DNA of 64,000 bases from NCBI RefSeq assembly GCF_000384155.1, contig NZ_KB913031.1, positions 930,001 to 994,000 on the forward strand, in the 5' to 3' direction. Each line of letters starts with the position of its first letter. Position 1 is the stretch's first letter. The notes under the pieces were generated by a model. The model was given only the letters and a program-made list of their open reading frames with translations, was not told the DNA's origin and made no database searches. The translations under genes were made by a program, and so were the position numbers. Below are positions 1 to 64,000 of this stretch, piece by piece. The stretch comes from Methylophilus sp. 42 (GTDB lineage Bacteria; Pseudomonadota; Gammaproteobacteria; Burkholderiales; Methylophilaceae).

Positions 1-420
1 TCGATTGAAATGGTGATCTTCTGTGCTGTTGGCGGTCGTGCGTCACTGATCGGTGCAGTCTACGGCACCTTACTGGTGAACTACGGTAAAACCGTATTCT
101 CCGAGAATTACCCTGAAATGTGGTTATACCTGATGGGCGGCTTGTTTATCGCCGTGGTGATGTTCTTCCCGAGCGGTCTGGCGGGTATCTGGGATAAATA
201 TGCGACTAAATACGGCTGGTTCAAAGAAAAAGCCAAGCCTGTAAAAAAGCCTGAGGTAAGTACTTCTGAGGTAGAAGCGCAAGCAGTCCTTACCGACACA
301 GCCACTGAAGCATCCCTGGCCACTGAATCTACCAGTGTGGTCAGCAAAAAAGTGACACGCAAGAAAGCAGACGCAAGCCCTGCAATCGAGAGTAACAAAT
401 TGAGAGGAGCAGAAGCATGA
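1..420 (+). CDS. urtC: Urea ABC transporter permease UrtC (3' part)
   Basis: C-terminal part of the second inner-membrane permease of the urea/short-amide ABC importer (UrtABCDE, LivM-like). The reading frame is open from base 1, so the 5' end lies left of the window. The visible part has the typical last membrane segments (residues SIEMVIFCAVGGR, then a hydrophobic stretch ending FFPSGLAGIWDKY). After that comes an unusual tail of about 75 residues rich in Lys, Ala, Thr, Val and Ser, which UrtC proteins I know of lack; it is probably cytoplasmic and disordered. The stop codon overlaps the urtD start (ATGA), indicating translational coupling. The substrate is inferred from the adjacent urease operon. 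Confidence 0.9.
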   Translation, partial: SIEMVIFCAVGGRASLIGAVYGTLLVNYGKTVFSENYPEMWLYLMGGLFIAVVMFFPSGLAGIWDKYATKYGWFKEKAKPVKKPEVSTSEVEAQAVLTDTATEASLATESTSVVSKKVTRKKADASPAIESNKLRGAEA

Positions 421-1160
421 GTAATACAGACTTCGTCTTGGCTGTAGAAGATTTAACCGTCTCCTTCGATGGCTTTAAAGCGGTGGATAGCCTCACCATG
501 TATATCGACAAAAATGAGCTGCGTGTGCTGGTGGGCCCGAATGGTGCTGGCAAGACGACCGTGCTGGACCTGATCTGCGGTAAAACCAAATCGACCTCTG
601 GTTCGATCAAATTTAACAATACCGAGCTGACCAAGCTGTCAGAGCATGAAATCGTACGCTCCGGCGTTGGCCGCAAATTCCAGAACCCGTCGATTTACGA
701 AAACCTGTCGGTGTACCAGAACCTGGAAGTGTCTTATCCCAAGGGCCGTGGCGTGTTTGGTAGCCTGACCTTCAAACGCACCAAAGAGGTTGAAGACCGT
801 GTGCGTAAAGTTGCAGAAGACATTATGTTGACCGAGTTTCTCGATATGGAATCTGCCTTGCTCAGCCACGGCCAGAAGCAATGGCTGGAAATCGGTATGC
901 TGCTGATGCAAGAACCAGAGTTGTTGATGCTGGACGAACCAGTGGCGGGCATGAGTGCGAAAGAGCGTGACCAGACGGCCGACTTGCTCAACCGCATCTG
1001 CCAGAACCGTTCGGTGATTGTGATTGAACATGACATGGAGTTTGTGAAAAAAATCGCGCACAAAGTCACTGTATTGCACCAAGGCAAGATTCTGGCTGAA
1101 GGGCCGATGGAAAAGGTGCAGGCTGACGAAAAAGTCATTGAAGTTTACTTGGGTCATTAA
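417..1160 (+). CDS. urtD: Urea ABC transporter ATP-binding protein UrtD
   Basis: Cytoplasmic ATPase of the urea importer, LivG-like, 247 residues (family length about 250). Walker A is GPNGAGKTT at residues 40-48, the signature is LSHGQ at 149-153 (His instead of the usual second Gly, as is common in this family), and Walker B is LLMLDE at 169-174, followed by the switch histidine region IVIEHDMEF. It overlaps urtC by four bases and is followed 26 bp later by urtE, so the three are one transcription unit. It would pair with UrtE to power uptake of urea, which the downstream urease hydrolyses. Confidence 0.95.
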   Translation: MSNTDFVLAVEDLTVSFDGFKAVDSLTMYIDKNELRVLVGPNGAGKTTVLDLICGKTKSTSGSIKFNNTELTKLSEHEIVRSGVGRKFQNPSIYENLSVYQNLEVSYPKGRGVFGSLTFKRTKEVEDRVRKVAEDIMLTEFLDMESALLSHGQKQWLEIGMLLMQEPELLMLDEPVAGMSAKERDQTADLLNRICQNRSVIVIEHDMEFVKKIAHKVTVLHQGKILAEGPMEKVQADEKVIEVYLGH

Positions 1161-1186
1161 TTACTGGGCCATTAAAGGAGCACAGC

Positions 1187-1876
1187 ATGTTTGAAATTGA
1201 GAATTTGCAGGTGAGTTATGGCCAAAGTCAGGTAATTCATGGCCTGAACTTCAAAGCCAACAAAAACGAAACCCTGGCGATTATGGGTCGCAACGGCATG
1301 GGTAAAACCACCTTGTTTAAATCGCTGATGGGCATTTTGCCAAGCAAGGCGACCAAGGCGACGGTCGATGGGGTGGATCTGCAAGGTGCTGCCACGCATG
1401 ACCGTGTCATGAAAGGCCTGGCCTATGTGCCACAAGGGCGCTGGATTTTCCCGAATATGACCGTGCAGGAAAATATCGAAACGGGGCTGGAGAAGTCTTC
1501 CTCTGGCGAAATTCCGGATGATATTTTTGCCTTGTTTCCTGTTTTGCATGAAATGCGCAAACGCAAGGGCGGTAACTTGTCCGGCGGCCAGCAACAGCAA
1601 CTGGCCATCGCCCGTGCGCTGGTGACCAATCCAAAAGTATTGTTGCTGGATGAACCGACCGAGGGTATTCAACCATCGATTATTAAAGACATTGCCAAAG
1701 TGTTGAATGAAATCCGCAAAATGCGTGAGATCACTATCATTGTCTCTGAGCAGGTATTGAGTTTCACCATGGAGGTCGCTGACCGTATTATCGTGATTGA
1801 TAAAGGCCGTTTTATTCATGAGGATACGCGTGATAATGTCGATGCGGCCAAGGTGAAAAGTTACCTGTCTGTTTAG
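1187..1876 (+). CDS. urtE: Urea ABC transporter ATP-binding protein UrtE
   Basis: Second ATPase of the urea importer, LivF-like, 229 residues. Walker A is GRNGMGKTT at 34-42, the signature is LSGGQ at 131-135, followed by an unusual run of glutamines (QQQQ), and Walker B is VLLLDE at 151-156. The start is supported by AAAGGAG seven bases upstream. It is the last urt gene; a repeat-bearing gap of about 160 bp separates it from ureD on the same strand. No clear terminator T-tract lies in that gap, so read-through into the urease genes is possible. Confidence 0.95.
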   Translation: MFEIENLQVSYGQSQVIHGLNFKANKNETLAIMGRNGMGKTTLFKSLMGILPSKATKATVDGVDLQGAATHDRVMKGLAYVPQGRWIFPNMTVQENIETGLEKSSSGEIPDDIFALFPVLHEMRKRKGGNLSGGQQQQLAIARALVTNPKVLLLDEPTEGIQPSIIKDIAKVLNEIRKMREITIIVSEQVLSFTMEVADRIIVIDKGRFIHEDTRDNVDAAKVKSYLSV

Positions 1877-1891
1877 ATTCGGATAGTTTTA

Positions 1892-1983
1892 GCCACAGAG
1901 AGCACAGAGTTCACAGAGTTCACAGAGTTCACAGAGATGGCAAAAAGTTGGTTTTTCTCTGTGCTCTCTGTGTCCTCTGTGGC
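1892..1983. repeat. 9-bp-periodic CACAGAG hairpin repeat
   Basis: Five copies of CACAGAG start at 1894, 1903, 1912, 1921 and 1930, exactly 9 bp apart. After a spacer of about 20 bp, three copies of its complement CTCTGTG start at 1957, 1966 and 1975, again 9 bp apart. The outer ends, GCCACAGAG and CTCTGTGGC, close a long imperfect hairpin. Similar intergenic CACAGAG ladders are known to me from scattered proteobacterial genomes. It contains no gene, lies between urtE and ureD, and could act as an RNA stem or as a mobile repeat. Confidence 0.85.
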
Positions 1984-2034
1984 AAATATAAAAAAATAAA
2001 CACTCTTGATTTGCCTGTGGCATGATGCGTCGGT

Positions 2035-2904
2035 ATGGATGATATTAACTCGGCAACGCCTTTGCCTTCCCTGAGCAAGTTTCAACACAAGCGCTGGCAG
2101 GCGCGACTCGAATTAGGCTTCGCCTTGCGCGAGCAACGATCTTACCTGGCACATCGCCTGCATAGCGGGCCGCTAGTCGTGCAAAAATCATTACATCCCG
2201 AGGGTGACGCCATTTGCCATGCGGTGATTGTGCACCCGCCTGGTGGCGTGGCGGGCGGCGACGCCTTACAGTTACAGGTCAATGTGGGTGAGGGTGCGCA
2301 AGCCTTGTTGACGACACCGGGTGCCGGTAAATGGTATAAAGCCAATGGCACGCTGGCTTCGCAGGATTTAAAATTCACGTTGGCAGCAGGTAGCGGGCTG
2401 GAGTGGTTGCCGCAAGAGAATATCTTGTTCGACGCGGCTGAAGTGCGCTTTAGTGCCGAGATAGACCTGGCTGCCGATGCCAGACTTGCTGCCTGGGATA
2501 TTGCCTGCCTGGGCCGTCAGGCGCAGCAAGAGGCCTGGCAAACCGGCGTTTACCAGTTAAAGCAACAGATACGCCGCGATGGCAGGCTGATCTGGAACGA
2601 ACGTGCGCATATGCGTGCAGCCGATGTGCTGACGAGCAGTCGCATTGGTTTGGGTGGCGCGGTGGTGTTTGGGACATTCATTATATGCGCGGGAGCTGTG
2701 CCTGCTGATGTGGTGCAGGCGTGCAGGGAACTCGTGCCTGCCGATGCCAAGACCGGCATCACTGCTTTGCCGGAAGTGCTGGCGATCCGCTACGTCGGGC
2801 AGGCCTCACAGCAGGCCAGACAATACTTCGAACAATGCTGGCAGCTGCTGCGACCCTGGTATTACGGCCGCGCAGCGATCAGGCCGCGCATTTGGAACAC
2901 TTAG
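2035..2904 (+). CDS. ureD: Urease accessory protein UreD
   Basis: UreD (UreH) scaffold that, with UreF and UreG, binds apo-urease for GTP-dependent nickel insertion. It has 289 residues, normal for the family. Recognisable conserved blocks are the early GPLVVQKSLHPEG segment, the VIVHPPGGVAGGD segment around residues 63-76 and LTTPGAGKWY around 93-102. The ATG at 2035 is preferred: an upstream ATG at 2022 is in another frame and stops quickly. Ends 27 bp before ureA and opens the urease operon. Confidence 0.95.
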   Translation: MDDINSATPLPSLSKFQHKRWQARLELGFALREQRSYLAHRLHSGPLVVQKSLHPEGDAICHAVIVHPPGGVAGGDALQLQVNVGEGAQALLTTPGAGKWYKANGTLASQDLKFTLAAGSGLEWLPQENILFDAAEVRFSAEIDLAADARLAAWDIACLGRQAQQEAWQTGVYQLKQQIRRDGRLIWNERAHMRAADVLTSSRIGLGGAVVFGTFIICAGAVPADVVQACRELVPADAKTGITALPEVLAIRYVGQASQQARQYFEQCWQLLRPWYYGRAAIRPRIWNT

Positions 2905-2931
2905 AACAATAACGATTAAAGAGACGCAGCG

Positions 2932-3234
2932 ATGGAACTGACTCCCAGAGAAAAAGACAAGTTACTGATATTTACCGCCGCACTTTTGGCAGAGCGGCGC
3001 AAGGCACGTGGCTTAAAACTCAATTATCCCGAAGCGATCGCCTATATCACGGCAGCCATTATGGAAGGCGCACGCGATGGCAATACGGTCGCTGAGCTTA
3101 TGAGTTTTGGTACCACCTTGCTGACGCGTGATGACGTGATGGAAGGCGTGCCGGAAATGATTCCGGATATACAGGTGGAGGCTACTTTTCCGGATGGGAC
3201 GAAATTAGTGACCGTCCATCACCCCATTCCATAG
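2932..3234 (+). CDS. ureA: Urease subunit gamma UreA
   Basis: Smallest structural subunit of nickel urease, 100 residues as in other bacterial three-subunit ureases. It begins [14 protein letters not shown], a hallmark of UreA, and has the conserved YPEAIAYI and [18 protein letters not shown] segments. It forms the (UreABC)3 trimer with UreB and UreC in the cytoplasm. Its stop is followed by an unusual palindromic repeat of about 120 bp before ureB; ureA and ureB usually lie close together. Confidence 0.97.
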
Positions 3235-3236
3235 GT

Positions 3237-3356
3237 GTGAATGATGAAAATGGCGAATTGCGGCGTTGCGCGGTACTCGAAATCCTCATGTACTACATGT
3301 ACATTCCGGTTTCTGCGTTCCGTGCGCCTTGCACTTCATCCATTTTGATCATTCAC
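3237..3356. repeat. Palindromic intergenic element between ureA and ureB
   Basis: Imperfect inverted repeat of about 120 bp. The outer arms, 3237-3253 (GTGAATGATGAAAATGG) and 3340-3356, match as complements at 16 of 17 positions. The centre is the palindrome CATGTA-C-TACATG (3287-3299), and partly matching arms lie between. No coding potential. It looks like a non-autonomous palindromic repeat that entered the operon; it would form a hairpin in the urease mRNA and could affect stability or subunit ratio. Confidence 0.75.
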
Positions 3357-3390
3357 TGACGCATCTAAAAGGTTCAATAGGAAAAATAAT

Positions 3391-3714
3391 ATGATTCCCG
3401 GCGAAATGCAGGTCGCAGCAGGCGACATCGAACTAAACACAGGGCGCGAAACCGTGACGCTGGATGTGGCGAACAAGGGTGACCGGCCGATTCAGGTTGG
3501 TTCGCATTACCATTTTTATGAGACCAACGACGCCTTGTCATTTGACCGTGCGCTGGCTTATGGCTGCCGGTTAAATATTGCTGCAGGCACGGCGGTGAGG
3601 TTTGAGCCTGGTCAGACGCGTACCGTGCAATTGGTGCAACTGGCTGGTGATCGAAAAGTATATGGCTTTGCTGCACGGGTGATGGGGAGCCTCAAGGATG
3701 GGAGTAAGCAATGA
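3391..3714 (+). CDS. ureB: Urease subunit beta UreB
   Basis: Beta structural subunit of urease, 107 residues, normal length. It begins [16 protein letters not shown] and contains the family motif [10 protein letters not shown] (around residues 38-48) and the [13 protein letters not shown] segment. AGGAAAA upstream serves as ribosome binding site. The stop overlaps the ureC start (ATGA at 3711), so UreB and UreC are translationally coupled, whereas UreA is set apart from them by the palindromic element. Confidence 0.97.
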
Positions 3715-5414
3715 CCATTAAAATGGATAAACGTGCCTATGCCGAAATGTTTGGCCCGACTGTGGGCGACAAAGTGCGCCTGGCGGATACCGAGTTATGG
3801 GTAGAGGTGGAGAAAGACTTCACCATTTATGGTGAAGAGGTCAAGTTTGGTGGCGGCAAGGTCATTCGTGATGGCATGGGCCAAGGCCAGGGCCTGGCGG
3901 CGGAAGTAGCTGATACCGTGATTACCAATGCCTTGATTATTGACCATTGGGGCATTGTTAAAGCCGATATCGGTATCAAGGGCGGTTATATTTCTGCCAT
4001 TGGCAAAGCCGGGAACCCGGATATCCAGCCCGGCGTGACCATTGCCATTGGTGCAGGTACTGAGGTGATTGCCGGTGAAGGCATGATTATCACCGCCGGC
4101 GGCATTGATACGCATATCCACTTTATTTGTCCGCAGCAGATTGAAGAAGCATTGATGTCTGGTGTCACCACCATGATAGGTGGCGGTACTGGGCCAGCCA
4201 CTGGCACATTTGCGACCACCTGTACGCCGGGGCCATGGCATATCCACCGTATGTTGCAATCTGCGGATGCGTTCCCTATGAATTTAGGCTTTCTTGGCAA
4301 GGGCAATGCCAGTTTGCCTGAGCCGCTGCGTGAGCAGGTGCGCGCAGGCGTGATCGGCCTTAAATTGCATGAAGATTGGGGCACGACGCCCGCAGCGATT
4401 GATAACTGCCTGAGTGTGGCTGACGAGATGGATATCCAGGTGGCGATTCATAGTGATACGCTCAATGAATCCGGCTTTGTTGAAACCACCATAGGTGCCT
4501 TTAAAGGCCGCACTATTCATACCTTCCATACCGAAGGCGCGGGTGGCGGCCATGCGCCGGATATTATCAAAGCGGCCAGCCATCCGAATGTGTTGCCGTC
4601 TTCGACCAATCCGACGCGGCCATTCACCGTCAATACGATTGACGAGCATCTGGATATGCTTATGGTCTGCCATCACCTGGATCCAGCCATTGCCGAGGAT
4701 ATCGCTTTTGCCGAGAGCCGTATCCGCCGCGAAACGATTGCCGCTGAAGATATCTTCCACGATCTCGGTGCGTTTTCCATGATGTCATCTGACTCACAGG
4801 CCATGGGGCGCGTCGGTGAAGTGATTATCCGCACCTGGCAGACCGCACATAAAATGAAAATCCAGCGCGGCCCGTTGGCTGAGGATACTCCCGGCAACGA
4901 CAACTTCCGCATTAAACGCTATATCGCCAAGTACACCATTAACCCGGCGCTGACACATGGTATTTCGCATGTAGTGGGTTCCGTGGAAGTTGGTAAACTG
5001 GCCGATTTAGTCGTCTGGAAACCCGCATTCTTTGGCGTGAAACCATTTACCATTATCAAAGGTGGCATGATTGCCGCAGCGGCGATGGGCGATCCGAATG
5101 CGTCTATTCCGACGCCGCAACCGGTGCATTACCGGCCGATGTTTGGTGCTTATGGTGGTGGTTTGAAAACCGCAGTGACCTTTATTTCGCAAGCCGGGCT
5201 GGATAATCCTGAAGTGCACGCATTAGGCCTGCAAAAACCGCTTATCGTGGTGAAAGGCACACGCGATGTTAAAAAGTCAGACATGATACATAACACCTGG
5301 ATGCCTAAAATCGAGGTCGACCCGGAAACCTATGAAGTGTTGGCTGATGGCATGCCGCTGGTGTGTGAACCGGCGGAAGTGCTACCGATGGCGCAACGTT
5401 ATTTCCTGTTTTAA
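3711..5414 (+). CDS. ureC: Urease catalytic subunit alpha UreC
   Basis: Catalytic subunit: hydrolyses urea to ammonia and carbamate at a dinuclear nickel centre. It has 567 residues, the usual length. All expected ligands are present, one residue later than in the Klebsiella enzyme: His135 and His137 (THIHF), the carbamylated Lys218 in GLKLHED, His247, His273 in HTFHTEG, the flap histidine His321 in MVCHH and Asp361 in [11 protein letters not shown]. The start overlaps ureB by four bases. It ends two bases before ureE. It should be fully active if nickel is delivered by UreD/E/F/G. Confidence 0.98.
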
Positions 5415-5416
5415 TC

Positions 5417-5908
5417 ATGATTCATTTAACCGAACGTATTACTGTCAGCGGCCGTATCGACGATCAATTAGAGTTACCTTTTGATCAACGCCAGAAAAGT
5501 CGTCTGCGTGTGGCGCTGGTGTCTGGTCGTGAAGCTGCCCTGTTTCTAAGCCGTGGCATTATTTTACGCGGTGGCGATTTGATTCAATCAGAGGATGGCA
5601 GTCTGGTGGTGCAGATTGTGGCCGCGCAAGAGCCTGTCTATAACGTGATTGCGCCTACCCCAAGAGATTTAATGCGAGCTGCTTATCATTTAGGCAATCG
5701 CCATGTGCCCTTGCAGATTGGCGATGGTTGGCTGCGCCTGGAGCAGGATTATGTGCTCAGGGATATGCTGCTGGGTTTAGGTATGCAGGTGAGTGAAGTG
5801 CATGCACCATTTGAGCCGGAAGCCGGGGCTTATGGTGGCGGCCACCGGCATGGTGAGGATGCCTTACATTCATTGCGCCCGCGGCAGGATGGTCATGCGC
5901 ATGGCTAG
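5417..5908 (+). CDS. ureE: Urease accessory protein UreE (nickel metallochaperone)
   Basis: UreE nickel carrier, 163 residues. An N-terminal domain with the [13 protein letters not shown] segment is followed by the metal-binding domain with [22 protein letters not shown]. The C-terminal tail is moderately His-rich (HRHGEDALH and DGHAHG), fitting nickel binding. It starts two bases after ureC and its 3' end overlaps ureF, so these genes are coupled. Confidence 0.95.
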
Positions 5909-6584
5909 TGCACTGGCACTGAGTCGGTTGCTACAACTGGCAAGTCCGTTGCTGCCGGTGGGGGCTTATGGCTATTCGCAAGGGTTGGAATGGGCCATTG
6001 AGTCTGGCGAGGTGAAAGATGTTGCTTCGGCCCAGGGCTGGATAGGCGACAGTTTACAGGTCTATCATGCGCGCTTTGAGTTGCCAGTGTTATACCGTTT
6101 ATATCAAGCTTGGCAGGCAGGCAACATGCAGCAAGTGCAAGCCTGGGACAGTTTTTACCAGGCCGGGCGCGATACCGCTGAAGGTTGGGCGGAAACGCGG
6201 CAAATGGGATATTCGTTGCGGCGGCTGTTGAATGATTTAAAGCCGATGTCTGCCGAACTGGTTGCGCAGGTGAATACGCTGGCGTCACCTGCTTTTCCGA
6301 CGCTCTATGCGGCCATTGCCCAGCACTGGCAGATTGCGCCTGAGCAGATGTTACACGGTTACGCCTGGGGCTGGCTGGAAAACCAGGCCAGCGCTGCCAT
6401 GAAAGCCGTGCCATTAGGACAGGTCGCTGGCCAGACCATTCTGCTCGCCTTGGGTGAGCAATTGCCGCAAGTAATACAGGCTGCGATGCAACTGCCTGAG
6501 GATGAAATGAGCAATTTCAACCCGCTGCTCAGCATTGCTGGCTGTCAACATGAAACACAATACAGCAGGTTATTTAGATCATGA
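5895..6584 (+). CDS. ureF: Urease accessory protein UreF
   Basis: UreF, the helical accessory protein that gates GTP hydrolysis by UreG in urease activation. The body begins with the conserved [23 protein letters not shown] segment. Two adjacent ATGs (5895 and 5901) can start it, giving 229 or 227 residues. AGGA at 5886-5889 sits closer to the first, but either is possible. The start region overlaps the end of ureE in another frame, and the stop overlaps ureG (ATGA). Confidence 0.93.
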
Positions 6585-7234
6585 AAATACATACCCAATT
6601 CGACACCCCCACGCCCGCCGTTACCGACTACAAAGAACCTTTGCGCGTAGGCATCGGCGGCCCGGTTGGTTCCGGTAAAACCGCTCTGACCCTGGCGCTG
6701 TGCCAGCGCTTGCGCGAGGCATATAACATTGCCGTCGTCACCAACGATATTTACACCAAGGAAGACGCCGAATTTTTAACGCGTAATGAAGCGCTGGTGC
6801 CAGAACGTATCATCGGTGTCGAAACTGGCGGTTGCCCACATACGGCGATTCGTGAAGATGCCTCTATGAATCTCGAAGCCGTCGATCAGCTTAGCAAACG
6901 CTTTAAAACGCTGGATATCGTGTTTGTCGAAAGTGGTGGCGATAACCTGGCGGCGACGTTCAGCCCGGAGTTGTCTGACCTGACCATTTATGTGATCGAC
7001 GTGGCTGCAGGTGAGAAAATTCCACGTAAAGGCGGCCCTGGCATTACCAAATCAGATTTGCTGGTGATCAATAAGATCGACCTGGCACCTATGGTAGGCG
7101 CATCGCTGGAAGTCATGGACCAGGATGCCAAACGTATGCGTGGCGAGAAGCCGTTTGTGTTCAGCAACCTGAAAAGTGGGCAGGGCCTGGAGGAGATTGT
7201 GAGGTTTATAGAAAAGCAGGGCCTGATGTTATAG
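6581..7234 (+). CDS. ureG: Urease accessory GTPase UreG
   Basis: SIMIBI-class GTPase that delivers nickel to apo-urease, 217 residues. The P-loop is GGPVGSGKT at 26-34, the nickel/dimerisation CPH motif lies in [15 protein letters not shown], the [15 protein letters not shown] block follows, and NKIDL is the base-specificity motif. Slightly longer than the minimal family (about 205) through an N-terminal extension before LRVGIGGP. The start overlaps ureF by four bases. Confidence 0.97.
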
Positions 7235-7297
7235 CGACATCGCTGCCTCTATGAATTCATCATACATAGCTAACTTAATTCTGTTGGAGAAGATTGA

Positions 7298-7873
7298 ATG
7301 AAAAAAAGTATTGTTTGGGGTGTCGCAGCTAGCCTGGTATCTGGCGTGGCTTGGGCGCATCCAGGGCATGGCCTGACGACTGGGTTTGCGACGGGTTTCC
7401 TGCACCCGCTTACCGGCTGGGATCATTTGCTGGTGATGCTGTCACTTGGCGTGTGGGCCGCGCGTCGGCCCCAAGGGCAAGGCTGGCAATTGCCAGTGTT
7501 ATTTGTGCTGGCGATGGCGGTGGCTGCGCTCACAGCGATGACCTGGTTATCTGTCTCCATGGCTGAGTTGCTGGTGGCGTTTAGTGTGTTGGTGATGGGG
7601 GCTTTGTTGCTGGCAGAGATCAAGCTATCGCGTAGCATCCAGCTTGCTGGTGTTGCGGTGATTGCGGCTGCACATGGGTATTTGCACGGTGTGGAGTTAG
7701 GCAATCACTGGGCTGCGTTGGCCGGTATGGTGGTGGCGACTGCGCTGTTGCATGGGGTTGGCTGGGCATTAGGGCGTCAGCCGCAGTCGTGGGCGAACTC
7801 GGTGTCCAGAGGGTTGGGCGGAGTCATGCTGGTCTTAGGTGCCTACTTGGGAGCCAGCTTGCTCTGGGCTTAA
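7298..7873 (+). CDS. ureJ: HupE/UreJ family nickel transporter
   Basis: Predicted inner-membrane nickel permease of the HupE/UreJ family, 191 residues. A cleavable signal-like start (MKKSIVWGVAASLVSGVAWA) is followed by the family motif HPGHG and then HPLTGWDHLLVM (around residues 33-44), whose His and Asp bind metal. Several further membrane helices follow. GGAGA lies ahead of the start. It is the last gene of the urease cluster and ends in a strong terminator; supplying nickel to urease is the natural role. Confidence 0.88.
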   Translation: MKKSIVWGVAASLVSGVAWAHPGHGLTTGFATGFLHPLTGWDHLLVMLSLGVWAARRPQGQGWQLPVLFVLAMAVAALTAMTWLSVSMAELLVAFSVLVMGALLLAEIKLSRSIQLAGVAVIAAAHGYLHGVELGNHWAALAGMVVATALLHGVGWALGRQPQSWANSVSRGLGGVMLVLGAYLGASLLWA

Positions 7874-7903
7874 AATAACAGGCTGTGGCGAGACAGCAAA
7901 CGT

Positions 7904-7937
7904 AAAATGCGGATAAGTTTGTTATCCGCATTTTTTA
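7904..7937 (+). terminator. Rho-independent terminator of urease cluster
   Basis: Perfect 13-bp stem (7904-7916 with 7922-7934), 5-base loop GTTTG, followed by a T-rich tail. It lies 30 bp after the ureJ stop and separates the urease operon from the sensor-kinase genes. Confidence 0.9.
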
Positions 7938-7959
7938 TTTGTGGCATGCTTTAGTTATG

Positions 7960-7977
7960 CTACGTCAATTAACGTAG
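7960..7977. promoter_or_regulatory. Inverted repeat CTACGT-N6-ACGTAG, possible operator
   Basis: A 6-bp perfect inverted repeat with a 6-base spacer, about 80 bp upstream of the NCS1-kinase start. The size suits a dimeric regulator such as the LuxR-type protein encoded downstream. This is inference; only one copy was noticed. Confidence 0.3.
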
Positions 7978-8058
7978 TGATTGATTTCATCTCACGCTCT
8001 AGCATACGCTGGGGCGCTTATTTTCCTCTTACGGTCCCGTCTTTTTAAGGATTGTTGA

Positions 8059-11000
8059 TTGTCTAACCCTTCCGAGCTATCACAGGCACCGCATGCCGAG
8101 CCGATACAGCGTATCGTCAAGATTCGTCGCGACTATAACAATTGGGTCGCTAACGAAACCATAGAAGATTACGCGCTGCGCTATACGCCACGGGCTTTCC
8201 GTAAGTGGTCAATTTTGCGTGTCTCGAATACGGCGCTGGGGGCGATTTCTTTCCTGGTGCTGGAGGCGATTGGCGGCACGATTACCATTAACTATGGTTT
8301 TCCCAATGCCTTGTGGGCGATTCTGGCCGTCGGCCTGATTATTTTCCTGACCGGCTTGCCGATCAGCTACTACGCCGCCAAATATGGCCTGGATATGGAT
8401 TTGCTGACGCGAGGTGCCGGTTTTGGCTATATCGGGTCGACTATTTCCTCGTTTATTTACGCTTCGTTCACGTTTATCCTGTTTTCGCTCGAAGCGGCGA
8501 TTATGGGCTATGCGCTGGAGCTGTATTTTCATTTGCCGCTCTATCTCGGCTACCTGGTCAGTGCGCTGATTGTGATTCCGCTGGTGACGCACGGCGTGAC
8601 CTTGATCAGCCGTATCCAGATGATCACGCAGCCGCTCTGGATTGCGCTCATGTTTTTGCCGTTTTTTGCCATCTTGCAGATGGATCCGGATGTGTTGCAT
8701 AGGCTCAGTAGCTTTGCCGGCGTGTCTACGGATGGTGGCCACTTTAACTGGGTCATGTTCGGCACCGCGACGGCGGTGGGTGTGGCGCTGATTCCGCAAA
8801 TCGGTGAGCAGGTCGACTTCTTGCGTTTTATGCCAGTGCGCAACAAGGAGAATTACTGGCGCTGGAACCTGGGCGTGCTGATGGCCGGGCCGGGCTGGGT
8901 CATTCTGGGCATGCTCAAAATGCTGGCAGGCGCCTTGCTCGCTTACCTGGTGTATAACCGCGATATGCCACTGAGCTCGGCGGTGAACCCTACCCATATG
9001 TACTGGGTCGGGTTTGAACATGTTTTCAGTAACCATCAGGTGGCACTGGCGGTGACGGCGCTGTTTGTCTGTGTGTCGCAAATCAAGGTCAATATGACCA
9101 ATGCCTATGCCGGTTCACTGGCCTGGTCTAACTTTTTTGCCCGCCTCACGCATAGCCACCCCGGCCGTATTGTGTGGGTGGCGTTTAACGTCATGATTGC
9201 CATTGTGCTGATGGAGCTCAATGTATTTCAGGCGCTGGAAGAAATCTTGGGCCTGTATGCCAATATCGCCATCGCCTGGATTGCCGCCGTGGTGGCCGAT
9301 CTGGTGATCAATAAGCCCTTGGGTTTAAGTCCTAAAGGCATTGAGTTCAGGCGTGCTTATTTATACGATATTAACCCAGTGGGTGTCGGGGCCATGTTTA
9401 TTGCCTCGGCGGTGTCGATTGCTGCGTATACCGGCATCATGGGTGTGCTGGCACAGTCATTCTCTACCTTTATTTCGCTGGTAACTGCGTTGTTAATGTC
9501 GCCGCTGATTGCCTGGTATACCAAAGGTAAATATTACCTGGCCAGGCAACGTCCGACCTATTTGCAACCCTCGACCACCAAACAATGTGTGATCTGTGAG
9601 CGCGAATATGAGGTGAGTGATATGGCGCATTGCCCGGCTTATGGTGGCGCCATTTGTTCTTTGTGCTGTTGTCTGGATGCGCGTTGCCATGATGCTTGCA
9701 AACCGCAGGCCAGGCTCAGCGCGCAGTGGGAGGCGCTCAACAAGAAGTTTTTACCACCACGTTTGTGGCCGCATTTAAATGGTGGGGTGGCGCATTTCTT
9801 ATTGCTCATGCTGATCGCCATGATTTTGTTTGGAGCCACCATAGGCCTGATTTACCTGCATGATGCCCTGACTGTTGGCCGTGAGTATCCCGGGCTGATG
9901 CAGCATTTCCGTTCTGGTTATTTAAAGGTGTTTGTCGCCTTGCTGTTTTTGGGCGGCATTGTGGCCTGGTGGCTGGTGCTGACTTCGGCCAGCCGACGGG
10001 TGGCACAGGAAGAGTCTAACCGGCAAACCGGCTTGTTGCTGGAAGAGATCGAGTCGCACAAAAAAACCGATACGCAATTGCAAAAAGCACGCCGTTTGGC
10101 CGAAGAGGCGAACCAGGCCAAGAGCCGCTACATCACCGGCATCAGCCATGAGTTACGTACACCGCTCAACAGTATTCTGGGTTATGCGCAACTGCTGACC
10201 AATGACGACAGCATCCCCGACCACCGCAAGCAGGCGATTAAAACCATTAGCCGTGGCGGCGAACACTTGCTGTCATTGATTGAAAGCACGCTGGATATCG
10301 CGCGGATTGAAAGCGGCAAAATGACGTTTGATGTCAAGCCGCTGCATTTCCCGGAATTTATCAGCCAGATGGTCAGCATGTTTGAAATCCAGGCGCAAAA
10401 CAAAGGCCTGGCATTTTATTTTGAGCAGTCCGGCAACTTGCCGGAGTATGTGCGTGCTGACCACAAGCGGCTAATGCAGATTCTGGTCAATATCCTGGGC
10501 AATGCGGTCAAGTTCACCACCAAGGGTAGTGTGACTTTCCGTGTGAGCTACGCGCGGGAGATTGCACAGATCGATATTGAGGATACCGGCCCTGGCATTG
10601 CGCCGAATGAGGTGGAGAAGATTTTTGAGCCGTTTGAGCGCGGCAGTGCAGCCGATGTGGTTGGGATCGGTGGCACCGGTTTGGGCCTGACCATCAGCAA
10701 ACTGCTGACGCAGCTAATGGGCGGCGAAATGCAGTTTGATAGTGTGCTGGGACGTGGTACGCGATTTGAAATTCGCTTATTCTTGCCGCAGATTCGTGAA
10801 ACAGCACATTTATCGAAAAAGGCCGTGCGGCAGCGTATTGGTTACGAAGGGCCGATCAAGACCGTGCTGGTAGTGGATAATGAAGAGGTCGACCGTGAGT
10901 TATTGCGCGATGCCTTGCAGCCGCTGGGTTTTATTGTGCATGAAGCAGGTAACGGCCAGGCTTGTGTTAACCAGTACCAGATGGTGCATGCAGACTTGAT

Positions 11001-11499
11001 CCTGATGGACTTGGCCATGCCGGTGATGGATGGCTGGGAGGCGGCTTATATCATCCGCCAGGTGCATCAATCCAAACTGCCGATTGCGATTATCTCCGCC
11101 AATGCCTATGACCGCAGCCTGGATAACCAGGCCAAGATTCCGGCACAAGACTTTTTTGTCAAACCGGTTAACCTGGACGAGGTGCTGGACTGGATAGGCA
11201 ATCAGCTCGGCCTGACCTGGCGTTATGTCGATAGCGCGGCATCCCAGTCGGCACTTGCCCTTAAACCTGTGGTGCCTGCGAGTGATGTTGACCCTGTACC
11301 AGCGATCTTGCTGGAAAATATGGCCCAGTTCGCCCGTATGGGTTACGTCAAAGGTGTGCGCGAAGTATTAGCCACCCTGAATAGAGAACATTCGCAACAT
11401 CAAACATTTATTCATGACCTGCAACAGGCCATGGAGCGCTTTGATTTTGCTAAACTGCAACGCTTGATTGAGGAGTACACCAAAAATGACCAGCCATAG
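8059..11499 (+). CDS. NCS1-type permease fused to hybrid histidine kinase
   Basis: A 1146-residue fusion. Residues about 50-480 form a multi-helix permease of the nucleobase-cation-symport (NCS1; cytosine, uracil, allantoin, hydantoin) type. Residues 510-547 hold nine cysteines (CxxC at 510/513 and 533/536), likely a metal site. Two further membrane helices follow (about 578-600 and 624-642), then a coiled segment, HisKA with phospho-acceptor His697 (ISHELRTPLN), an HATPase domain with NILGNAVKF and DTGPGIAP boxes, and a receiver with Asp984 (ILMDLAMP) and Lys1035. A C-terminal extension ends the protein. It starts at TTG with AAGG eight bases upstream. Inferred job: a transporter-derived nitrogen-compound sensor whose partner is the overlapping regulator gene. 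Real transport is unproven. Confidence 0.88.
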   Translation: MSNPSELSQAPHAEPIQRIVKIRRDYNNWVANETIEDYALRYTPRAFRKWSILRVSNTALGAISFLVLEAIGGTITINYGFPNALWAILAVGLIIFLTGLPISYYAAKYGLDMDLLTRGAGFGYIGSTISSFIYASFTFILFSLEAAIMGYALELYFHLPLYLGYLVSALIVIPLVTHGVTLISRIQMITQPLWIALMFLPFFAILQMDPDVLHRLSSFAGVSTDGGHFNWVMFGTATAVGVALIPQIGEQVDFLRFMPVRNKENYWRWNLGVLMAGPGWVILGMLKMLAGALLAYLVYNRDMPLSSAVNPTHMYWVGFEHVFSNHQVALAVTALFVCVSQIKVNMTNAYAGSLAWSNFFARLTHSHPGRIVWVAFNVMIAIVLMELNVFQALEEILGLYANIAIAWIAAVVADLVINKPLGLSPKGIEFRRAYLYDINPVGVGAMFIASAVSIAAYTGIMGVLAQSFSTFISLVTALLMSPLIAWYTKGKYYLARQRPTYLQPSTTKQCVICEREYEVSDMAHCPAYGGAICSLCCCLDARCHDACKPQARLSAQWEALNKKFLPPRLWPHLNGGVAHFLLLMLIAMILFGATIGLIYLHDALTVGREYPGLMQHFRSGYLKVFVALLFLGGIVAWWLVLTSASRRVAQEESNRQTGLLLEEIESHKKTDTQLQKARRLAEEANQAKSRYITGISHELRTPLNSILGYAQLLTNDDSIPDHRKQAIKTISRGGEHLLSLIESTLDIARIESGKMTFDVKPLHFPEFISQMVSMFEIQAQNKGLAFYFEQSGNLPEYVRADHKRLMQILVNILGNAVKFTTKGSVTFRVSYAREIAQIDIEDTGPGIAPNEVEKIFEPFERGSAADVVGIGGTGLGLTISKLLTQLMGGEMQFDSVLGRGTRFEIRLFLPQIRETAHLSKKAVRQRIGYEGPIKTVLVVDNEEVDRELLRDALQPLGFIVHEAGNGQACVNQYQMVHADLILMDLAMPVMDGWEAAYIIRQVHQSKLPIAIISANAYDRSLDNQAKIPAQDFFVKPVNLDEVLDWIGNQLGLTWRYVDSAASQSALALKPVVPASDVDPVPAILLENMAQFARMGYVKGVREVLATLNREHSQHQTFIHDLQQAMERFDFAKLQRLIEEYTKNDQP

Positions 11500-12418
11500 C
11501 CATACCGTGTTAATTGTGGATGATGTGCCAGAAAACCTGGCCTATCTGCATGACGCACTGGATGAGTCCGGCTACCAGGTCTATGTCGCCAACTCCGGTG
11601 AGATGGCGTTGCAAGTGGCGCATCTGATGCAGCCGCATGTGATCTTAATGGATGCGATGATGCCTGGCCTGGATGGTTTTGCTACTTGTCGTCGCATTAA
11701 GGCCGCGGCAGAAACCCAGCATATCCCGGTGATTTTCATGACCGGCCTGACCGAGATCGAACACGTCACCATGGCGTTCGATGCTGGTGGTGTGGACTAC
11801 GTCACCAAGCCGGTACGCCCGGCAGAGGTGTTGGCGCGCCTCAAGGCACATGTGCAGAATGCCACCAAAATGCATCAGGCTACTTCAGCGCTGGATGCCT
11901 TTGGCCAGGCAACGATTGCGATTTTGCCTACGGATAAACGCCTGGTATGGCAAACCCCGCTGGCCAAACAATACCTGGAGCAGTATTTTGCCGAGTGGGC
12001 AGCCAAAGAGGCTTACAGTGCTGTGCAAACCTTGCCGCCCATGATTTATCAGTGGCTGGAAAGCTGTATACAGCAATTCTCCAGCGGCCAGTCCATGCAA
12101 ACGCTCAGTGTGAATCAGGGCAATGCACGCCTGAGCCTGACAGTGGCCAATACCAGTGAAGAGCAATGGGTGGTGGTGTTACGCGAGCATTCGGACGAAG
12201 CGCAGATTGAATCACTGGGTAAGTTGTTCCAGCTCACCAAGCGTGAGTCAGAGGTGTTGTACTGGACCGTCAAGGGCAAGACTAATAAAGACGTTGGTGA
12301 AATACTGGGCACCAGTCCACGCACCATCAATAAGCACCTTGAACATGTCTTCCAGAAACTGGGGGTTGAAACCAGGACTGCTGCTGCGTCACTGGTAGCA
12401 TCCAAAATCAAGTTCTAA
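11486..12418 (+). CDS. Response regulator, receiver plus LuxR-type HTH
   Basis: 310 residues. The N-terminal receiver has acidic residues VDD at 11-13, phospho-acceptor Asp56 (ILMDAMMP) and the conserved Lys in VTKPVRP. A middle region of about 100 residues is unassigned. The C-terminal LuxR/GerE helix-turn-helix begins LTKRESEVLYW and includes SPRTINKHLEHVFQKLGV. The ATG at 11486 is chosen because GAGGAG lies 10 bases upstream; a TTG at 11468 in the same frame has no better support. The gene overlaps the kinase gene by 14 bases, so the two are coupled and form a cognate phosphorelay. The targets could be the urea genes or other amide/purine genes; this is not visible here. Confidence 0.92.
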   Translation: MTSHSHTVLIVDDVPENLAYLHDALDESGYQVYVANSGEMALQVAHLMQPHVILMDAMMPGLDGFATCRRIKAAAETQHIPVIFMTGLTEIEHVTMAFDAGGVDYVTKPVRPAEVLARLKAHVQNATKMHQATSALDAFGQATIAILPTDKRLVWQTPLAKQYLEQYFAEWAAKEAYSAVQTLPPMIYQWLESCIQQFSSGQSMQTLSVNQGNARLSLTVANTSEEQWVVVLREHSDEAQIESLGKLFQLTKRESEVLYWTVKGKTNKDVGEILGTSPRTINKHLEHVFQKLGVETRTAAASLVASKIKF

Positions 12419-12421
12419 TCG

Positions 12422-12452
12422 CTGGCTAAAGGCCGGGTGCTTTAGCCAGTTT
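12422..12452. terminator. Bidirectional terminator
   Basis: 10-bp perfect stem CTGGCTAAAG/CTTTAGCCAG (12422-12431 with 12440-12449), 8-base loop, followed by TTTT. It lies between convergent genes (the response regulator and the outer-membrane protein). Confidence 0.75.
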
Positions 12453-12457
12453 TAGCG

Positions 12458-13012
12458 TTAAAAGTTGTAGATAAAGCCGACACTGGTGACGTTGGAATTA
12501 AAAGATTTGCTGCCACCGCCGTTAACGTCCACTTCCGCTTGGTAGTGATCCCAGCCCACACGCATGGCAATAGCCTTGTCGAAATGGTACTCTGCGCCCA
12601 GGCCATACGTGGCCCCCATGCGGGTTGCATCGTCATAAGCACTTAAGCCCGATACTTTGCTGCTGGTGGCAGCACCCCCTAATTTTCCATAGACATCAAA
12701 AGCATCGTTCAGTGGCAATGTGCCTACTGCGGTCAGGCTGAGGGCATCGGCCTTGACGCTGCCATGCGCATTGTCAGTGACCTTGCCAATACCAGTATAT
12801 TGGCCTTCTACAGCAAAATAAGGGTTGAATTTGTAGCCTGCTACAAGCCCGGCGACAGCTTGACTATCTTTGTCGACCCCGTTGGGTGTTTTTAAGTTTG
12901 GCATGCCTATCCCCAGGTTCGCCCCGGCATAAAAGCCTTCTGCACTGGCCCACAACGGTGTTGCCAAGGTCAGGCTGCTGATTAAAAATAAGAGGGCGTG
13001 TTTACGCATCAT
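12458..13012 (-). CDS. Small outer-membrane beta-barrel protein
   Basis: 184 residues. A signal peptide (MMRKHALLFLISSLTLATPLWASA) is followed by alternating polar/hydrophobic strands such as FYAGANLGIG, YFAVEGQYTGIG and TYGLGAEYHFD, ending in FIYNF; the terminal Phe is the usual outer-membrane assembly signal. Resembles the OmpA/opacity-type 8-strand barrels without a peptidoglycan-binding domain. GGAG precedes the start. The upstream TPR gene on the same strand is 27 bp away, so co-transcription is likely. Function unknown. Confidence 0.8.
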   Translation of the reverse strand: MMRKHALLFLISSLTLATPLWASAEGFYAGANLGIGMPNLKTPNGVDKDSQAVAGLVAGYKFNPYFAVEGQYTGIGKVTDNAHGSVKADALSLTAVGTLPLNDAFDVYGKLGGAATSSKVSGLSAYDDATRMGATYGLGAEYHFDKAIAMRVGWDHYQAEVDVNGGGSKSFNSNVTSVGFIYNF

Positions 13013-13039
13013 GATTGCTCCAATGGATATTGATAAATC

Positions 13040-13690
13040 TTATTTAAGTTTGCTCTGTGCCAGTTTCAGGCCTTCTTCGATATCCTGCTTGCGGCCAGCA
13101 TCCGCATCTTCCCGGCCCGGGCGTGAGGGTGCCTGCAAGGCTTTCTGGTAATACGTCACCGCCTGGTTGTAATCACCCTGCGCGCGCAGGTAGTCCGCAT
13201 AAAAGTAATTGCTGTCTATGCCTGTCGGATTCAGTTGCAGAGCCTTTTCCAAGTATTCATGGCCTTTTTTCTTGTCACCAAAGCCAATCGGCCAGCCGGG
13301 TACGCGAAAGTACAATGAACCCAATGTGGTGTAGGCTGAGCCATTGAGTGCCTGTGGATTGGTTTTAATGCTGGCGAGTAACAAGTCGCGTGCCTGCTCG
13401 GCGGCTTTCAGGGCATTGACCGGATGGAGTGGCCCCATGCTTTTGGCGTAGCCACTGAGGACGATGGCTTCCCATATCTGCGCCTCATTGGCCTCCGGGT
13501 TTTTCGCCGTCAGCTGGTGTGCCTGTTCACTCAGGGTTTTAAAAGAGGCTTCTTGCTGGTCTTTGCTGGTGTGGTAGGTGGCTTTTGCCCAGGCATGTTG
13601 CAGGCCGGCCAATTCGTTATCCAGAGCTTCGTCGGCAAACGCGGCACCGGTCAGCAAGGCCAGGCAGGTATACATGATCAAACGTTTCAC
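13040..13690 (-). CDS. Periplasmic TPR-repeat protein
   Basis: About 216 residues if started at GTG 13690 (GGGAG lies just upstream); that start gives a good signal peptide, VKRLIMYTCLALLTGAAFA. The open frame extends further upstream without a sensible N-terminus. The C-terminal half has tetratricopeptide-like helices (KKGHEYLEKALQLNP, AQGDYNQAVTYYQKALQ). TPR proteins are protein-protein scaffolds; no specific partner is known. Likely co-transcribed with the outer-membrane barrel gene that follows. Confidence 0.75.
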   Translation of the reverse strand: MKRLIMYTCLALLTGAAFADEALDNELAGLQHAWAKATYHTSKDQQEASFKTLSEQAHQLTAKNPEANEAQIWEAIVLSGYAKSMGPLHPVNALKAAEQARDLLLASIKTNPQALNGSAYTTLGSLYFRVPGWPIGFGDKKKGHEYLEKALQLNPTGIDSNYFYADYLRAQGDYNQAVTYYQKALQAPSRPGREDADAGRKQDIEEGLKLAQSKLK

Positions 13691-13838
13691 AATGGCTCCC
13701 AGTTTAAATAAGCTTTTTTTGCAATAAGAATGCCAACCTGCAAGGCATAAGTGGGTTTGAACGTTATTCAAATAAATCATATGGTTACAACTTGTTTCCG
13801 GCAGAAGATGAGGGAGTGATCGCTTAAAAGGCAAGCGA

Positions 13839-13859
13839 ACCCTGCTTTTTTTGCAGGGT
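13839..13859. other. Short hairpin in the divergent gap before the MFS gene
   Basis: Stem ACCCTGC/GCAGGGT (7 bp) around a run of seven T, directly after another small inverted repeat (CGCTT-N7-AAGCG at 13821-13837). The gap 13691-13944 serves divergent promoters for the TPR gene and the MFS exporter gene. Nothing else recognisable was seen in it. Confidence 0.4.
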
Positions 13860-13944
13860 CTCAGCAGGTGACTCTGCAAAAAATGCATGCTATGGTCCGC
13901 GTGAGGTCAGATCACAATCATCCATCAATAAATCGTGAGTCATC

Positions 13945-15366
13945 ATGTACGCTAATACACAAGTTCTTTCGTTTGAGGCGCTGTCGCAGCGCTATGGTGA
14001 GCGGTATAAATGGATGGTGCTGCTGATTATCGGCGTTGGCACGATTGCGGGCGTCCTGTGTACGTCGAGCTTCAATGTGGCTGTGCCTGCGTTGACGCAT
14101 ACCTTCCACCTGGGGCAAGACCATGTACAGTGGGCGATGACGGCATTTCTGGCGGCCATGACCATAGGCATGCTACCAGCAGCCTGGTGGCTGGAACGTT
14201 TCGGTTTGCGTCGCGTATTCATCACTACGTTGTGGCTACTGATTGCCGCCAGCGTCGGTGGTTTTTATGCACATTCATTTGTACAGGTCGTGATTGCGCG
14301 CTTGTTGCAAGGCCTGGCCGCTGGTGTGTTACAGCCACTGGGCGTCATGGCGCTGATGCGCTTGTTTCCGCCTAACATCCAGGGGCGCGCCTCTGGCATT
14401 CTGATTGTTGGGATTGCGTTTACGCCAGCCGTTGCACCGTCTATCAGTGGCTGGTTACTCGACCAGTTTGGCTGGCATGCCATTTTTCTGCTTGGCGTAC
14501 CGTTTGCGCTCATTGCATTATTATGCGCCTGGCGCTGGCTACCCGCGCCGCGCAAAAATCCCATCAAACCATTCGACTGGCCGGGTCTGGGCTGGCTGTC
14601 GGCCGCCACCATCGGCCTGGTGGAATTTGTCTCCAGTTTGCACCATAGCGGGCTAGCGTCGGCCTGGACCTGGGGGCAGGCGACACTGACTGTGGTGTCC
14701 ATGATCTGTTACCTGCGCCATGCCCATCAGTTGCCACACGCCATTATCCAGCTGCATCTATTTAACCGGCCCACCTTTAGCCGCGGCACGCTGGTGGCAT
14801 TTGCTTATGGTTTTGGCTTGTATGCGTCGACTTACCTGATTCCGGTATTTTTACAAAATGCGATGGCTTATTCGGCGACGGATGCAGGATTGTTATTGCT
14901 CCCTTCCGGCTTGGCGCTGGTGTTGACGATTCCATTTGCCGGGCGCATGGCTGACCGCTTTTCACCCAGACGCATCACGCTGGCAGGGCTGATGGTATTT
15001 GGTGCGTCATTCCTGGTATTTGCGCTGGCGGCCAGGCAGGTGCAGTATTGGGACATTGTGGCTGCAACGGTGGTTGGCCGCATCGGCCTGGGCCTGATCT
15101 TACCTGCGCTCAACCTGGCGACCTTGCATGAAATGGAACCGCACCAGTTAGGACAGTCTTCGGTGGTCGTCAGTTATGCCAGGCAGTTAGGTGGCGTGGT
15201 TGGTGTGACTATGATGGCGGTGTTTATGGAATGGCGCGAACGCGTGTTAGGCATGGTGACGCCAGGCATTTTTGAGGCCTATGCACAAGGCTTTTTACTG
15301 TTATCGGTGGTGTTTGCGCTGGCGATGATTGCTGCGCTGGGGATGAAGGACGCGAAGCGCGAATAG
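13945..15366 (+). CDS. MFS drug-export permease, DHA2/EmrB-like
   Basis: Inner-membrane proton-driven exporter of the major facilitator superfamily, 473 residues with about 14 hydrophobic segments, which fits the DHA2 (EmrB/QacA) group. Visible family features are the WAMTAFLAAMTIGMLPAAWWLERFGLRRVF region (motif A-like, after helix 2) and RLLQGLAAGVLQPLGVMALMRLFP (around helix 4-5, motif C region). No membrane-fusion partner (EmrA) gene is adjacent, so it may act alone. The substrate cannot be told from sequence. Confidence 0.85.
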   Translation: MYANTQVLSFEALSQRYGERYKWMVLLIIGVGTIAGVLCTSSFNVAVPALTHTFHLGQDHVQWAMTAFLAAMTIGMLPAAWWLERFGLRRVFITTLWLLIAASVGGFYAHSFVQVVIARLLQGLAAGVLQPLGVMALMRLFPPNIQGRASGILIVGIAFTPAVAPSISGWLLDQFGWHAIFLLGVPFALIALLCAWRWLPAPRKNPIKPFDWPGLGWLSAATIGLVEFVSSLHHSGLASAWTWGQATLTVVSMICYLRHAHQLPHAIIQLHLFNRPTFSRGTLVAFAYGFGLYASTYLIPVFLQNAMAYSATDAGLLLLPSGLALVLTIPFAGRMADRFSPRRITLAGLMVFGASFLVFALAARQVQYWDIVAATVVGRIGLGLILPALNLATLHEMEPHQLGQSSVVVSYARQLGGVVGVTMMAVFMEWRERVLGMVTPGIFEAYAQGFLLLSVVFALAMIAALGMKDAKRE

Positions 15367-15380
15367 TAAGGCAGGGGCTG

Positions 15381-15408
15381 CTGGCTGTTATCAAGGGATA
15401 ACAGCCAG
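15381..15408. terminator. Hairpin between convergent MFS and fpr genes
   Basis: Perfect 11-bp stem CTGGCTGTTAT/ATAACAGCCAG with loop CAAGGG. No strong T-run follows on the plus strand, so termination is plausible but not assured. Confidence 0.5.
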
Positions 15409-15418
15409 GTGAAGAACT

Positions 15419-16201
15419 TTACTTCTCTACAAAAGCCTTCTCAATCACGTAGTCGCCAAGTTCACCAATACGTGGTGAAACTTTGAAGCCACGTTTGTCC
15501 AGCATCGCGGCCGTATCAACCAACATGGCCGGGCTACCGCAAATCATGGCGCGATCCGTTTCTGGGTTCAATGGCGGCAAGCCAATATCTTCGAACAGTT
15601 TGCCACTTTCCACCAGGTCCGTCAGGCGGCCCTGGTTTCTGAACGGCTCACGCGTCACGGTGGGGTAGTAAATCAGTTTGTTACGCACTTCTTCACCAAA
15701 GAATTCATTATTCGGTAAATCTTTAGTGATGAACTCTTCGTAGGCCAGTTCGTTGACATAGCGTACGCCGTGAATCAGGATGACTTTTTCAAAACGGTCA
15801 TAGACTTCGATGTCCTGGATCAGGCTCATGAAAGGGGCGAGACCAGTACCAGTCGAGAAGAAGTACAGGTTTTTACCTGGTTTCAAATCGTGAGTCACCA
15901 GTGTGCCGGTTGGCTTGCGGCTGACCAACAGCGGATCGCCTACCTTCAAGTGTTGCAGGCGTGAAGTCAGCGGGCCGTTTGGCACCTTGATGCTGAAGAA
16001 TTCCAGATGTTCTTCATAGTTCGGGCTGGCAATACTGTAAGCACGTGTCAGTGGCAGGCCATCTACTTCCATGCCAATCATGACAAACTGGCCGTTTTCA
16101 AAACGCAAACCTGGGTCGCGAGTGGCCTTAAAGCTGAATAAGGTGTCGTTCCAGTGATGAACGCTCAAAATCGTTTCGGTGGAATATTTTTTATTACTCA
16201 T
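15419..16201 (-). CDS. fpr: Ferredoxin/flavodoxin-NADP+ reductase
   Basis: FAD enzyme exchanging electrons between NADPH and ferredoxin or flavodoxin, 260 residues (family about 258). FAD-binding motif RAYSIASP around residues 53-60 follows GQFVMIGM; the NADP-binding segment is FFSTGTGLAPFMSLI around 114-128; the pyridine-nucleotide block MICGSPAMLVD lies near 220-230; and the C-terminus ends YVIEKAFVEK, as in bacterial subclass Fprs. It lies downstream of etfA on the same strand with a 65-bp gap and no clear terminator, so it may share transcripts. Likely roles are oxidative-stress defence and supply of reduced ferredoxin. Confidence 0.93.
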   Translation of the reverse strand: MSNKKYSTETILSVHHWNDTLFSFKATRDPGLRFENGQFVMIGMEVDGLPLTRAYSIASPNYEEHLEFFSIKVPNGPLTSRLQHLKVGDPLLVSRKPTGTLVTHDLKPGKNLYFFSTGTGLAPFMSLIQDIEVYDRFEKVILIHGVRYVNELAYEEFITKDLPNNEFFGEEVRNKLIYYPTVTREPFRNQGRLTDLVESGKLFEDIGLPPLNPETDRAMICGSPAMLVDTAAMLDKRGFKVSPRIGELGDYVIEKAFVEK

Positions 16202-16266
16202 GTCTTTTCTTTTACTCGCGACTAGGCAAAGGGATTGAATTTAAAAGGGTTTATTCTAAGATACTA

Positions 16267-17196
16267 TTATAGCGCAGCTGTCAGTTGTGGTACGACTTCA
16301 AACAAGTCAGCCACCAGGCCGTAATCTGCAATCTTGAAGATCTGCGCTTCCGGATCCTGGTTAATTGCCACAACGACCTTGCTATCTTTCATGCCGTAAG
16401 CATGTTGGATGGCACCGGAAATACCAACAGCGATATATAGCTCAGGCGCAACCACCACGCCAGTCTGGCCCACTTGCAGGTCGTTAGGCGCATAGCCTGC
16501 GTCTACCGCGGCACGGCTGGCGCCAATAGCGGCATGCAGTTTGTCTGCCAATGGTGCAATGACTTGTGCAAATGCATCAGCACTGCCCAATGCACGGCCG
16601 CCGGAAACCACGACTTTGGCGGCTGTCAGTGCGGGGCGCTCTGATTTATTAAAGGCTTCTGATACCCAACGGCTGCCTTGTGGGGCTGCTGGCGTATTAA
16701 TAGATTTGACTTCGGCAGTCGCACCAGCCGCTGCGGCGGCAAATTTGCTGCCGCGCACGGTCAGCACTTGAATGGCATCGCTGCTTTGCACGGTCGCCAG
16801 CACGTTGCCTGCGTAAATGCCACGCACATAAGTATTGGTATTGACGATTTCCAGTACGTCGGACAGCATGTTGACATCCAACAAGGCGGCTACTCGTGGC
16901 AATACGTTTTTGCTGAACGCGCTGTGCGCCGCCAGCACCACGCTGTAATTAGCGGCCAGTGGCACAATCAGGTCAGCCACGTGTTCAGCAGTCGGGTGTT
17001 GCAGGGCGGCATCCGTGGCAACCAGTACATTGCTCACGCCTTGCAAGGCGGCTGCCTGGGCAGCCAATGCATCGGTTTGTGCCGCGGCAATCAGGACATC
17101 TACCGGTTGCTGCCACTGTTGTGCAGCTGTCACGGCACGCGCGACTTGCTCATTCAAATGTTGGCCGTCATGCTCGGCAATAATCAGTGTTCTCAT
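16267..17196 (-). CDS. etfA: Electron transfer flavoprotein alpha subunit
   Basis: FAD-binding subunit of the ETF heterodimer, 309 residues. The C-terminal FAD domain shows [51 protein letters not shown] and [18 protein letters not shown], the hallmarks of group I (housekeeping) ETF. It carries electrons from acyl-CoA, dimethylglycine or other dehydrogenases to the ETF-ubiquinone oxidoreductase encoded at 19049. It overlaps etfB by four bases. Confidence 0.96.
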
Positions 17197-17945
17197 GCAA
17201 TGATCCCCTCATGCGTACGCAATTTACTCAATAACTCATTCACGTCTTTCACCATGATGCCGGCCGGGCGCTCTGGCGGTGCCGCCACTTTCAGTTGCTG
17301 CACGCTGTCGGTGAGTGCAAGGTTGAGGGAATCCAGTGCAATGGTTTCAATCGGTTTTTTTCTGGCCATCATCAGGTTAGGCAATTTGACATAGCGTGGT
17401 TCGTTCAAACGCAAGTCTGCAGTAATCACGGCTGGCAGAGTCACGCTTAATGTTTGCGTGCCGCCATCAATTTCTCTGACCACGGTGGCCTGATTGTCGG
17501 CAATCGTGATTTGTGAAGCGTAAGTGGCCTGTGGCAGTTTCAATAAAGCGGCCAGCATTTGGCCGGTTTGGCCCGCATCATCATCAATCGCTTGCTTGCC
17601 CAGCAGGATCAGCGATGGCTGTTCGCGTTCGACCATGGCTTTAAGCACCTTGGCGACGGCCAGCGGTTGCAGGCTGTCCGTGGTTTCAATCAACGTAGCA
17701 CGGTCAGCACCCATAGCCAACGCATGGCGCAGGATGTCCTGATTCACTGCGGCACCGATGGTGACGGCAACGATTTCAGTCACAATGCCTTTTTCCTTGA
17801 GGCGGATCGCCTCTTCAATCGCGTTCTCATCAAACGGATTGACGCCCATTTTGACGCCATCAATATCTACATTTGAGCCATCCGCTTTGACGCGGACTTG
17901 AATGTTATAATCAACGACCCGTTTGATCGCTACCAGTGCTTTCAT
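17193..17945 (-). CDS. etfB: Electron transfer flavoprotein beta subunit
   Basis: AMP-binding subunit of ETF, 250 residues, normal length. It begins MKALVAIKRVVDYN; the conserved MGVNPFDENAIEEAIRLKEKG block is at about 33-53; the recognition loop region is LPQATYASQITI; and the C-terminal arm has the group I pattern including NLMMARKKPIE. First gene of the minus-strand etfBA unit, divergent from the lysR regulator gene over an AT-rich 150-bp gap. Confidence 0.96.
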   Translation of the reverse strand: MKALVAIKRVVDYNIQVRVKADGSNVDIDGVKMGVNPFDENAIEEAIRLKEKGIVTEIVAVTIGAAVNQDILRHALAMGADRATLIETTDSLQPLAVAKVLKAMVEREQPSLILLGKQAIDDDAGQTGQMLAALLKLPQATYASQITIADNQATVVREIDGGTQTLSVTLPAVITADLRLNEPRYVKLPNLMMARKKPIETIALDSLNLALTDSVQQLKVAAPPERPAGIMVKDVNELLSKLRTHEGIIA

Positions 17946-18095
17946 AAAACGTTTGCCTTTGTTGGGGTTTTACTCGTAACCGCGTATTTTAAGCCAGCTT
18001 GTAATATTTATTAAATTGATTATTATAATAATATATATCTATTTTTTAGATTGATTTTGACGCGGCGCAAATGTCGTGCAATCCTTTATCCTTCA

Positions 18096-19034
18096 ATGAA
18101 GTACACACTCAGACAGCTGGAAATTTTTGTTGCGATCAGTCGCGCGGGCAGTGTGTCGCGCGCCTGTGATCAGCTTGCCTTGTCGCAATCTGCCGCCAGC
18201 ACTGCCCTGATCGAGCTGGAAAAACAATTTGATATCCAGTTGTTTGACCGTGTCGGCAAGTCTTTGCGTATCAATGAGGCCGGTCAGCAACTGATGCCCA
18301 AAGCGGTCGAGTTGTTGGACAGGGCGCGCGAAATTGAGCGTATGTTGCAGGGACAGCAGGGCTATGGCCATCTCAAAATCGGCGCGACGCTGACTGTGGG
18401 AAATTACCTGGTCACCTTGCTGGTAGCTAAATTTTTGCAGCAATATCCGCAAAGCCACATCCAATTGCAGGTCCAAAACACACGTACTATCGTCGAGCAG
18501 ATTGCAAATCATACACTGGATTTGGGTATGATAGAGGGCGAGTGTAATCACCCGGATATTGCCGTCGCACCGTGGATTGCCGACGAACTGGTGATTTTTG
18601 CGGCGCCTGCCCATCCGCTGGCAAAGATTGCGCAAACAGGAAAAACCATCCACAAGTCAGATTTATTGTTGCAACCGTGGATCGTGCGTGAAAGAGGTTC
18701 GGGCACACGCGAGACGTTTGACCGTGCCTTCAAGCAGGATTATTCACGGCTCAATATTACGCTGGAGCTGGAGCACACCGAAGCGATCAAACGCGCGGTG
18801 GAGTCTGGGCTCGGCATTGGCTGCATTTCAAGGCTGGCACTTAAGGACGCGTTCAGGCGCGGTAGCCTGGTGCCGATTGAAAACCACAGTTTGCAGTTTC
18901 ACCGCAATTTTTATTTTTTATGGCACAGGCAAAAATATCAGACCGGTGGCATCCGTCAGTTTTTGGCATTTTGCCAGGCGTTCACCCAAGGGGCGACGCG
19001 TAGCGACCTGATCGATATCCCGGCCATTGCCTGA
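18096..19034 (+). CDS. LysR-family transcriptional regulator
   Basis: 312 residues. The N-terminal winged HTH begins MKYTLRQLEIFVAISRAGSVSRAC and continues LSQSAASTALIELEKQFDIQLFDR, typical of LysR proteins. A C-terminal periplasmic-binding-like effector domain follows. The ATG at 18096 fits the family N-terminus; an in-frame TTG at 18051 would add 15 unrelated residues. It is divergent from etfB and 14 bp upstream of the ETF-QO gene, so it probably controls the electron-transfer flavoprotein genes on both sides; the effector is unknown. Confidence 0.9.
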   Translation: MKYTLRQLEIFVAISRAGSVSRACDQLALSQSAASTALIELEKQFDIQLFDRVGKSLRINEAGQQLMPKAVELLDRAREIERMLQGQQGYGHLKIGATLTVGNYLVTLLVAKFLQQYPQSHIQLQVQNTRTIVEQIANHTLDLGMIEGECNHPDIAVAPWIADELVIFAAPAHPLAKIAQTGKTIHKSDLLLQPWIVRERGSGTRETFDRAFKQDYSRLNITLELEHTEAIKRAVESGLGIGCISRLALKDAFRRGSLVPIENHSLQFHRNFYFLWHRQKYQTGGIRQFLAFCQAFTQGATRSDLIDIPAIA

Positions 19035-19048
19035 CAGAAGGAGCAGAG

Positions 19049-20695
19049 ATGGAAAGAGATGTCATGGAATACGATGTGCTGATTGTCGGGGCAGGCCCGG
19101 CCGGCTTGTCCGCAGCCATTCGACTCAAACAATTAGCACAGGCACAAGGCCAGGAGCTGGGCGTGTGCGTGCTGGAAAAAGGCGCCGAAGTCGGTAGCCA
19201 TATTTTTTCGGGCGCTGTGCTGGATCCGAAAGCCTTGCAGGAGCTGTTTCCAGACTGGCAGGCCTTAGGTGCGCCTTTGAATACGCCAGTGAATAAAGAT
19301 ACCTTTGTCGTGCTGGGTGAAGAAAAAGCCTGGGACATGCCTGAGTGGGCCTTGCCGCCGCTCATGGGTAATCATGGTAATTACATTATCAGCCTGGGCG
19401 AAGTCTGCCGCTGGTTGGCGGGGCAGGCAGAGTCGCTGGGTGTGGAAATTTATACCGGTTTTTCTGCGCAATCGCCCAGCTATGATGAGCATGGCCGTAT
19501 GGTAGGCGTGATTACTGGTGATATGGGTCTGGACAAACAAGGCGAGCCAACGGCGAATTACACGCCAGGTATCGAAATTCGCGCCAAATATACGCTGGTG
19601 GCTGAAGGTACACGTGGTTCATTGACCAAGCAGCTGGAAGCGCGTTACGGCTTGCGTACCGCCTCCAGCCCGGCCAAATATGGCATCGGCTTCAAGGAAG
19701 TCTGGCGCGTGAAGCCTGAGTTGCACCAGAAAGGCCTGATTGAGCACACCTTGGGCTGGCCGCTAGATGCCAGTACCGGTGGCGGTGGTTTTATTTATCA
19801 CCATGGCGAGAACCTGGTCTCCGTCGGTTACGTGGTGCACCTGGATTACCGCAATCCTTATTTGTCCCCGTTTGATGTGTTCCAGACCTATAAAACACAT
19901 CCAAAACTTAAGGCTTTATTGCAGGATGGCAAACGCCTGAGCTACGGCGCACGGGCGATTTCTGAAGGTGGCGTGCAATCGTTACCGGAAATGGCCTTCC
20001 CGGGTGGCGCCTTGCTGGGATGCAGTGCTGGCCTGGTTAATGTGCCCAAAATCAAGGGCACGCATTACGCCATGAAATCCGGCATGCTGGCGGCGGAAGC
20101 TGTCTTTGAAGCTGTTGCGCAGGGCAGCCCGGAAGTGCTGACCAGTTATGTGCAAAAGCTACGCGCTTCCTGGGTCTGGCAAGAGTTGTATGCGGTGCGC
20201 AATGTGAAACCGTATTTATCCCGTTGGGGTACTTGGGCAGGCACCGTGCTGGGAGGTGCTGAGATGTGGCTGGCGAATTGGAATATCAGTTTGCCGTGGA
20301 CGCTCAAACACAATTACGCCGACCACGCCACGCTGGCTGAGGCGTCGCAAAGCCGTCAGCCGGTCTACGCTAAACCTGATGGTGTGCTGACGTTTGATAA
20401 ACTCAGTTCGGTCAGTTTGTGCAATATTGCGCATGATGATCATCAGCCCTGCCATTTGAAACTGGGCGTAGCGGATATGCCGGTACGTGTGAACTTGCCG
20501 CGTTACGCTGGGCCAGAGCAGCGTTATTGCCCGGCTGGGGTGTATGAGTTTGTTGAGCAGGCCGGTGAAAAAGCCTTGCAGATCAATGCGCAAAACTGCA
20601 TTCATTGCAAAACCTGCGATATTAAAGACCCGACACAAAATATTAACTGGGTGCCACCAGAGGGCGGTAGCGGACCGAATTACGTTTCGCAGTGA
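19049..20695 (+). CDS. Electron transfer flavoprotein-ubiquinone oxidoreductase
   Basis: Membrane-associated FAD and 4Fe-4S enzyme that passes electrons from ETF to the quinone pool, 548 residues (family about 550). The N-terminal FAD motif is GAGPAGLSAAIRLKQ (residues 14-28). The C-terminal cluster motif CIHCKTCDIKDPTQNINWVPPEGG has the ligating cysteines. GGAG six bases upstream supports the start. With etfBA it makes a complete route from flavin dehydrogenases to the respiratory chain, apparently under the intervening LysR protein. Confidence 0.96.
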   Translation: MERDVMEYDVLIVGAGPAGLSAAIRLKQLAQAQGQELGVCVLEKGAEVGSHIFSGAVLDPKALQELFPDWQALGAPLNTPVNKDTFVVLGEEKAWDMPEWALPPLMGNHGNYIISLGEVCRWLAGQAESLGVEIYTGFSAQSPSYDEHGRMVGVITGDMGLDKQGEPTANYTPGIEIRAKYTLVAEGTRGSLTKQLEARYGLRTASSPAKYGIGFKEVWRVKPELHQKGLIEHTLGWPLDASTGGGGFIYHHGENLVSVGYVVHLDYRNPYLSPFDVFQTYKTHPKLKALLQDGKRLSYGARAISEGGVQSLPEMAFPGGALLGCSAGLVNVPKIKGTHYAMKSGMLAAEAVFEAVAQGSPEVLTSYVQKLRASWVWQELYAVRNVKPYLSRWGTWAGTVLGGAEMWLANWNISLPWTLKHNYADHATLAEASQSRQPVYAKPDGVLTFDKLSSVSLCNIAHDDHQPCHLKLGVADMPVRVNLPRYAGPEQRYCPAGVYEFVEQAGEKALQINAQNCIHCKTCDIKDPTQNINWVPPEGGSGPNYVSQ

Positions 20696-20700
20696 TTGGA

Positions 20701-20746
20701 AAAGGCGTTGCTCCGGCGAATATGCTGAGGGGTAACGCCTTTTTTA
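20701..20746 (+). terminator. Terminator of the ETF-QO gene
   Basis: 9-bp stem AAAGGCGTT/AACGCCTTT (20701-20709 with 20734-20742), a 24-base loop with partial pairing, then a T-rich tail. Confidence 0.7.
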
Positions 20747-20806
20747 TTTTTTGCGTGTGAATACAGGTACTCTTTGGCTTTAATGTTGGCGCAGTGATGT
20801 AAAGTT

Positions 20807-21322
20807 TCTTTCGCCTCTAGGCGAGTCACTTTCTGGTGCTTGTCCCCCAGAAAGTAACCAAAGAGGAAGACACCCAGCCATCACGGCCTTCGGCTTCCTT
20901 GCGTTGCTCAACAAAACAAGCGGTCACGAAACTCGCCCTAGCAGCTTGCACACTGCGCAAGCTGCCGCGGAGCTCAGACAGTCGCTCCCTTCTTCCTTAT
21001 TTTGTCTCCGCTACTCAGCGTGATGGAATGGGATTTATCTCGCCAAACTTACATCGTAGCAATTTGGAAAGTTAGAAAACCAAATTCATTTCTTACAATC
21101 ACCTGCCGTTGCGCTCATTAGGTTTTCGGGGTCCCCATCTGCCGCGCCGAGCAACGCAGGATTGGCGGGGGGTAACTGTTTGAGCTCCGTAGGAGCGAGT
21201 TTTTGATTGCCGCCCGGCAATTCGAGTAGCACAGGAATCAAGCGGAAGTTGGGGTGTCTTGTTCTTTGCCTTCTTTCTTATGGACAAGCATAAGAAAGAA
21301 TGGTCGCCGAAAAGGCGAAATA
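20807..21322. repeat. Large imperfect palindromic element (about 515 bp)
   Basis: This element fills most of a 700-bp gene-free stretch (20696-21397). The left end (20807-20880) and the reverse complement of the right end (21247-21322) align clearly: both read TTTCGCC, then a small hairpin around TGCTTGTCC flanked by (C/A)AGAAAG, then AAAGA, then AAGACACCC. The interior has fragments such as GCAACG and GAGCTC in inverted order. Comparable modular blocks with these phrases occur between genes in many beta- and gammaproteobacteria, to my recollection. A frame at 20836-21075 inside it looks like a shadow of the repeat, not a gene. Confidence 0.75.
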
Positions 21323-21397
21323 GATAGTTCATCAAACAACCTTCCCTTTGAGCAAACAAAGAAAAGTCACACTCACCTATAGACGAAAGAAGACCGT

Positions 21398-22288
21398 TCA
21401 GCGCTTCTGCGTCAGCGCAATAAAAGCAGCAATCCAGCCAATCGCAATGGTGGTGAGCAGCATCAGTCCGCCCACATTAAACAGGTGGAACACCAAGTGA
21501 AAATTGCTTTGGTAATTGTTCGCCAGCAGTTGCACCGGTTGTCTCAGGTTCCACACAATCATGAACAATAGCGCGATGGCAATCAGGCCACCCCCCAGCC
21601 CGTAAGCGCCTCCCATATATAAAAACGGACGGCGGATGAAACTATGCGTAGCGCCAATCAGGCGGCTGACTTCAATTTCGGCTTCGTGAGTGAGTACCTG
21701 CATGCGCACGGTGTTGCTGATGACGGTGATCATGGCAATGCCGAGCAGACTGGCAAAAATGATAGCAATGCGTTTGCCCAACACCAGCATGGAATGCAGG
21801 CGCTCAATCCAGACGCTGTCGATGACTAGCTCTTCGACCTCTCCGCGTTTTTGCAGCAAGTCCTGCACCGGTTTGACTGAAGCAGGTTGCGTGTCCGTCA
21901 GGGTGATAAACAGTGCATCGGGCAGCGGGTTTTGTGGCAGGTCTACGAGCAGGTCTTTTTGCAAAAACTGCGCACCCAACTGCTTGATGGCATCTTCCTT
22001 GGGCACGTAACGCACCACTTTGACTTGCGGCAAAGCCTGGACGTCGTTAATTAGGCGCTGGATCAGGTTGGCATTGGTGGATGACTTGAGGAATGCGCTG
22101 ATTTGCGCATCCTGTTTAATTGAGCGCGACATATCTTGCAGGTTATCCAGACCGACAAACAGCAGGCCGGGCAGGGTGGCGGTGATGCCGATCACCATGC
22201 AGATGGTAAGCGTATTCAGCCAGTGACTTTTTAAGCGCTGCAGGACCAAATCTATGGCCAGCGCGTGTTGATTGAGCCAGTTTTTCAT
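21398..22288 (-). CDS. ftsX: Cell division permease-like protein FtsX
   Basis: Integral membrane partner of FtsE, 296 residues with four membrane helices: one near residues 25-45 and three in the C-terminal half. The large periplasmic loop includes DVQALPQVKVVRYVPKEDAI. The FtsEX complex transmits ATP hydrolysis at the septum to periplasmic amidase activators. It lies 25 bp downstream of ftsE, completing the usual ftsY-ftsE-ftsX operon. Confidence 0.93.
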   Translation of the reverse strand: MKNWLNQHALAIDLVLQRLKSHWLNTLTICMVIGITATLPGLLFVGLDNLQDMSRSIKQDAQISAFLKSSTNANLIQRLINDVQALPQVKVVRYVPKEDAIKQLGAQFLQKDLLVDLPQNPLPDALFITLTDTQPASVKPVQDLLQKRGEVEELVIDSVWIERLHSMLVLGKRIAIIFASLLGIAMITVISNTVRMQVLTHEAEIEVSRLIGATHSFIRRPFLYMGGAYGLGGGLIAIALLFMIVWNLRQPVQLLANNYQSNFHLVFHLFNVGGLMLLTTIAIGWIAAFIALTQKR

Positions 22289-22313
22289 GCACTTATTCTC
22301 GTTAATGGGGCAC

Positions 22314-22991
22314 TCATAACATTGCCGTTTGCGCAGGCATGGCGCTGATGGTTTGCTGGTCGATATGCAAGGTGCGATAGGCGATGGTGCTGACCTGGCT
22401 CACGTCATGCATGGCAATCACCACGGTCACGCCGACATCATTAAAGGCTTTGAGCAACTGCATGATTTCCAGTGAGGCGGCTTGATCCAATCCGCCTGTA
22501 GGTTCGTCAGCAATGACAATCGAAGGGCGGCTGACGACCGCGCGCGCAATGGCAAGCCGTTGTTGCTCACCGCCGGAAAGCGTAATCGGCATGGCTTTTT
22601 CCTTATTCAGCAAGCCGACTTTATCCAGCGCAGCACGCACGCGGCGTGCGGCTTCTTCACCGGTAATGCCCTGTATGCTCAGCGGCAGGGCCACGTTTTC
22701 AAAACTGTTGCGGTCATACAGCAGCTTATGATCCTGAAACACCAGGCCAAAGCGGCGGCGCAGGTAAGGCACCGCATTCGGGTGCAACTGGCTGATGTCC
22801 TGCTGGTTAATCAGGATATGGCCGCTGGAAGGTAATTCTATGCCCGCCATGAGTTTGAGTAAGGTACTTTTGCCGGCACCTGAGTGGCCGGTGACCAACA
22901 CAAAATCGCCTTTGTCTATGCTGAAGCTGACCTGGCGGAACAAGTGTGCGCTATTGGGATAGCGCATACTGACATTATTAAAAACAATCAT
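22314..22991 (-). CDS. ftsE: Cell division ATP-binding protein FtsE
   Basis: ABC ATPase of the FtsEX divisome complex, 225 residues. Walker A is GHSGAGKST around residues 35-43, the signature is LSGGEQQR, and Walker B is IVIADEPTGGLD. It starts MIVFNNVSMRYPN, as usual for FtsE. Located between ftsY and ftsX on the minus strand with short gaps. Confidence 0.95.
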   Translation of the reverse strand: MIVFNNVSMRYPNSAHLFRQVSFSIDKGDFVLVTGHSGAGKSTLLKLMAGIELPSSGHILINQQDISQLHPNAVPYLRRRFGLVFQDHKLLYDRNSFENVALPLSIQGITGEEAARRVRAALDKVGLLNKEKAMPITLSGGEQQRLAIARAVVSRPSIVIADEPTGGLDQAASLEIMQLLKAFNDVGVTVVIAMHDVSQVSTIAYRTLHIDQQTISAMPAQTAML

Positions 22992-23010
22992 AGTTTAAAC
23001 ACTGTCATGG

Positions 23011-23997
23011 CTAGTCATCAATCAGGGCATCAATAAAATCATTGGCGCTAAATGGGCGTAAGTCATCAATACTTTCGCCCACGCCAATAAAGCGTACCGG
23101 GATCTTGCTGGCGGATTGCTGGCTGAGGTGGGCAATGGCTGCAATCACGCCGCCTTTGGCGGTGCCGTCTAGTTTGGTCAAGGCCAGGCCAGTGACGCCC
23201 AGCGCCTCGTTGAACGCTTTGAGCTGGTTGACGGCGTTCTGGCCAGTGTTGGCATCCAGCACCAGCAAAATTTCGTGCGGTGCGCCAGGCAATGCCTTGT
23301 CGATGACGCGTTGCACTTTCTTGATTTCGTCCATCAGGTGTAATTGCGTCGGCAGGCGGCCGGCCGTGTCAGCAATTACCACGTCGATTTTTTTAGCGAT
23401 CGCTGAATTAACCGCATCGTAAATCACAGCAGCCGGGTCACCACTTTCAGACGCAATCACATACACATCATTGCGCTCGCCCCATACCTGCAATTGCTCG
23501 CGCGCAGCGGCACGGAAGGTGTCGCCTGCCGCAATCAGCACGCTATGGCCTTGCGCTTGCAGGTATTTGGCCAGTTTGCCGATGGTGGTGGTTTTACCGG
23601 CGCCGTTAACGCCGACCATCATCATCACATACGGCTGGTGACCACGCACCTCCAGAGGCGACTCCAGCGGTGATAACAGATCAAGCAAGGTGTCTTTAAG
23701 CGCCTGTTTTAACGCAATGGTGTCTTGCAAGTCCTGTTTTTTGACCCGGTTGCGCAGTTGTTCCAGCAAGTATTGCGTGGCGTTCACGCCGACGTCAGAA
23801 GTGAGCAGGATGGTTTCCAGCTCTTCGTAAATGTCTTCATCAATTTTGCCGCCACCAAACAGCGCGCTTAGTTGCCCACCCAACTGCTGGCGTGTTTTGG
23901 CCAGGCCGTTTTTTAAGCGCTGCGTCCAGCTCAGGCTGGTGGCTTCTGTTGCGGGGGGCGTGACGGGCTCGGTTTTTTTAGCAAATGGATTGAACAT
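23011..23997 (-). CDS. ftsY: Signal recognition particle receptor FtsY
   Basis: SRP-receptor GTPase that docks ribosome-nascent chains at the Sec translocon, 328 residues. The acidic N-terminal A region is short (about 25 residues), then the N domain, then the G domain with GVNGAGKT at 129-136, DTFRAAAREQL, VIADTAGRLPTQ and TKLDGTAKGG motifs. It is shorter than the E. coli protein because of the reduced A region, as in many other proteobacteria. First gene of the ftsYEX run; the 190-bp gap to the divergent M16 gene carries its promoter. Confidence 0.95.
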   Translation of the reverse strand: MFNPFAKKTEPVTPPATEATSLSWTQRLKNGLAKTRQQLGGQLSALFGGGKIDEDIYEELETILLTSDVGVNATQYLLEQLRNRVKKQDLQDTIALKQALKDTLLDLLSPLESPLEVRGHQPYVMMMVGVNGAGKTTTIGKLAKYLQAQGHSVLIAAGDTFRAAAREQLQVWGERNDVYVIASESGDPAAVIYDAVNSAIAKKIDVVIADTAGRLPTQLHLMDEIKKVQRVIDKALPGAPHEILLVLDANTGQNAVNQLKAFNEALGVTGLALTKLDGTAKGGVIAAIAHLSQQSASKIPVRFIGVGESIDDLRPFSANDFIDALIDD

Positions 23998-24186
23998 GGC
24001 GGCTGAAAACTCGGTAATATCGTCATTTTAAGCTGAATCGGCGTTTCCTGCCACGATTAGGCGCAGGCGATGGTTGTTCAGGCAGTGATTGTTTAAGCAG
24101 CGCTAGAACTAACCCAGGCGCTGGCTGGTCACAAACAAGACTTTTTGAATCCTTTTTATTCTCCTTCCATTTTGAATCTGGACAAC

Positions 24187-25587
24187 ATGAAAACCCCACT
24201 CAAATTAGCGCGGCATTTAACGCGTCCCTGTTTGCTGGCTGTGCTGATCAGCAGTTACGCGTTACCGGGTCATGCCGAGATTGTGCAAACCACCCTCAAA
24301 AACGGCTTGAAGGTCATTGTGCAGGAAGACCACAGGGCGCCGGTAGTGGTGTCGCAAGTGTGGTATCGCGCGGGCTCGCTGGATGAGGTGAATGGCAAAA
24401 CCGGCGTGGCGCATGTGCTGGAGCATATGATGTTCAAGGGCACCAAAAAAGTCCCTGCCGGGCAGTTTTCGCGCCAGGTAGCTGCGGCAGGCGGCAAGGA
24501 AAATGCATTTACCAGCAAAGACTACACCTGTTATTTCCAGCAACTGGAAAAGTCCCGACTGCCATTATCGTTTCAGCTCGAAGCTGACCGCATGGCCAAT
24601 TTGCAAATTACTGACGCAGAGTTTGCCAAAGAGATTGAAGTGGTTAAAGAGGAGCGGCGCTGGCGCACTGAAGATAAGCCACAGTCACGCGTGAACGAAC
24701 AGTTTGAAGCGTCTGTGTACCGGGCACATCCTTATGGGCGCCCGGTGGTTGGTTTTATGAATGACCTGGAAAACATGACCGCCGCAGATGCGCGCGAGTG
24801 GTACGGTACCTGGTATGCGCCAAATAATGCGACGATCGTCGTGGTCGGTGATGTGAAGGCGCAGGAGGTGTTTGCGCTGGCTGAAAAAAACTTTGGCAAA
24901 CTAGTTGCAAAAGCCTTGCCTGCGCGCAAACCACAAGTAGAGCCTGTGCAGTTGGGCGAGCGCCGCGCCATAGTCAAAGCCCCGGCCAAACTGCCGTATT
25001 TTGTGATGGGCTTTCATGCGCCAGCGCTCAAAAGTGGCGAAGCGTATAGCGAGCAGGACTGGGAGCCTTATGCGCTGGAAGTGTTATCCAGCATTTTGAG
25101 TGGCAACGGTGCTTCGCGTCTCAACCAGAAGCTGGTGCGCGAGCAGGCCATTGCCCTGGAAATTGATACCGCCTATGACAGCACCAACCGAGGCCAGACG
25201 TCAACGTTTGAAGTTGCGGCTTCGCCAAGTGATGGCATCTCGCAGGAAGCCTTGATCAAGGCCATTTGGGGGCAAATTGATGAGCTTAAGAATAATGGTG
25301 TGACGGCTGCTGAATTGCATCGCGTGAAAGCCGCAGTGATTGCGGCGGATGTGTATAAACGTGACTCTGTGTTCTATCAGGCCATGCAAATCGGGCAACT
25401 GGAAACCATGCGCTATCCGCTGTCATTGTTACAGAGCAATGCCGCCAGGGTGCAGGCGGTGACCTCGGAACAAGTGCAGGCGGTGGCTAAAAAGTATTTA
25501 TTGCCGGATCAACTAACTCTGGTCAGCCTGGATCCGCAACCGATGACCACTGATCTGAAACCGGCTGGTCGTCCGCATCAGCACTAA
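24187..25587 (+). CDS. M16 family zinc metallopeptidase, periplasmic
   Basis: 466 residues from the ATG at 24187. A signal peptide ends around SSYALPGHA (about residue 30). The inverted zinc motif HVLEH is at residues 76-80, and the distal glutamate lies in the EIEVVKEERRWRTED block. Two M16 domains follow, as in processing-peptidase-like proteins. The in-frame TTG at 24145 lacks a ribosome site and would spoil the signal peptide. Followed after 64 bp by a related, non-catalytic paralogue; the two probably form a heterodimer like mitochondrial or Sphingomonas M16B peptidases. The substrate is unknown. Confidence 0.9.
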   Translation: MKTPLKLARHLTRPCLLAVLISSYALPGHAEIVQTTLKNGLKVIVQEDHRAPVVVSQVWYRAGSLDEVNGKTGVAHVLEHMMFKGTKKVPAGQFSRQVAAAGGKENAFTSKDYTCYFQQLEKSRLPLSFQLEADRMANLQITDAEFAKEIEVVKEERRWRTEDKPQSRVNEQFEASVYRAHPYGRPVVGFMNDLENMTAADAREWYGTWYAPNNATIVVVGDVKAQEVFALAEKNFGKLVAKALPARKPQVEPVQLGERRAIVKAPAKLPYFVMGFHAPALKSGEAYSEQDWEPYALEVLSSILSGNGASRLNQKLVREQAIALEIDTAYDSTNRGQTSTFEVAASPSDGISQEALIKAIWGQIDELKNNGVTAAELHRVKAAVIAADVYKRDSVFYQAMQIGQLETMRYPLSLLQSNAARVQAVTSEQVQAVAKKYLLPDQLTLVSLDPQPMTTDLKPAGRPHQH

Positions 25588-25651
25588 TTTGATTTTATTT
25601 TTTACTGGTTTTATTTAATGCGCCTGCATCACAGGCGAATCAAGGAACAGC

Positions 25652-26962
25652 ATGAACGTAATTGGTTTTTTGAAAGTGGCCCTCTTGGCGCTGGTGTTGC
25701 AAGGGTATGCCGCCAACGTCCTGGCCGCCCTGAACATTCAGCATTGGACAACCGCGGAAGGCAGCGAAGTTTACTTTGTTGAAAATCACTCACTGCCGAT
25801 GATGGATGTCAGCATTAATTTTCGTGCTGGCAGTGCCTATGATAAGCCTGAAACCGGCGGTACGGCGGCGGTGACGCACCATTTGATGGCGTTGGTTGCG
25901 GGCGGGCTTGAGGAGGAGGCACTGACCAATCGTTTTGCCGATATTGGTGCCGTGCTGGGCGGCAGTTTTGATGCTGACCGTGCCAGCTTCAAGTTACGCA
26001 CGTTGACCAGCGAGCAGCAGGCGGCGCTGGATGCGTTTGCATTGGTATTGCATCAGCCGGATTTTCCGCCAGCAGTGCTTGCGCGCGAGCAGGCGCGTAT
26101 CGTCGCGGCCCTGCAGGAGGCCGAAACCGAGCCTGACAGCATCGCACAAAAAGCGTTTATGCAGTCCGTGTATGGCATGCATCCTTACAGCCTGGATCAA
26201 AACGGTGAAATTTCCACTGTGCAGTCGCTGACGGTGGCGCAATTACGCCAGTTTTACCAAACCTATTACACGGCCAAGTCGGCGGTGATTGCCATGATGG
26301 GAGATTTGACCACCGAGCAAGCCAGGCAGATTGCCGCACGGCTGAGTGCTGGTTTGCCGCAAAGCGCTGCGGTAGCGCCTGTGCCGCCAGTGACAGCGCC
26401 TGCCTCGGCCAGCGTGAAAAAATTGCCGCATCCGGCGGTACAAGCGCATATCCTGCTGGGACAGCCGGGTAATAAACGGGGTGACGCGGACTTTTTCCCT
26501 TTGTATGTGGGTAACTATATTCTGGGTGGCGGCGGTTTTGTGTCGCGCCTGACTGAAGAAGTGCGTGAGAAGCGCGGCCTGGCCTACAGTGTGTATAGTT
26601 ATTTTATGCCGATGAGCCAGTTAGGCCCGTTCCAGATCGGCCTGCAAACCAAGAAGGCGCAGGCAGATGAAGCACTTAAACTGGTGAAAGAGACGGTGCA
26701 GCAGTTTGTGGATAAAGGCGTGACGGAAAAAGAGCTGGCTGCGGCCAAGGATAACCTGATCGGCGGTTTTCCGCTGCGCATAGATAGCAACAGCAAGATT
26801 CTGGAGTACCTGAATATGATTGGTTTTTACCAGCTGCCGTTGGATTACCTGGATAGTTTTAATGACCATGTGGCCAAGGTGACGGTACAGCAAGTGAATG
26901 ATGCATTTAAGCGACGTGTTCACCCGGAAAGTTTTGCCACCGTGATTGTCGGGGCCGAATAA
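25652..26962 (+). CDS. M16 family protein, zinc site lost
   Basis: 436 residues, same fold as the preceding gene. It has an N-terminal signal sequence (MNVIGFLKVALLALVLQGYAANVLA). Where HxxEH should be, it has HHLMA (residues 76-80), so it lacks the catalytic Glu and second His and should not hydrolyse peptides itself. The C-terminal domain has the substrate-binding R/Y region (LTEEVREKRGLAYSVYSYF). This pairing of one active and one inactive subunit is known for M16B enzymes. AAGGAAC precedes the start. Confidence 0.9.
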   Translation: MNVIGFLKVALLALVLQGYAANVLAALNIQHWTTAEGSEVYFVENHSLPMMDVSINFRAGSAYDKPETGGTAAVTHHLMALVAGGLEEEALTNRFADIGAVLGGSFDADRASFKLRTLTSEQQAALDAFALVLHQPDFPPAVLAREQARIVAALQEAETEPDSIAQKAFMQSVYGMHPYSLDQNGEISTVQSLTVAQLRQFYQTYYTAKSAVIAMMGDLTTEQARQIAARLSAGLPQSAAVAPVPPVTAPASASVKKLPHPAVQAHILLGQPGNKRGDADFFPLYVGNYILGGGGFVSRLTEEVREKRGLAYSVYSYFMPMSQLGPFQIGLQTKKAQADEALKLVKETVQQFVDKGVTEKELAAAKDNLIGGFPLRIDSNSKILEYLNMIGFYQLPLDYLDSFNDHVAKVTVQQVNDAFKRRVHPESFATVIVGAE

Positions 26963-26964
26963 TG

Positions 26965-26993
26965 AAAAAGCCGACCACATGGTCGGCTTTTTT
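26965..26993. terminator. Bidirectional terminator after the M16 pair
   Basis: 13-bp stem AAAAAGCCGACCA with its complement (26965-26977 and 26980-26992), only two bases between the arms, and T/A runs on both sides. Serves the M16 genes and the convergent small membrane-protein gene. Confidence 0.9.
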
Positions 26994-27003
26994 ATCGGGT
27001 GTA

Positions 27004-27201
27004 TCAGGCGATGCGTTTTTTACGCGCCAGCAGGTAGTATAAAAACGCACCCAACAGGTTGAGGAAGAAAATCACCAGAAACCAGACCAGTTTGTCTTCG
27101 CTTTGATTGGCCAGGCAATCGACCAGCATCCATACCCAAAATAATCCTAGTGCCAGTGCAATCAGGCTGCCTAATATGCCAAACCCAAATAAGAATTCCA
27201 T
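27004..27201 (-). CDS. Small two-helix membrane protein, PLDc_N-like
   Basis: 65 residues from the ATG at 27201 (AAAGGAAAA upstream). Two hydrophobic helices (about residues 5-27 and 39-58) flank a short polar loop with the WxWMLVDCLANQSEDKLVWFLVI pattern seen in phospholipase D N-terminal-like (PLDc_N) small proteins, ending in basic residues ARKKRIA. A longer open frame extends upstream but lacks a reasonable start. Function unknown. Confidence 0.7.
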   Translation of the reverse strand: MEFLFGFGILGSLIALALGLFWVWMLVDCLANQSEDKLVWFLVIFFLNLLGAFLYYLLARKKRIA

Positions 27202-27332
27202 GCTGTTTTCCTTTGTTAATTGCCATGAATCATAGCACGATCCATTTGCATGGATGATCATGTAAATGTGGCTGCTAGCAAGAACGCCTTTATAATCATG
27301 CTTTGTCGTTGCTAACGAATAGAACAATATTC

Positions 27333-27872
27333 ATGAATCAAGTTCGCCTGAATGCCGGCGTTTGGCGTAGCCGCATACTCAAGTTTCCAGATGCAGAAGG
27401 CTTGCGCCCGACGTCTGACCGCGTGCGCCAGACCTTGTTTAACTGGTTAGGGCAGGAGATGACAGGTAAAGCCTGCCTGGATTTGTTTGCGGGCACGGGC
27501 GCCCTGGGCTTTGAAGCGCTATCGCGTAATGCCAGGCAGGTGACCATGCTGGAGCTGGTCAAAGCGCCGTTTCAGGCATTGCTGCAAAACCAGCGCTTAT
27601 TGGGCGCGACGCAGGCCGAGATCCGGCAAATGGATGCCTTGCAGTTTTTGGCGCAAAACAAACAGCGCTATGATGTGATTTTCTGCGATCCACCCTACCA
27701 TAAACAGTGGCTGGATAAGTTGTTGCCACAGTTGGCCAGCCACCTGGCCGACGATGGTTTGCTGTATGTGGAGGCGGAATATGCGTTAAAATCCGACTCG
27801 GGCTGGCAAGTGATCAAGTCCGGCAAGGCGGGGCAGGTGTTTTATCATCTGCTGCAGCCCGTAAAAGCATAG
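27333..27872 (+). CDS. rsmD: 16S rRNA (guanine966-N2)-methyltransferase RsmD
   Basis: SAM-dependent methyltransferase that modifies G966 of 16S rRNA in 30S particles, 179 residues. SAM-binding DLFAGTGALG lies at 50-59 and the catalytic DPPY at 119-122. The N-terminal segment RLNAGVWRSRILKFPDAEGLRPTSDRVRQTLFNWL is the family hallmark. The ATG at 27333 fits; the frame extends to an upstream start at 27303 that overlaps a divergent promoter. Directly followed by coaD, a common pairing. Confidence 0.95.
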   Translation: MNQVRLNAGVWRSRILKFPDAEGLRPTSDRVRQTLFNWLGQEMTGKACLDLFAGTGALGFEALSRNARQVTMLELVKAPFQALLQNQRLLGATQAEIRQMDALQFLAQNKQRYDVIFCDPPYHKQWLDKLLPQLASHLADDGLLYVEAEYALKSDSGWQVIKSGKAGQVFYHLLQPVKA

Positions 27873-27910
27873 GTCGAGGACACCTTAAAAAATATTCGGG
27901 GTAAAGGTGA

Positions 27911-28399
27911 ATGAGTAAAGTCAGAGTGGCAGTGTATCCGGGAACATTTGATCCGATTACATTGGGGCATGAAGATATTGTGCGCAGGGCCGCCAATCTG
28001 TTTGATGAGGTGATTGTGGCGGTGGCCGGCAGTACCAGCAAGCAGACTTTGTTCAGCCTGCAAGAGCGCGTGGCGTTGGCCGAGTCTGTGTTTAATGGCA
28101 GCAACATTCGCGTGGTGGGCTTTGATGGCCTGCTGATGCAGTTCGTGCAGGCGCAAGGCGGACAGATGGTGATTCGTGGTTTGCGTGCGGCCAGTGATTT
28201 TGAATACGAGTTTCAACTGGCAGGCATGAACCGCAAGCTGTATCCAAAACTTGAGACCCTGTTTATGACGCCAGCCGAAGAATTTATGTTTATCTCCTCC
28301 AGCCTGGTGCGCGAAGTTGCGCGCCTGGGCGGTGATGTGAACCAGTTTGTGTCGCCAGGCGTCGAAACTGCGATCAAGCAAAAACTGGTCGCTGCTTAA
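27911..28399 (+). CDS. coaD: Phosphopantetheine adenylyltransferase CoaD
   Basis: Converts 4'-phosphopantetheine and ATP to dephospho-CoA, the fourth step of CoA synthesis. It has 162 residues. The nucleotidyltransferase motif [10 protein letters not shown] is at 11-20, the [14 protein letters not shown] block at about 88-101, and the C-terminal SSSLVREVA motif binds ATP. Cytoplasmic hexamer in known homologues. Follows rsmD by 38 bp. Confidence 0.97.
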
Positions 28400-28431
28400 C
28401 GCTATACCAGATAGAGAATCCCTTATTTTAA

Positions 28432-28692
<261 letters not shown>

Positions 28693-28752
28693 AACGAAAA
28701 TAATTAAAACCAACATTAAAAAAGAAGTTACACGGATTTCAAGGAGTCAATA

Positions 28753-29160
28753 ATGCGAGTATTACATACCATGTTGCGCGTAGGCGATTTGCAACGTTCG
28801 ATTGATTTTTATACCGCGGTGCTGGGTATGAAGTTGATCCGCACTCAGGATTACCCGGATGGCGAATTTACATTGGCGTTTGTCGGTTATGGCAATGAGT
28901 ACGATAACACCGTGCTGGAGTTGACTTACAACTATGGCAAAACAGCCTATGACATGGGTGGCGCATATGGTCATATGGCGATTGAGGTCGACGATGCTTA
29001 CAAAGCCTGTGAACTGGTCAAAACCAAAGGTGGCAAGGTAGTACGCGAAGCGGGGCCGATGAAGCACGGCACGATTGTCATTGCGTTTATCGAAGACCCG
29101 GACGGCTATAAAATCGAATTCATCCAGAAGGGGACGATTGAGTACCCCGTTAATGTCTAA
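28753..29160 (+). CDS. gloA: Lactoylglutathione lyase (glyoxalase I)
   Basis: Detoxifies methylglyoxal as its glutathione hemithioacetal, giving S-lactoylglutathione. It has 135 residues, the size of the short bacterial nickel-dependent type. It begins [20 protein letters not shown]; metal ligands are expected at His5, Glu56, His74 and Glu122, and corresponding segments ([22 protein letters not shown]) are present. AAGGAG precedes the start. It overlaps the next small gene by eight bases. Confidence 0.95.
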
Positions 29161-29416
29161 CCAGGCACAGTTATTAGAGGCTGTGACACAGGCGCAAGCT
29201 GGCAACTGGGATGCGGCCCACAATATCGCGCAGGACTATAGCGACACCACGGCGAACTGGATTCACGCCGTGCTGCATAAGATTGAAGGCGATACCTGGA
29301 ATAGCAAGTACTGGTATGCCAGAACCGGTGGTCACCAATATGAAGATTTCGGCCCGGATGTGGCCGCAGAGCTGGTGGCCATTCAGCAATGGCTGAGCAC
29401 TGCTGCTGCGCAATAA
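29153..29416 (+). CDS. Conserved protein of unknown function
   Basis: 87 residues from the ATG at 29153, overlapping the end of gloA. Helical and acidic, with the striking segment [33 protein letters not shown], which I recall from short uncharacterised proteobacterial proteins. No signal peptide or membrane helix. An earlier in-frame ATG at 29075 lies inside gloA and yields a basic, unrelated N-terminus, so it was not used. Function unknown. Confidence 0.75.
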
Positions 29417-29424
29417 TTGATTGC

Positions 29425-29646
29425 TTACTTATGATCTTCGTCAGCAGGGCGGCGGCTGGAAATAAAAATCCCCCATAGCGACTGCACAAACAGGCCAATC
29501 ACGGTGCCGGTGATAAATAGCAACAGGCAGGCGAGCAGACACACCAACAGCAAGAAGGCATCTTGCTGCCACAGACCCAGCGCAGACAGTGACTGCCAGA
29601 CAGTCAGTATTTGCTGTATCCAATGATCGAGGTTGATAAGCGCCAT
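29425..29646 (-). CDS. Small hypothetical membrane protein
   Basis: About 73 residues from the ATG at 29646. One long hydrophobic stretch (LLLVCLLACLLLFITGTVIGLFVQSLWGIF) could make one or two helices; the tail is SSRRPADEDHK. No family recognised and no convincing ribosome site, so the start and even the gene are uncertain. Confidence 0.45.
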   Translation of the reverse strand: MALINLDHWIQQILTVWQSLSALGLWQQDAFLLLVCLLACLLLFITGTVIGLFVQSLWGIFISSRRPADEDHK

Positions 29647-29655
29647 GTGTTTATT

Positions 29656-29677
29656 ATGCCTGAGCAAACTCAGGCAT
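29656..29677. other. Perfect 9-bp hairpin
   Basis: ATGCCTGAG-CAAA-CTCAGGCAT. It lies in the 284-bp gap ahead of ppc and just upstream of the small minus-strand membrane gene. No T-run. Could be a leader hairpin or an operator; the rest of the gap shows nothing recognisable. Confidence 0.5.
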
Positions 29678-29930
29678 GTAATCAGTCAGCGCATGCATGG
29701 ATGTGTACAGCCAATATTTTGCATCATTTTACGGGTTCCCATTTTTCGTCCCTTTTCGGCTTTTCAGTCGGACTTTTAATCACAAGAGCCAAATCAGTGC
29801 ACTCCCTCGCCTGATGTCGGTGCGTGTGCGCTATTCTTATTCTTTAACGCCATGATTTTTAAGTAAAAAAAGTTACCTTGAATATGGCCTGCTTGTTGCT
29901 AGTCTAGCACTGAGCTAGAGGAGAGGCACC

Positions 29931-32726
29931 ATGATAAAAAAACTTGCGGCCAGCGCAACGATGTCAGCCGCCATGATTTCGGCAGACAGCCAATTGACTG
30001 ACAATATTCAATTACTGGGGGAGTTGCTCGATAAAGCGATTCTGGAGGTTGAAGGTGACGAGGTTGCGCAGAAGATTGCGTCTATTCGCCAAGCCGCCCT
30101 GCGCTTTCACCAGACACATGACCAGCAAGCCTCGCTAGACCTGGAGCAGTTATTGGCTGGCCTGAGTCTGGAGCATACCGTGCGTGTGGTACGGGCATTG
30201 GCCTATTTCAAGCATTTGGTGAACCTGGCTGAGGATTTATACGGCCAGCAATTAGGGCATTGCCAGCAGAATACACCTGCGCCCGGCATGCTTTCATATA
30301 CCTTGTTGCAAATCAAGGCGGCCGGGATTCCGGCAGATACGATTAAACATCTGTTACAGGATGCGCTGATTTCCCCTGTGCTCACCGCGCACCCCACCGA
30401 AGTGCAGCGCAAAAGCGTGCTGGATATTGAACGCCTGATTGCCGAACTGTTGGCAGATCGTGCGCAAATGGTGTCCGAACGCCAGCGCACCCGCAATAGC
30501 CTGCTGTTGCAAGGCGCGGTGTCGGCGTTGTGGCAAACTCGCATGATGCGTTACTCCAAACTCAGTGTGCTCAATGAAATCGAAAATGCACTGACTTATT
30601 ACGAAAGTACGTTTTTGCATGTCATCCCCGAAATTCTGCAAGACGTTGAGCGCGACTTGTGTGACTTGCTGCCCAATGTAGCATTGCCCAGCTTTTTGCG
30701 TATGGGCAGCTGGATAGGCGGTGACCGGGATGGCAACCCGTTTGTGAACGGGGCGACGTTGCGCGAAAGCGTGCGCTTGCAGGCCATTACTTTATTCAGG
30801 TTTTATTTACAGGAACTGGCGGCATTAAAGCGCGAACTGGCAGTTTCAACGCGGGTGGTCGGCGTGGACGAGGCTGTGCTGCAAATGACCAAAGCGTCGC
30901 GTGACCAATCGCAACACCGGCTGGATGAACCTTATCGCCTGGCGCTAAACGGTATTCACGATGGTTTGCTGGCCACGGCCAATACGCTGCTGCCGCAAGG
31001 TGGTTGGGTGCTGCCTGAAGACATGACGGCTGACCCTTACGATACGCCAGAGGCCTTGCTGGCGCCTTTGCAAACCATTGCCGACTCGTTGCGCAACCAT
31101 CATGGCGAAGCCCTGATCTACCCGCGGCTGGGCAAGCTGATCAAGGCGATTGGCACTTTTGGCTTTCATCTGGCGACGGTCGATATCCGCCAGTCCTCAG
31201 ACGTGCATGAAGCGGTGATTACAGAATTATTGCAAAAGGCCGGCCATGACTTTGACTATGCGGGCTTTAATGAGGATGAAAAAATCGGCATTTTGCTGGA
31301 AGAACTGAAGCAGCCGCGTTTACTGTTTTCACCCTTCCAGCAATATTCCGAATTGGTGCATAAAGAAATTGGTGTGCTGGTGGCGGTGCGTGAGATGCGC
31401 GAGCGCTTTGGTGAGTATGCGGTGCGGCAATATATTATTTCGCATACTGAAACATTGTCTGACATGTTGGAAGTGGCTTTGCTGCAACGAGAAGCCGGTT
31501 TGTTGCGCGGTGTGTGGGGTTCGGCCAATATCCAGGTCGATTTGAATATCGTGCCCTTGTTTGAAACCATTGCGGACTTGCGCGATGCGCCCATGATTAT
31601 GGGCAAATGGCTGAGCCTACTTGGCATCCGCCACGTGATTCGCTACCAGGGCAGTGAGCAGGAAGTCATGCTGGGGTATTCTGATAGCAATAAGGACGGC
31701 GGCTTTTTAACCTCCAACTGGGAGCTATATAAAGCAGAAATCTCACTGGTGGAGCTGTTCAACCAGGCCAATGTCAAATTGCGCCTGTTCCATGGCCGCG
31801 GTGGTACGGTGGGTCGTGGGGGTGGCCCTACTTACCAGGCCATCATGGCGCAACCCAAAGGCACAGTGGATGGCCAGATTCGCCTGACCGAGCAGGGCGA
31901 GATTATTTCCACACGGTATGCGGATCCGGTAGTCGGTCGGCAGCATCTGGAAACCCTGATTGCCGCCACGCTGGATGCGACATTATTCCCGGCTGACCAA
32001 CTGGAGTCCGGCAAACGACGCGCTTTCGAAGGTGTGATGGAAACATTGTCTGCCACCGCCATGACCAGCTATCGTAGCCTGGTTTATGAAACTCCTGGTT
32101 TTGCCGAATACTTTTTTAATACCACACCGATTAACGAAATTGCCGAACTCAATTTAGGCAGTCGACCGGCGGCGCGTAAATCGACGCGTCGCATCGAGGA
32201 TTTACGTGCGATTCCATGGGGATTCTCCTGGGGGCAATGCCGCTTACTCTTGCCCGGCTGGTACGGCCTAGGCAGCGCCATTCATCATTTTTTGCAGCAG
32301 GATCCTGCATTAAAAGAAGCGCGGCTGGCTATGTTGCATGAAATGCAGGCGCATTGGCCCTTGTTTAATACCTTAATCCAGAATGTGGACATGGTGCTGG
32401 CTAAAACTGACCTGATTGTGGCACGCCATTATGCCCATTTGCTCGAAGACCGCGACCTGCGCGAAGAGATTTTCAGCCGGATTGCGCAGGAGCACAAGCT
32501 GACTACGGATGCCGTCAATCTGTTACTGGGCACCACGCAACGCCTGGCCAGTCAGCCGGTGATTGCAAAATCCATCCGTGACCGTTTGCCCTACCTTGAT
32601 CCTATGAATCATTTGCAGGTAGAAATGATTCAGCGCTACCGTAATGGTGAAACGGATGAAAAACTGAAGTGGGCGATACCACTGACGATTAACGGCATTG
32701 CCACCAGCTTGCGCAACACCGGTTGA
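29931..32726 (+). CDS. ppc: Phosphoenolpyruvate carboxylase
   Basis: Fixes bicarbonate onto PEP to make oxaloacetate, the main anaplerotic entry to the TCA cycle. It has 931 residues, the usual length. The catalytic His154 lies in LTAHPTEVQRKS, the SWIGGDRDGNPFV motif near residue 262 and the glycine-rich FHGRGGTVGRGGGP loop near 620; the C-terminus ends LRNTG, as in all PEPCs. A very good ribosome site (GAGGAGAGG) precedes the ATG. Expected to matter for C1 growth, where pyruvate dehydrogenase flux is low (inference). Confidence 0.97.
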   Translation: MIKKLAASATMSAAMISADSQLTDNIQLLGELLDKAILEVEGDEVAQKIASIRQAALRFHQTHDQQASLDLEQLLAGLSLEHTVRVVRALAYFKHLVNLAEDLYGQQLGHCQQNTPAPGMLSYTLLQIKAAGIPADTIKHLLQDALISPVLTAHPTEVQRKSVLDIERLIAELLADRAQMVSERQRTRNSLLLQGAVSALWQTRMMRYSKLSVLNEIENALTYYESTFLHVIPEILQDVERDLCDLLPNVALPSFLRMGSWIGGDRDGNPFVNGATLRESVRLQAITLFRFYLQELAALKRELAVSTRVVGVDEAVLQMTKASRDQSQHRLDEPYRLALNGIHDGLLATANTLLPQGGWVLPEDMTADPYDTPEALLAPLQTIADSLRNHHGEALIYPRLGKLIKAIGTFGFHLATVDIRQSSDVHEAVITELLQKAGHDFDYAGFNEDEKIGILLEELKQPRLLFSPFQQYSELVHKEIGVLVAVREMRERFGEYAVRQYIISHTETLSDMLEVALLQREAGLLRGVWGSANIQVDLNIVPLFETIADLRDAPMIMGKWLSLLGIRHVIRYQGSEQEVMLGYSDSNKDGGFLTSNWELYKAEISLVELFNQANVKLRLFHGRGGTVGRGGGPTYQAIMAQPKGTVDGQIRLTEQGEIISTRYADPVVGRQHLETLIAATLDATLFPADQLESGKRRAFEGVMETLSATAMTSYRSLVYETPGFAEYFFNTTPINEIAELNLGSRPAARKSTRRIEDLRAIPWGFSWGQCRLLLPGWYGLGSAIHHFLQQDPALKEARLAMLHEMQAHWPLFNTLIQNVDMVLAKTDLIVARHYAHLLEDRDLREEIFSRIAQEHKLTTDAVNLLLGTTQRLASQPVIAKSIRDRLPYLDPMNHLQVEMIQRYRNGETDEKLKWAIPLTINGIATSLRNTG

Positions 32727-32742
32727 TTGTCACTTGTATGCG

Positions 32743-32773
32743 AAAAAAGGACAAGCTTGGCTTGTCCTTTTTT
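32743..32773. terminator. Bidirectional terminator ppc/csbD
   Basis: 14-bp perfect stem AAAAAAGGACAAGC with its complement (32743-32756 and 32760-32773), loop TTG. Sits between convergent ppc and csbD. Confidence 0.93.
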
Positions 32774-32782
32774 CACATAAGC

Positions 32783-32986
32783 CTAGTGCTTATGCTTGCT
32801 TTCCCAGGTTTTGATTTGCTTTTCGGCTTCGTCTTTGGTAATGCCGTAACGTTCCTGGATTTTACCGGCGACTTGATCGCGCTTGCCCTCAATCACATCC
32901 AGGTCGTCGTTGGTTAACTTACCCCATTGTTCCTGCACTTTGCCTTTGAGTTGTTTCCAGTTGCCTTCGAAAATATCTTTATTCAT
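32783..32986 (-). CDS. CsbD-like stress-response protein
   Basis: 67 residues from the ATG at 32986, with GAGGAG seven bases upstream. It begins MNKDIFEGNWKQLKGKVQEQWGKL, the CsbD hallmark, and contains KRDQVAGKIQERYG and EAEKQIKTWE. CsbD proteins are small, helical, soluble and induced by general stress; the molecular role is unknown. An extension to 33001 would add five residues and bypass the ribosome site. Confidence 0.93.
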   Translation of the reverse strand: MNKDIFEGNWKQLKGKVQEQWGKLTNDDLDVIEGKRDQVAGKIQERYGITKDEAEKQIKTWESKHKH

Positions 32987-33190
32987 GTCGAATCTCCTCA
33001 ATTTAAGAATGGTGTTCAGGTCATTAACCTGTGTTGCATGTTAAAGATAAAACGGCATGGATTCAGTCGGCGCCTGGACTAACTTGAGGTCAGAGGAGAC
33101 TGACATGCATGGTCAGAAAACCTGTTTTTAAGCGTGACTTTACGCTTGAGTGGGTTCCGCTGCGCCATTGAAAGCTGTTAAGATTCGGGC

Positions 33191-34495
33191 ATGAAGAACA
33201 TACTTTCTGCGTTGGGCCAATCGCTGCTGCAACGTTTACCTTATGAATACTGGATAGGCTGGCGCTATACTCGTGCCAAGCGTAACAACCATTTCATTTC
33301 ATTCATTTCGCTGACCAGCATGGTGGGTATTGCGCTGGGCGTGATGGCGCTGATTGTTGTCTTGTCAGTCATGAATGGCTTTCAGGATGAATTGCGCAAA
33401 CGCATTCTGGGCGTTGCCTCGCATATCGAAGTGCGTGGTTTTGAGGCCGGCCTGGCGGGTTGGCAAAGTTTGCAGCAACAGATTCGGTCCATTCCGCCCA
33501 AGTTCGTCGCCAGCCCGATTGAAGGCGTCGCGCCTTATATCATGGCGCAAGGCATGCTGACCTATGACCAGGCGGTGCAGGGCGTGCTCATTCGCGGGGT
33601 ATTGCCTGCGCAGGAAGCCAGTGTGTCAGAGCTTTCCAGCCAGATGAAAATTGGCCAGTTAAAAGATTTACAGGCCGGGCAATTCAATATCGTCCTTGGC
33701 TCAGACCTCGCTATGGCCCTCGGTGTGCGTGTCGGTGAAAAGGTTGTATTGATGGCGCCACAAGGGCAGGTGACGCCAGCCGGGCTGGTACCGCGCATCA
33801 AGCAATTCACCGTGGCCGGGATTTTCCAGGTGGGCATGTATGAGTATGACGCCGGGTTGGCATTGATCCACCTCGATGATGCCGCCAAATTGTATCGCCT
33901 GGGGGACCAGGTGTCTGGCCTGCGCCTGAAACTGGACGATTTGTTTATGGCCGATCGTGTCAGCCGTGAGCTGATCCAGGCGCTGGGTCCTAACTATTAT
34001 GTGACAGACTGGACGCAACAGCATGCCAACTTCTTTAAAGCGATTCAGTTGGAGAAGCGTGTGATGTTTATTATCCTGGCGCTGATTGTGGCTGTGGCGG
34101 CGTTCAATATTGTGTCTACGCTGGTGATGGCGGTGACGGATAAACGCGCGGATATTGCGATTTTGCGCACTATGGGCGCCACGCCGCAAGCCATCCGCAA
34201 GATGTTTGTGGTGCAGGGCGCGATGATAGGCATCATAGGCACGGTGTCTGGTGCGGTGCTGGGCGTGATACTGGCCTTGAATATTGAAACCGTGGTGCCA
34301 TGGATAGAACGCACATTTAATGTACAGTTCTTGTCCAAAGATGTGTATTACATCAGTGATTTACCTTCCAAACTGATGTGGTCAGATGTGACGGCAATTG
34401 TCGGTTTGTCTATTTTGCTCAGCCTGGTCGCCACTTTGTATCCAAGTGCGCGTGCGGCCAGCATGAATCCGGCGGAGGCCTTGCGTTATGAGTGA
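33191..34495 (+). CDS. Lipoprotein-releasing ABC permease (LolC/LolE/LolF type)
   Basis: Inner-membrane permease that extracts outer-membrane lipoproteins from the inner membrane for LolA, 434 residues. Helix 1 (about 37-60), a large periplasmic domain, then three C-terminal helices, ending [10 protein letters not shown]. The N-terminal [34 protein letters not shown] is a family hallmark. Only one permease gene precedes lolD; a homodimeric LolF-type system, known from other proteobacteria, is therefore likely unless a second permease gene exists elsewhere. Overlaps lolD by eight bases. Confidence 0.92.
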
Positions 34496-35192
34496 GTTGA
34501 TATTGCAATGCCAGGGCCTGGCGAAAACCTATCAAGGCCTGGATACTTCGGTGTTGACCGGCGTCAATCTGCAATTGGCGGCGGGCGACCATGTGGCGAT
34601 TGTCGGTGCTTCGGGTAGCGGTAAAAGTACCCTGCTGCATTTGCTGGGCGGACTGGATGCGCCTACGCAAGGCGACGTACAGTGGTTGGGCAAACCGCTG
34701 ACCAGTTTGTCCGAACGTGACAAGAGCGCCATGCGTAACCAGTATCTGGGATTTGTCTACCAGTTTCACCATTTGCTGCCCGAGTTTAGCGCGCTGGAAA
34801 ATGTGGCGATGCCATTGTTGATTCGCCGCATGCCAAGAGCAGACGCGTTGGCACAGGCAGCACATTACTTGTCGCTGGTTGGGTTGTCACACCGGCTGGA
34901 ACATACGCCTGGTGAGCTCTCCGGGGGGGAGCGTCAGCGCGCAGCACTGGCACGTGCCCTGGTCACACAGCCGCGTTGCATCCTGGCCGATGAGCCGACC
35001 GGCAACCTGGATCGGCAAACGGCAGAACAGGTGTTTGAGTTGTTGCTGCAAATACAGTCGCAACAAGGCACTGCGCTGGTGGTCGTCACGCATGACTTGG
35101 CACTGGCAGCGCGCATGCACCGGCAATATCGTTTGCAGGATGGCACGCTGCAAGCCATGGCATCTTCGCCACAGGATGTGACTGCCAGTTAG
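34488..35192 (+). CDS. lolD: Lipoprotein-releasing ATPase LolD
   Basis: ABC ATPase that powers lipoprotein release, 234 residues. Walker A is GASGSGKST, the signature LSGGERQR, Walker [13 protein letters not shown]. The [21 protein letters not shown] segment around the Q-loop is specific to LolD. The start overlaps the permease gene, and comEC follows after 9 bp. Confidence 0.95.
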
Positions 35193-35201
35193 CGCGACCG
35201 T

Positions 35202-37664
35202 ATGCTGCCAGGCGCCACAGTCGGATTACTGTTTGGAGTTTGGCTATTTCAGCAACAACCCCAGCTGTGGTCGCTGACAGTCTGGGCCGGGTGGTTGGCC
35301 GCGCTCACTACGCTGAGTCTATGCCGATTCGGCCGGATACCGGCCCGTGTTTCAGGCGTTCCTTTTTCTTTTCCCGTTCAAACATTACTGCGCAGCTTGT
35401 GGCTGGTCGTACTGATTGCTGCACTGGCATTTGCCTATGCGCAGGCACGTGCCTGGTGGCGATTACAATCGGCTTTACCTGTTGCTTGCGAGCAGCAGGT
35501 GATCACCGTACAGGGTGATATTGTCAGCGTGCCCGAGCGTGATGCACGCGGCCAACATATAGATGTGGCGATAGTGCGTAGTTTTAATCCCTCCTGCCCA
35601 CTACCGGCAAAAGTGCGCCTCAATTTATATGAGCAGTCTTATCGCGGTGACGCTGCAAAACCGGTCGCCGTCATGCCGCGTTTGCAAGCGGGTGAGCGCT
35701 GGCAATTCAGCGTCCGGCTTAAACGGCCACACGCCACGCGTAATCCGCATGGATTTGATTATGCCGCCTGGTGCCTGGCTAACCAAATCGGGGCTAGCGG
35801 TTCGATTATCACCAAAGCGCCTATGCATAGATTGCAAGCGCTGGTCTGGCAGCCTGCCGCATTGATTGCACGCTGGCGCGCCAGTGTCGGCGACCGTATC
35901 GAACAGGTCTTGGGCACCACGCCAGCCAGTACAGTAGTGCGTGCGCTGGTGATCGGTGATGATAGCCAGATTGCACGCGCGGACTGGCAGTTATTCGTCG
36001 ATACAGGCATTAATCACCTGGTCTCGATCTCAGGCCTACATATTACGATGCTGGCTTCGTTAGGGTATTTGTGTACCGGCTGGTTATGGCGTTTACGGCC
36101 GCAGTGGGCCCTGCGCTTACCCTCTACATTAGCCGCGAGTGCAGGCGGTGCGTTGGTGGCAGTCGCCTATTCTGCACTGGCCGGTTTCTCTATTCCGACC
36201 CAGCGCACGCTCTATATGCTGCTCACGGTGTTGGCGATGCTGAGCCTCAAACATAGATTGCCCTTTTCATGGATACTTTGCGTTGTCATGTGGGTGGTGC
36301 TATTACTGGATCCTTGGGCGGTCATGGCGCCGGGGTTTTGGCTGTCTTTTAGTGCGGTGGCAATACTGGCGTTTGCCATGGGTGGGCGTTTGCGCCCGGC
36401 GCGCTGGTGGCGGGCAGCAATACACACGCAATGGATCATTACACTGGCATTTGTGCCGGTGCTGGTCATGCTGTTCAATCAACTATCTCTGGTCTCACCG
36501 CTGGCAAATGGGCTGGCAATCCCGCTGGTGAGTTTGGGCGTGGTGCCGTTGGCGATTGCCGGGGCGGTGTTGCCATTCGATTTCTTGCTGCAGTGGGCGG
36601 CCGGATTGTGGCAGGTTTGTGCGCACGCATTAGTGTGGCTGCATCAATTACCTTGGGCGGTGGCTCATTTGGCGACGCCTCCCATGTGGGCATGGCTGCT
36701 GGCGATGCTGGGCACGTTGGTTTGGCTGATGCCGCGCGGCTGGCCCTTGCGCTGGGCCGGTTTGCTGTTGTGGTTGCCGCTCTGTTTGCCGGTTTCTTCA
36801 AGCTTGCCGCCCGGTCAGATGCGTGTCACCGTGCTGGATGTCGGCCAAGGCCTGAGTGTGCTGGTACAAACGGCACAACATGCCATGCTGTACGATGCCG
36901 GGCCTGTTTATAACGCACAAAGTGACGCTGGTCAGCGCATCGTCTTGCCTTATCTCCGCCATTTAGGGCTCAGGCAGCTGGATCTGGCGGTAGTCTCACA
37001 TGATGATAATGATCATGTCGGTGGCATGGCCTCTGTGTTGTCGGGCATCGCGGCTAAGCAAATAGTGAGCTCGCTGACATCTGATGCTAGTTTCTTTACG
37101 CAGTTGCAGCAGATTCACTCTGCGAGCGGCATCCCGGCAAGTGCTATCCCACACATCGCGTGTTATGCTGGTCAGCAATGGCAATGGGACCAAGTCTCTT
37201 TTAAGGTGATTTATCCCACGCAGGCATGGTCGTCCGAGGTGAAAGATAATGACAAAAGCTGTGTGATTCAGGTGGTTTCAGCGCATGGCAGTGTGTTGTT
37301 GACGGGCGATATTGAGCAATATGCCGAGCATGTCTTGCTTGAGTCTTCGCCTGAGGCGCTGCGTTCCAATGTCATGACCATGCCGCATCATGGCAGTAAA
37401 ACATCTTCTAGCCCTGCCTTTATCCGGCAGGTACAGCCCGAGATAGCGATTGCCACCGTTGGATACCGCAACCGTTTTGGCCATCCCAAGCCTGAAGTGA
37501 TGGCCAGGTATCAGGCATTGGGCAGCCAAACACTGCGCTCAGACCATGATGGCGCCATTGTGCTGGATTTTACGCACGGCCAACGACCACAAGTCATTCG
37601 CTGGCGCGCAGTCGAGCCGCATTATTGGGAGACTACTGATCAAGCTGTAGCAGGCGCATTGTAA
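35202..37664 (+). CDS. comEC: DNA uptake channel protein ComEC/Rec2
   Basis: Inner-membrane protein that moves single-stranded DNA into the cytoplasm during natural transformation, 820 residues. An N-terminal helix pair and OB-like domain come first, then the competence domain with many helices (ISGLHITML around residue 270, SIPTQRTLYMLLTVLAML), then a C-terminal metallo-beta-lactamase-like domain with HDDNDH at 600-605 and MPHHGSKTSS. Full length, so the strain may be naturally competent if type IV pili and ComEA exist elsewhere. No good ribosome site was seen. Confidence 0.93.
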   Translation: MLPGATVGLLFGVWLFQQQPQLWSLTVWAGWLAALTTLSLCRFGRIPARVSGVPFSFPVQTLLRSLWLVVLIAALAFAYAQARAWWRLQSALPVACEQQVITVQGDIVSVPERDARGQHIDVAIVRSFNPSCPLPAKVRLNLYEQSYRGDAAKPVAVMPRLQAGERWQFSVRLKRPHATRNPHGFDYAAWCLANQIGASGSIITKAPMHRLQALVWQPAALIARWRASVGDRIEQVLGTTPASTVVRALVIGDDSQIARADWQLFVDTGINHLVSISGLHITMLASLGYLCTGWLWRLRPQWALRLPSTLAASAGGALVAVAYSALAGFSIPTQRTLYMLLTVLAMLSLKHRLPFSWILCVVMWVVLLLDPWAVMAPGFWLSFSAVAILAFAMGGRLRPARWWRAAIHTQWIITLAFVPVLVMLFNQLSLVSPLANGLAIPLVSLGVVPLAIAGAVLPFDFLLQWAAGLWQVCAHALVWLHQLPWAVAHLATPPMWAWLLAMLGTLVWLMPRGWPLRWAGLLLWLPLCLPVSSSLPPGQMRVTVLDVGQGLSVLVQTAQHAMLYDAGPVYNAQSDAGQRIVLPYLRHLGLRQLDLAVVSHDDNDHVGGMASVLSGIAAKQIVSSLTSDASFFTQLQQIHSASGIPASAIPHIACYAGQQWQWDQVSFKVIYPTQAWSSEVKDNDKSCVIQVVSAHGSVLLTGDIEQYAEHVLLESSPEALRSNVMTMPHHGSKTSSSPAFIRQVQPEIAIATVGYRNRFGHPKPEVMARYQALGSQTLRSDHDGAIVLDFTHGQRPQVIRWRAVEPHYWETTDQAVAGAL

Positions 37665-37748
37665 CGGGGTAGATACCGGACAAAACTTGCCCTCTGGCCT
37701 GGTTAACGCTAAAGTAGCGAAAGTTTAAAAACAACTGGAGTGTTTGCT

Positions 37749-38354
37749 GTGTGGGAAATTATTTTAGCGGCCGGCTGGCCCATCTGGCCTCTGATTATTG
37801 CTTCCGTGATTGCCTTGGCTATTATCGTCGAGCGATTCTGGGCATTAAGAGCCTCGGTCGTCACCCCTGAGCAATTGCTGCCAGAAGTACAAAACTGGCT
37901 CAAGCAGGGTGGTGTGACGCGTGAAACGTTGAGCCGCCTGGAAGCGCACTCCTTGTTGGGTAAAGTGTTCGCCAGTGCTTTGGCCAATATGAATAACTCA
38001 CGTGAAGTGACTAAAGAGGCGATTGAAGAAACCGGCCGTGCGGTGGCGCACAAACTGGAACAATACCTGCCAACACTGGGCACCATTGCGACTGTGGCGC
38101 CTTTGCTCGGTTTGCTGGGCACGGTGATCGGTATGGTGGAATTGTTCGGTTCGTTTACCAACAGCGGCCATGACGTAGCGCAGTTTGCGCGCGGTATTTC
38201 TGTGGCGCTGTACAACACGGCGGCTGGTATCGTGGTGGCGGTGCCTTCCATGATTGCCTACCGTTATTTCCGTGGCAAGATTGATGGCTTCCTGGTCGAT
38301 ATGGAGCAGCAAGCGATTAAACTGGTAGAAATCATCCATGGTGACCGTGGCTAG
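37749..38354 (+). CDS. exbB: ExbB/TolQ/MotA family proton-channel protein
   Basis: 201 residues with three membrane helices (about 8-30, 105-125 and 150-175); LGTIATVAPLLGLLGTVIGMVELF and GISVALYNTAAGIVVAVPSMIAYRYF are the family core. GTG at 37749 is chosen because GGAG lies nine bases upstream; the GTG at 37740 touches that site. With the adjacent ExbD it forms a proton-driven energiser for TonB-type or lipid-export partners. It precedes msbA-lpxK, as is usual in betaproteobacteria, suggesting an envelope role. Confidence 0.92.
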   Translation: MWEIILAAGWPIWPLIIASVIALAIIVERFWALRASVVTPEQLLPEVQNWLKQGGVTRETLSRLEAHSLLGKVFASALANMNNSREVTKEAIEETGRAVAHKLEQYLPTLGTIATVAPLLGLLGTVIGMVELFGSFTNSGHDVAQFARGISVALYNTAAGIVVAVPSMIAYRYFRGKIDGFLVDMEQQAIKLVEIIHGDRG

Positions 38355-38422
38355 GATCATCGTGGATAAGGTGATTGCTGCGCTCGGCGGCTTCACCGCA
38401 TATTGAAAACAAAGGCAATTTC

Positions 38423-38851
38423 ATGAATTTCAAACGTGGTGTCCGCAACGAAGAGTTGGAAATCAACTTTATTCCACTGATCGACGTACTACTGGTGATT
38501 ATCATCTTTTTGATGGTGAGTGCGACGTTCTCTCGCACCAGCGAACTGCAAATTAACTTGCCAACTGCCGATGCCAGTGCGCCGCAGGAAAAGCCATTGA
38601 CCATTACGGTAGAGGTGGATGCGAATGGCCGCTACCTGGTGAATGGCAAAGAAGCCAATGGTGCAGTCGTCTCTGACCTGGCTGCGGTGCTGACGCAAGT
38701 GGGCTCCGAAGGGCCAACAGGTAAAGAGCCCACCATTATTATCAATGCCGATGCCAAAGCCACGCATCAGTCCGTGGTGAATATTATGGAAGCTTCGCGT
38801 ATGGCCAATTACACGCATATTACGTTTGCGACGCAGGTGAATTCCCGCTAA
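38423..38851 (+). CDS. exbD: ExbD/TolR family protein
   Basis: 142 residues: a short cytoplasmic N-terminus (MNFKRGVRNEELEINF), one membrane helix with the functional aspartate (IPLIDVLLVIIIFLMVS, Asp near 21), and a periplasmic domain. AAAGG precedes the ATG at 38423. Pairs with the upstream ExbB-like protein. Confidence 0.93.
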   Translation: MNFKRGVRNEELEINFIPLIDVLLVIIIFLMVSATFSRTSELQINLPTADASAPQEKPLTITVEVDANGRYLVNGKEANGAVVSDLAAVLTQVGSEGPTGKEPTIIINADAKATHQSVVNIMEASRMANYTHITFATQVNSR

Positions 38852-38888
38852 TGTATCACTGGGCACACATGGTTGTGATCCCTCAACA

Positions 38889-38920
38889 AGCCCGTCAATC
38901 ATGGCGGGCTGTTTGTTTTT
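38889..38920 (+). terminator. Terminator after exbD
   Basis: Stem AGCCCG/CGGGCT (38889-38894 and 38905-38910), followed by GTTTGTTTTT. Lies between exbD and msbA, so it may only partly terminate. Confidence 0.65.
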
Positions 38921-38940
38921 AGTCTGCCCGAGAAAATCGC

Positions 38941-40695
38941 ATGGCGCGTAAGCCCGCTTCTGAATCAGTCATCGTTACTAATCCTGTCTTGCTCTACAAG
39001 CGCTTGTTTGCCTATGCCTGGCACTACAAGATGCATTTTGCATTGTCCATGGTGTCTACCGGCATTCTCGCCTCCAGCAATACGCTATTCCTGGCCTTGA
39101 TTAAAAAGGTCACCGATGAAGGCTTTGCCAAGTCTGTCGATCATGATGCCTATGTGCTGCCTGTGATGCTGTTTGGCCTGATGGCGATCAGGGCCGTGGC
39201 CGGATTCTTTTCTGTGTACAGCCTGCGCACGGTGGCCAGGCGCGTGGTGGAAGTCTTGCGCAAGCAAATTTTTGCCAAATTGCTGATGTTGCCGGTGAGT
39301 TTTTTTGATGCCAACTCCAATGGCTTGTTGGTCTCCAAAATGACCTACGATATTGAACGCCTGTCTACGGTAGTTACACGCTCTGCGCTTAACGTGTTGC
39401 GCGATGTATTGACGGTGGTTGGCCTCATTGGTTACATGCTGTATTTGGATTGGCGCCTGACGCTGATTTTTGCCTTGGTTGCCCCATTGATGGGTTTGTA
39501 CCTTGCGCGCACCACGCCTAAGTTACGGGCGAATGCTAAAAAGGTACAACAGGCGGTTGGCGAGATTACCAAAACGGCAGAGGAGGCCATTGCTGCACAG
39601 CGTATCGTCAAGATTTTTGGGGCACAGGCGTTCGAGAATGACCGCTTTGGTGAAGTGGTGAGCCGTAACCGCCAACTGGAATTACGTACCGCCAGAATCT
39701 CCGGCCTCAATAGCTTTGTCATTGAAATTCTGTCTGCTGTGGCCTTGGGCCTGGTGGTTTTTTATGCGCTGGCACAGTTTACAGTCGGCGAATTTGCTGC
39801 CTTTGTCGGTGCGTTAATGATGCTGATTGCACCAATCAAACACATCACCGCCGCCAATGAAGATTTGCAGATTGGCCTGGCGGCGGCACAAAGTGTATTT
39901 GATGTGCTGGATATTGATAACGAAGTCGATCAAGGTCGCTATCAGGTCGCTCGCGCCCAGGGCGCATTGCGTTTTGATCAAGTCACCGTGCGTTACCCGC
40001 AAGCCAAAAAAGATGCCTTGTCTGCCTTGAGTTTTGAGATCGCCGCGGGTGAAAAGGTCGCACTGGTTGGGCGCTCTGGCAGCGGTAAAACCACGCTGGT
40101 GAATTTGTTGCCGCGGTTTTACGAGTCACAGCACGGCACCGTGTTGCTGGATGGCCATGATGTGCGGGACTATCAGCTCGACAATTTGCGCGCGCAGTTT
40201 TCACTGGTTAGCCAGGATATTGTGTTATTTAACGACAGCATTTTTAATAATATTGCCTATGGTGCCTTGCGCGATGCCAGCGAGCAGGAAGTCATAGATG
40301 CGGCAAAAGCGGCCAATGCCTGGGAGTTTATCCAGCAAATGCCGCAAGGCCTGCAAAGCGAGATTGGTGATCGTGGCGTACGCCTGTCTGGCGGACAGCG
40401 ACAGCGTTTGGCGATTGCGCGTGCGATTTTAAAGAACGCGCCGGTATTGCTGCTGGATGAAGCGACTTCTGCGTTAGACAGTGAATCAGAATTGCATGTG
40501 CAAATGGCACTGGATCGCCTGATGCGTGACCGCACGACGATTGTGATTGCGCATCGATTGAGTACGGTGGAGAACGCCGACAGAATTTTTGTCATGGATC
40601 ATGGTGACATTATTGAAACCGGGTCACACCAAACCTTGCTGGCACAAAACGGCTATTACAGCAGGCTTTATCACAAGCAGTTTCAAGACGACTAA
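38941..40695 (+). CDS. msbA: Lipid A export ABC transporter MsbA
   Basis: Homodimeric flippase for core-lipid A at the inner membrane, 584 residues. Six membrane helices come in the first 330 residues and an ATPase domain in the rest, with Walker A GRSGSGKTT from residue 377, the signature LSGGQRQR and Walker B VLLLDEATSALD. Assigned to MsbA rather than a drug exporter because lpxK follows with a one-base overlap and kdsB is nearby. Confidence 0.93.
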   Translation: MARKPASESVIVTNPVLLYKRLFAYAWHYKMHFALSMVSTGILASSNTLFLALIKKVTDEGFAKSVDHDAYVLPVMLFGLMAIRAVAGFFSVYSLRTVARRVVEVLRKQIFAKLLMLPVSFFDANSNGLLVSKMTYDIERLSTVVTRSALNVLRDVLTVVGLIGYMLYLDWRLTLIFALVAPLMGLYLARTTPKLRANAKKVQQAVGEITKTAEEAIAAQRIVKIFGAQAFENDRFGEVVSRNRQLELRTARISGLNSFVIEILSAVALGLVVFYALAQFTVGEFAAFVGALMMLIAPIKHITAANEDLQIGLAAAQSVFDVLDIDNEVDQGRYQVARAQGALRFDQVTVRYPQAKKDALSALSFEIAAGEKVALVGRSGSGKTTLVNLLPRFYESQHGTVLLDGHDVRDYQLDNLRAQFSLVSQDIVLFNDSIFNNIAYGALRDASEQEVIDAAKAANAWEFIQQMPQGLQSEIGDRGVRLSGGQRQRLAIARAILKNAPVLLLDEATSALDSESELHVQMALDRLMRDRTTIVIAHRLSTVENADRIFVMDHGDIIETGSHQTLLAQNGYYSRLYHKQFQDD

Positions 40696-41738
40696 TGTTG
40701 CGCACCTGGTTTGAGCGGCAATGGCAAATAAACGGCTGGGCGCAATGCCTGCTGTTGCCGTTATCGTGGTTATTTGCGCTACTGGCAGCGGGCAGGCGTT
40801 ATGGCTACCACATCGGCTTATTTTCAAGCCAGGCCTTGCCAGTACCGGTGATCATTGTTGGCAATATCTCTGTTGGTGGTGTTGGTAAAACGCCGTTGGT
40901 GATTTACCTGGCGCAGCAATTACGTGCTGCCGGGTATGTGCCTGGAATCTTGAGCCGCGGTTACGGTGGTCAGCATAAGGGGGAGGTTGCTCCTGAAAGC
41001 GAGCCAGCACTGTGCGGCGATGAGCCGGTATTGATTGCCCGCCGTACGGGCTGTCCGGTGTGGGTGGACCCTACACGCGCTGCTGGTGGCCTGGCATTAC
41101 TCAAGGCACATCCCGAGGTGAATGTGTTGATCTGTGATGATGGCTTGCAGCACTATGCTTTGCAGCGCGATATTGAAATTGCAGTAGTGCAGCGGCCATT
41201 GGGCATAGGCAATCGGCGATTATTGCCTGCCGGCCCCTTACGTGAATCATTGCGTCGTTTACGCTCGGTCAACCTGGTGGTCGAAACCGGGCAATTGCCT
41301 GCCACGCCCGAGCCTGTGAACACTTACCAGTTGGGCTTGCGCATGGGTACCTGGACGTCGGTTGCTGATTTTTCCAGCGAGACCAGCACTGAGCGACTGC
41401 GTGGGCAGTACGCTGAGCAGACCTTGGTGGCGATGGCTGGTATCGGGCATCCGCAGCGCTTTTTTGACCTGCTGGCGCCCATGGGCCTGGACTGCGAACA
41501 ACGTCCGCTGGCAGATCATTATGCCTATAGCCAGGCCGACTTTATAGCGTTGCGCGGAAAAACCATACTGATGACAGAGAAAGATGCCGTAAAATGTCAG
41601 CATCTGGGCTTGGAAAATGCCTGGTTTCTGCCCATGTCGGCTGAACTAAGTCCTGTCGGCCATGATCAATCACTGGCAGAGTCTGTCATTGGCCTGTTGA
41701 AACACAAGCATGCAAAGGAAGTCAAAAATGAATTCTAA
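40695..41738 (+). CDS. lpxK: Tetraacyldisaccharide 4'-kinase LpxK
   Basis: Phosphorylates the lipid A disaccharide precursor to lipid IVA at the inner membrane, 347 residues. One N-terminal hydrophobic segment; the P-loop [12 protein letters not shown] is at 56-67, and GILSRGYGG and [13 protein letters not shown] are further family blocks. The start shares a base with the msbA stop; the 3' end overlaps the Trm112-like gene by 11 bases. Confidence 0.96.
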
Positions 41739-41910
41739 ATTACTGGAAATCCTGGTCTGTCCAGTGACCAAAGGGCCGTTGGTTTACGACAAGCAAAAGC
41801 AGGAGCTGGTCTCAAAAAATGCACGCCTAGCCTATCCGGTGCGGGATGGTATCCCGGTCATGCTCGAAGACGAAGCTCGCCGCCTGGATGAGCACGAGTA
41901 TAGCGAATAA
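41728..41910 (+). CDS. Trm112 family protein (YcaR-like)
   Basis: 60 residues, [27 protein letters not shown] then [16 protein letters not shown], the typical zinc-ribbon-derived Trm112/UPF0434 pattern (with only one of the usual cysteines, as in most bacterial members). Classic position between lpxK and kdsB. Bacterial members are small chaperone-like partners; the exact role here is unknown. Confidence 0.95.
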
Positions 41911-41912
41911 CG

Positions 41913-42659
41913 ATGTTTAAGGTGGTTGTTCCTGCCCGTTTTGCCAGCACCCGTTTACCGGGTAAACCCTTACTGAATATCGCTGGTAAGCCGATGGTAA
42001 TCCGGGTCGCTGCGCAGGCGGCAAAAAGTCTGGCGAATGAAGTCGTGATTGCGACAGATCATCTAGACATTATGCATTCTGCTCAGCAGCATGGCTTTAA
42101 TGCCGTCATGACGCGTGAGGATCATGTGTCTGGCACGGATCGTATTGCTGAAGTGGTCGCAAAAATGGCTTGGCCGGACGATGTGATCGTGGTTAATGTG
42201 CAGGGCGATGAGCCACTGATAGATCCGCTATTGATTAATGAGGTCGCACAAACCCTGGCGAATGACCCGCAAGCCGTGATGTCCACCGCCTGCCATCCTA
42301 TCCATGAGGCAGAAGTTTTCGATAACGCAAACGTGGTCAAAGTGGTATTAAATGCAAAACAACAAGCTTTGTATTTTAGCCGTGCTGCAATCCCGTTTCC
42401 GCGTGATGCGGAATACAGGCAAAGTCCTGCTGCCTATCGCCATATTGGTATCTATGCCTATCGTGTGGGCTTCTTAAAACAATATGCCAGCCTGCCAGTG
42501 ACTACACTGGAGAAAATTGAAAGCCTGGAGCAATTACGCGTGTTGTATCACGGTTACCAGATTGCAGTCACGGTCACGGATCATGCTCCTGCGAGCGGAG
42601 TCGATACGCAAGATGATTTAGACTTGGTTAGGGAAGTATTTGCTGCGTCGCTTGCTTGA
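41913..42659 (+). CDS. kdsB: 3-deoxy-manno-octulosonate cytidylyltransferase KdsB
   Basis: Activates Kdo with CTP to CMP-Kdo for LPS core synthesis, 248 residues. N-terminal VPARFASTRLPGKPL, nucleotide-binding VNVQGDEPLI, YFSRAAIPFPRD and HIGIYAYRVGFL are all present. Last gene of the msbA-lpxK-Trm112-kdsB block, followed by a strong terminator. Confidence 0.97.
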   Translation: MFKVVVPARFASTRLPGKPLLNIAGKPMVIRVAAQAAKSLANEVVIATDHLDIMHSAQQHGFNAVMTREDHVSGTDRIAEVVAKMAWPDDVIVVNVQGDEPLIDPLLINEVAQTLANDPQAVMSTACHPIHEAEVFDNANVVKVVLNAKQQALYFSRAAIPFPRDAEYRQSPAAYRHIGIYAYRVGFLKQYASLPVTTLEKIESLEQLRVLYHGYQIAVTVTDHAPASGVDTQDDLDLVREVFAASLA

Positions 42660-42677
42660 TTGCCAGCCGACCAAAAT

Positions 42678-42705
42678 AAAAAAGCCTGCATCAGCAGGCT
42701 TTTTT
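42678..42705. terminator. Bidirectional terminator after kdsB
   Basis: 12-bp perfect stem AAAAAAGCCTGC/GCAGGCTTTTTT, loop ATCA, between convergent kdsB and a PEP-CTERM gene. Confidence 0.93.
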
Positions 42706-42730
42706 ATTGGCGCTTTTTAAGCACGCATTA

Positions 42731-43225
42731 TTAGTTTTTTCTTTGACGGCGTACAGCAATCGCACCCATCAAAGCCAAACCGGCGAACATCATGCCGTAA
42801 GTTTCTGGTTCTGGCACTGGTACAGTGATTGGGTTGATGGTGTAGCTGCCTTCGTAATGACCACCGGCAATCAGGTTGAACTGCAGTGTATAGTTGCCTG
42901 CAGCCAGGTTAGACACGCTGAATGTGTATCTGGTCAAGTCCAGGTCTACCAATGGTGTCAGGATAGGCGCATAAGTAAATGTATCGTCTGCATCACTGAT
43001 GATTGTCAGGCCTTGATACAAACCGGAGTTGTTTTCGTGCAGCAATCTCAGGCTTGGGTCCAACACGCCGGTCAGATCAAAGCTGCCGTCCAGGTAAGAA
43101 ATGTTGATTTTTACAGTGTGGGATAAGCTGGTACCTGGGTGATCATTACCGCTGAATGTTGTAGTGGTGGCAAAAGCAGAGGTGCTGGCCAACAGTGATG
43201 CTGCGACTAACAGATTCTTAAACAT
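42731..43225 (-). CDS. PEP-CTERM sorting-domain protein
   Basis: 164 residues: a signal peptide (MFKNLLVAASLLASTSAFA), a beta-rich body with NLAAGNYTLQFNLIAGG, and the C-terminal sorting signal VPEPETYGMMFAGLALMGAIAVRRQRKN (Pro-Glu-Pro, helix, basic end). Such proteins are processed by an exosortase and exported to the surface or matrix; none is encoded in this window. Clearly similar over its second half to the protein at 49147. Function unknown. Confidence 0.9.
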   Translation of the reverse strand: MFKNLLVAASLLASTSAFATTTTFSGNDHPGTSLSHTVKINISYLDGSFDLTGVLDPSLRLLHENNSGLYQGLTIISDADDTFTYAPILTPLVDLDLTRYTFSVSNLAAGNYTLQFNLIAGGHYEGSYTINPITVPVPEPETYGMMFAGLALMGAIAVRRQRKN

Positions 43226-43350
43226 GATTTTTCCCCGATTGATATTTTTAAAATGTTGCTGAGACGGATTATGACAACCTGGCGTCAGCAGGGAAATAGC
43301 CCGTTAGGGTCAGCACATGGCTGGGGTCTTGGGGATGGCGCTATCGAGCG

Positions 43351-43707
43351 TCAGGTTCTGAAGATAAAGTAGACTGCGCCCATCATGCACAGGCCTGCCC
43401 ACACATAGTCCCATTTAAGTGGTTGCTGCATATACATCACCGCAAAGGGGACAAAGATGACCAGCGTAATCACCTCTTGCAGGATCTTGAGCTGTGCCAG
43501 GTTGAGCTGGGTAAAGCCAATGCGGTTGGCGGGCACCTGAAAGCAATACTCAATCAGGGCAATGCTCCAGCTGGCAATAATGGCAATCCACAGTGGCTTT
43601 TGGTGCAGGTCGCGCAAATGGCCATACCAGGCAAACAACATAAACAGGTTGGCTGCCGAGAGTAACAGTACGGTTTTAATCAGGGTGTAAGACATACCAG
43701 GCGCCAT
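43351..43707 (-). CDS. DMT-superfamily protein, DUF486
   Basis: 118 residues, four membrane helices: LIKTVLLLSAANLFMLFAWYGHL, WIAIIASWSIALIEYCFQVP, LKILQEVITLVIFVPFAVMY and YVWAGLCMMGAVYFIF. The AWYGHL and EYCFQVPANRIG segments mark DUF486, a small drug/metabolite-like family of unknown substrate. The second methionine (43695) could also be the start; neither has a clear ribosome site. Downstream of glnB on the same strand. Confidence 0.85.
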   Translation of the reverse strand: MAPGMSYTLIKTVLLLSAANLFMLFAWYGHLRDLHQKPLWIAIIASWSIALIEYCFQVPANRIGFTQLNLAQLKILQEVITLVIFVPFAVMYMQQPLKWDYVWAGLCMMGAVYFIFRT

Positions 43708-43718
43708 GCCACGTCACT

Positions 43719-43744
43719 GTGTGACGCATTGCGCTGCGTCACAC
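43719..43744. other. 10-bp hairpin between glnB and DUF486 genes
   Basis: Perfect stem GTGTGACGCA/TGCGTCACAC (43719-43728 and 43735-43744), loop TTGCGC. No T-run on the minus strand, so possibly an mRNA processing or attenuation structure rather than a simple terminator. Confidence 0.5.
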
Positions 43745-43759
43745 GATATATTGATTGAA

Positions 43760-44131
<372 letters not shown>

Positions 44132-44176
44132 CTACGCAAGCAGTGCTTTTTATTCAAATGTCACAGTGATTTCGAA

Positions 44177-45778
44177 TTAAAAAGCCAGATTGCAGGTAAT
44201 TGGGTAGCGGCGGTCTTTGCCAAAGCCACGCTCGGTAATGCGCACGCCCACAGCGGCTTGCCTGCGCTTATATTCGTTGCGGTCTATCAGGCGCGTGACA
44301 CGCTGTACGTCAGCCTGTGTGTAGCCCAGGCCGATAATGGCCTCTACGCTGAGGTCTTTTTCAACGTAGGCTTCCATAATGGCATCCAGTACCTCATAGG
44401 CTGGCAAACTGTCCTGGTCGGTCTGGTTGGCGCGCAGTTCTGCACTTGGCGCGCGCGTGATAATGCGCTCTGGAATCACCGGGCCTAACTGATTACGATA
44501 AGTGGCCAGTCGATATACCAGTGTTTTTGGCACATCTTTAATCAGGGCAAAGCCGCCAGCCATATCGCCATACAGTGTGCTATAGCCAACGGCCGTTTCA
44601 GACTTGTTGCCGGTGGTGAGCACCAGGCTGCCAAATTTGTTGCTGAGCGCCATGAGTAACATGCCGCGTATACGTGCCTGCAAATTTTCTTCAGTGGTGT
44701 CAAATGCTTTGCCCGCGAATTCATCAGCCAAGGTGGCACAAAAGCCTTCAAACAGCGGCTTGATGGGTAATACGCTGTAATCGACGTCTACCAGGTGCGC
44801 CATTTCAGCAGCATCTTCGACGCTGATCCCGGCGGTAAATTCTGATGGCATCATCACTGCTTTGACGCGTTCTTTGCCCAGCGCATCGACGGCAATCGCC
44901 AGCGTCAGCGCAGAGTCTATACCGCCGGACAGTCCCAGCACGACGCTCGGGAACTTGTTTTTGTTGACGTAATCCTGCAAGCCCAGCACCAAGGCTTTGT
45001 ATACAGTTGCCTCTGTCGATAATGGTTGGCTGATGTCTGTCAGTATTGGTTGCGTTTGTTGCAGGGTGAGGTAACCCAGGTGTTCTTCAAACATCGGCAG
45101 TTCTTGTACTAACGCACCCTGACTATTCATGCTGAACGAGGCACCGTCAAACACCAGTTCATCCTGGCCGCCAACCATATTGGCATAAACTATCGCCAGG
45201 CCGGTTTCCTTGATACGGTCACGCAGTACCTGATAACGGGTTTGTTGCTTGTGTAAGTGGTAAGGGGAGGCATTGATGGTCAACAGCACTTGTGCTTCCG
45301 CTTGCAAGGCTTGCAGCGCCGGTGCTGGTTCCCAGCTATCGGCACAAATTAAAATGCCGTAACGTACGCCATGCCATTCAAATACGACGGGCAGATCGCC
45401 CGCTTCAAAATAACGCTCTTCATCAAAGACGCTATAGTTGGGCAGGTTGTGTTTGTGGTAGGTGGCCTGGATTCTGCCAGAGTGGATCACCGAGGCCGCG
45501 TTATACCGTTTGCCTGCGACCGTGTGTGGATGACCGATCACCACTGCGATATCGGTTGGCAACTGTTGTTCTAACCACTGCAGGGCGCGCTGGTTGGCGG
45601 CATAAAAATCTTGCCTGAATAGCAGGTCTTCAGGCGGATAACCGCAAAGTGCCAGCTCTGGTGTGAGTAACAGTCTTGCACCTGCCTCATGGGCCTGATT
45701 AGCGAGCGCCAGGATACGTTCTGCATTTTGCTGCATGGCACCAACCATGCAGTTCATTTGAGCAATTGCGAGTTTCAT
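44177..45778 (-). CDS. nadE: Glutamine-dependent NAD+ synthetase
   Basis: Last step of NAD synthesis: amidates deamido-NAD with ATP and glutamine. It has 533 residues. The N-terminal nitrilase-type glutaminase has the triad Glu41, Lys109 and Cys145; the C-terminal synthetase has the PP-loop SGGIDS at 284-289 and TGNKSETAVGYSTLYGDMAGGF. Smaller than the type with a long linker, consistent with the proteobacterial form. Between the ankyrin gene and glnB on the minus strand. Confidence 0.96.
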   Translation of the reverse strand: MKLAIAQMNCMVGAMQQNAERILALANQAHEAGARLLLTPELALCGYPPEDLLFRQDFYAANQRALQWLEQQLPTDIAVVIGHPHTVAGKRYNAASVIHSGRIQATYHKHNLPNYSVFDEERYFEAGDLPVVFEWHGVRYGILICADSWEPAPALQALQAEAQVLLTINASPYHLHKQQTRYQVLRDRIKETGLAIVYANMVGGQDELVFDGASFSMNSQGALVQELPMFEEHLGYLTLQQTQPILTDISQPLSTEATVYKALVLGLQDYVNKNKFPSVVLGLSGGIDSALTLAIAVDALGKERVKAVMMPSEFTAGISVEDAAEMAHLVDVDYSVLPIKPLFEGFCATLADEFAGKAFDTTEENLQARIRGMLLMALSNKFGSLVLTTGNKSETAVGYSTLYGDMAGGFALIKDVPKTLVYRLATYRNQLGPVIPERIITRAPSAELRANQTDQDSLPAYEVLDAIMEAYVEKDLSVEAIIGLGYTQADVQRVTRLIDRNEYKRRQAAVGVRITERGFGKDRRYPITCNLAF

Positions 45779-45807
45779 GATGCCCTATTTATTGAGTGCT
45801 TGAGTGG

Positions 45808-46824
45808 TCAGTACTTGCCACCAGCCGCTTTAATCAGCTCTACCATGGCAGGATTCTGGCCTTTCAGTGCGTAGACATAAGCGGTGAGTCCATATTGGTC
45901 GCGGGTTTTGACATTGGCCTCATGTTCCAATAACAGGCGCGCCATGTCAGGTGAGTTGTTGCTCACCGCCAAATGCAGCAATGGCGTGCCTTCACTGTCT
46001 TTGTGGTCAACATCCGCCTTATGCTCCAGTAATGCTTTGGCGACTTCGGTTTGATTTTTAGTGACCGCCCAGGTCAATGCCGTCCATTCGTGCTCGTCCT
46101 CTTCATCCACTTTGGCGCCATGCTCCAGCAGGTAAATGGCAGCAGGGGTAAAGCCTTCCCTGGCGGTGATCATTAAAGCGGTGGTGCCGAGTTTGTCTTT
46201 GAGGTTGGCATCTGCGCCGTGGCTTAAAATTGAGGTGATGGTAGGCACATCACCACTTTTTGCGGCATACATGAGCACGGTTTTACCATCTGAAGAACGT
46301 ACATTGGCGTCAAAGCCACGTTCAATAATGAGGCCCACGACTTCGCTATAACCAGAGGTCGCCGCCAGGCCGAGCGCGCTCCAGCCAGCCGGATCGCGTA
46401 CTTTGACGTCCGCGCCTTTTTCCAGCAATGCTTTCACCGCGTCAATATTATTCTTTTTCGCCGCAAACATCAGTGCGGTCCAACCACCTTGATCTTTGGC
46501 ATTGATGTCGGCGCCATGGGCCAGCAGTTCACGTATGACTTCAGCCTGGTTTTTGCGGGCGGCATACATGATGGGCGTGATTTTTTCACTGTCAGTCACA
46601 TTGGGGTTGGCACCACTTTTAAGCAGTGCCTTGACCGTGGCAAGGTCGCCTTTGGACGACGCGATCAACAGGTAGGAAATATTGGCGCTTGGTTCTATGC
46701 TGGTTTCATCAACGGGTGCTTTTTTGGCAGCCTGTGCAGGCAGCGGCAAGGATAGCCCCAGCAACAGGCTGGCGCTCATGCAAAGAGCGCCAAGCCGATG
46801 GGTGGTCTGAGGACGATGCTTCAT
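45808..46824 (-). CDS. Secreted ankyrin-repeat protein
   Basis: 338 residues: a signal peptide ending around PLPAQA (residue 32), then about eight ankyrin repeats with the standard pattern (for example GWTALMFAAKKNNIDAVKALLEKGADV). Likely periplasmic; ankyrin stacks bind proteins. AAAGGAAA precedes the start. It sits between sucD and nadE on the same strand with short gaps, so it is co-transcribed with core metabolism genes; partner unknown. Confidence 0.9.
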   Translation of the reverse strand: MKHRPQTTHRLGALCMSASLLLGLSLPLPAQAAKKAPVDETSIEPSANISYLLIASSKGDLATVKALLKSGANPNVTDSEKITPIMYAARKNQAEVIRELLAHGADINAKDQGGWTALMFAAKKNNIDAVKALLEKGADVKVRDPAGWSALGLAATSGYSEVVGLIIERGFDANVRSSDGKTVLMYAAKSGDVPTITSILSHGADANLKDKLGTTALMITAREGFTPAAIYLLEHGAKVDEEDEHEWTALTWAVTKNQTEVAKALLEHKADVDHKDSEGTPLLHLAVSNNSPDMARLLLEHEANVKTRDQYGLTAYVYALKGQNPAMVELIKAAGGKY

Positions 46825-46838
46825 GCCGTTTCCTTTGT

Positions 46839-47720
46839 TTATGTTGTCGCGCGTTTGATGGCTTCGAGTACTGCTTCACCCAGGCCAGCAGGGGAGGCGG
46901 CAACCACGCAGCCAGCGGATTCCAGGGCGGAGATTTTATCTTCCGCTTTACCTGAGCCGCCCGAAATAATGGCACCGGCATGGCCCATGCGCTTGCCTTT
47001 TGGTGCAGTCAGGCCTGCGATATAAGCGGCCACTGGTTTGGTGACGTGATGCTTGATAAAGTCAGCCGCAGCCTCTTCATCGCTACCACCAATTTCGCCG
47101 ACCATAATAATGGCTTCAGTTTCAGGGTCTTTCTGAAAGAGTTCCAGGCACTCAATAAAGTTCAGGCCTTTGATCGGGTCGCCACCAATGCCGACACAGG
47201 TGGTTTGACCCAAGCCCAACGCAGTCGTTTGATGCACGGCTTCATAGGTCAGGGTGCCAGAGCGGGATACCACGCCAACTTTACCGCGTTGATGAATGCT
47301 GCCCGGCATAATGCCTATTTTACATTCGCCAGGCGTGATGATGCCCGGGCAGTTGGGGCCAATCAGCCTGGTGCCGTTGGCACGCAAAGCGGCTTTTACA
47401 TTCAGCATGTCCAGTACCGGGATGCCTTCTGTGATGCACACAATGAGCTCAATGCCAGCATCTGCCGCTTCCAGGATAGAGTCAGCCGCAAATGGCGGTG
47501 GCACGTAAATCACGCTGGCATTGGCCTGGGTTGCTTTCACCGCTTCGCGCATGGTGTTGAATACAGGTAGGTCCAGGTGTTGTTGGCCGCCTTTGCCTGG
47601 CGTCACACCGCCCACCATTTTGGTGCCATAGGCCAGTGCCTGTTCAGAGTGAAAGGTGCCTTGTTTACCGGTGAAGCCCTGGCACAATACTTTGGTATTT
47701 TTATCAACTAAAATCGCCAT
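46839..47720 (-). CDS. sucD: Succinate-CoA ligase alpha subunit
   Basis: Alpha subunit of succinyl-CoA synthetase, 293 residues. CoA-binding N-terminal Rossmann domain ([17 protein letters not shown]), phospho-acceptor His247 in [15 protein letters not shown]. Two bases after sucC. In methylotrophs the paralogous malate-CoA ligase looks similar, but these lengths and motifs fit SucCD better. Confidence 0.94.
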
Positions 47721-47722
47721 GA

Positions 47723-48892
47723 CTACACACCTTTACTCACTGCTTTGACCGCGTGCTGGGCCGCATCCGTCAGGCCCTCCGCAGAAATAATATTCAAGCC
47801 ACTGTCGCGCAGCATTTGCTTGCCCAGTTCAACATTGGTGCCTTCAAGGCGAACCACAACAGGAATCGTCATGCCGACTTCGCGCACGGCTGTGATGATG
47901 CCGGTCGCGATAATGTCGCAACGCATGATGCCACCAAAAATGTTGACCAGAATGGCTTTAACATTGCTATCTGCCAGAATAATTTTAAAGGCTTTAGTCA
48001 CAGTCTCTGCCGTGGCGCCACCGCCCACATCCAGAAAGTTGGCAGGCATGCCGCCGTGCAGCTTGATCAGGTCCATGGTCGCCATGGCCAGGCCAGCACC
48101 GTTGACCATACAGCCAATATTGCCATTCAGGGCAATATAGTTGAGACCACTGTGGTGGGCTTCGGCCTCTTTGGTGTCGTCCTGCGACCAGTCGCGGATT
48201 TCGGCAAAGGGTTTTTGGCGATACAGTGCGTTGTCATCGACGGTCATTTTGCAGTCGAGCGCGACCAACTTGCCATCTGCGGTGACAATCAGCGGATTGA
48301 TTTCCAGTAGTGCCAGGTCATTGTCTTTAAACAGTTTGTACAAGCCTTTGGCCAGTTTGGTAAACGCGCCAATCTGCTCACCACTTAACCCCAGGCTAAA
48401 TGCCAGGTTGCGGGCCTGGTAATCCACCAGGCCATTGAGCGGGTCGCAGACTTCCTGCAGGATTTTTTCCGGCTGCGTGGCAGCAATTTCTTCGATATCC
48501 ATACCGCCTTCACTGGAGGCGACCATGACCACGCGTTCCAGCGTGCGGTCAACCAGCATGGACAAGTACAGCTCGCGTGCAATCGGCAACGTCTGTTCAA
48601 CCAGCACCTGATGCACCGGTTGACCATCAGGGGCATTCTGGTAGGTCACCAGATGCTTGCCAAGCAAACTACCGGCAACTGTTTGTGCTTCAAGCGCGGA
48701 TTTCACGACCTTGACGCCACCTGCCTTGCCACGCCCGCCCGCATGCACTTGTGCCTTGACGACCCAGGCTTCACCACCTAATTCTTTGGTGGCAGCGGCA
48801 GCAGCTTCTTCGGATTGGACGACCAGACCGGCCGGGGTTGCCAAACCATACTTTTGCAGTAATTGTTTGGCCTGGTATTCGTGCAGATTCAT
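47723..48892 (-). CDS. sucC: Succinate-CoA ligase beta subunit
   Basis: Beta subunit, 389 residues (E. coli 388). It begins [12 protein letters not shown]; the ATP-grasp domain has [18 protein letters not shown] (about 45-62); the C-terminal domain has [13 protein letters not shown] and [12 protein letters not shown]. With SucD it makes ATP or GTP from succinyl-CoA in the TCA cycle. First gene of the sucC-sucD-ank-nadE-glnB run; its 250-bp upstream gap should hold the promoter. Confidence 0.95.
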
Positions 48893-48917
48893 GAGCGTGA
48901 GCGCTTTTTATGATTAA

Positions 48918-48943
48918 GCGCCTATTTTCGCGCAAATGGGCGC
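48918..48943. promoter_or_regulatory. Inverted repeat upstream of sucC
   Basis: GCGCCTATTT and AAATGGGCGC flank TCGCGC; nine of ten arm positions are complementary. It lies about 25 bp ahead of the sucC ATG, in its leader. Operator or leader hairpin; no known factor matched. Confidence 0.4.
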
Positions 48944-49146
48944 TCAAGGCTAGACCACAGGCAAAAAAACCGTGATGCGAGTATGCGATTTTATACGTAT
49001 ATCGTTGCTGGTGTCAGGTATGTAAGACTTTGCAAAAAATGCCTGCGTTAAAGCGTTAGCCCATATTGACTATTGGCATTCGTCATCGCTTTCAATATAG
49101 TTATCGTAGTAATATTTTATACATAAAAAATTATTGGAGAGTGATC

Positions 49147-49632
49147 ATGTTGAAAAAACTACTATTAGTTTCGGCAATGGCTGTATCAATGCACGCGAAT
49201 GCGCTGGTATTGAATGTTTCTGGTGTCGATGTGAACGGCGCCTCGCTCGATAAAACGACCATTATTAATCTTCCTAGCCAAAGTACTATTTTTGATTTTT
49301 TTGGTAGCTTGGATCTCAGTAAAAAATTACAGGAAAGCAATAATGCTGGTGCAGTATTTGGCTTGTATTTAAACACGCCTGGCACAGGAACGCTGCTGAA
49401 ACCACTTGCTGATTTCACTGCGTCTGCCGGTGATGTTTACAGTTTTAATTTCACCAACCTGGCAGCTGGTGATTACAGCTTGCGTTTTAACGTGACTGGT
49501 GGCGGTAGCTATGCTTTGACCTCTACGATCAATACGGTGACCACACCTGTGCCTGAAGCTAACACTTACAGCATGATCATATTAGGCCTGGGTGTCATGG
49601 GGGCTGTAGTGAGCCGTCGCAAACTGATTTGA
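49147..49632 (+). CDS. PEP-CTERM-like secreted protein (PEA variant)
   Basis: 161 residues from the ATG at 49147 (GGAG eight bases upstream). A signal peptide (MLKKLLLVSAMAVSMHANA), a body with FDFFGSLDLSKKLQESNNAGAV and NLAAGDYSLRFNVTGGG, then VPEANTYSMIILGLGVMGAVVSRRKLI. The sorting motif is Pro-Glu-Ala instead of Pro-Glu-Pro. The second half is clearly similar to the protein at 42731, so the two are paralogues. Whether an exosortase still cuts PEA is uncertain. Confidence 0.85.
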   Translation: MLKKLLLVSAMAVSMHANALVLNVSGVDVNGASLDKTTIINLPSQSTIFDFFGSLDLSKKLQESNNAGAVFGLYLNTPGTGTLLKPLADFTASAGDVYSFNFTNLAAGDYSLRFNVTGGGSYALTSTINTVTTPVPEANTYSMIILGLGVMGAVVSRRKLI

Positions 49633-49653
49633 TTGATTTATCTCCTTGTATGT

Positions 49654-49692
49654 AAAAAAGCCGTTTAACGCTTAGCGTTAAACGGCTTTTTT
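49654..49692. terminator. Very strong bidirectional terminator
   Basis: 18-bp perfect stem (49654-49671 and 49675-49692) with a three-base loop TTA, A-run on one side and T-run on the other. Separates the PEP-CTERM gene from the convergent membrane cytochrome gene. Confidence 0.95.
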
Positions 49693-49740
49693 GTTGCGGT
49701 GGGCTGGCACGCGATTCAATCGCGCCACTAGTCCAGATTG

Positions 49741-50517
49741 TTACTGGTTCAAATCCTGCGCCCAGGCATTGCCATACACTTTTCCATTACGTGACAGCAC
49801 CAGCATCTGATACATGCTGACTACCCACATATAGCTGGAAGCCAGGCTATAGCCAACACCACCGATAATGGTCAGCCAGGCAAAATGCGGTGACAGCTTG
49901 GTCAGCCACCAGGACATGACGTCAACAATCAGGAACGCAAACGGGAAGGCGATGGCGACGATTTTGGCGGTTTTAGGCACGTTAACCGCAAAGCTGAAAA
50001 TCAGGCCGATAAAAAAGAAAATAAAACTGATGCCAAACAGGTGGATATGTGAGACACGGGTCAGGCCGCTAATCGTGGCGCCTTCATTCACTTCAGCACG
50101 TGATTTCACTTCTTCATACTTGGTGAAGTTGGGAATGCCGGGAATGTTGCTGTGGCAGACAATACAATGCTGGGCAAAGATTTGCTTGTAATGTGATTCC
50201 CACTGGTCTTCTGGTGCACCTTGCTGTGCCCATTTGATGATGTCCTGGCGCACTTCCAGCGGTGCTTTGTCAGACATGGAGCCATTTAACTTGCTGGCCA
50301 GTTTAGTACCGCTGCGGTCGCCATAATAGCTGTAGACAATATCGTTGACGGATAAGCCGAATTTGCCATCAGCCATACCGTGTGTGAGCATGATTTGCAA
50401 ACCAGCCATGCACAAGCCAACGCCAATCACTAGCAGGTAACCGATAAACAGCGCTTTAAGTGGCAATGGCAGGTTGGGCAGGTTCAGCCATGGCAATATT
50501 TGTGAGTCTTGTTTCAT
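49741..50517 (-). CDS. Membrane protein with single c-type heme motif
   Basis: 258 residues from the ATG at 50517; an earlier start (50553) is less likely. One N-terminal helix (about 20-44), then a polar domain with CIVCH (Cys118, Cys121, His122), the covalent heme c motif, then four helices that include SHIHLFGISFIFFFIGLIFSF and FAFLIVDVMSWWLTKLS with conserved-looking histidines. Reads as a membrane-anchored electron carrier or quinol-interacting cytochrome; I do not recognise a named family. Monocistronic, between convergent genes and divergent from serB. Confidence 0.7.
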   Translation of the reverse strand: MKQDSQILPWLNLPNLPLPLKALFIGYLLVIGVGLCMAGLQIMLTHGMADGKFGLSVNDIVYSYYGDRSGTKLASKLNGSMSDKAPLEVRQDIIKWAQQGAPEDQWESHYKQIFAQHCIVCHSNIPGIPNFTKYEEVKSRAEVNEGATISGLTRVSHIHLFGISFIFFFIGLIFSFAVNVPKTAKIVAIAFPFAFLIVDVMSWWLTKLSPHFAWLTIIGGVGYSLASSYMWVVSMYQMLVLSRNGKVYGNAWAQDLNQ

Positions 50518-50666
50518 ACGTTTCCCGGGGTTTTTTAATTTGCTTGCAAGCATACCATCGCTTGTGGCATTCCAAAAACAGAAATACTCCTTAAAAACAG
50601 CCTGTTCTCAGCGTTTATGTAGGCAACTGGTATAATCGCGCTTTTGTTTAATTAGTGATTTTTATC

Positions 50667-51506
50667 ATGCGTTTAGTGGTTCAAGGTCCTGCCATCAGCA
50701 TGGCACATTTGTCTCATATTCATGGCTTGGTCGGTGGGCATACGCAGTTTATGCAAGTGGCGCAACATGCGTATTACCTACCGGTCGCAGAGGGGGAATA
50801 CCTCGATGTGAAGGCATTTTGTACCAGCCAGCAGATTGATTGCGCCATTGTGCAGGATGCCCACCGCCTGCCAAACATAGGTCTGTGCGTCATGGACATG
50901 GACTCGACCCTGATTGCCATTGAGTGTATTGATGAAATTGCCGACATGATGAACCTCAAGCCGCAAGTGGCCGAGATCACCGAGGCTGCCATGCGCGGTG
51001 AGCTGGATTTTGCTGCCAGTTTGCGCAAGCGTGTGTCCTTGCTCAAAGGCTTGCCAGAGACAGCGCTACAACGCGTGATCGAGGAGCGCTTAACCTTTAA
51101 TCCAGGCGCGCAAGAGTGGATTAATACCTGCAAGCAACATGGCATTAAAACCATGGTGGTGTCTGGCGGCTTTACCTTTTTCGCCAATTATGTCAAAGAT
51201 ACGCTAGGGCTGGATTATGCCGTCTCCAATACGCTGGAAATTGTCGATGGCAAATTGACCGGCCAGGTGCTGGGCGATATTGTAGATGCCCAGCGCAAGG
51301 CCGATGAGTTATTGAATCTGCGCGAAGCACTCGGTCTGGATGCCACGCAAACCATCGCCATTGGTGATGGCGCCAATGACCTGACTATGATGGCCGTGGC
51401 TGCGGTCGGTGTGGCTTATCACGCCAAACCAGTGGTGCAGCAGCAAGCCATGTATGCACTGAATGTGGTAGGCCTGGATGGCGTCGCCAATCTGTTGACC
51501 ATCTAG
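50667..51506 (+). CDS. serB: Phosphoserine phosphatase SerB
   Basis: Last step of serine synthesis, 279 residues. The N-terminal half is a regulatory ACT-like region of about 70 residues. The HAD nucleophile motif is DMDST at 77-81, motif II VVSGGFTFF, motif III/IV GDGANDLTMM. The ATG at 50667 is preferred over an upstream TTG at 50655. Serine is also a C1 acceptor in methylotrophs, though no serine-cycle genes are seen here. Confidence 0.95.
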   Translation: MRLVVQGPAISMAHLSHIHGLVGGHTQFMQVAQHAYYLPVAEGEYLDVKAFCTSQQIDCAIVQDAHRLPNIGLCVMDMDSTLIAIECIDEIADMMNLKPQVAEITEAAMRGELDFAASLRKRVSLLKGLPETALQRVIEERLTFNPGAQEWINTCKQHGIKTMVVSGGFTFFANYVKDTLGLDYAVSNTLEIVDGKLTGQVLGDIVDAQRKADELLNLREALGLDATQTIAIGDGANDLTMMAVAAVGVAYHAKPVVQQQAMYALNVVGLDGVANLLTI

Positions 51507-51598
51507 TTGCTGCGCTCAGTCGATCAATGAGAGGCAGTCTGCTAGGATGGTTTTTTAAATAAATAATTGATTTATTTATACTTTTCTTAAAAAATCGT

Positions 51599-51627
51599 TT
51601 GCTATTGTGGCGATTAACGTGCATAGT
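51599..51627 (+). promoter_or_regulatory. Possible sigma-70 promoter of the cold-shock gene
   Basis: TTGCTA, 17-bp spacer, CATAGT; four of six matches at each box. It would give a leader of about 115 nt before the ATG, as expected of cold-shock genes whose leaders fold as temperature-sensitive RNA. Based on consensus matching only. Confidence 0.35.
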
Positions 51628-51751
51628 GTGCCCACGCGAAGTTCAAGCATTGTTGTTTTCTCTGGTGTTATCTTTCGGTTCTATCGTTAATCCCGCTACT
51701 TGACCCTCGCCTTTAATTAGGGGAAACCCATTCATTTTTTAAGGAATTATT

Positions 51752-51958
51752 ATGGCAACAGGTATTGTGAAGTGGTTTAACGATGCAAAAGGGTTTGGTT
51801 TCATTACGCCAGATCAAGGTGGCGATGACTTATTTGCGCATTTCTCAGCGATTCAATCTGCTGGTTTTAAAAGCCTGGCAGAAAATCAGCGTGTTTCTTA
51901 TGAAGAAACAACAGGCCCTAAGGGTAAACAAGCGTCAGCCATTCAAGTGATTGCTTAA
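51752..51958 (+). CDS. Cold-shock protein, CspA family
   Basis: 68-residue OB-fold RNA/DNA chaperone. RNP1 KGFGFI (residues 14-19) and RNP2 DLFAHFSAI follow the start [20 protein letters not shown] is the ribosome site. It has a long untranslated leader and its own terminator, and is followed by infA, a frequent betaproteobacterial pair. Confidence 0.97.
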
Positions 51959-51990
51959 GCACGTGCGTTTGGGTGAATTCACCCCCGGAT

Positions 51991-52016
51991 AAAGCCCGTT
52001 TGTACGGGCTTTTTTG
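51991..52016 (+). terminator. Terminator between csp and infA
   Basis: 9-bp stem AAAGCCCGT/ACGGGCTTT (51991-51999 and 52004-52012), loop TTGT, then a T-run. Confidence 0.88.
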
Positions 52017-52038
52017 TTTTTTATTTTAAGGATACCTC

Positions 52039-52275
52039 ATGGCTAAGGAAGAGTTGATTGAAATGCAGGGCGCAGTGACGGAAATATTGCCAGATGCGCG
52101 CTATCGCGTGACGCTGGATAACGGCCATCAGCTGATTGCTTACACTGGCGGCAAAATGCGCAAACATAAAATACGTATTCTGGCTGGCGACAAAATCACC
52201 ATTGAAATGTCACCCTATGATATGGGTAAAGGGCGCATTACTTTCCGTCATCTACCGCCACGCAAGCCTTCATAA
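52039..52275 (+). CDS. infA: Translation initiation factor IF-1
   Basis: 78 residues, S1/OB fold that occupies the ribosomal A site during initiation. [48 protein letters not shown] is the IF-1 pattern; the C-terminal tail RHLPPRKPS is somewhat longer than in E. coli (72 residues), as in the second betaproteobacterial infA. A ribosomal-operon copy may exist elsewhere. Confidence 0.95.
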
Positions 52276-52282
52276 AAAACAT

Positions 52283-53080
52283 TTAGTGGGTCTCTGCATT
52301 TAAGTAGGCCAGTTCAATTTCGCTAAACCCCGCCTGCTTACGCGCTTCCATGTTAAACGGTGGCCGCAGCTTGGGCGCTTGATATTGTTGGCGCAAGGTT
52401 TCAAACGTCGCGACGATATCTAATCCGCGTTGGTCACATAAATATTGAAACCAGCGGTTGCCAATGGCGACATGGCCGATTTCGTCACGCAGGATAATAT
52501 CCAGAATCGCGGCGGCGGCATGGTCACCTGCTTGCGACAGTTTCTGTTTGAGCGGGGGCGTGGCATCCAGGCCGCGCGCTTCCATGGTACGCGGCACCAG
52601 CGCCATGCGCGCCAGTACATCGGATTGCGTTTTTTCGACCATCTCCCACAGGCTGTTGTGACCATCAAAGTCACCATAGTCAAAGCCCAGTGTTTGCAGA
52701 TGCGCGCGTAGCAGCGAGAAGTGGTAAGCCTCTTCTTTGGCGACTTGCAGCCAGTCACGGTAATAGTCTTCCGGCATATCGGCAAAGCGCCACACCGCAT
52801 CCAGCGCCAGGTTAATGGCATTGAATTCAATATGCGCTAATGCATGTATCAGCGCCGCACGGCCTTCGGCCGTATTCATGGCGCGACGCTGTACTTGCTT
52901 GGGCGGCACCAGATGAGGCTTTTCCGGCCGGCCTGGAATGGATTGTACTGGCGCGGTCAGCGTGAGATGGGCGTTGTAGTCGAGATTAGTTTCCCAAAGC
53001 AAAGTCACTTGCTGGCATTTTTGTTGCGGATCACTGAGGGTCAGTGCTTGCAGGGCGAGGGTTCTCAGGCAGGATGTCAT
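52283..53080 (-). CDS. Ferritin-like DUF455 protein
   Basis: 265 residues. Helical, with carboxylate/histidine pairs expected for a di-iron ferritin-like bundle: HIEFNAINLALD, KEEAYHFSLL, MVEKTQ and RDEIGHVAIGN. DUF455 proteins are related to the MiaE/rubrerythrin group, function not assigned. Its first 50 bases overlap the 3' end of the histidine-kinase gene; the family N-terminus (LRTLALQALTLSDPQQK) requires that start. Confidence 0.88.
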   Translation of the reverse strand: MTSCLRTLALQALTLSDPQQKCQQVTLLWETNLDYNAHLTLTAPVQSIPGRPEKPHLVPPKQVQRRAMNTAEGRAALIHALAHIEFNAINLALDAVWRFADMPEDYYRDWLQVAKEEAYHFSLLRAHLQTLGFDYGDFDGHNSLWEMVEKTQSDVLARMALVPRTMEARGLDATPPLKQKLSQAGDHAAAAILDIILRDEIGHVAIGNRWFQYLCDQRGLDIVATFETLRQQYQAPKLRPPFNMEARKQAGFSEIELAYLNAETH

Positions 53081-54470
53081 AGCGTTGGAATTTTACCGTG
53101 AATTGGCTGCCGATGTGATGCGTGATTGGGTGAGGCAGCCCGGCCGAGACGGTGATGCTGGCATTGTGGTGTTCTGCAATTTCGGCGACGATGGCCAATC
53201 CCAGCCCACAACCGTTGCCCTGATTGGGGTCTAGGCGGTGAAAACGCTCAAAGATCAGCGCTGTCTGGTCGGCAGGGATGCCGACGCCGCTGTCAGACAC
53301 TTGTAACAGCAGAGACTGCTCACTTTGCCATAAGCGGATGGCAAGCAGGCCTTGTTCTGGCGTGTACTGGATGGCGTTCTCGAGCAAATTATTGAGCATT
53401 TCCGACAGCATCAAGGCATCCCCCAACACCTTGTCCTGCTGCGTTTCAATCAGCACTTCCAGTTCCAGTTGTTTATCTGAAGCCGGGCCTATCCAGCGCG
53501 CGCACTCTTCATAAATAATACTGGTCAGCGACACGGGCTGAACGATCAGCTGGCTACTGGCGGCATCGGTTCTGGCCATGCTCAACAAGCGTTGAATCAG
53601 GTGTGATAAACGTGTTGTGCTGCGTAGCATGTAATTCAATGGTTCCTGCACCGCCTCTGGTGGATGGCTTCTGAGAGCGAGTTCCGCTTGTGTTTGCAAG
53701 CCTGCAATCGGTGTGCGTAATTGATGCGAGGCGTCGGCAATAAATTGCTGTTGTTGCTGCAAACCCGCTTTTACCCGCGACAGCAGGGCATTCATGGCAT
53801 GCAACAGGGGGTGCAGCTCCAATGGCGAGTAACTGGTGTCTAGCGGACTGAGGTCGCGGTGGGAGCGCTGATGTAAAGATTCCCTGAGGTCTTGCATGGG
53901 TTTTAGCGCAAAGTGGATGCCCAGTTCAATCACAATCGCTGCCAACAGCATCATCAGCACTTGCGGTAGCAGCATTTCTTCCACCATTTCTGCCACCATG
54001 GCATCGCGTTTGCCAGTAGTTTCTGCCATAGTGATCAGGATATTGCGCGCATTGATCGCTTTGCTTTCGGGCAGGCCAAAGGTCACGGCGCGAATGGCTT
54101 CACCTTTGTAGAGGCTGTTGTAATAAATCTGCTGGTTGCCCGCGGGCGGTTTGGTGGGGAGTGGCAGATTGGCTTCACCGAACACCAGTTTGCCGCGCGG
54201 CCCGATAATGCGGATATAAATGCGGTCACCTTCGTTGTAACTGAGTAGGTGGCTGGCGACTTCGGGAATTTCAATTTTGACTTCGTTGTTGGCGTCGATA
54301 ATGACTTCATCAGCCAAGGCAAGCACGGTACGCAACAACGACTGGTCATAAGCTTGTGTCGCATAGTGCAAGGCGCGTGAGTAAGAGAGGGCGGCAGACA
54401 CCCCGAGTACCAGCAGCATGGGCAACAGTAGCCACAAACGCAGCTGGTTTTTGAGTGAACGTGGTCCCAT
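53031..54470 (-). CDS. Sensor histidine kinase, TctE/QseC-like
   Basis: 479 residues. Helix 1 at about 12-30, a periplasmic sensor domain of about 135 residues (2CSK_N type), helix 2 at about 168-188, then HAMP-like linker, HisKA with His249 (DASHQLRTPIAGL), and HATPase with NLLENAIQYTP, DSGVGIPADQ and GCGLGLAIV. It lies 15 bp after the response regulator gene. In TctE-like systems the signal is often a carboxylate or metal; not determinable here. Confidence 0.92.
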   Translation of the reverse strand: MGPRSLKNQLRLWLLLPMLLVLGVSAALSYSRALHYATQAYDQSLLRTVLALADEVIIDANNEVKIEIPEVASHLLSYNEGDRIYIRIIGPRGKLVFGEANLPLPTKPPAGNQQIYYNSLYKGEAIRAVTFGLPESKAINARNILITMAETTGKRDAMVAEMVEEMLLPQVLMMLLAAIVIELGIHFALKPMQDLRESLHQRSHRDLSPLDTSYSPLELHPLLHAMNALLSRVKAGLQQQQQFIADASHQLRTPIAGLQTQAELALRSHPPEAVQEPLNYMLRSTTRLSHLIQRLLSMARTDAASSQLIVQPVSLTSIIYEECARWIGPASDKQLELEVLIETQQDKVLGDALMLSEMLNNLLENAIQYTPEQGLLAIRLWQSEQSLLLQVSDSGVGIPADQTALIFERFHRLDPNQGNGCGLGLAIVAEIAEHHNASITVSAGLPHPITHHIGSQFTVKFQRYDILPENPRPASTDPQ

Positions 54471-54485
54471 GTATTCAATGAGTCA

Positions 54486-55163
54486 TTAAAGGCTTAAATG
54501 TTCGGCTTCCAGCATATAGCCCAAACCACGCACAGTGCGGATGTGGGCGCCGCTGGGTTCAATTTTCTTGCGCAGGCGGTGAATATACACCTCAATGGCA
54601 TTGTCACCCAGGGTTTCGTCCCAATTGCATAAAGACTCCATGATTTGCTCTTTGGCAATGATTTTACCCATACGCATCATCAGTGTTTCCAGCAGGTTGA
54701 GTTCGCGTGCCGATAGGGTAATCAGTTGGTCATTAATACTGGCTAGTTTATTAGCGACATCGAGTTTTAGGTTGCCACACTGTAATGGCAGGTTGTTGCC
54801 CAGTTTACTACGGCGTATCAGTGCACGTACGCGTGCTTCAAGTTCTTCGAGGTGAAATGGTTTGGTCAGGAAGTCATCAGCGCCCAGATCCAGCGCCTGC
54901 ACACGCGTGGCTACATCCTCACGTGCGGTCAAAATCAGCACCGCAATCGCGTTAGCCTGCTGGCGCAGGTGCGATAACAACTGCATGCCATCCATCGTGG
55001 GTAATCCAAGGTCCAGAATCACCATATCGTATACGTCATCCTGAATGGCGCGTAAGGCTTGTTTGCCATCGGTGACGTGATCAACCGCGTATTGTGACTG
55101 GCTGAGGGCACGCACCAGTCCATTCGCAATCACTAAATCATCTTCCACAATTAATAAACGCAT
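54486..55163 (-). CDS. OmpR/PhoB-family response regulator
   Basis: 225 residues from the ATG at 55163, which gives MRLLIVEDDLVIANGLVRAL. Receiver with Asp51 and Lys in LTKPFHLEELEARV; C-terminal winged helix with LSARELNLLETLMMRMGKII, NAIEVYIHRLRKKIEPSGAHIRTVRGLGYML. The frame stays open to 55322 but the extra part is not receiver-like. Cognate to the following kinase. Confidence 0.94.
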   Translation of the reverse strand: MRLLIVEDDLVIANGLVRALSQSQYAVDHVTDGKQALRAIQDDVYDMVILDLGLPTMDGMQLLSHLRQQANAIAVLILTAREDVATRVQALDLGADDFLTKPFHLEELEARVRALIRRSKLGNNLPLQCGNLKLDVANKLASINDQLITLSARELNLLETLMMRMGKIIAKEQIMESLCNWDETLGDNAIEVYIHRLRKKIEPSGAHIRTVRGLGYMLEAEHLSL

Positions 55164-55359
55164 CGCTGATATCCGCTGGTCTGAATATGCCCAGTGTACC
55201 TCAATGCTGGCGGGTTTTTCGTTTGTAAGTTTGCTGCAAGCCAGACGTAAGTTAGCTGTAAGGAGAGCAGCGTATTGTGCAAGGGTGGACAGCGCAATAC
55301 AAGCCACGATGCCATTAAACACAGAATATTAAATGAGCAGCAGCGATTAAGGAGCGATC

Positions 55360-55545
55360 ATGATCAAGACCCTGTTAGTCATGTCGGGATTCATTCTTTC
55401 AGCCTATGCCCTGGCCGGGACCAACCCCTCGCCACATGATCAGGTTGAAATGCAGAAACATTTGAAAGTAGCCAGACACGCTGTTGCGCAGCCAGCGGTC
55501 AACTCCCAAAAGGAGGTTGACAAAAAAACTGCGCAAACCAAGTAA
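55360..55545 (+). CDS. Small secreted protein of unknown function
   Basis: 61 residues: a clear signal peptide (MIKTLLVMSGFILSAYALA), then about 40 charged residues rich in Lys, Gln, Val and Ala. Excellent ribosome site (AAGGAG, seven bases before ATG) and a terminator 80 bp downstream support a real gene. Divergent from the two-component genes, so it may be a target of that regulator (inference). Confidence 0.75.
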   Translation: MIKTLLVMSGFILSAYALAGTNPSPHDQVEMQKHLKVARHAVAQPAVNSQKEVDKKTAQTK

Positions 55546-55624
55546 CTGCGAAGTTGCCTAAGCGTACTGAATTCCCTGCAGTGCGTTGAAGCAATCAGCG
55601 GTTTCGTGTGTATCCTCTCACTTT

Positions 55625-55650
55625 AACCACGCGCAAGCGTGGTTTTTTTT
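55625..55650 (+). terminator. Terminator after the small secreted-protein gene
   Basis: 8-bp stem AACCACGC/GCGTGGTT, loop GCAA, followed by six further T. Confidence 0.9.
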
Positions 55651-55718
55651 ATGTGTGATTTGGAATATGTGGATTTGGGCTTGCGCCAGGTCCTGGTGCA
55701 AGCCCACCAAGTCAACGT

Positions 55719-56612
55719 CTAACGTAAATCTATAATATCCAGCTTGCCTGCCTTCATGTCCGGCACCAGCAAATGGTGGTCATCTTGTGTCAGCGCAATA
55801 TCTGCGGCAGATTGGTAACCTTCTTTGATCAGGGTGACTTTATGTTGCTGGTCAATGCGGAATACTTTGCCTGACTTCCAGTCACTGACATAAATCGTGC
55901 CATTTGCCTGTTTGACAATGCCATCGCCACCACCCAGGCCGCTGGCCACTTCATCCAGTTTTTTGCTCAACAGGTTGTAGTTGTAAAGCACGCCAGAAGT
56001 GAAGTCGACCAGCAGCAAATGCTCACCTTTGGCATCGGCCAGCAAACCATTTGGGGCTAAAATACGTGCATCGATCGTGCCGTCTAGCAGCAAACTCAGC
56101 TGACGTTGAGGTGTGACTTTATAAATAATGCCGCCTTTGCCGCTGCCCAGAATATCACCACTGTCACTGATATACAGGTTGCCATTGGCATCTGCGCTCA
56201 GGTCGTTGAGAAATTGTGGCACTTTGGGAAAATCAGTCGCTGCTAAAAACACCTCCGCGCTGGCAGGGGATTGGTTCAGTGCGACACGCAATACACGCGT
56301 TTTGTCGGCAATATATAAATCATTGCCGATCAGCACCAGCCCTTTAGGGTCATCCAGGCCTTGTACCAAGACCGAGGTTTTACCATGGTCGATGACGCGA
56401 ATTTGGCCGTCACCATCCTGGCCAAAGCCATTGATTTCAGACACGTAGATTTTGCCGTCGGCGGCTTGCACAACAGATTCCGGCGTCAGCAAGCCACTTA
56501 CAGGCGCTAAGCCATGCGCGTGGCTGTGGCTGGTGATCGTCAGTAAGCAGGCAGCGACTAAGCTTGAGATTGCGCTAGAGGTCAAGACACGGCGAGGCTG
56601 GAAAAACAACAT
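55719..56612 (-). CDS. NHL/SMP-30-like beta-propeller protein, secreted
   Basis: About 297 residues; the ATG at 56612 has AGGAG five bases upstream. A signal peptide is followed by repeated blades with patterns such as GKIYVSEING, NDLYIADKTRVLRV, GNLYISDSGDI and GTIYVSDWKSGKVFRID. The fold is a six-bladed propeller of the SMP-30/strictosidine-synthase/NHL group. Last gene of the cytochrome-flavoprotein operon. Lactonase activity is possible but no catalytic residues are assured. Confidence 0.75.
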   Translation of the reverse strand: MLFFQPRRVLTSSAISSLVAACLLTITSHSHAHGLAPVSGLLTPESVVQAADGKIYVSEINGFGQDGDGQIRVIDHGKTSVLVQGLDDPKGLVLIGNDLYIADKTRVLRVALNQSPASAEVFLAATDFPKVPQFLNDLSADANGNLYISDSGDILGSGKGGIIYKVTPQRQLSLLLDGTIDARILAPNGLLADAKGEHLLLVDFTSGVLYNYNLLSKKLDEVASGLGGGDGIVKQANGTIYVSDWKSGKVFRIDQQHKVTLIKEGYQSAADIALTQDDHHLLVPDMKAGKLDIIDLR

Positions 56613-56620
56613 AAACACTC

Positions 56621-57205
56621 CTAGAAAAAGGCTTTAGGTTGGGATAAGGTATTAATACTATTGCACAAAGCCTCGTAGGTTTGTACCGGTGCTTGTGCCA
56701 GGGATTGCTGGAAAGCAGGATTTTGCTGCAATTGCTGAATCACCTGGTCAAATGCTTGCTGGTAAGACTTATGTGTCGAGTGCTCCACATTGTAAGTCAG
56801 CCAGCCACGTGATTGGCCTTCGCCCTTGACTGTCAGCAGCGGTTTTCCCAGAGCACTGTCTGCGGCAGGCTGGTTATACACCTTGGCAGTGATTTCGCTG
56901 TAAAACACACCCGTTTGCGGGTTATAGAACATATTGGGTTCAATCACTACCAGCGCCTGGCCTTTGGCTTCGGCCTCACAACTGGAGGTGGTAAAGTTTT
57001 GCGCCTGAAAGCTGCTCAAGCCGACAGCTTCAGCTGCTTCGGCACGGTTATGCCAATAGTTGAGGTAGGGATTCAACAGGCGTACCGGATGCTGGTAAAA
57101 AGACTCTGGCACCTGAATGACCAAAGCCGGTTGCGTACCCGCCTGGCTAAGGCTGATCCAGCCCAGGCAGAGTGCGCTACTGATAGACAACAAAATGCGT
57201 TTCAT
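56621..57205 (-). CDS. Periplasmic protein of unknown function
   Basis: 194 residues with a signal peptide (MKRILLSISSALCLGWISLSQA). Conserved-looking parts are LNPYLNYWHNRAEAAEAVGLSSF and VIEPNMFYNPQTGVFYSEITAKVY. Two mature cysteines (in TTSSCEAEAKG and YEALCNSIN) could form a disulfide. No family recognised. Eight bases separate it from the next propeller gene; it belongs to the five-gene operon. Confidence 0.75.
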   Translation of the reverse strand: MKRILLSISSALCLGWISLSQAGTQPALVIQVPESFYQHPVRLLNPYLNYWHNRAEAAEAVGLSSFQAQNFTTSSCEAEAKGQALVVIEPNMFYNPQTGVFYSEITAKVYNQPAADSALGKPLLTVKGEGQSRGWLTYNVEHSTHKSYQQAFDQVIQQLQQNPAFQQSLAQAPVQTYEALCNSINTLSQPKAFF

Positions 57206-57238
57206 ATATTACTCCTGAAAATATCCTTGCAGCGGTGG

Positions 57239-58450
57239 CTACAGGTTGCGAATACGGTAAATCCAGCCGGTCAGGTCATCTGACACATATAGCCAGCCAT
57301 CGGCACCGACGATCACATCTATCGGTCGTCCCCAGGCGCGTTTGCCTTGCAGCCAGCCACTAATGAATGGGACGCTTGCCACGGGCTGTTGGTTCCTGAA
57401 TTGTACACGCAGCAAGGCGTAGCCGCTGGGTTGTTTGCGGTTCCACGAACCATGCAAGGCCACAATCGCATCCTGTTGGATGTCGCCTGCTAACCGGCTT
57501 TGATGCAAAAAAGTGATGCCTATGGGCGTACTGTGTGCGGGGAGTGTTAGTACGGGCGCTTGCGCCTGTTGGCAAGCACCTGTTTCGCCAACAAAATTGG
57601 GGTCTTGCATCAGTTGCCCGGGCTGCGCGGGGTCGCTCCAGCAATACGGCCAGCCATAGTGCTGGCCTGCTTCAATCTTGTTCAGGTGCTCTGGTGGCAA
57701 GTCATCATCGACATGGCCATTTTTCTGCCCACTGCGATTATCAGCGCCATTGTTGGTGGCAAACATCTCTGCGCTTTGTGGTTGCCAGGCAAAACTTTGG
57801 CTGTTACGCAGCCCACGGGCCCAGATTGCACTTTGCGCATGACGGCCGACCGTCAGCAGCGCGCCAGCAGGGCGGCCATCTGCCGTATATCTTAGTATTG
57901 TTGCGCGCATCGGATTATCTTCGACACAGACATTGCAACTGGAGCCGACATTGATAAACAGATAACCGTCCGGCGAGATTTTGAGTGTTTTCAGGCTATG
58001 GCCACCGCTAGGCAGGTTGCGGATAAACGGTTGCGGGGCGCCCCAGCCATCACCTTGTTTGGGCAGTTTGACCACGCCGGTCTGTTCAGCCACCAGCAAG
58101 TCCTCTCCTAGCAAGGTGAGGCCGTGTGGCGCATTGAGGCCTTGGGCAATGACTTCTGCTTCCCCTTGTGCGTTTAAACGCACGATACGGCCGGTATCAG
58201 ACAAGCTGACCAATAGCCGTCCCTGTGTGTCCAGCGCCAGCATGCGTGGAGCGCCTAAAGTACTGACATCACTAAATCGCTCTATCTTGAGCCCGGCGGG
58301 GACTTCCAGCGTCGATAAAGCAGCATCCACCTCTGGCGTTTGTGCCATGGCATAGTGCAAACCAATTGCCATGCACAAACCTGTCAATGCGATCAACAGT
58401 AAGCGCGAAACTTTATTGGGGGAAGAGGTTTGGGCGTGTGCTGCCGTCAT
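57239..58450 (-). CDS. Sorbosone/PQQ-dehydrogenase-like beta-propeller
   Basis: 403 residues. An N-terminal signal or anchor helix (LLLIALTGLCMAIGLHYAMA) is followed by a six-bladed propeller of the glucose/sorbosone dehydrogenase family: PHGLTLLGEDLLVAEQTG, NVGSSCNVCVEDNPMRATILRY, WARGLRNSQSFAWQP, NNGADNR and DDLPPEHLNKIEAGQHYGWPYCW. The last blocks match PQQ-dependent aldose dehydrogenase-like proteins; PQQ binding is expected but not proven. The start overlaps the flavoprotein gene by four bases. It could feed electrons to the operon's cytochrome. Confidence 0.82.
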   Translation of the reverse strand: MTAAHAQTSSPNKVSRLLLIALTGLCMAIGLHYAMAQTPEVDAALSTLEVPAGLKIERFSDVSTLGAPRMLALDTQGRLLVSLSDTGRIVRLNAQGEAEVIAQGLNAPHGLTLLGEDLLVAEQTGVVKLPKQGDGWGAPQPFIRNLPSGGHSLKTLKISPDGYLFINVGSSCNVCVEDNPMRATILRYTADGRPAGALLTVGRHAQSAIWARGLRNSQSFAWQPQSAEMFATNNGADNRSGQKNGHVDDDLPPEHLNKIEAGQHYGWPYCWSDPAQPGQLMQDPNFVGETGACQQAQAPVLTLPAHSTPIGITFLHQSRLAGDIQQDAIVALHGSWNRKQPSGYALLRVQFRNQQPVASVPFISGWLQGKRAWGRPIDVIVGADGWLYVSDDLTGWIYRIRNL

Positions 58451-59742
58451 GTCAATGTGTCTGCCCAGATGTTTTCTGCCCAGGCTTGTGCGTATTCGCC
58501 TTCCTGCACGCTGGCTTTGGCCGAAACGCCACCACCTTCGGCTGATACCATGGATTTCTTGGCTGGGTCATAACGATACACATTGGCCACGTGCATGGCT
58601 TGCTGGTTGTCGACAAAACTGTAGCAAGTGTTTGCGAACACAGGCAGCGGGTTAGGGGCATTGCCAGTTTGCAGGTCTATGATGGCGGCAGCGCACACTT
58701 TGGCTTGCGAGGTGGCCATATGCGCCGATTTTGGCAAGCCTGCCGAAATACTGTCGCCGATGATATGTACATCAGCTTGCAGGCTCGATGCATACGTCAC
58801 AAAGTCGACTTCGCACCAGCGACCATCGACATTATTCAGGCCCGCCACTTGCGCGACTTTGCCGGCCAATTGCGGCGGAATCACATTCAGCACGTCTGCT
58901 TTCACCGTTTCAAAATCAGTTTTAATGGTTTTGCTGGCAGCATCCAGTCGCAGGATTTCGCTATTGTTATGGTATTCAATGATGCCCTGGTAGGCACCAT
59001 TGAAGCTTTGCAAAAACAAGCCTTTTTTGGAGGTGATGTCGGCATTGGCATCCAGGATAATCACTTTGCTGCGCGGTTTGTGCTGTTTGAAATAATGCGC
59101 AACCTGGCAGGCCCGTTCATATGGGCCGGGTGGGCAGCGGTAAGCGCCGGTTGGAATGGTCATCACAAACACGCCTCCATCAGGCATGCTCTCCAGTTGC
59201 TGCCGCAGTTGCAGCGTTTGTTTGCCCGCTTTCCATGCATGTGGAATATCGGCGACCGGGGCAGACATGCCTGGAATCTTGCTGTAATTGAAATCAACAC
59301 CAGGTGCGAGTATCAGGCGGTCGTAGCTGAGATTGCCACGCGCGAGTTGCACTTGTTTATTCACAAGGTCAACTGACGTCACACTGTCTTGTATCCAGTG
59401 CAGCCCATGTTGTTTGCGTGATAAATCATAAGCAAAACTTAATTGATCCAGCGTGCGGCTACCACCTAGCACCAGGTTGCTTTGCGGGCAGGAGATAAAT
59501 TGCGGGTTGGGCTCAATGATGGTGACTTTGAGGTTGCCCATGCTCCAGGCGCGTAAGTATTTGGCGGCGGTGAGGCCTGCAAATCCTGCGCCGACTATCA
59601 CTACATGGCCTAGGGGTGGTTTGCTGGCACGCGCAAAAGCGGGCAGGCCATAAAAGGCGAGTCCGCCATAAATCACTGAGCGCACAAATTGCCTGCGTGT
59701 TGCGCTGACGGGATGGGTGGTCAAGATAGAATCCGGCTGCAT
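58447..59742 (-). CDS. FccB-like sulfide dehydrogenase flavoprotein
   Basis: 431 residues. A twin-arginine signal (TRRQFVRSVIYGGLAF) is followed by the FAD Rossmann motif VVIVGAGFAGLTAAKYLR (47-64). The pair Cys203 in RCPPGPYERA and Cys373 in NTCYSFVDN matches the redox-active disulfide of flavocytochrome c sulfide dehydrogenase, at the right spacing. Exported folded by Tat to pair with the cytochrome encoded just upstream. Predicted to oxidise sulfide to sulfur/polysulfide, though other thiols are possible. Confidence 0.88.
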   Translation of the reverse strand: MQPDSILTTHPVSATRRQFVRSVIYGGLAFYGLPAFARASKPPLGHVVIVGAGFAGLTAAKYLRAWSMGNLKVTIIEPNPQFISCPQSNLVLGGSRTLDQLSFAYDLSRKQHGLHWIQDSVTSVDLVNKQVQLARGNLSYDRLILAPGVDFNYSKIPGMSAPVADIPHAWKAGKQTLQLRQQLESMPDGGVFVMTIPTGAYRCPPGPYERACQVAHYFKQHKPRSKVIILDANADITSKKGLFLQSFNGAYQGIIEYHNNSEILRLDAASKTIKTDFETVKADVLNVIPPQLAGKVAQVAGLNNVDGRWCEVDFVTYASSLQADVHIIGDSISAGLPKSAHMATSQAKVCAAAIIDLQTGNAPNPLPVFANTCYSFVDNQQAMHVANVYRYDPAKKSMVSAEGGGVSAKASVQEGEYAQAWAENIWADTLT

Positions 59743-60092
59743 TATTGTGCCCCCAGGAATGATTGATGTGGCAAGGCATGCGCTGTTTGTCTGGGCTGTT
59801 GTGCGAAATAGCTGGCCAGTGCGGTTATTTCTTCTGTAGTTAACCCTTTGGCGTGATGATGCATGACGGTAGAAGTCACCGAGCCATCTTTAAAGCCTTG
59901 CATGCGCTGCACAAAATAGGCTTGATTGAGGGCTGCAAGCGTAGGTGTGCCGCCCAGGCTATTGCCATTGGGCCCATGGCAGGCAGCGCAAGAGGCCGCC
60001 AGGGTATGAGTCGCCGAAGAGTCTTCTGCATGCGTCGATAGCGACCATATTGCAATGCAAGCCCATAGAATACGCGCGTATATCTGCTTCAT
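59742..60092 (-). CDS. Monoheme cytochrome c, FccA-like
   Basis: 116 residues: a signal peptide, then heme motif CAACH (Cys35, Cys38, His39), GPNGNSLGGTP and a likely axial Met in TVMHHHAKGLTTEEITALASYF. Small class I cytochrome of the FccA/cytochrome c553 type. GGGGGAAG precedes the ATG. First gene of the operon, sharing a base with the flavoprotein gene; natural electron acceptor for it. Confidence 0.92.
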   Translation of the reverse strand: MKQIYARILWACIAIWSLSTHAEDSSATHTLAASCAACHGPNGNSLGGTPTLAALNQAYFVQRMQGFKDGSVTSTVMHHHAKGLTTEEITALASYFAQQPRQTAHALPHQSFLGAQ

Positions 60093-60110
60093 GCTTCCCC
60101 CAGGATTGAT

Positions 60111-60134
60111 TGTGAGTGATATTGATGTATCACA
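60111..60134. promoter_or_regulatory. Inverted repeat upstream of the cytochrome operon
   Basis: TGTGA-N14-TCACA, with an inner GTGAT-N8-ATCAC. About 20 bp ahead of the cytochrome ATG. It has the look of an operator but the spacing does not fit a classical Crp or FNR site. Confidence 0.3.
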
Positions 60135-60201
60135 TTATTCTAAATGGATGCCGAGGCGTGAGTGACTATGGTTACACAGCCTCAAAACAATTGCCTTAAA
60201 A

Positions 60202-60235
60202 CAAAAACGGCCATGAATCTCATGACCGTTTTTGT
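60202..60235. terminator. Terminator after the secreted ankyrin gene
   Basis: Imperfect stem of about 14 bp (ACAAAAACGG-CATGA with its complement, one mismatch), small loop ATC, T-runs on both strands. Confidence 0.8.
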
Positions 60236-60261
60236 TTAATATCGTAGCGAGTTGCCAGCGA

Positions 60262-60747
60262 TTAAAAGCATTTTTCTTCCTGACAGCCATCGTTTTTGGT
60301 GCCAAGTTCAGTCAGCAGGTCGACCATTTTCTGGTCGTGTTCTTCTTTGAAATAACGCACCAGAGAGACATCGCCTTTGAGTTTGATATTCACATCAGCG
60401 CCGGCAGAGGCCAGGTATTTCATGGTAGCGGTATCGCCAATAAATGCAGACATATGGAAAGCCGTATTATGGCTGGCCGGGTGTACATAGTTCAGGTCAG
60501 CGCCTTTGGACACTAGGTATTTCACCACGTCCAGCTTGCCTTTTGATGCCGCCATTTGCAGTGGTTCCCAGGCAAAGAATTTCTGTTTTACCAAGGTCGG
60601 GTCAGCTTCAACAAACTTTTTGACCACTTTCACGTTACCACCGGTGAGTGCCTCGGTAAACTCCATATACTCCTCATCTGACAGGGCAAATGCCTGTAAG
60701 GCAAATGACAGTGAGAACAAGGCCACTAAAAACTTAACTGATTTCAT
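60262..60747 (-). CDS. Secreted ankyrin-repeat protein, short
   Basis: 161 residues from the ATG at 60747 (GGAGAG upstream). A signal peptide (MKSVKFLVALFSLSFALQAFA) is followed by about three ankyrin repeats (EPLQMAASKGKLDVVKYLVSKGADLN; NTAFHMSAFIGDTATMKYLASAGADVN). The tail contains two cysteines (NDGCQEEKCF), a possible disulfide or metal site. Second periplasmic ankyrin protein of the window; binding partner unknown. Confidence 0.85.
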   Translation of the reverse strand: MKSVKFLVALFSLSFALQAFALSDEEYMEFTEALTGGNVKVVKKFVEADPTLVKQKFFAWEPLQMAASKGKLDVVKYLVSKGADLNYVHPASHNTAFHMSAFIGDTATMKYLASAGADVNIKLKGDVSLVRYFKEEHDQKMVDLLTELGTKNDGCQEEKCF

Positions 60748-60801
60748 AATCTCTCCAAACACCTGATTTTCATTTTTAAAAATAACCACTTTGTTTTAAT
60801 G

Positions 60802-60826
60802 GCGAAACCACGTGAGTCGGTTTCGC
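60802..60826. other. 8-bp hairpin after purL
   Basis: GCGAAACC/GGTTTCGC with a 9-base loop, directly downstream of the purL stop on the minus strand. The T-run is weak, so termination is uncertain. Confidence 0.45.
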
Positions 60827-63800
60827 TTAACCCACAAACTTGCGTGCATTCCTGAACATGCGCATCCAAGGGCCGTCCTCTTGCCATCCATCAGGGCGCC
60901 AGGAGTGTTGTACAGCCCTGAATACACGTTCAGGATGCGGCATCATGATGCTGAAACGGCCGTCTTGCGTAGTGAAACCGGTCAAGCCCTGTGGCGAACC
61001 ATTCGGGTTAAACGGGTAGACCTCGGTCGCTTGCGCAGCATGGTCAACATAGCGCACAGTTGCCAGTTGCTGTTGTAGCACACTTGTGACAGCGCTGGCA
61101 TCAGTAAATTCCGTAAAACCTTCGCCATGTGCCACGGCAATCGGCATACGGCTACCGACCATGCCATCAAAAAAGATGGATGGCGAGGATAGAATCTCGA
61201 CCAGCGCCACGCGTGCTTCAAATTGTTCGGACTTGTTGCGCACGAAATGCGGCCAGTGCTCTGCACCAGGAATAATGCTGTGCAGGTTGCTCATCATCTG
61301 GCAACCGTTACACACGCCCAGTGCAAAGGTATCGGCACGGTTAAAGAAGGCGCTGAATTCATCACGGGCGCGGCTGTTGAACAAGATGGACTTGGCCCAG
61401 CCTTCACCGGCGCCCAGCACGTCACCGTAAGAGAAGCCACCACAGGCGACCAGGCCAGCAAAGTCTTTAAGGGACACACGGCCGCTAATGACGTCGCTCA
61501 TATGCACGTCAACACTGTTAAAGCCGGCGCGGTCAAACGCCGCGGCCATTTCGGTCTGGCCGTTGACGCCTTGCTCACGCAAGATGGCCATATTCGGGCG
61601 TTTACCGGTGTTGATATACGGCGCAGCGATATTGTCGTTGAGGTCAAACGTCAGCTTGGCATGCAAACCGGCGTCGTCAGCATTGAGGATGCGGTCGTAC
61701 TCCTGCTGCGCACAGGTCGGGTTATCACGCAGGCTTTGCATACGGTAAGTGGTTTCAGACCACATACGGTGCAATTCAATACGCGAAGCTTTGTATTGTG
61801 TGTTGCCTTGGCTGATGGCAATGTCATGCCCCGCGTTGACCTGGCCAATACGGTGTACACAGGCGCCCAGCGCTTGTTGCAGTTGCGCTGCAATCGCGGC
61901 AGCATCCGCTGCACGCACTTGTACCACGGCGCCCAGCTCTTCGTTAAACAGGGTGCTGATTGTGTCACCACCGAGGCTGGACAAATCGATATTGAGGCCA
62001 CAATGGCCAGCAAAGGCCATTTCTGCCAGGGTGACATACAGGCCGCCGTCAGAGCGGTCATGGTAGGCCAGTAACTTGCCGTCACTGTTCAATTGCTGGA
62101 TAGCGGCAAAAAACGCTTTCAATTGCGCTGGTTGATCGACATCCGGCACGGTATTGCCCAGTTGCTTGTAGACTTGCGCCAGGGCCGAACCACCCATGCG
62201 GTTACGGCCGTTACCGAGGTCGATCAGGATCAGTTCGCTGTCGCCTAAGTCGGTACGCAGTTGTGGCGTCAGTGTTTTGCGTACGTCTGGCGTATTGGCA
62301 AATGCAGAAATCACCAGCGAGATGGGGGCGGTAACGGCTTTATTTTCGCCATTGTCTTGCCACACGGTTTTCATACTCATGGAGTCTTTACCGACCGGGA
62401 TGCTGATGCCCAGTGCCGGGCACAATTCCATCCCTACCGTTTTCACGGTGGCGTACAGTGCGGCATCTTCACCAACATGGCCAGCAGGGGCCATCCAGTT
62501 GGCAGACAGTTTGAGGTTGCCGATCTCGCTAATCGAGGCGGCAGCAATGTTGGTAATGGCCTCACCAATCGCCATGCGGCCGGAGGCCGGGGCGTCAATC
62601 AGCGCCAGTGGCGCTTTTTCGCCGATGGCAAAGGCTTCGCCAATATTGGTTTCAAACCCGGCGCAAGTCACCGCCACGTTGCTGACCGGCACTTGCCATG
62701 GGCCGACCATCTGGTCGCGTACAATCAGGCCAGTCACACTGCGGTCACCGATGGTAATCAGGAAGGTTTTATCGGCCACCCCCGGCAAACGCAGTACGCG
62801 TGCCACGGCATCGTTCAAGTCTATATTGCTGGTATCAAAGGCAGGCAGTGACTTCTGCACGGACTTGACGTCGCGTAACATTTTTGGTGGTTTGCCCAAC
62901 AACACGGACAATTCCATATCGACAGGCTTGTTGGCAAAGTGCGTGTCTTCAACGGTTAAGTGGCGTTCTTCCGTGGTCACACCCACCACCGCGAAAGGAC
63001 AGCGCTCGCGTTCACAAATCGCTTCAAATAATGGCAGTTGGTCTTGTGTGACGGCAAGTACGTAGCGCTCCTGCGCTTCGTTGCTCCACAATTCGCGCGG
63101 GCTCATGCCAGGCTCTTCGTTGTGTACGTCACGCAGCTGGAACACTGCACCGACTTTGGCGTCGTTCACCAGCTCTGGGAAAGCGTTAGAAATACCACCA
63201 GCGCCGACGTCGTGAATGCTCAAAATCGGGTTTTTGTCGCCCATTTGCCAGCAACGGTCGATCACCTCTTGTGCACGGCGTTGCAACTCAGGGTTGCCAC
63301 GTTGCACCGAGTCAAAGTCCAGATTTTCGGTGTTGGCACCGGTGTCCATGCTGGAGGCTGCGCCGCCACCCAGGCCAATCAGCATGGCCGGGCCACCGAG
63401 TTGAATCAGGGCTGAGCCAGGAGGGATGCTATTTTTAAAGCTATGACTGTCAGAAATATTACCGACACCACCGGCCAGCATGATGGGCTTGTGATAACCG
63501 CGCACTTCTGATTGTCCGTCTGTGGTGCTTGTTTCCAGCTCAAAGGTACGGAAATAACCGGCAATGTTGGGACGGCCAAATTCGTTGTTATAAGCGGCAC
63601 CACCTAAGGGGCCGTCTATCATGATTTGCAGCGGGCTGGCGATACGGCCTGGTTTGCCGTAGTTGGTTTCCCAGGGTTGGTTGAAGTCAGGCAGATTCAG
63701 GTTAGACACCGAGAAACCCGCCAGGCCTGCCTTGGGTTTCGAGCCAATACCGGTGGCGCCTTCGTCACGGATCTCGCCGCCTGCACCTGTCGCAGCACCT

Positions 63801-64000
63801 GCAAACGGTGAAATCGCGGTCGGATGGTTATGCGTCTCTACCTTCATCAGGTAGTGCATATTGTCTTCTACAAACTGGTAGCTCTGGTCGGCAGAAGGGT
63901 AGAAACGCTTGGTTTTCTGGCCTTGCACAATCGACGAGTTATCCGAATAGGCTACAACGGTGTGGCCAGGGTGCAGTTTGTGCGTATTGCGGATCATGTT
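60827..64000 (-). CDS. purL: Phosphoribosylformylglycinamidine synthase PurL (3' part)
   Basis: Fourth step of purine synthesis: converts FGAR, glutamine and ATP to FGAM. At least 1058 residues are visible, out of about 1290-1300 for the large proteobacterial form; the frame is open at the right edge, so the N-terminal part lies outside. Visible are [26 protein letters not shown], the catalytic synthetase domains, and a C-terminal class I glutaminase with nucleophile Cys in [12 protein letters not shown] and His/Glu in MPHPERVFR. Reading starts before the internal ATG at 63997. Confidence 0.97.

Follow-up and report, generated by a model that had tools for sequence, protein, structure and literature searches.

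A permease-type membrane protein fused to a hybrid histidine kinase is probably the missing switch for the genes of urea and small-amide uptake and breakdown, since it adjoins these genes across many bacteria. In Methylophilus sp. 42, of which we analyzed a 64,000 nt window, we propose with a probability of roughly 0.75 that this protein senses urea, short-chain amides (formamide, acetamide) or both and that its LuxR-type partner activates the fmd-urt-ure genes. This reading is consistent with the known induction of these genes by formamide and urea in Methylophilus.

The sensor gene (8059..11499, forward strand) starts with TTG and encodes 1146 aa comprising an NCS1-type body, an eight-cysteine (Cys8) module, two further transmembrane helices and a hybrid histidine kinase. 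It is followed on the same strand by the gene for a 310 aa receiver-LuxR (GerE) response regulator (11486..12418). Both genes had been described in an earlier sequence-only reading and were found in the ORF list with the corresponding Pfam domains. The 14-base overlap described there is obtained with ATG 11486, the most likely start of the regulator, while the alternative TTG 11468 chosen by the ORF lister gives an overlap of 32. The regulator is of the NarL/FixJ type (Response_reg, 1.2e-26; GerE, 1.3e-17), and its gene immediately follows the sensor gene in the same orientation in 65/74 loci. The urea uptake and hydrolysis cluster said to precede the sensor gene is likewise present on the forward strand of the window: the end of urtC, urtD (417-1160) and urtE (1187-1876), belonging to a urea/short-chain-amide ABC transporter (10..1876), are followed by genes that we take to be ureD, ureA, ureB, ureC, ureE, ureF and ureG (2035..7234), in an order matching annotated urease clusters, and by a gene for a HupE/UreJ membrane protein (7298..7873; PF04955, 5.9e-42). 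Upstream of the window, the cluster extends to a porin gene, fmdA, fmdB, urtA and urtB (locus L118). A terminator-like hairpin (7904..7934, forward strand) is located 3′ of ure-hupE, and the sensor gene is therefore probably under its own promoter; a search for a sigma-70-like promoter between the hairpin and the sensor gene found none.

The assignment of the membrane body (residues 32-498; 8152..9552, forward strand) to NCS1, made from the sequence alone, is supported by structure, by profile-profile comparison and by relatives matching PF02133. Using hhalign, the body was aligned to NCS1 with 98.5% probability (E=1.9e-15) over 381 columns and to SSSF with only 18% over 115 columns; on this basis, and with no PF00474 match, we reject an SSSF/SLC5 body. 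The five best PDB matches found by Foldseek are all NCS1, namely CodB and Mhp1 chains, with target-normalised TM-scores of 0.61-0.74 to the body in a sensor model of middling quality (pLDDT 68.7, pTM 0.71). With the body alone, Pfam returned nothing up to E 10, PF02133 included, for the window protein or for any of 23 alignment members. Two standalone relatives, one of them a permease from a Klebsiella urease cluster that is 43% identical to the window body, match PF02133 over the cut-off at 1.4e-9 and 5e-9; the score given for a close relative among them is 37.7 bits against a cut-off of 23.5. The A1 profile had no significant match among PDB sequences.

In CodB, W108 and F204 sandwich the base (PMC9379551). 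Among the 76 fusions, the counterpart of W108, position 141, is L (31) or F (45) and that of F204, position 245, is mostly I, V or M, in a MAFFT alignment at low identity in which F141 also occurs in 4/12 NCS1 rows; the fusions lack the aromatic sandwich that marks the nucleobase site of CodB. The polar site residues E145, Q247, E250, Q251, K343, N345 and N348 are identical in 76/76 fusions and 3/3 standalone permeases, pointing to one ligand class. N348 aligns with N318 of Mhp1, and K343 stands at the position of T278, the Na2-site threonine of CodB, which suggests that there is no sodium coupling. Substitutions in TM1 are specific to the sensors, with glutamate E69 confined to them, and the candidate transceptor of the earlier reading may have lost real transport. 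The ligand had previously been suggested to be a nitrogenous heterocycle or amide. As the CodB aromatic pair is lost and the neighbors are urt, ure, fmdA and amiE, in a scoring restricted to urea/amide genes, urea or a short-chain amide is a likelier ligand than a nitrogen heterocycle. Sensing of a nucleobase, hydantoin or allantoin, as with typical NCS1 members, would fit the relationship of the body to this family, but the loss of the aromatic pair disfavors a nucleobase and the urea and amide genes next door also argue against it, and we regard this alternative as very improbable.

The C-terminal half is a full histidine kinase with a receiver, as had been read from the sequence. Pfam assigns HisKA (residues 687-753; 10117..10317), HATPase_c (801-909; 10459..10785) and Response_reg (936-1044; 10864..11190), all on the forward strand. 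In an alignment of 79 rows, 77 of which have the body and two of which (L104_2 and L201) are kinase ORFs without it, the phospho-acceptor H697 is H in 77 rows and D984 of the receiver, which also contains K1035, is D in 71. The protein is thus a hybrid histidine kinase with a phosphorylatable H and D. Pfam reported no HPt domain, which makes any phosphate path conjectural.

The cysteine-rich linker and the two additional helices noted earlier are also present. The Cys8 module (residues 505-548; 9571..9702, forward strand) consists of C510, 513, 525, 533, 536, 537, 543 and 547, and all eight cysteines are retained in 77/79 rows, the exceptions being the body-less L104_2 and L201. The module possibly binds two zinc ions; a Foldseek search with this segment gave no significant match, and the best ones were mostly FYVE, RING and PHD zinc fingers. 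The helices (577-609 and 611-642, within residues 571-646; 9769..9996, forward strand) were located in the sensor model, and the second continues as one helix towards HisKA according to modelling that includes a further model with a pTM of only 0.37. Urease requires nickel, and the HupE/UreJ gene adjoins the sensor gene. Thus, the Cys8 module might be the true sensor, of a metal such as nickel or of redox state, with the permease body delivering the signal or merely positioning the module, and the strict retention of its cysteines in the body-bearing rows would agree with this. However, loci in which formamidase but no urease was scored (e.g., L102, L105 and L173) retain the module, and it is complete in the standalone, kinase-free permease of L197, and is only partly kept in two ure-linked standalone relatives outside the 79-row set, while its zinc-finger-like best matches hint at structure rather than sensing. 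We therefore consider a sensory Cys8 module improbable.

Related standalone permeases were found in urease and amidase operons. Such a permease ends the urease cluster in Klebsiella, where it is annotated as a cytosine permease, and in another genome (L198). In L197, the regulator and sensor genes are divergent from permease-fmdA-fmdB-amiE, and the standalone permease of the sensor-body family, for which Pfam gave nothing at E up to 0.01, occupies the place of urtABCDE. The NCBIfam names for standalone permeases are below cut-off (L174, cytosine permease, E 0.28; L099, TIGR00800, 59.2 versus 353.1 bits). The NCS1-Cys8 input is also joined to a GGDEF-EAL protein and to other kinases. In quick trees, the standalone permeases are nested among the fusions, close to those with GGDEF-EAL and other outputs, but a constraint keeping all fusions together had the higher likelihood (AU p 0.774); the standalone permeases are thus only possible ancestors of the fusion.

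The signal could instead be read inside the cell, as an intracellular metabolite or nitrogen status, with the NCS1 body acting as a transporter or anchor and not gating the kinase. A CbrA variant without the SSS domain still signals, which its reviewers read as favoring an intracellular signal (PMC7918813); moreover, the Cys8 module and the receiver of the window sensor are predicted to be cytoplasmic. On the other hand, a Pfam scan of the window protein to E 0.01 reported neither PAS nor GAF, the pocket residues are invariant over the fusions, and reuse of the NCS1-Cys8 input with different outputs is expected of a sensory module. An intracellular signal hence appears unlikely.

The NCS1-kinase fusion is not as rare as the sequence-only reading implied: it is present in 52/398 Pseudomonadota genomes, about one in eight of those sampled. 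Among 40 genomes with the full-length formamidase FmdA, 39 also carry the fusion, and 39/43 FmdA copies lie within 20 kb of it; on this co-occurrence, in counts that ignore kinship, we reject a chance neighborhood. At least three urt genes, at least three ure genes or fmdA/amiF/amiE were scored in 64/74 loci (63 with an identity floor of 36% and 56 with 45%), taken over all loci irrespective of kinship; L133 owes its place solely to a single UrtA at 38% together with weaker ABC genes. Six of the 10 failing loci are truncated by contig ends (L044, L047, L064, L065, L066 and L068). L047 still shows ureF, ureG and hupE, and the visible upstream DNA amounts to about 1.2 kb in L064 and L065 and 3.3 kb in L066. 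The genuine misses are L063 and L199-L201.

The inverted repeat TACGTCAATTAACGTA (7961..7976) is a candidate operator upstream of the sensor gene. Copies of the repeat TACGTCA-N2-TGACGTA (7-2-7) precede urtA, fmdA or the sensor gene in many loci, though not all: at least 12/14 positions match in 19/34 intergenic stretches versus 0.06% of shuffles, with 15/34 below, and the repeat before the sensor gene scores below 12/14 in 13/29 loci tested. In the window's own genome, no site other than 7961-7976 comes within one mismatch of it. At the same threshold, eight other whole genomes contain seven places, six of them in the fmd-urt-ure/sensor cluster, versus two places with the reversed control; four of the six in-cluster sites came from stretches used for the consensus, and the two before fmdA are independent. 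With up to two mismatches, the own genome has eight places versus 10 with the reversed control, and with up to three the window has three matches versus 1.27 expected; the best site alone is therefore distinctive. The regulon search in the own genome at two mismatches returned nothing useful; two of the six sites beyond the sensor and porin sites were inspected, and one is inside an rpoC-like coding frame. The conserved neighborhood, the co-occurrence with FmdA and the common inverted repeat support the earlier proposal that the system may govern nitrogen genes.

These data suggest the following mechanism. The NCS1-type body would bind a small amide within the membrane, and its rocking motion would pass via the cytoplasmic Cys8 module, probably structured by zinc, and the two extra helices to HisKA, the second helix being continuous with the signaling helix in the model. 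H697 would then be phosphorylated and the phosphate transferred to the receiver-LuxR partner, with the built-in receiver probably tuning or buffering the flow. The partner would bind TACGTCA-N2-TGACGTA, a site deduced by comparison, before the porin-fmdAB-urt operon and the sensor gene, switching on amide/urea uptake and hydrolysis as well as the sensor system itself.

SLC5/STAC kinases (CbrA, CrbS/MxtR, RpuS and PrlS) also fuse a solute-carrier body to a histidine kinase, in some cases of the hybrid type, and the partner of PrlS is a LuxR-family regulator (PMC7918813). CrbS and RpuS have been linked to acetate and pyruvate. The window sensor differs in its NCS1 body, in its proposed ligand, urea/amide instead of the histidine of CbrA, and apparently in carrying Cys8 and two helices in place of STAC-PAS, none of the Pfam matches of the linker being STAC in a library that may hold no such model. 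The transporter fold of the Amt-histidine kinase Ks-Amt5 is unrelated to NCS1. Ks-Amt5 is similarly an uptake transporter recruited as a sensor for a nitrogen source and coupled directly to a kinase, but has a trimeric core and, in the account of PMC5764959, consists only of Amt-DHp-CA. The window sensor would work like CbrA and the Amt-kinase sensors but belongs to neither family. With CodB and Mhp1 it shares the NCS1 kind of LeuT-type fold, whereas the base-stacking aromatics are missing, K343 replaces T278 of CodB and a kinase is fused. AmiC/AmiR also provides amide-responsive control of an amidase and an ABC transporter (PMC13209695), but by a binding protein and an antiterminator, with no membrane kinase. 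A literature search, with most subscription journals outside its range, returned nothing on an NCS1-kinase family.

We see about even odds that these proteins constitute a new NCS1-derived receptor family reading urea and short-chain amides, in which the pocket was rebuilt from aromatic to polar with a lysine at the sodium site and a sensor-only E69, the input is shared by hybrid kinases, plain kinases and a GGDEF-EAL protein, and the kinase-free relatives are unrecognized urea/amide permeases, with the first non-heterocyclic NCS1 substrates. If our reading is true, NCS1 joins SLC5 and Amt among the transporter families turned sensor kinases, and the 'cytosine permease' ending the Klebsiella urease cluster is predicted to carry urea. 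The formamide/urea-inducible fmd system of Methylophilus, described in PMC10781810 with only a putative regulator, would gain its sensor and operator. The sensor would also offer a part for a urea/amide biosensor and would explain how many Proteobacteria turn on urea/amide uptake, plasmid-borne clusters included.

The sequence-only reading had proposed a sensor gene coupled to a regulator gene, and this arrangement was borne out. The open reading frame at 8059-11499 (forward strand) encodes a product of 1146 residues, the sensor, and is overlapped by a gene encoding a regulator with Response_reg and GerE domains. The regulator most probably starts at ATG 11486, which reproduces the 14-base overlap noted earlier. 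A terminator-like hairpin (7904-7934) lies between ure-hupE and the sensor gene.

Pfam reported HisKA, HATPase_c and Response_reg in the sensor, in this domain order and all from residue 687 onward, and no domain before that residue; residues 1-504 gave no match at E values up to 10. Nor was an NCS1 or SSSF match found in any of 23 relatives scanned singly (residues 1-656), and a profile of these relatives retrieved nothing significant by sequence among solved structures. The nature of the N-terminal permease-like part (the body) was approached by two checks that the sequence-only reading had suggested, and both upheld its relationship to NCS1. The five best Foldseek matches of an AlphaFold model built from 23 rows (pLDDT 68.7, pTM 0.71) were CodB and Mhp1, both NCS1, followed by other LeuT-fold carriers. 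In profile comparison, the body scored 98.5% against twelve NCS1 proteins (E 1.9e-15, 381 columns) versus 18% against seven SSSF proteins (115 columns), while a comparison of NCS1 with SSSF gave 75%. Two standalone (kinase-free) relatives close the gap between the body and NCS1. Both match PF02133 above cut-off: a remote protein at locus L099, which matches the body profile at 2e-22, and a Klebsiella protein sharing 43% identity with the body over 520 columns. The standalone at L197 had no Pfam match at 0.01, and the remote standalones at L100 and L101 did not match PF02133. Since Foldseek, the profile comparison and the PF02133-matching relatives agree, the body is, as judged from sequence and model, a remote NCS1 subfamily.

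Pocket and sodium-site positions described in excerpts of PMC9379551 were mapped onto the sensor by aligning it with the chains of Mhp1 and CodB in MAFFT, a mapping that is uncertain at such distance. CodB W108 corresponds to L or F141 and CodB F204 to position 245, which is mostly aliphatic, while Mhp1 Q121 and N318 correspond to E145 and N348, and K343 aligns with the sodium-site residue T278 of CodB. The residues E145, Q247, E250, Q251, K343, N345 and N348 are identical in all 76 fusions of body and kinase and all three standalones. E69 and F65 are present in 76/76 fusions and 0/3 standalones, and position 68 is D in the three standalones and L in 73/76 fusions. From this mapping and these residues, we read the sequences as pointing to one small polar ligand for fusions and standalones, to a lack of sodium coupling in both, and to a sensor-specific change in TM1, the last by comparison with three standalones, a small number.

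Three of the standalones are telling by their surroundings. In Klebsiella NZ_CP129771.1, the 535-residue 'cytosine permease' WP_002916878.1 (L174:5941-7548), a close relative of the body, is encoded immediately after ureG; it could be a urea permease that has gone unrecognised. In genome G809, a relative with 66% identity to this protein likewise directly follows ureG; both keep the eight-cysteine module that follows the body (Cys8) in part only. In genome G795, the sensor and regulator genes are divergent from an operon in which a standalone NCS1-type permease (L197:11592-13442) precedes fmdA, fmdB and amiE, and the gene order therefore places this permease in the position of urtABCDE. It keeps 8/8 cysteines and lacks the two extra helices. 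Separately, at L099:1784-4700 the remote standalone has a carbon-nitrogen hydrolase gene (PF00795) next downstream, hinting that the standalone's substrate is also an amide or nitrile.

A family-level scan matched 50/150 genomes, a few by fragments, and a scan of genome contigs gave 30 loci in Methylophilaceae, Methylophaga, other Gammaproteobacteria, Burkholderiales and Amaricoccus. The phylum-level scan matched 55/398 genomes; once two remote standalone transporters (G324, G343) and a 94-residue fragment (G385) are excluded, the fusion occurs in 52 genomes (57 copies). Plasmid records yielded 533 matches at 1e-60, 340 of them from Klebsiella; 501 span at least 80% of the query, and a few records, such as Nostoc, match by the kinase only. 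One genome carries two sensor copies inside a 20 kb stretch (L202:6961-19771), the second extending to the edge of the stretch examined.

Neighbours at 75 loci were compared with a set of reference proteins (urt, ure, fmd, amidase and others). The loci comprise the 30 from contigs, 36 picked by hand among the 57 phylum copies, one plasmid and eight class-scan stretches, and 74 of them contain the fusion or its input module. The neighbourhood is conserved: at least three urt genes, at least three ure genes, or fmdA, amiF or amiE are present in 64 of these 74 loci, many of them close kin of the window's locus (63 with an identity floor of 36% per match, 56 at 45%). No such set was found at ten loci; six of these (L044, L047, L064-L066, L068) are shortened by contig ends, unlike the other four (L063, L199-L201). 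The regulator directly follows the sensor in 65/74 loci; of the other nine, four are contig ends (L041, L047, L066, L068) and five have another output (L106, L107, L199-L201). In our genome the gene order of the cluster (L118 and the window) is a lipoprotein-like gene (24% identity, on the opposite strand), then porin, fmdA, fmdB, urtABCDE, ureDABCEFG, hupE, sensor, regulator. Full-length FmdA, defined as E at most 1e-160, a limit chosen post hoc from the gap to the next match (1e-84), is found in 40/398 genomes, and all but G263 also carry the fusion (Fisher p 1e-41, without correction for kinship); of the 43 FmdA copies, 39 are no more than 20 kb from a fusion. Thirteen fusion genomes have no full-length FmdA, and in the 11 examined (all except G256 and G373) urt and/or ure genes are at the locus, weakly so at L133. 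On the conjugative Klebsiella plasmid MG764551.1 (L173:4897-15252), the sensor and regulator genes lie beside amiF-urtEDCBA, which looks like the UTS cluster of PMC13060141, whose main text does not contain the words 'two-component' or 'histidine kinase'.

The unit of body, Cys8 and helices is also joined to a plain kinase (L199 and L106 by Pfam; L107 and L068 by sequence reading), to PAS-PAS-kinase-receiver (L201) and to PAS-GGDEF-EAL (L200:7851-11525, reverse strand). Because the last fuses the same input to PAS-GGDEF-EAL, it suggests that the same signal would control cyclic-di-GMP; the scoring picked up no urea or amide genes within its 20 kb. A scan with a Cys8-only profile hit 29 places in 27/200 genomes, 28 within fusion-like open frames of 894-1223 residues; the exception (G253, E 8e-4) has no such frame. 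In a model that includes its flanks (pTM 0.37), Cys8 forms a small unit of beta structure, and the second of the extra helices continues without a break in the direction of HisKA.

A candidate operator was sought in 34 intergenic stretches, 30 chosen by rule (divergent starts) and four by hand. TACGT-N6-ACGTA occurs in 11 stretches, versus a maximum of two for any such repeat in 50 letter-pair shuffles, and the full form, TACGTCA-N2-TGACGTA, reaches at least 12/14 matching letters in 19/34, versus 0.06% of shuffled stretches. Its 7-2-7 spacing resembles that of NarL-type sites. The repeat is conserved upstream of the sensor itself at 16/29 loci (at least 12/14 letters). In our genome, a single site, 7961-7976 of the window, upstream of the sensor, has no more than one mismatch; up to two mismatches give eight places, one preceding the porin-fmdA operon, versus ten for the reversed pattern. 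Across a further eight whole genomes, matching with no more than one mismatch gave seven places in six genomes (reversed pattern, two) and none in G366 and G181. Six of the seven fall inside the sensor-urt-fmdA cluster, two of these directly before fmdA (G335, G463), and the seventh lies elsewhere (G161).

Solute-carrier sensor kinases of the SLC5 and Amt types are already described in excerpts of PMC7918813 and PMC5764959; these likewise join a solute carrier to a kinase, whereas the carrier of the window protein is NCS1. We found no account of an NCS1-type sensor kinase in the literature searched, whose coverage is limited. A Bradyrhizobium urt-like cluster beside a PF03069 gene is argued, in an excerpt of PMC3098086, to be an amide carrier, possibly for acetamide or formamide. 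In the mechanism we propose, the ligand would be urea or a short-chain amide, the body would be coupled to the kinase via Cys8 and the helices, and phosphotransfer would follow. The regulator would then bind the putative operator, activating the fmd-urt-ure genes with autoregulation, a scheme that fits the known physiology of the formamide- and urea-inducible fmdCABDEF genes of Methylophilus.
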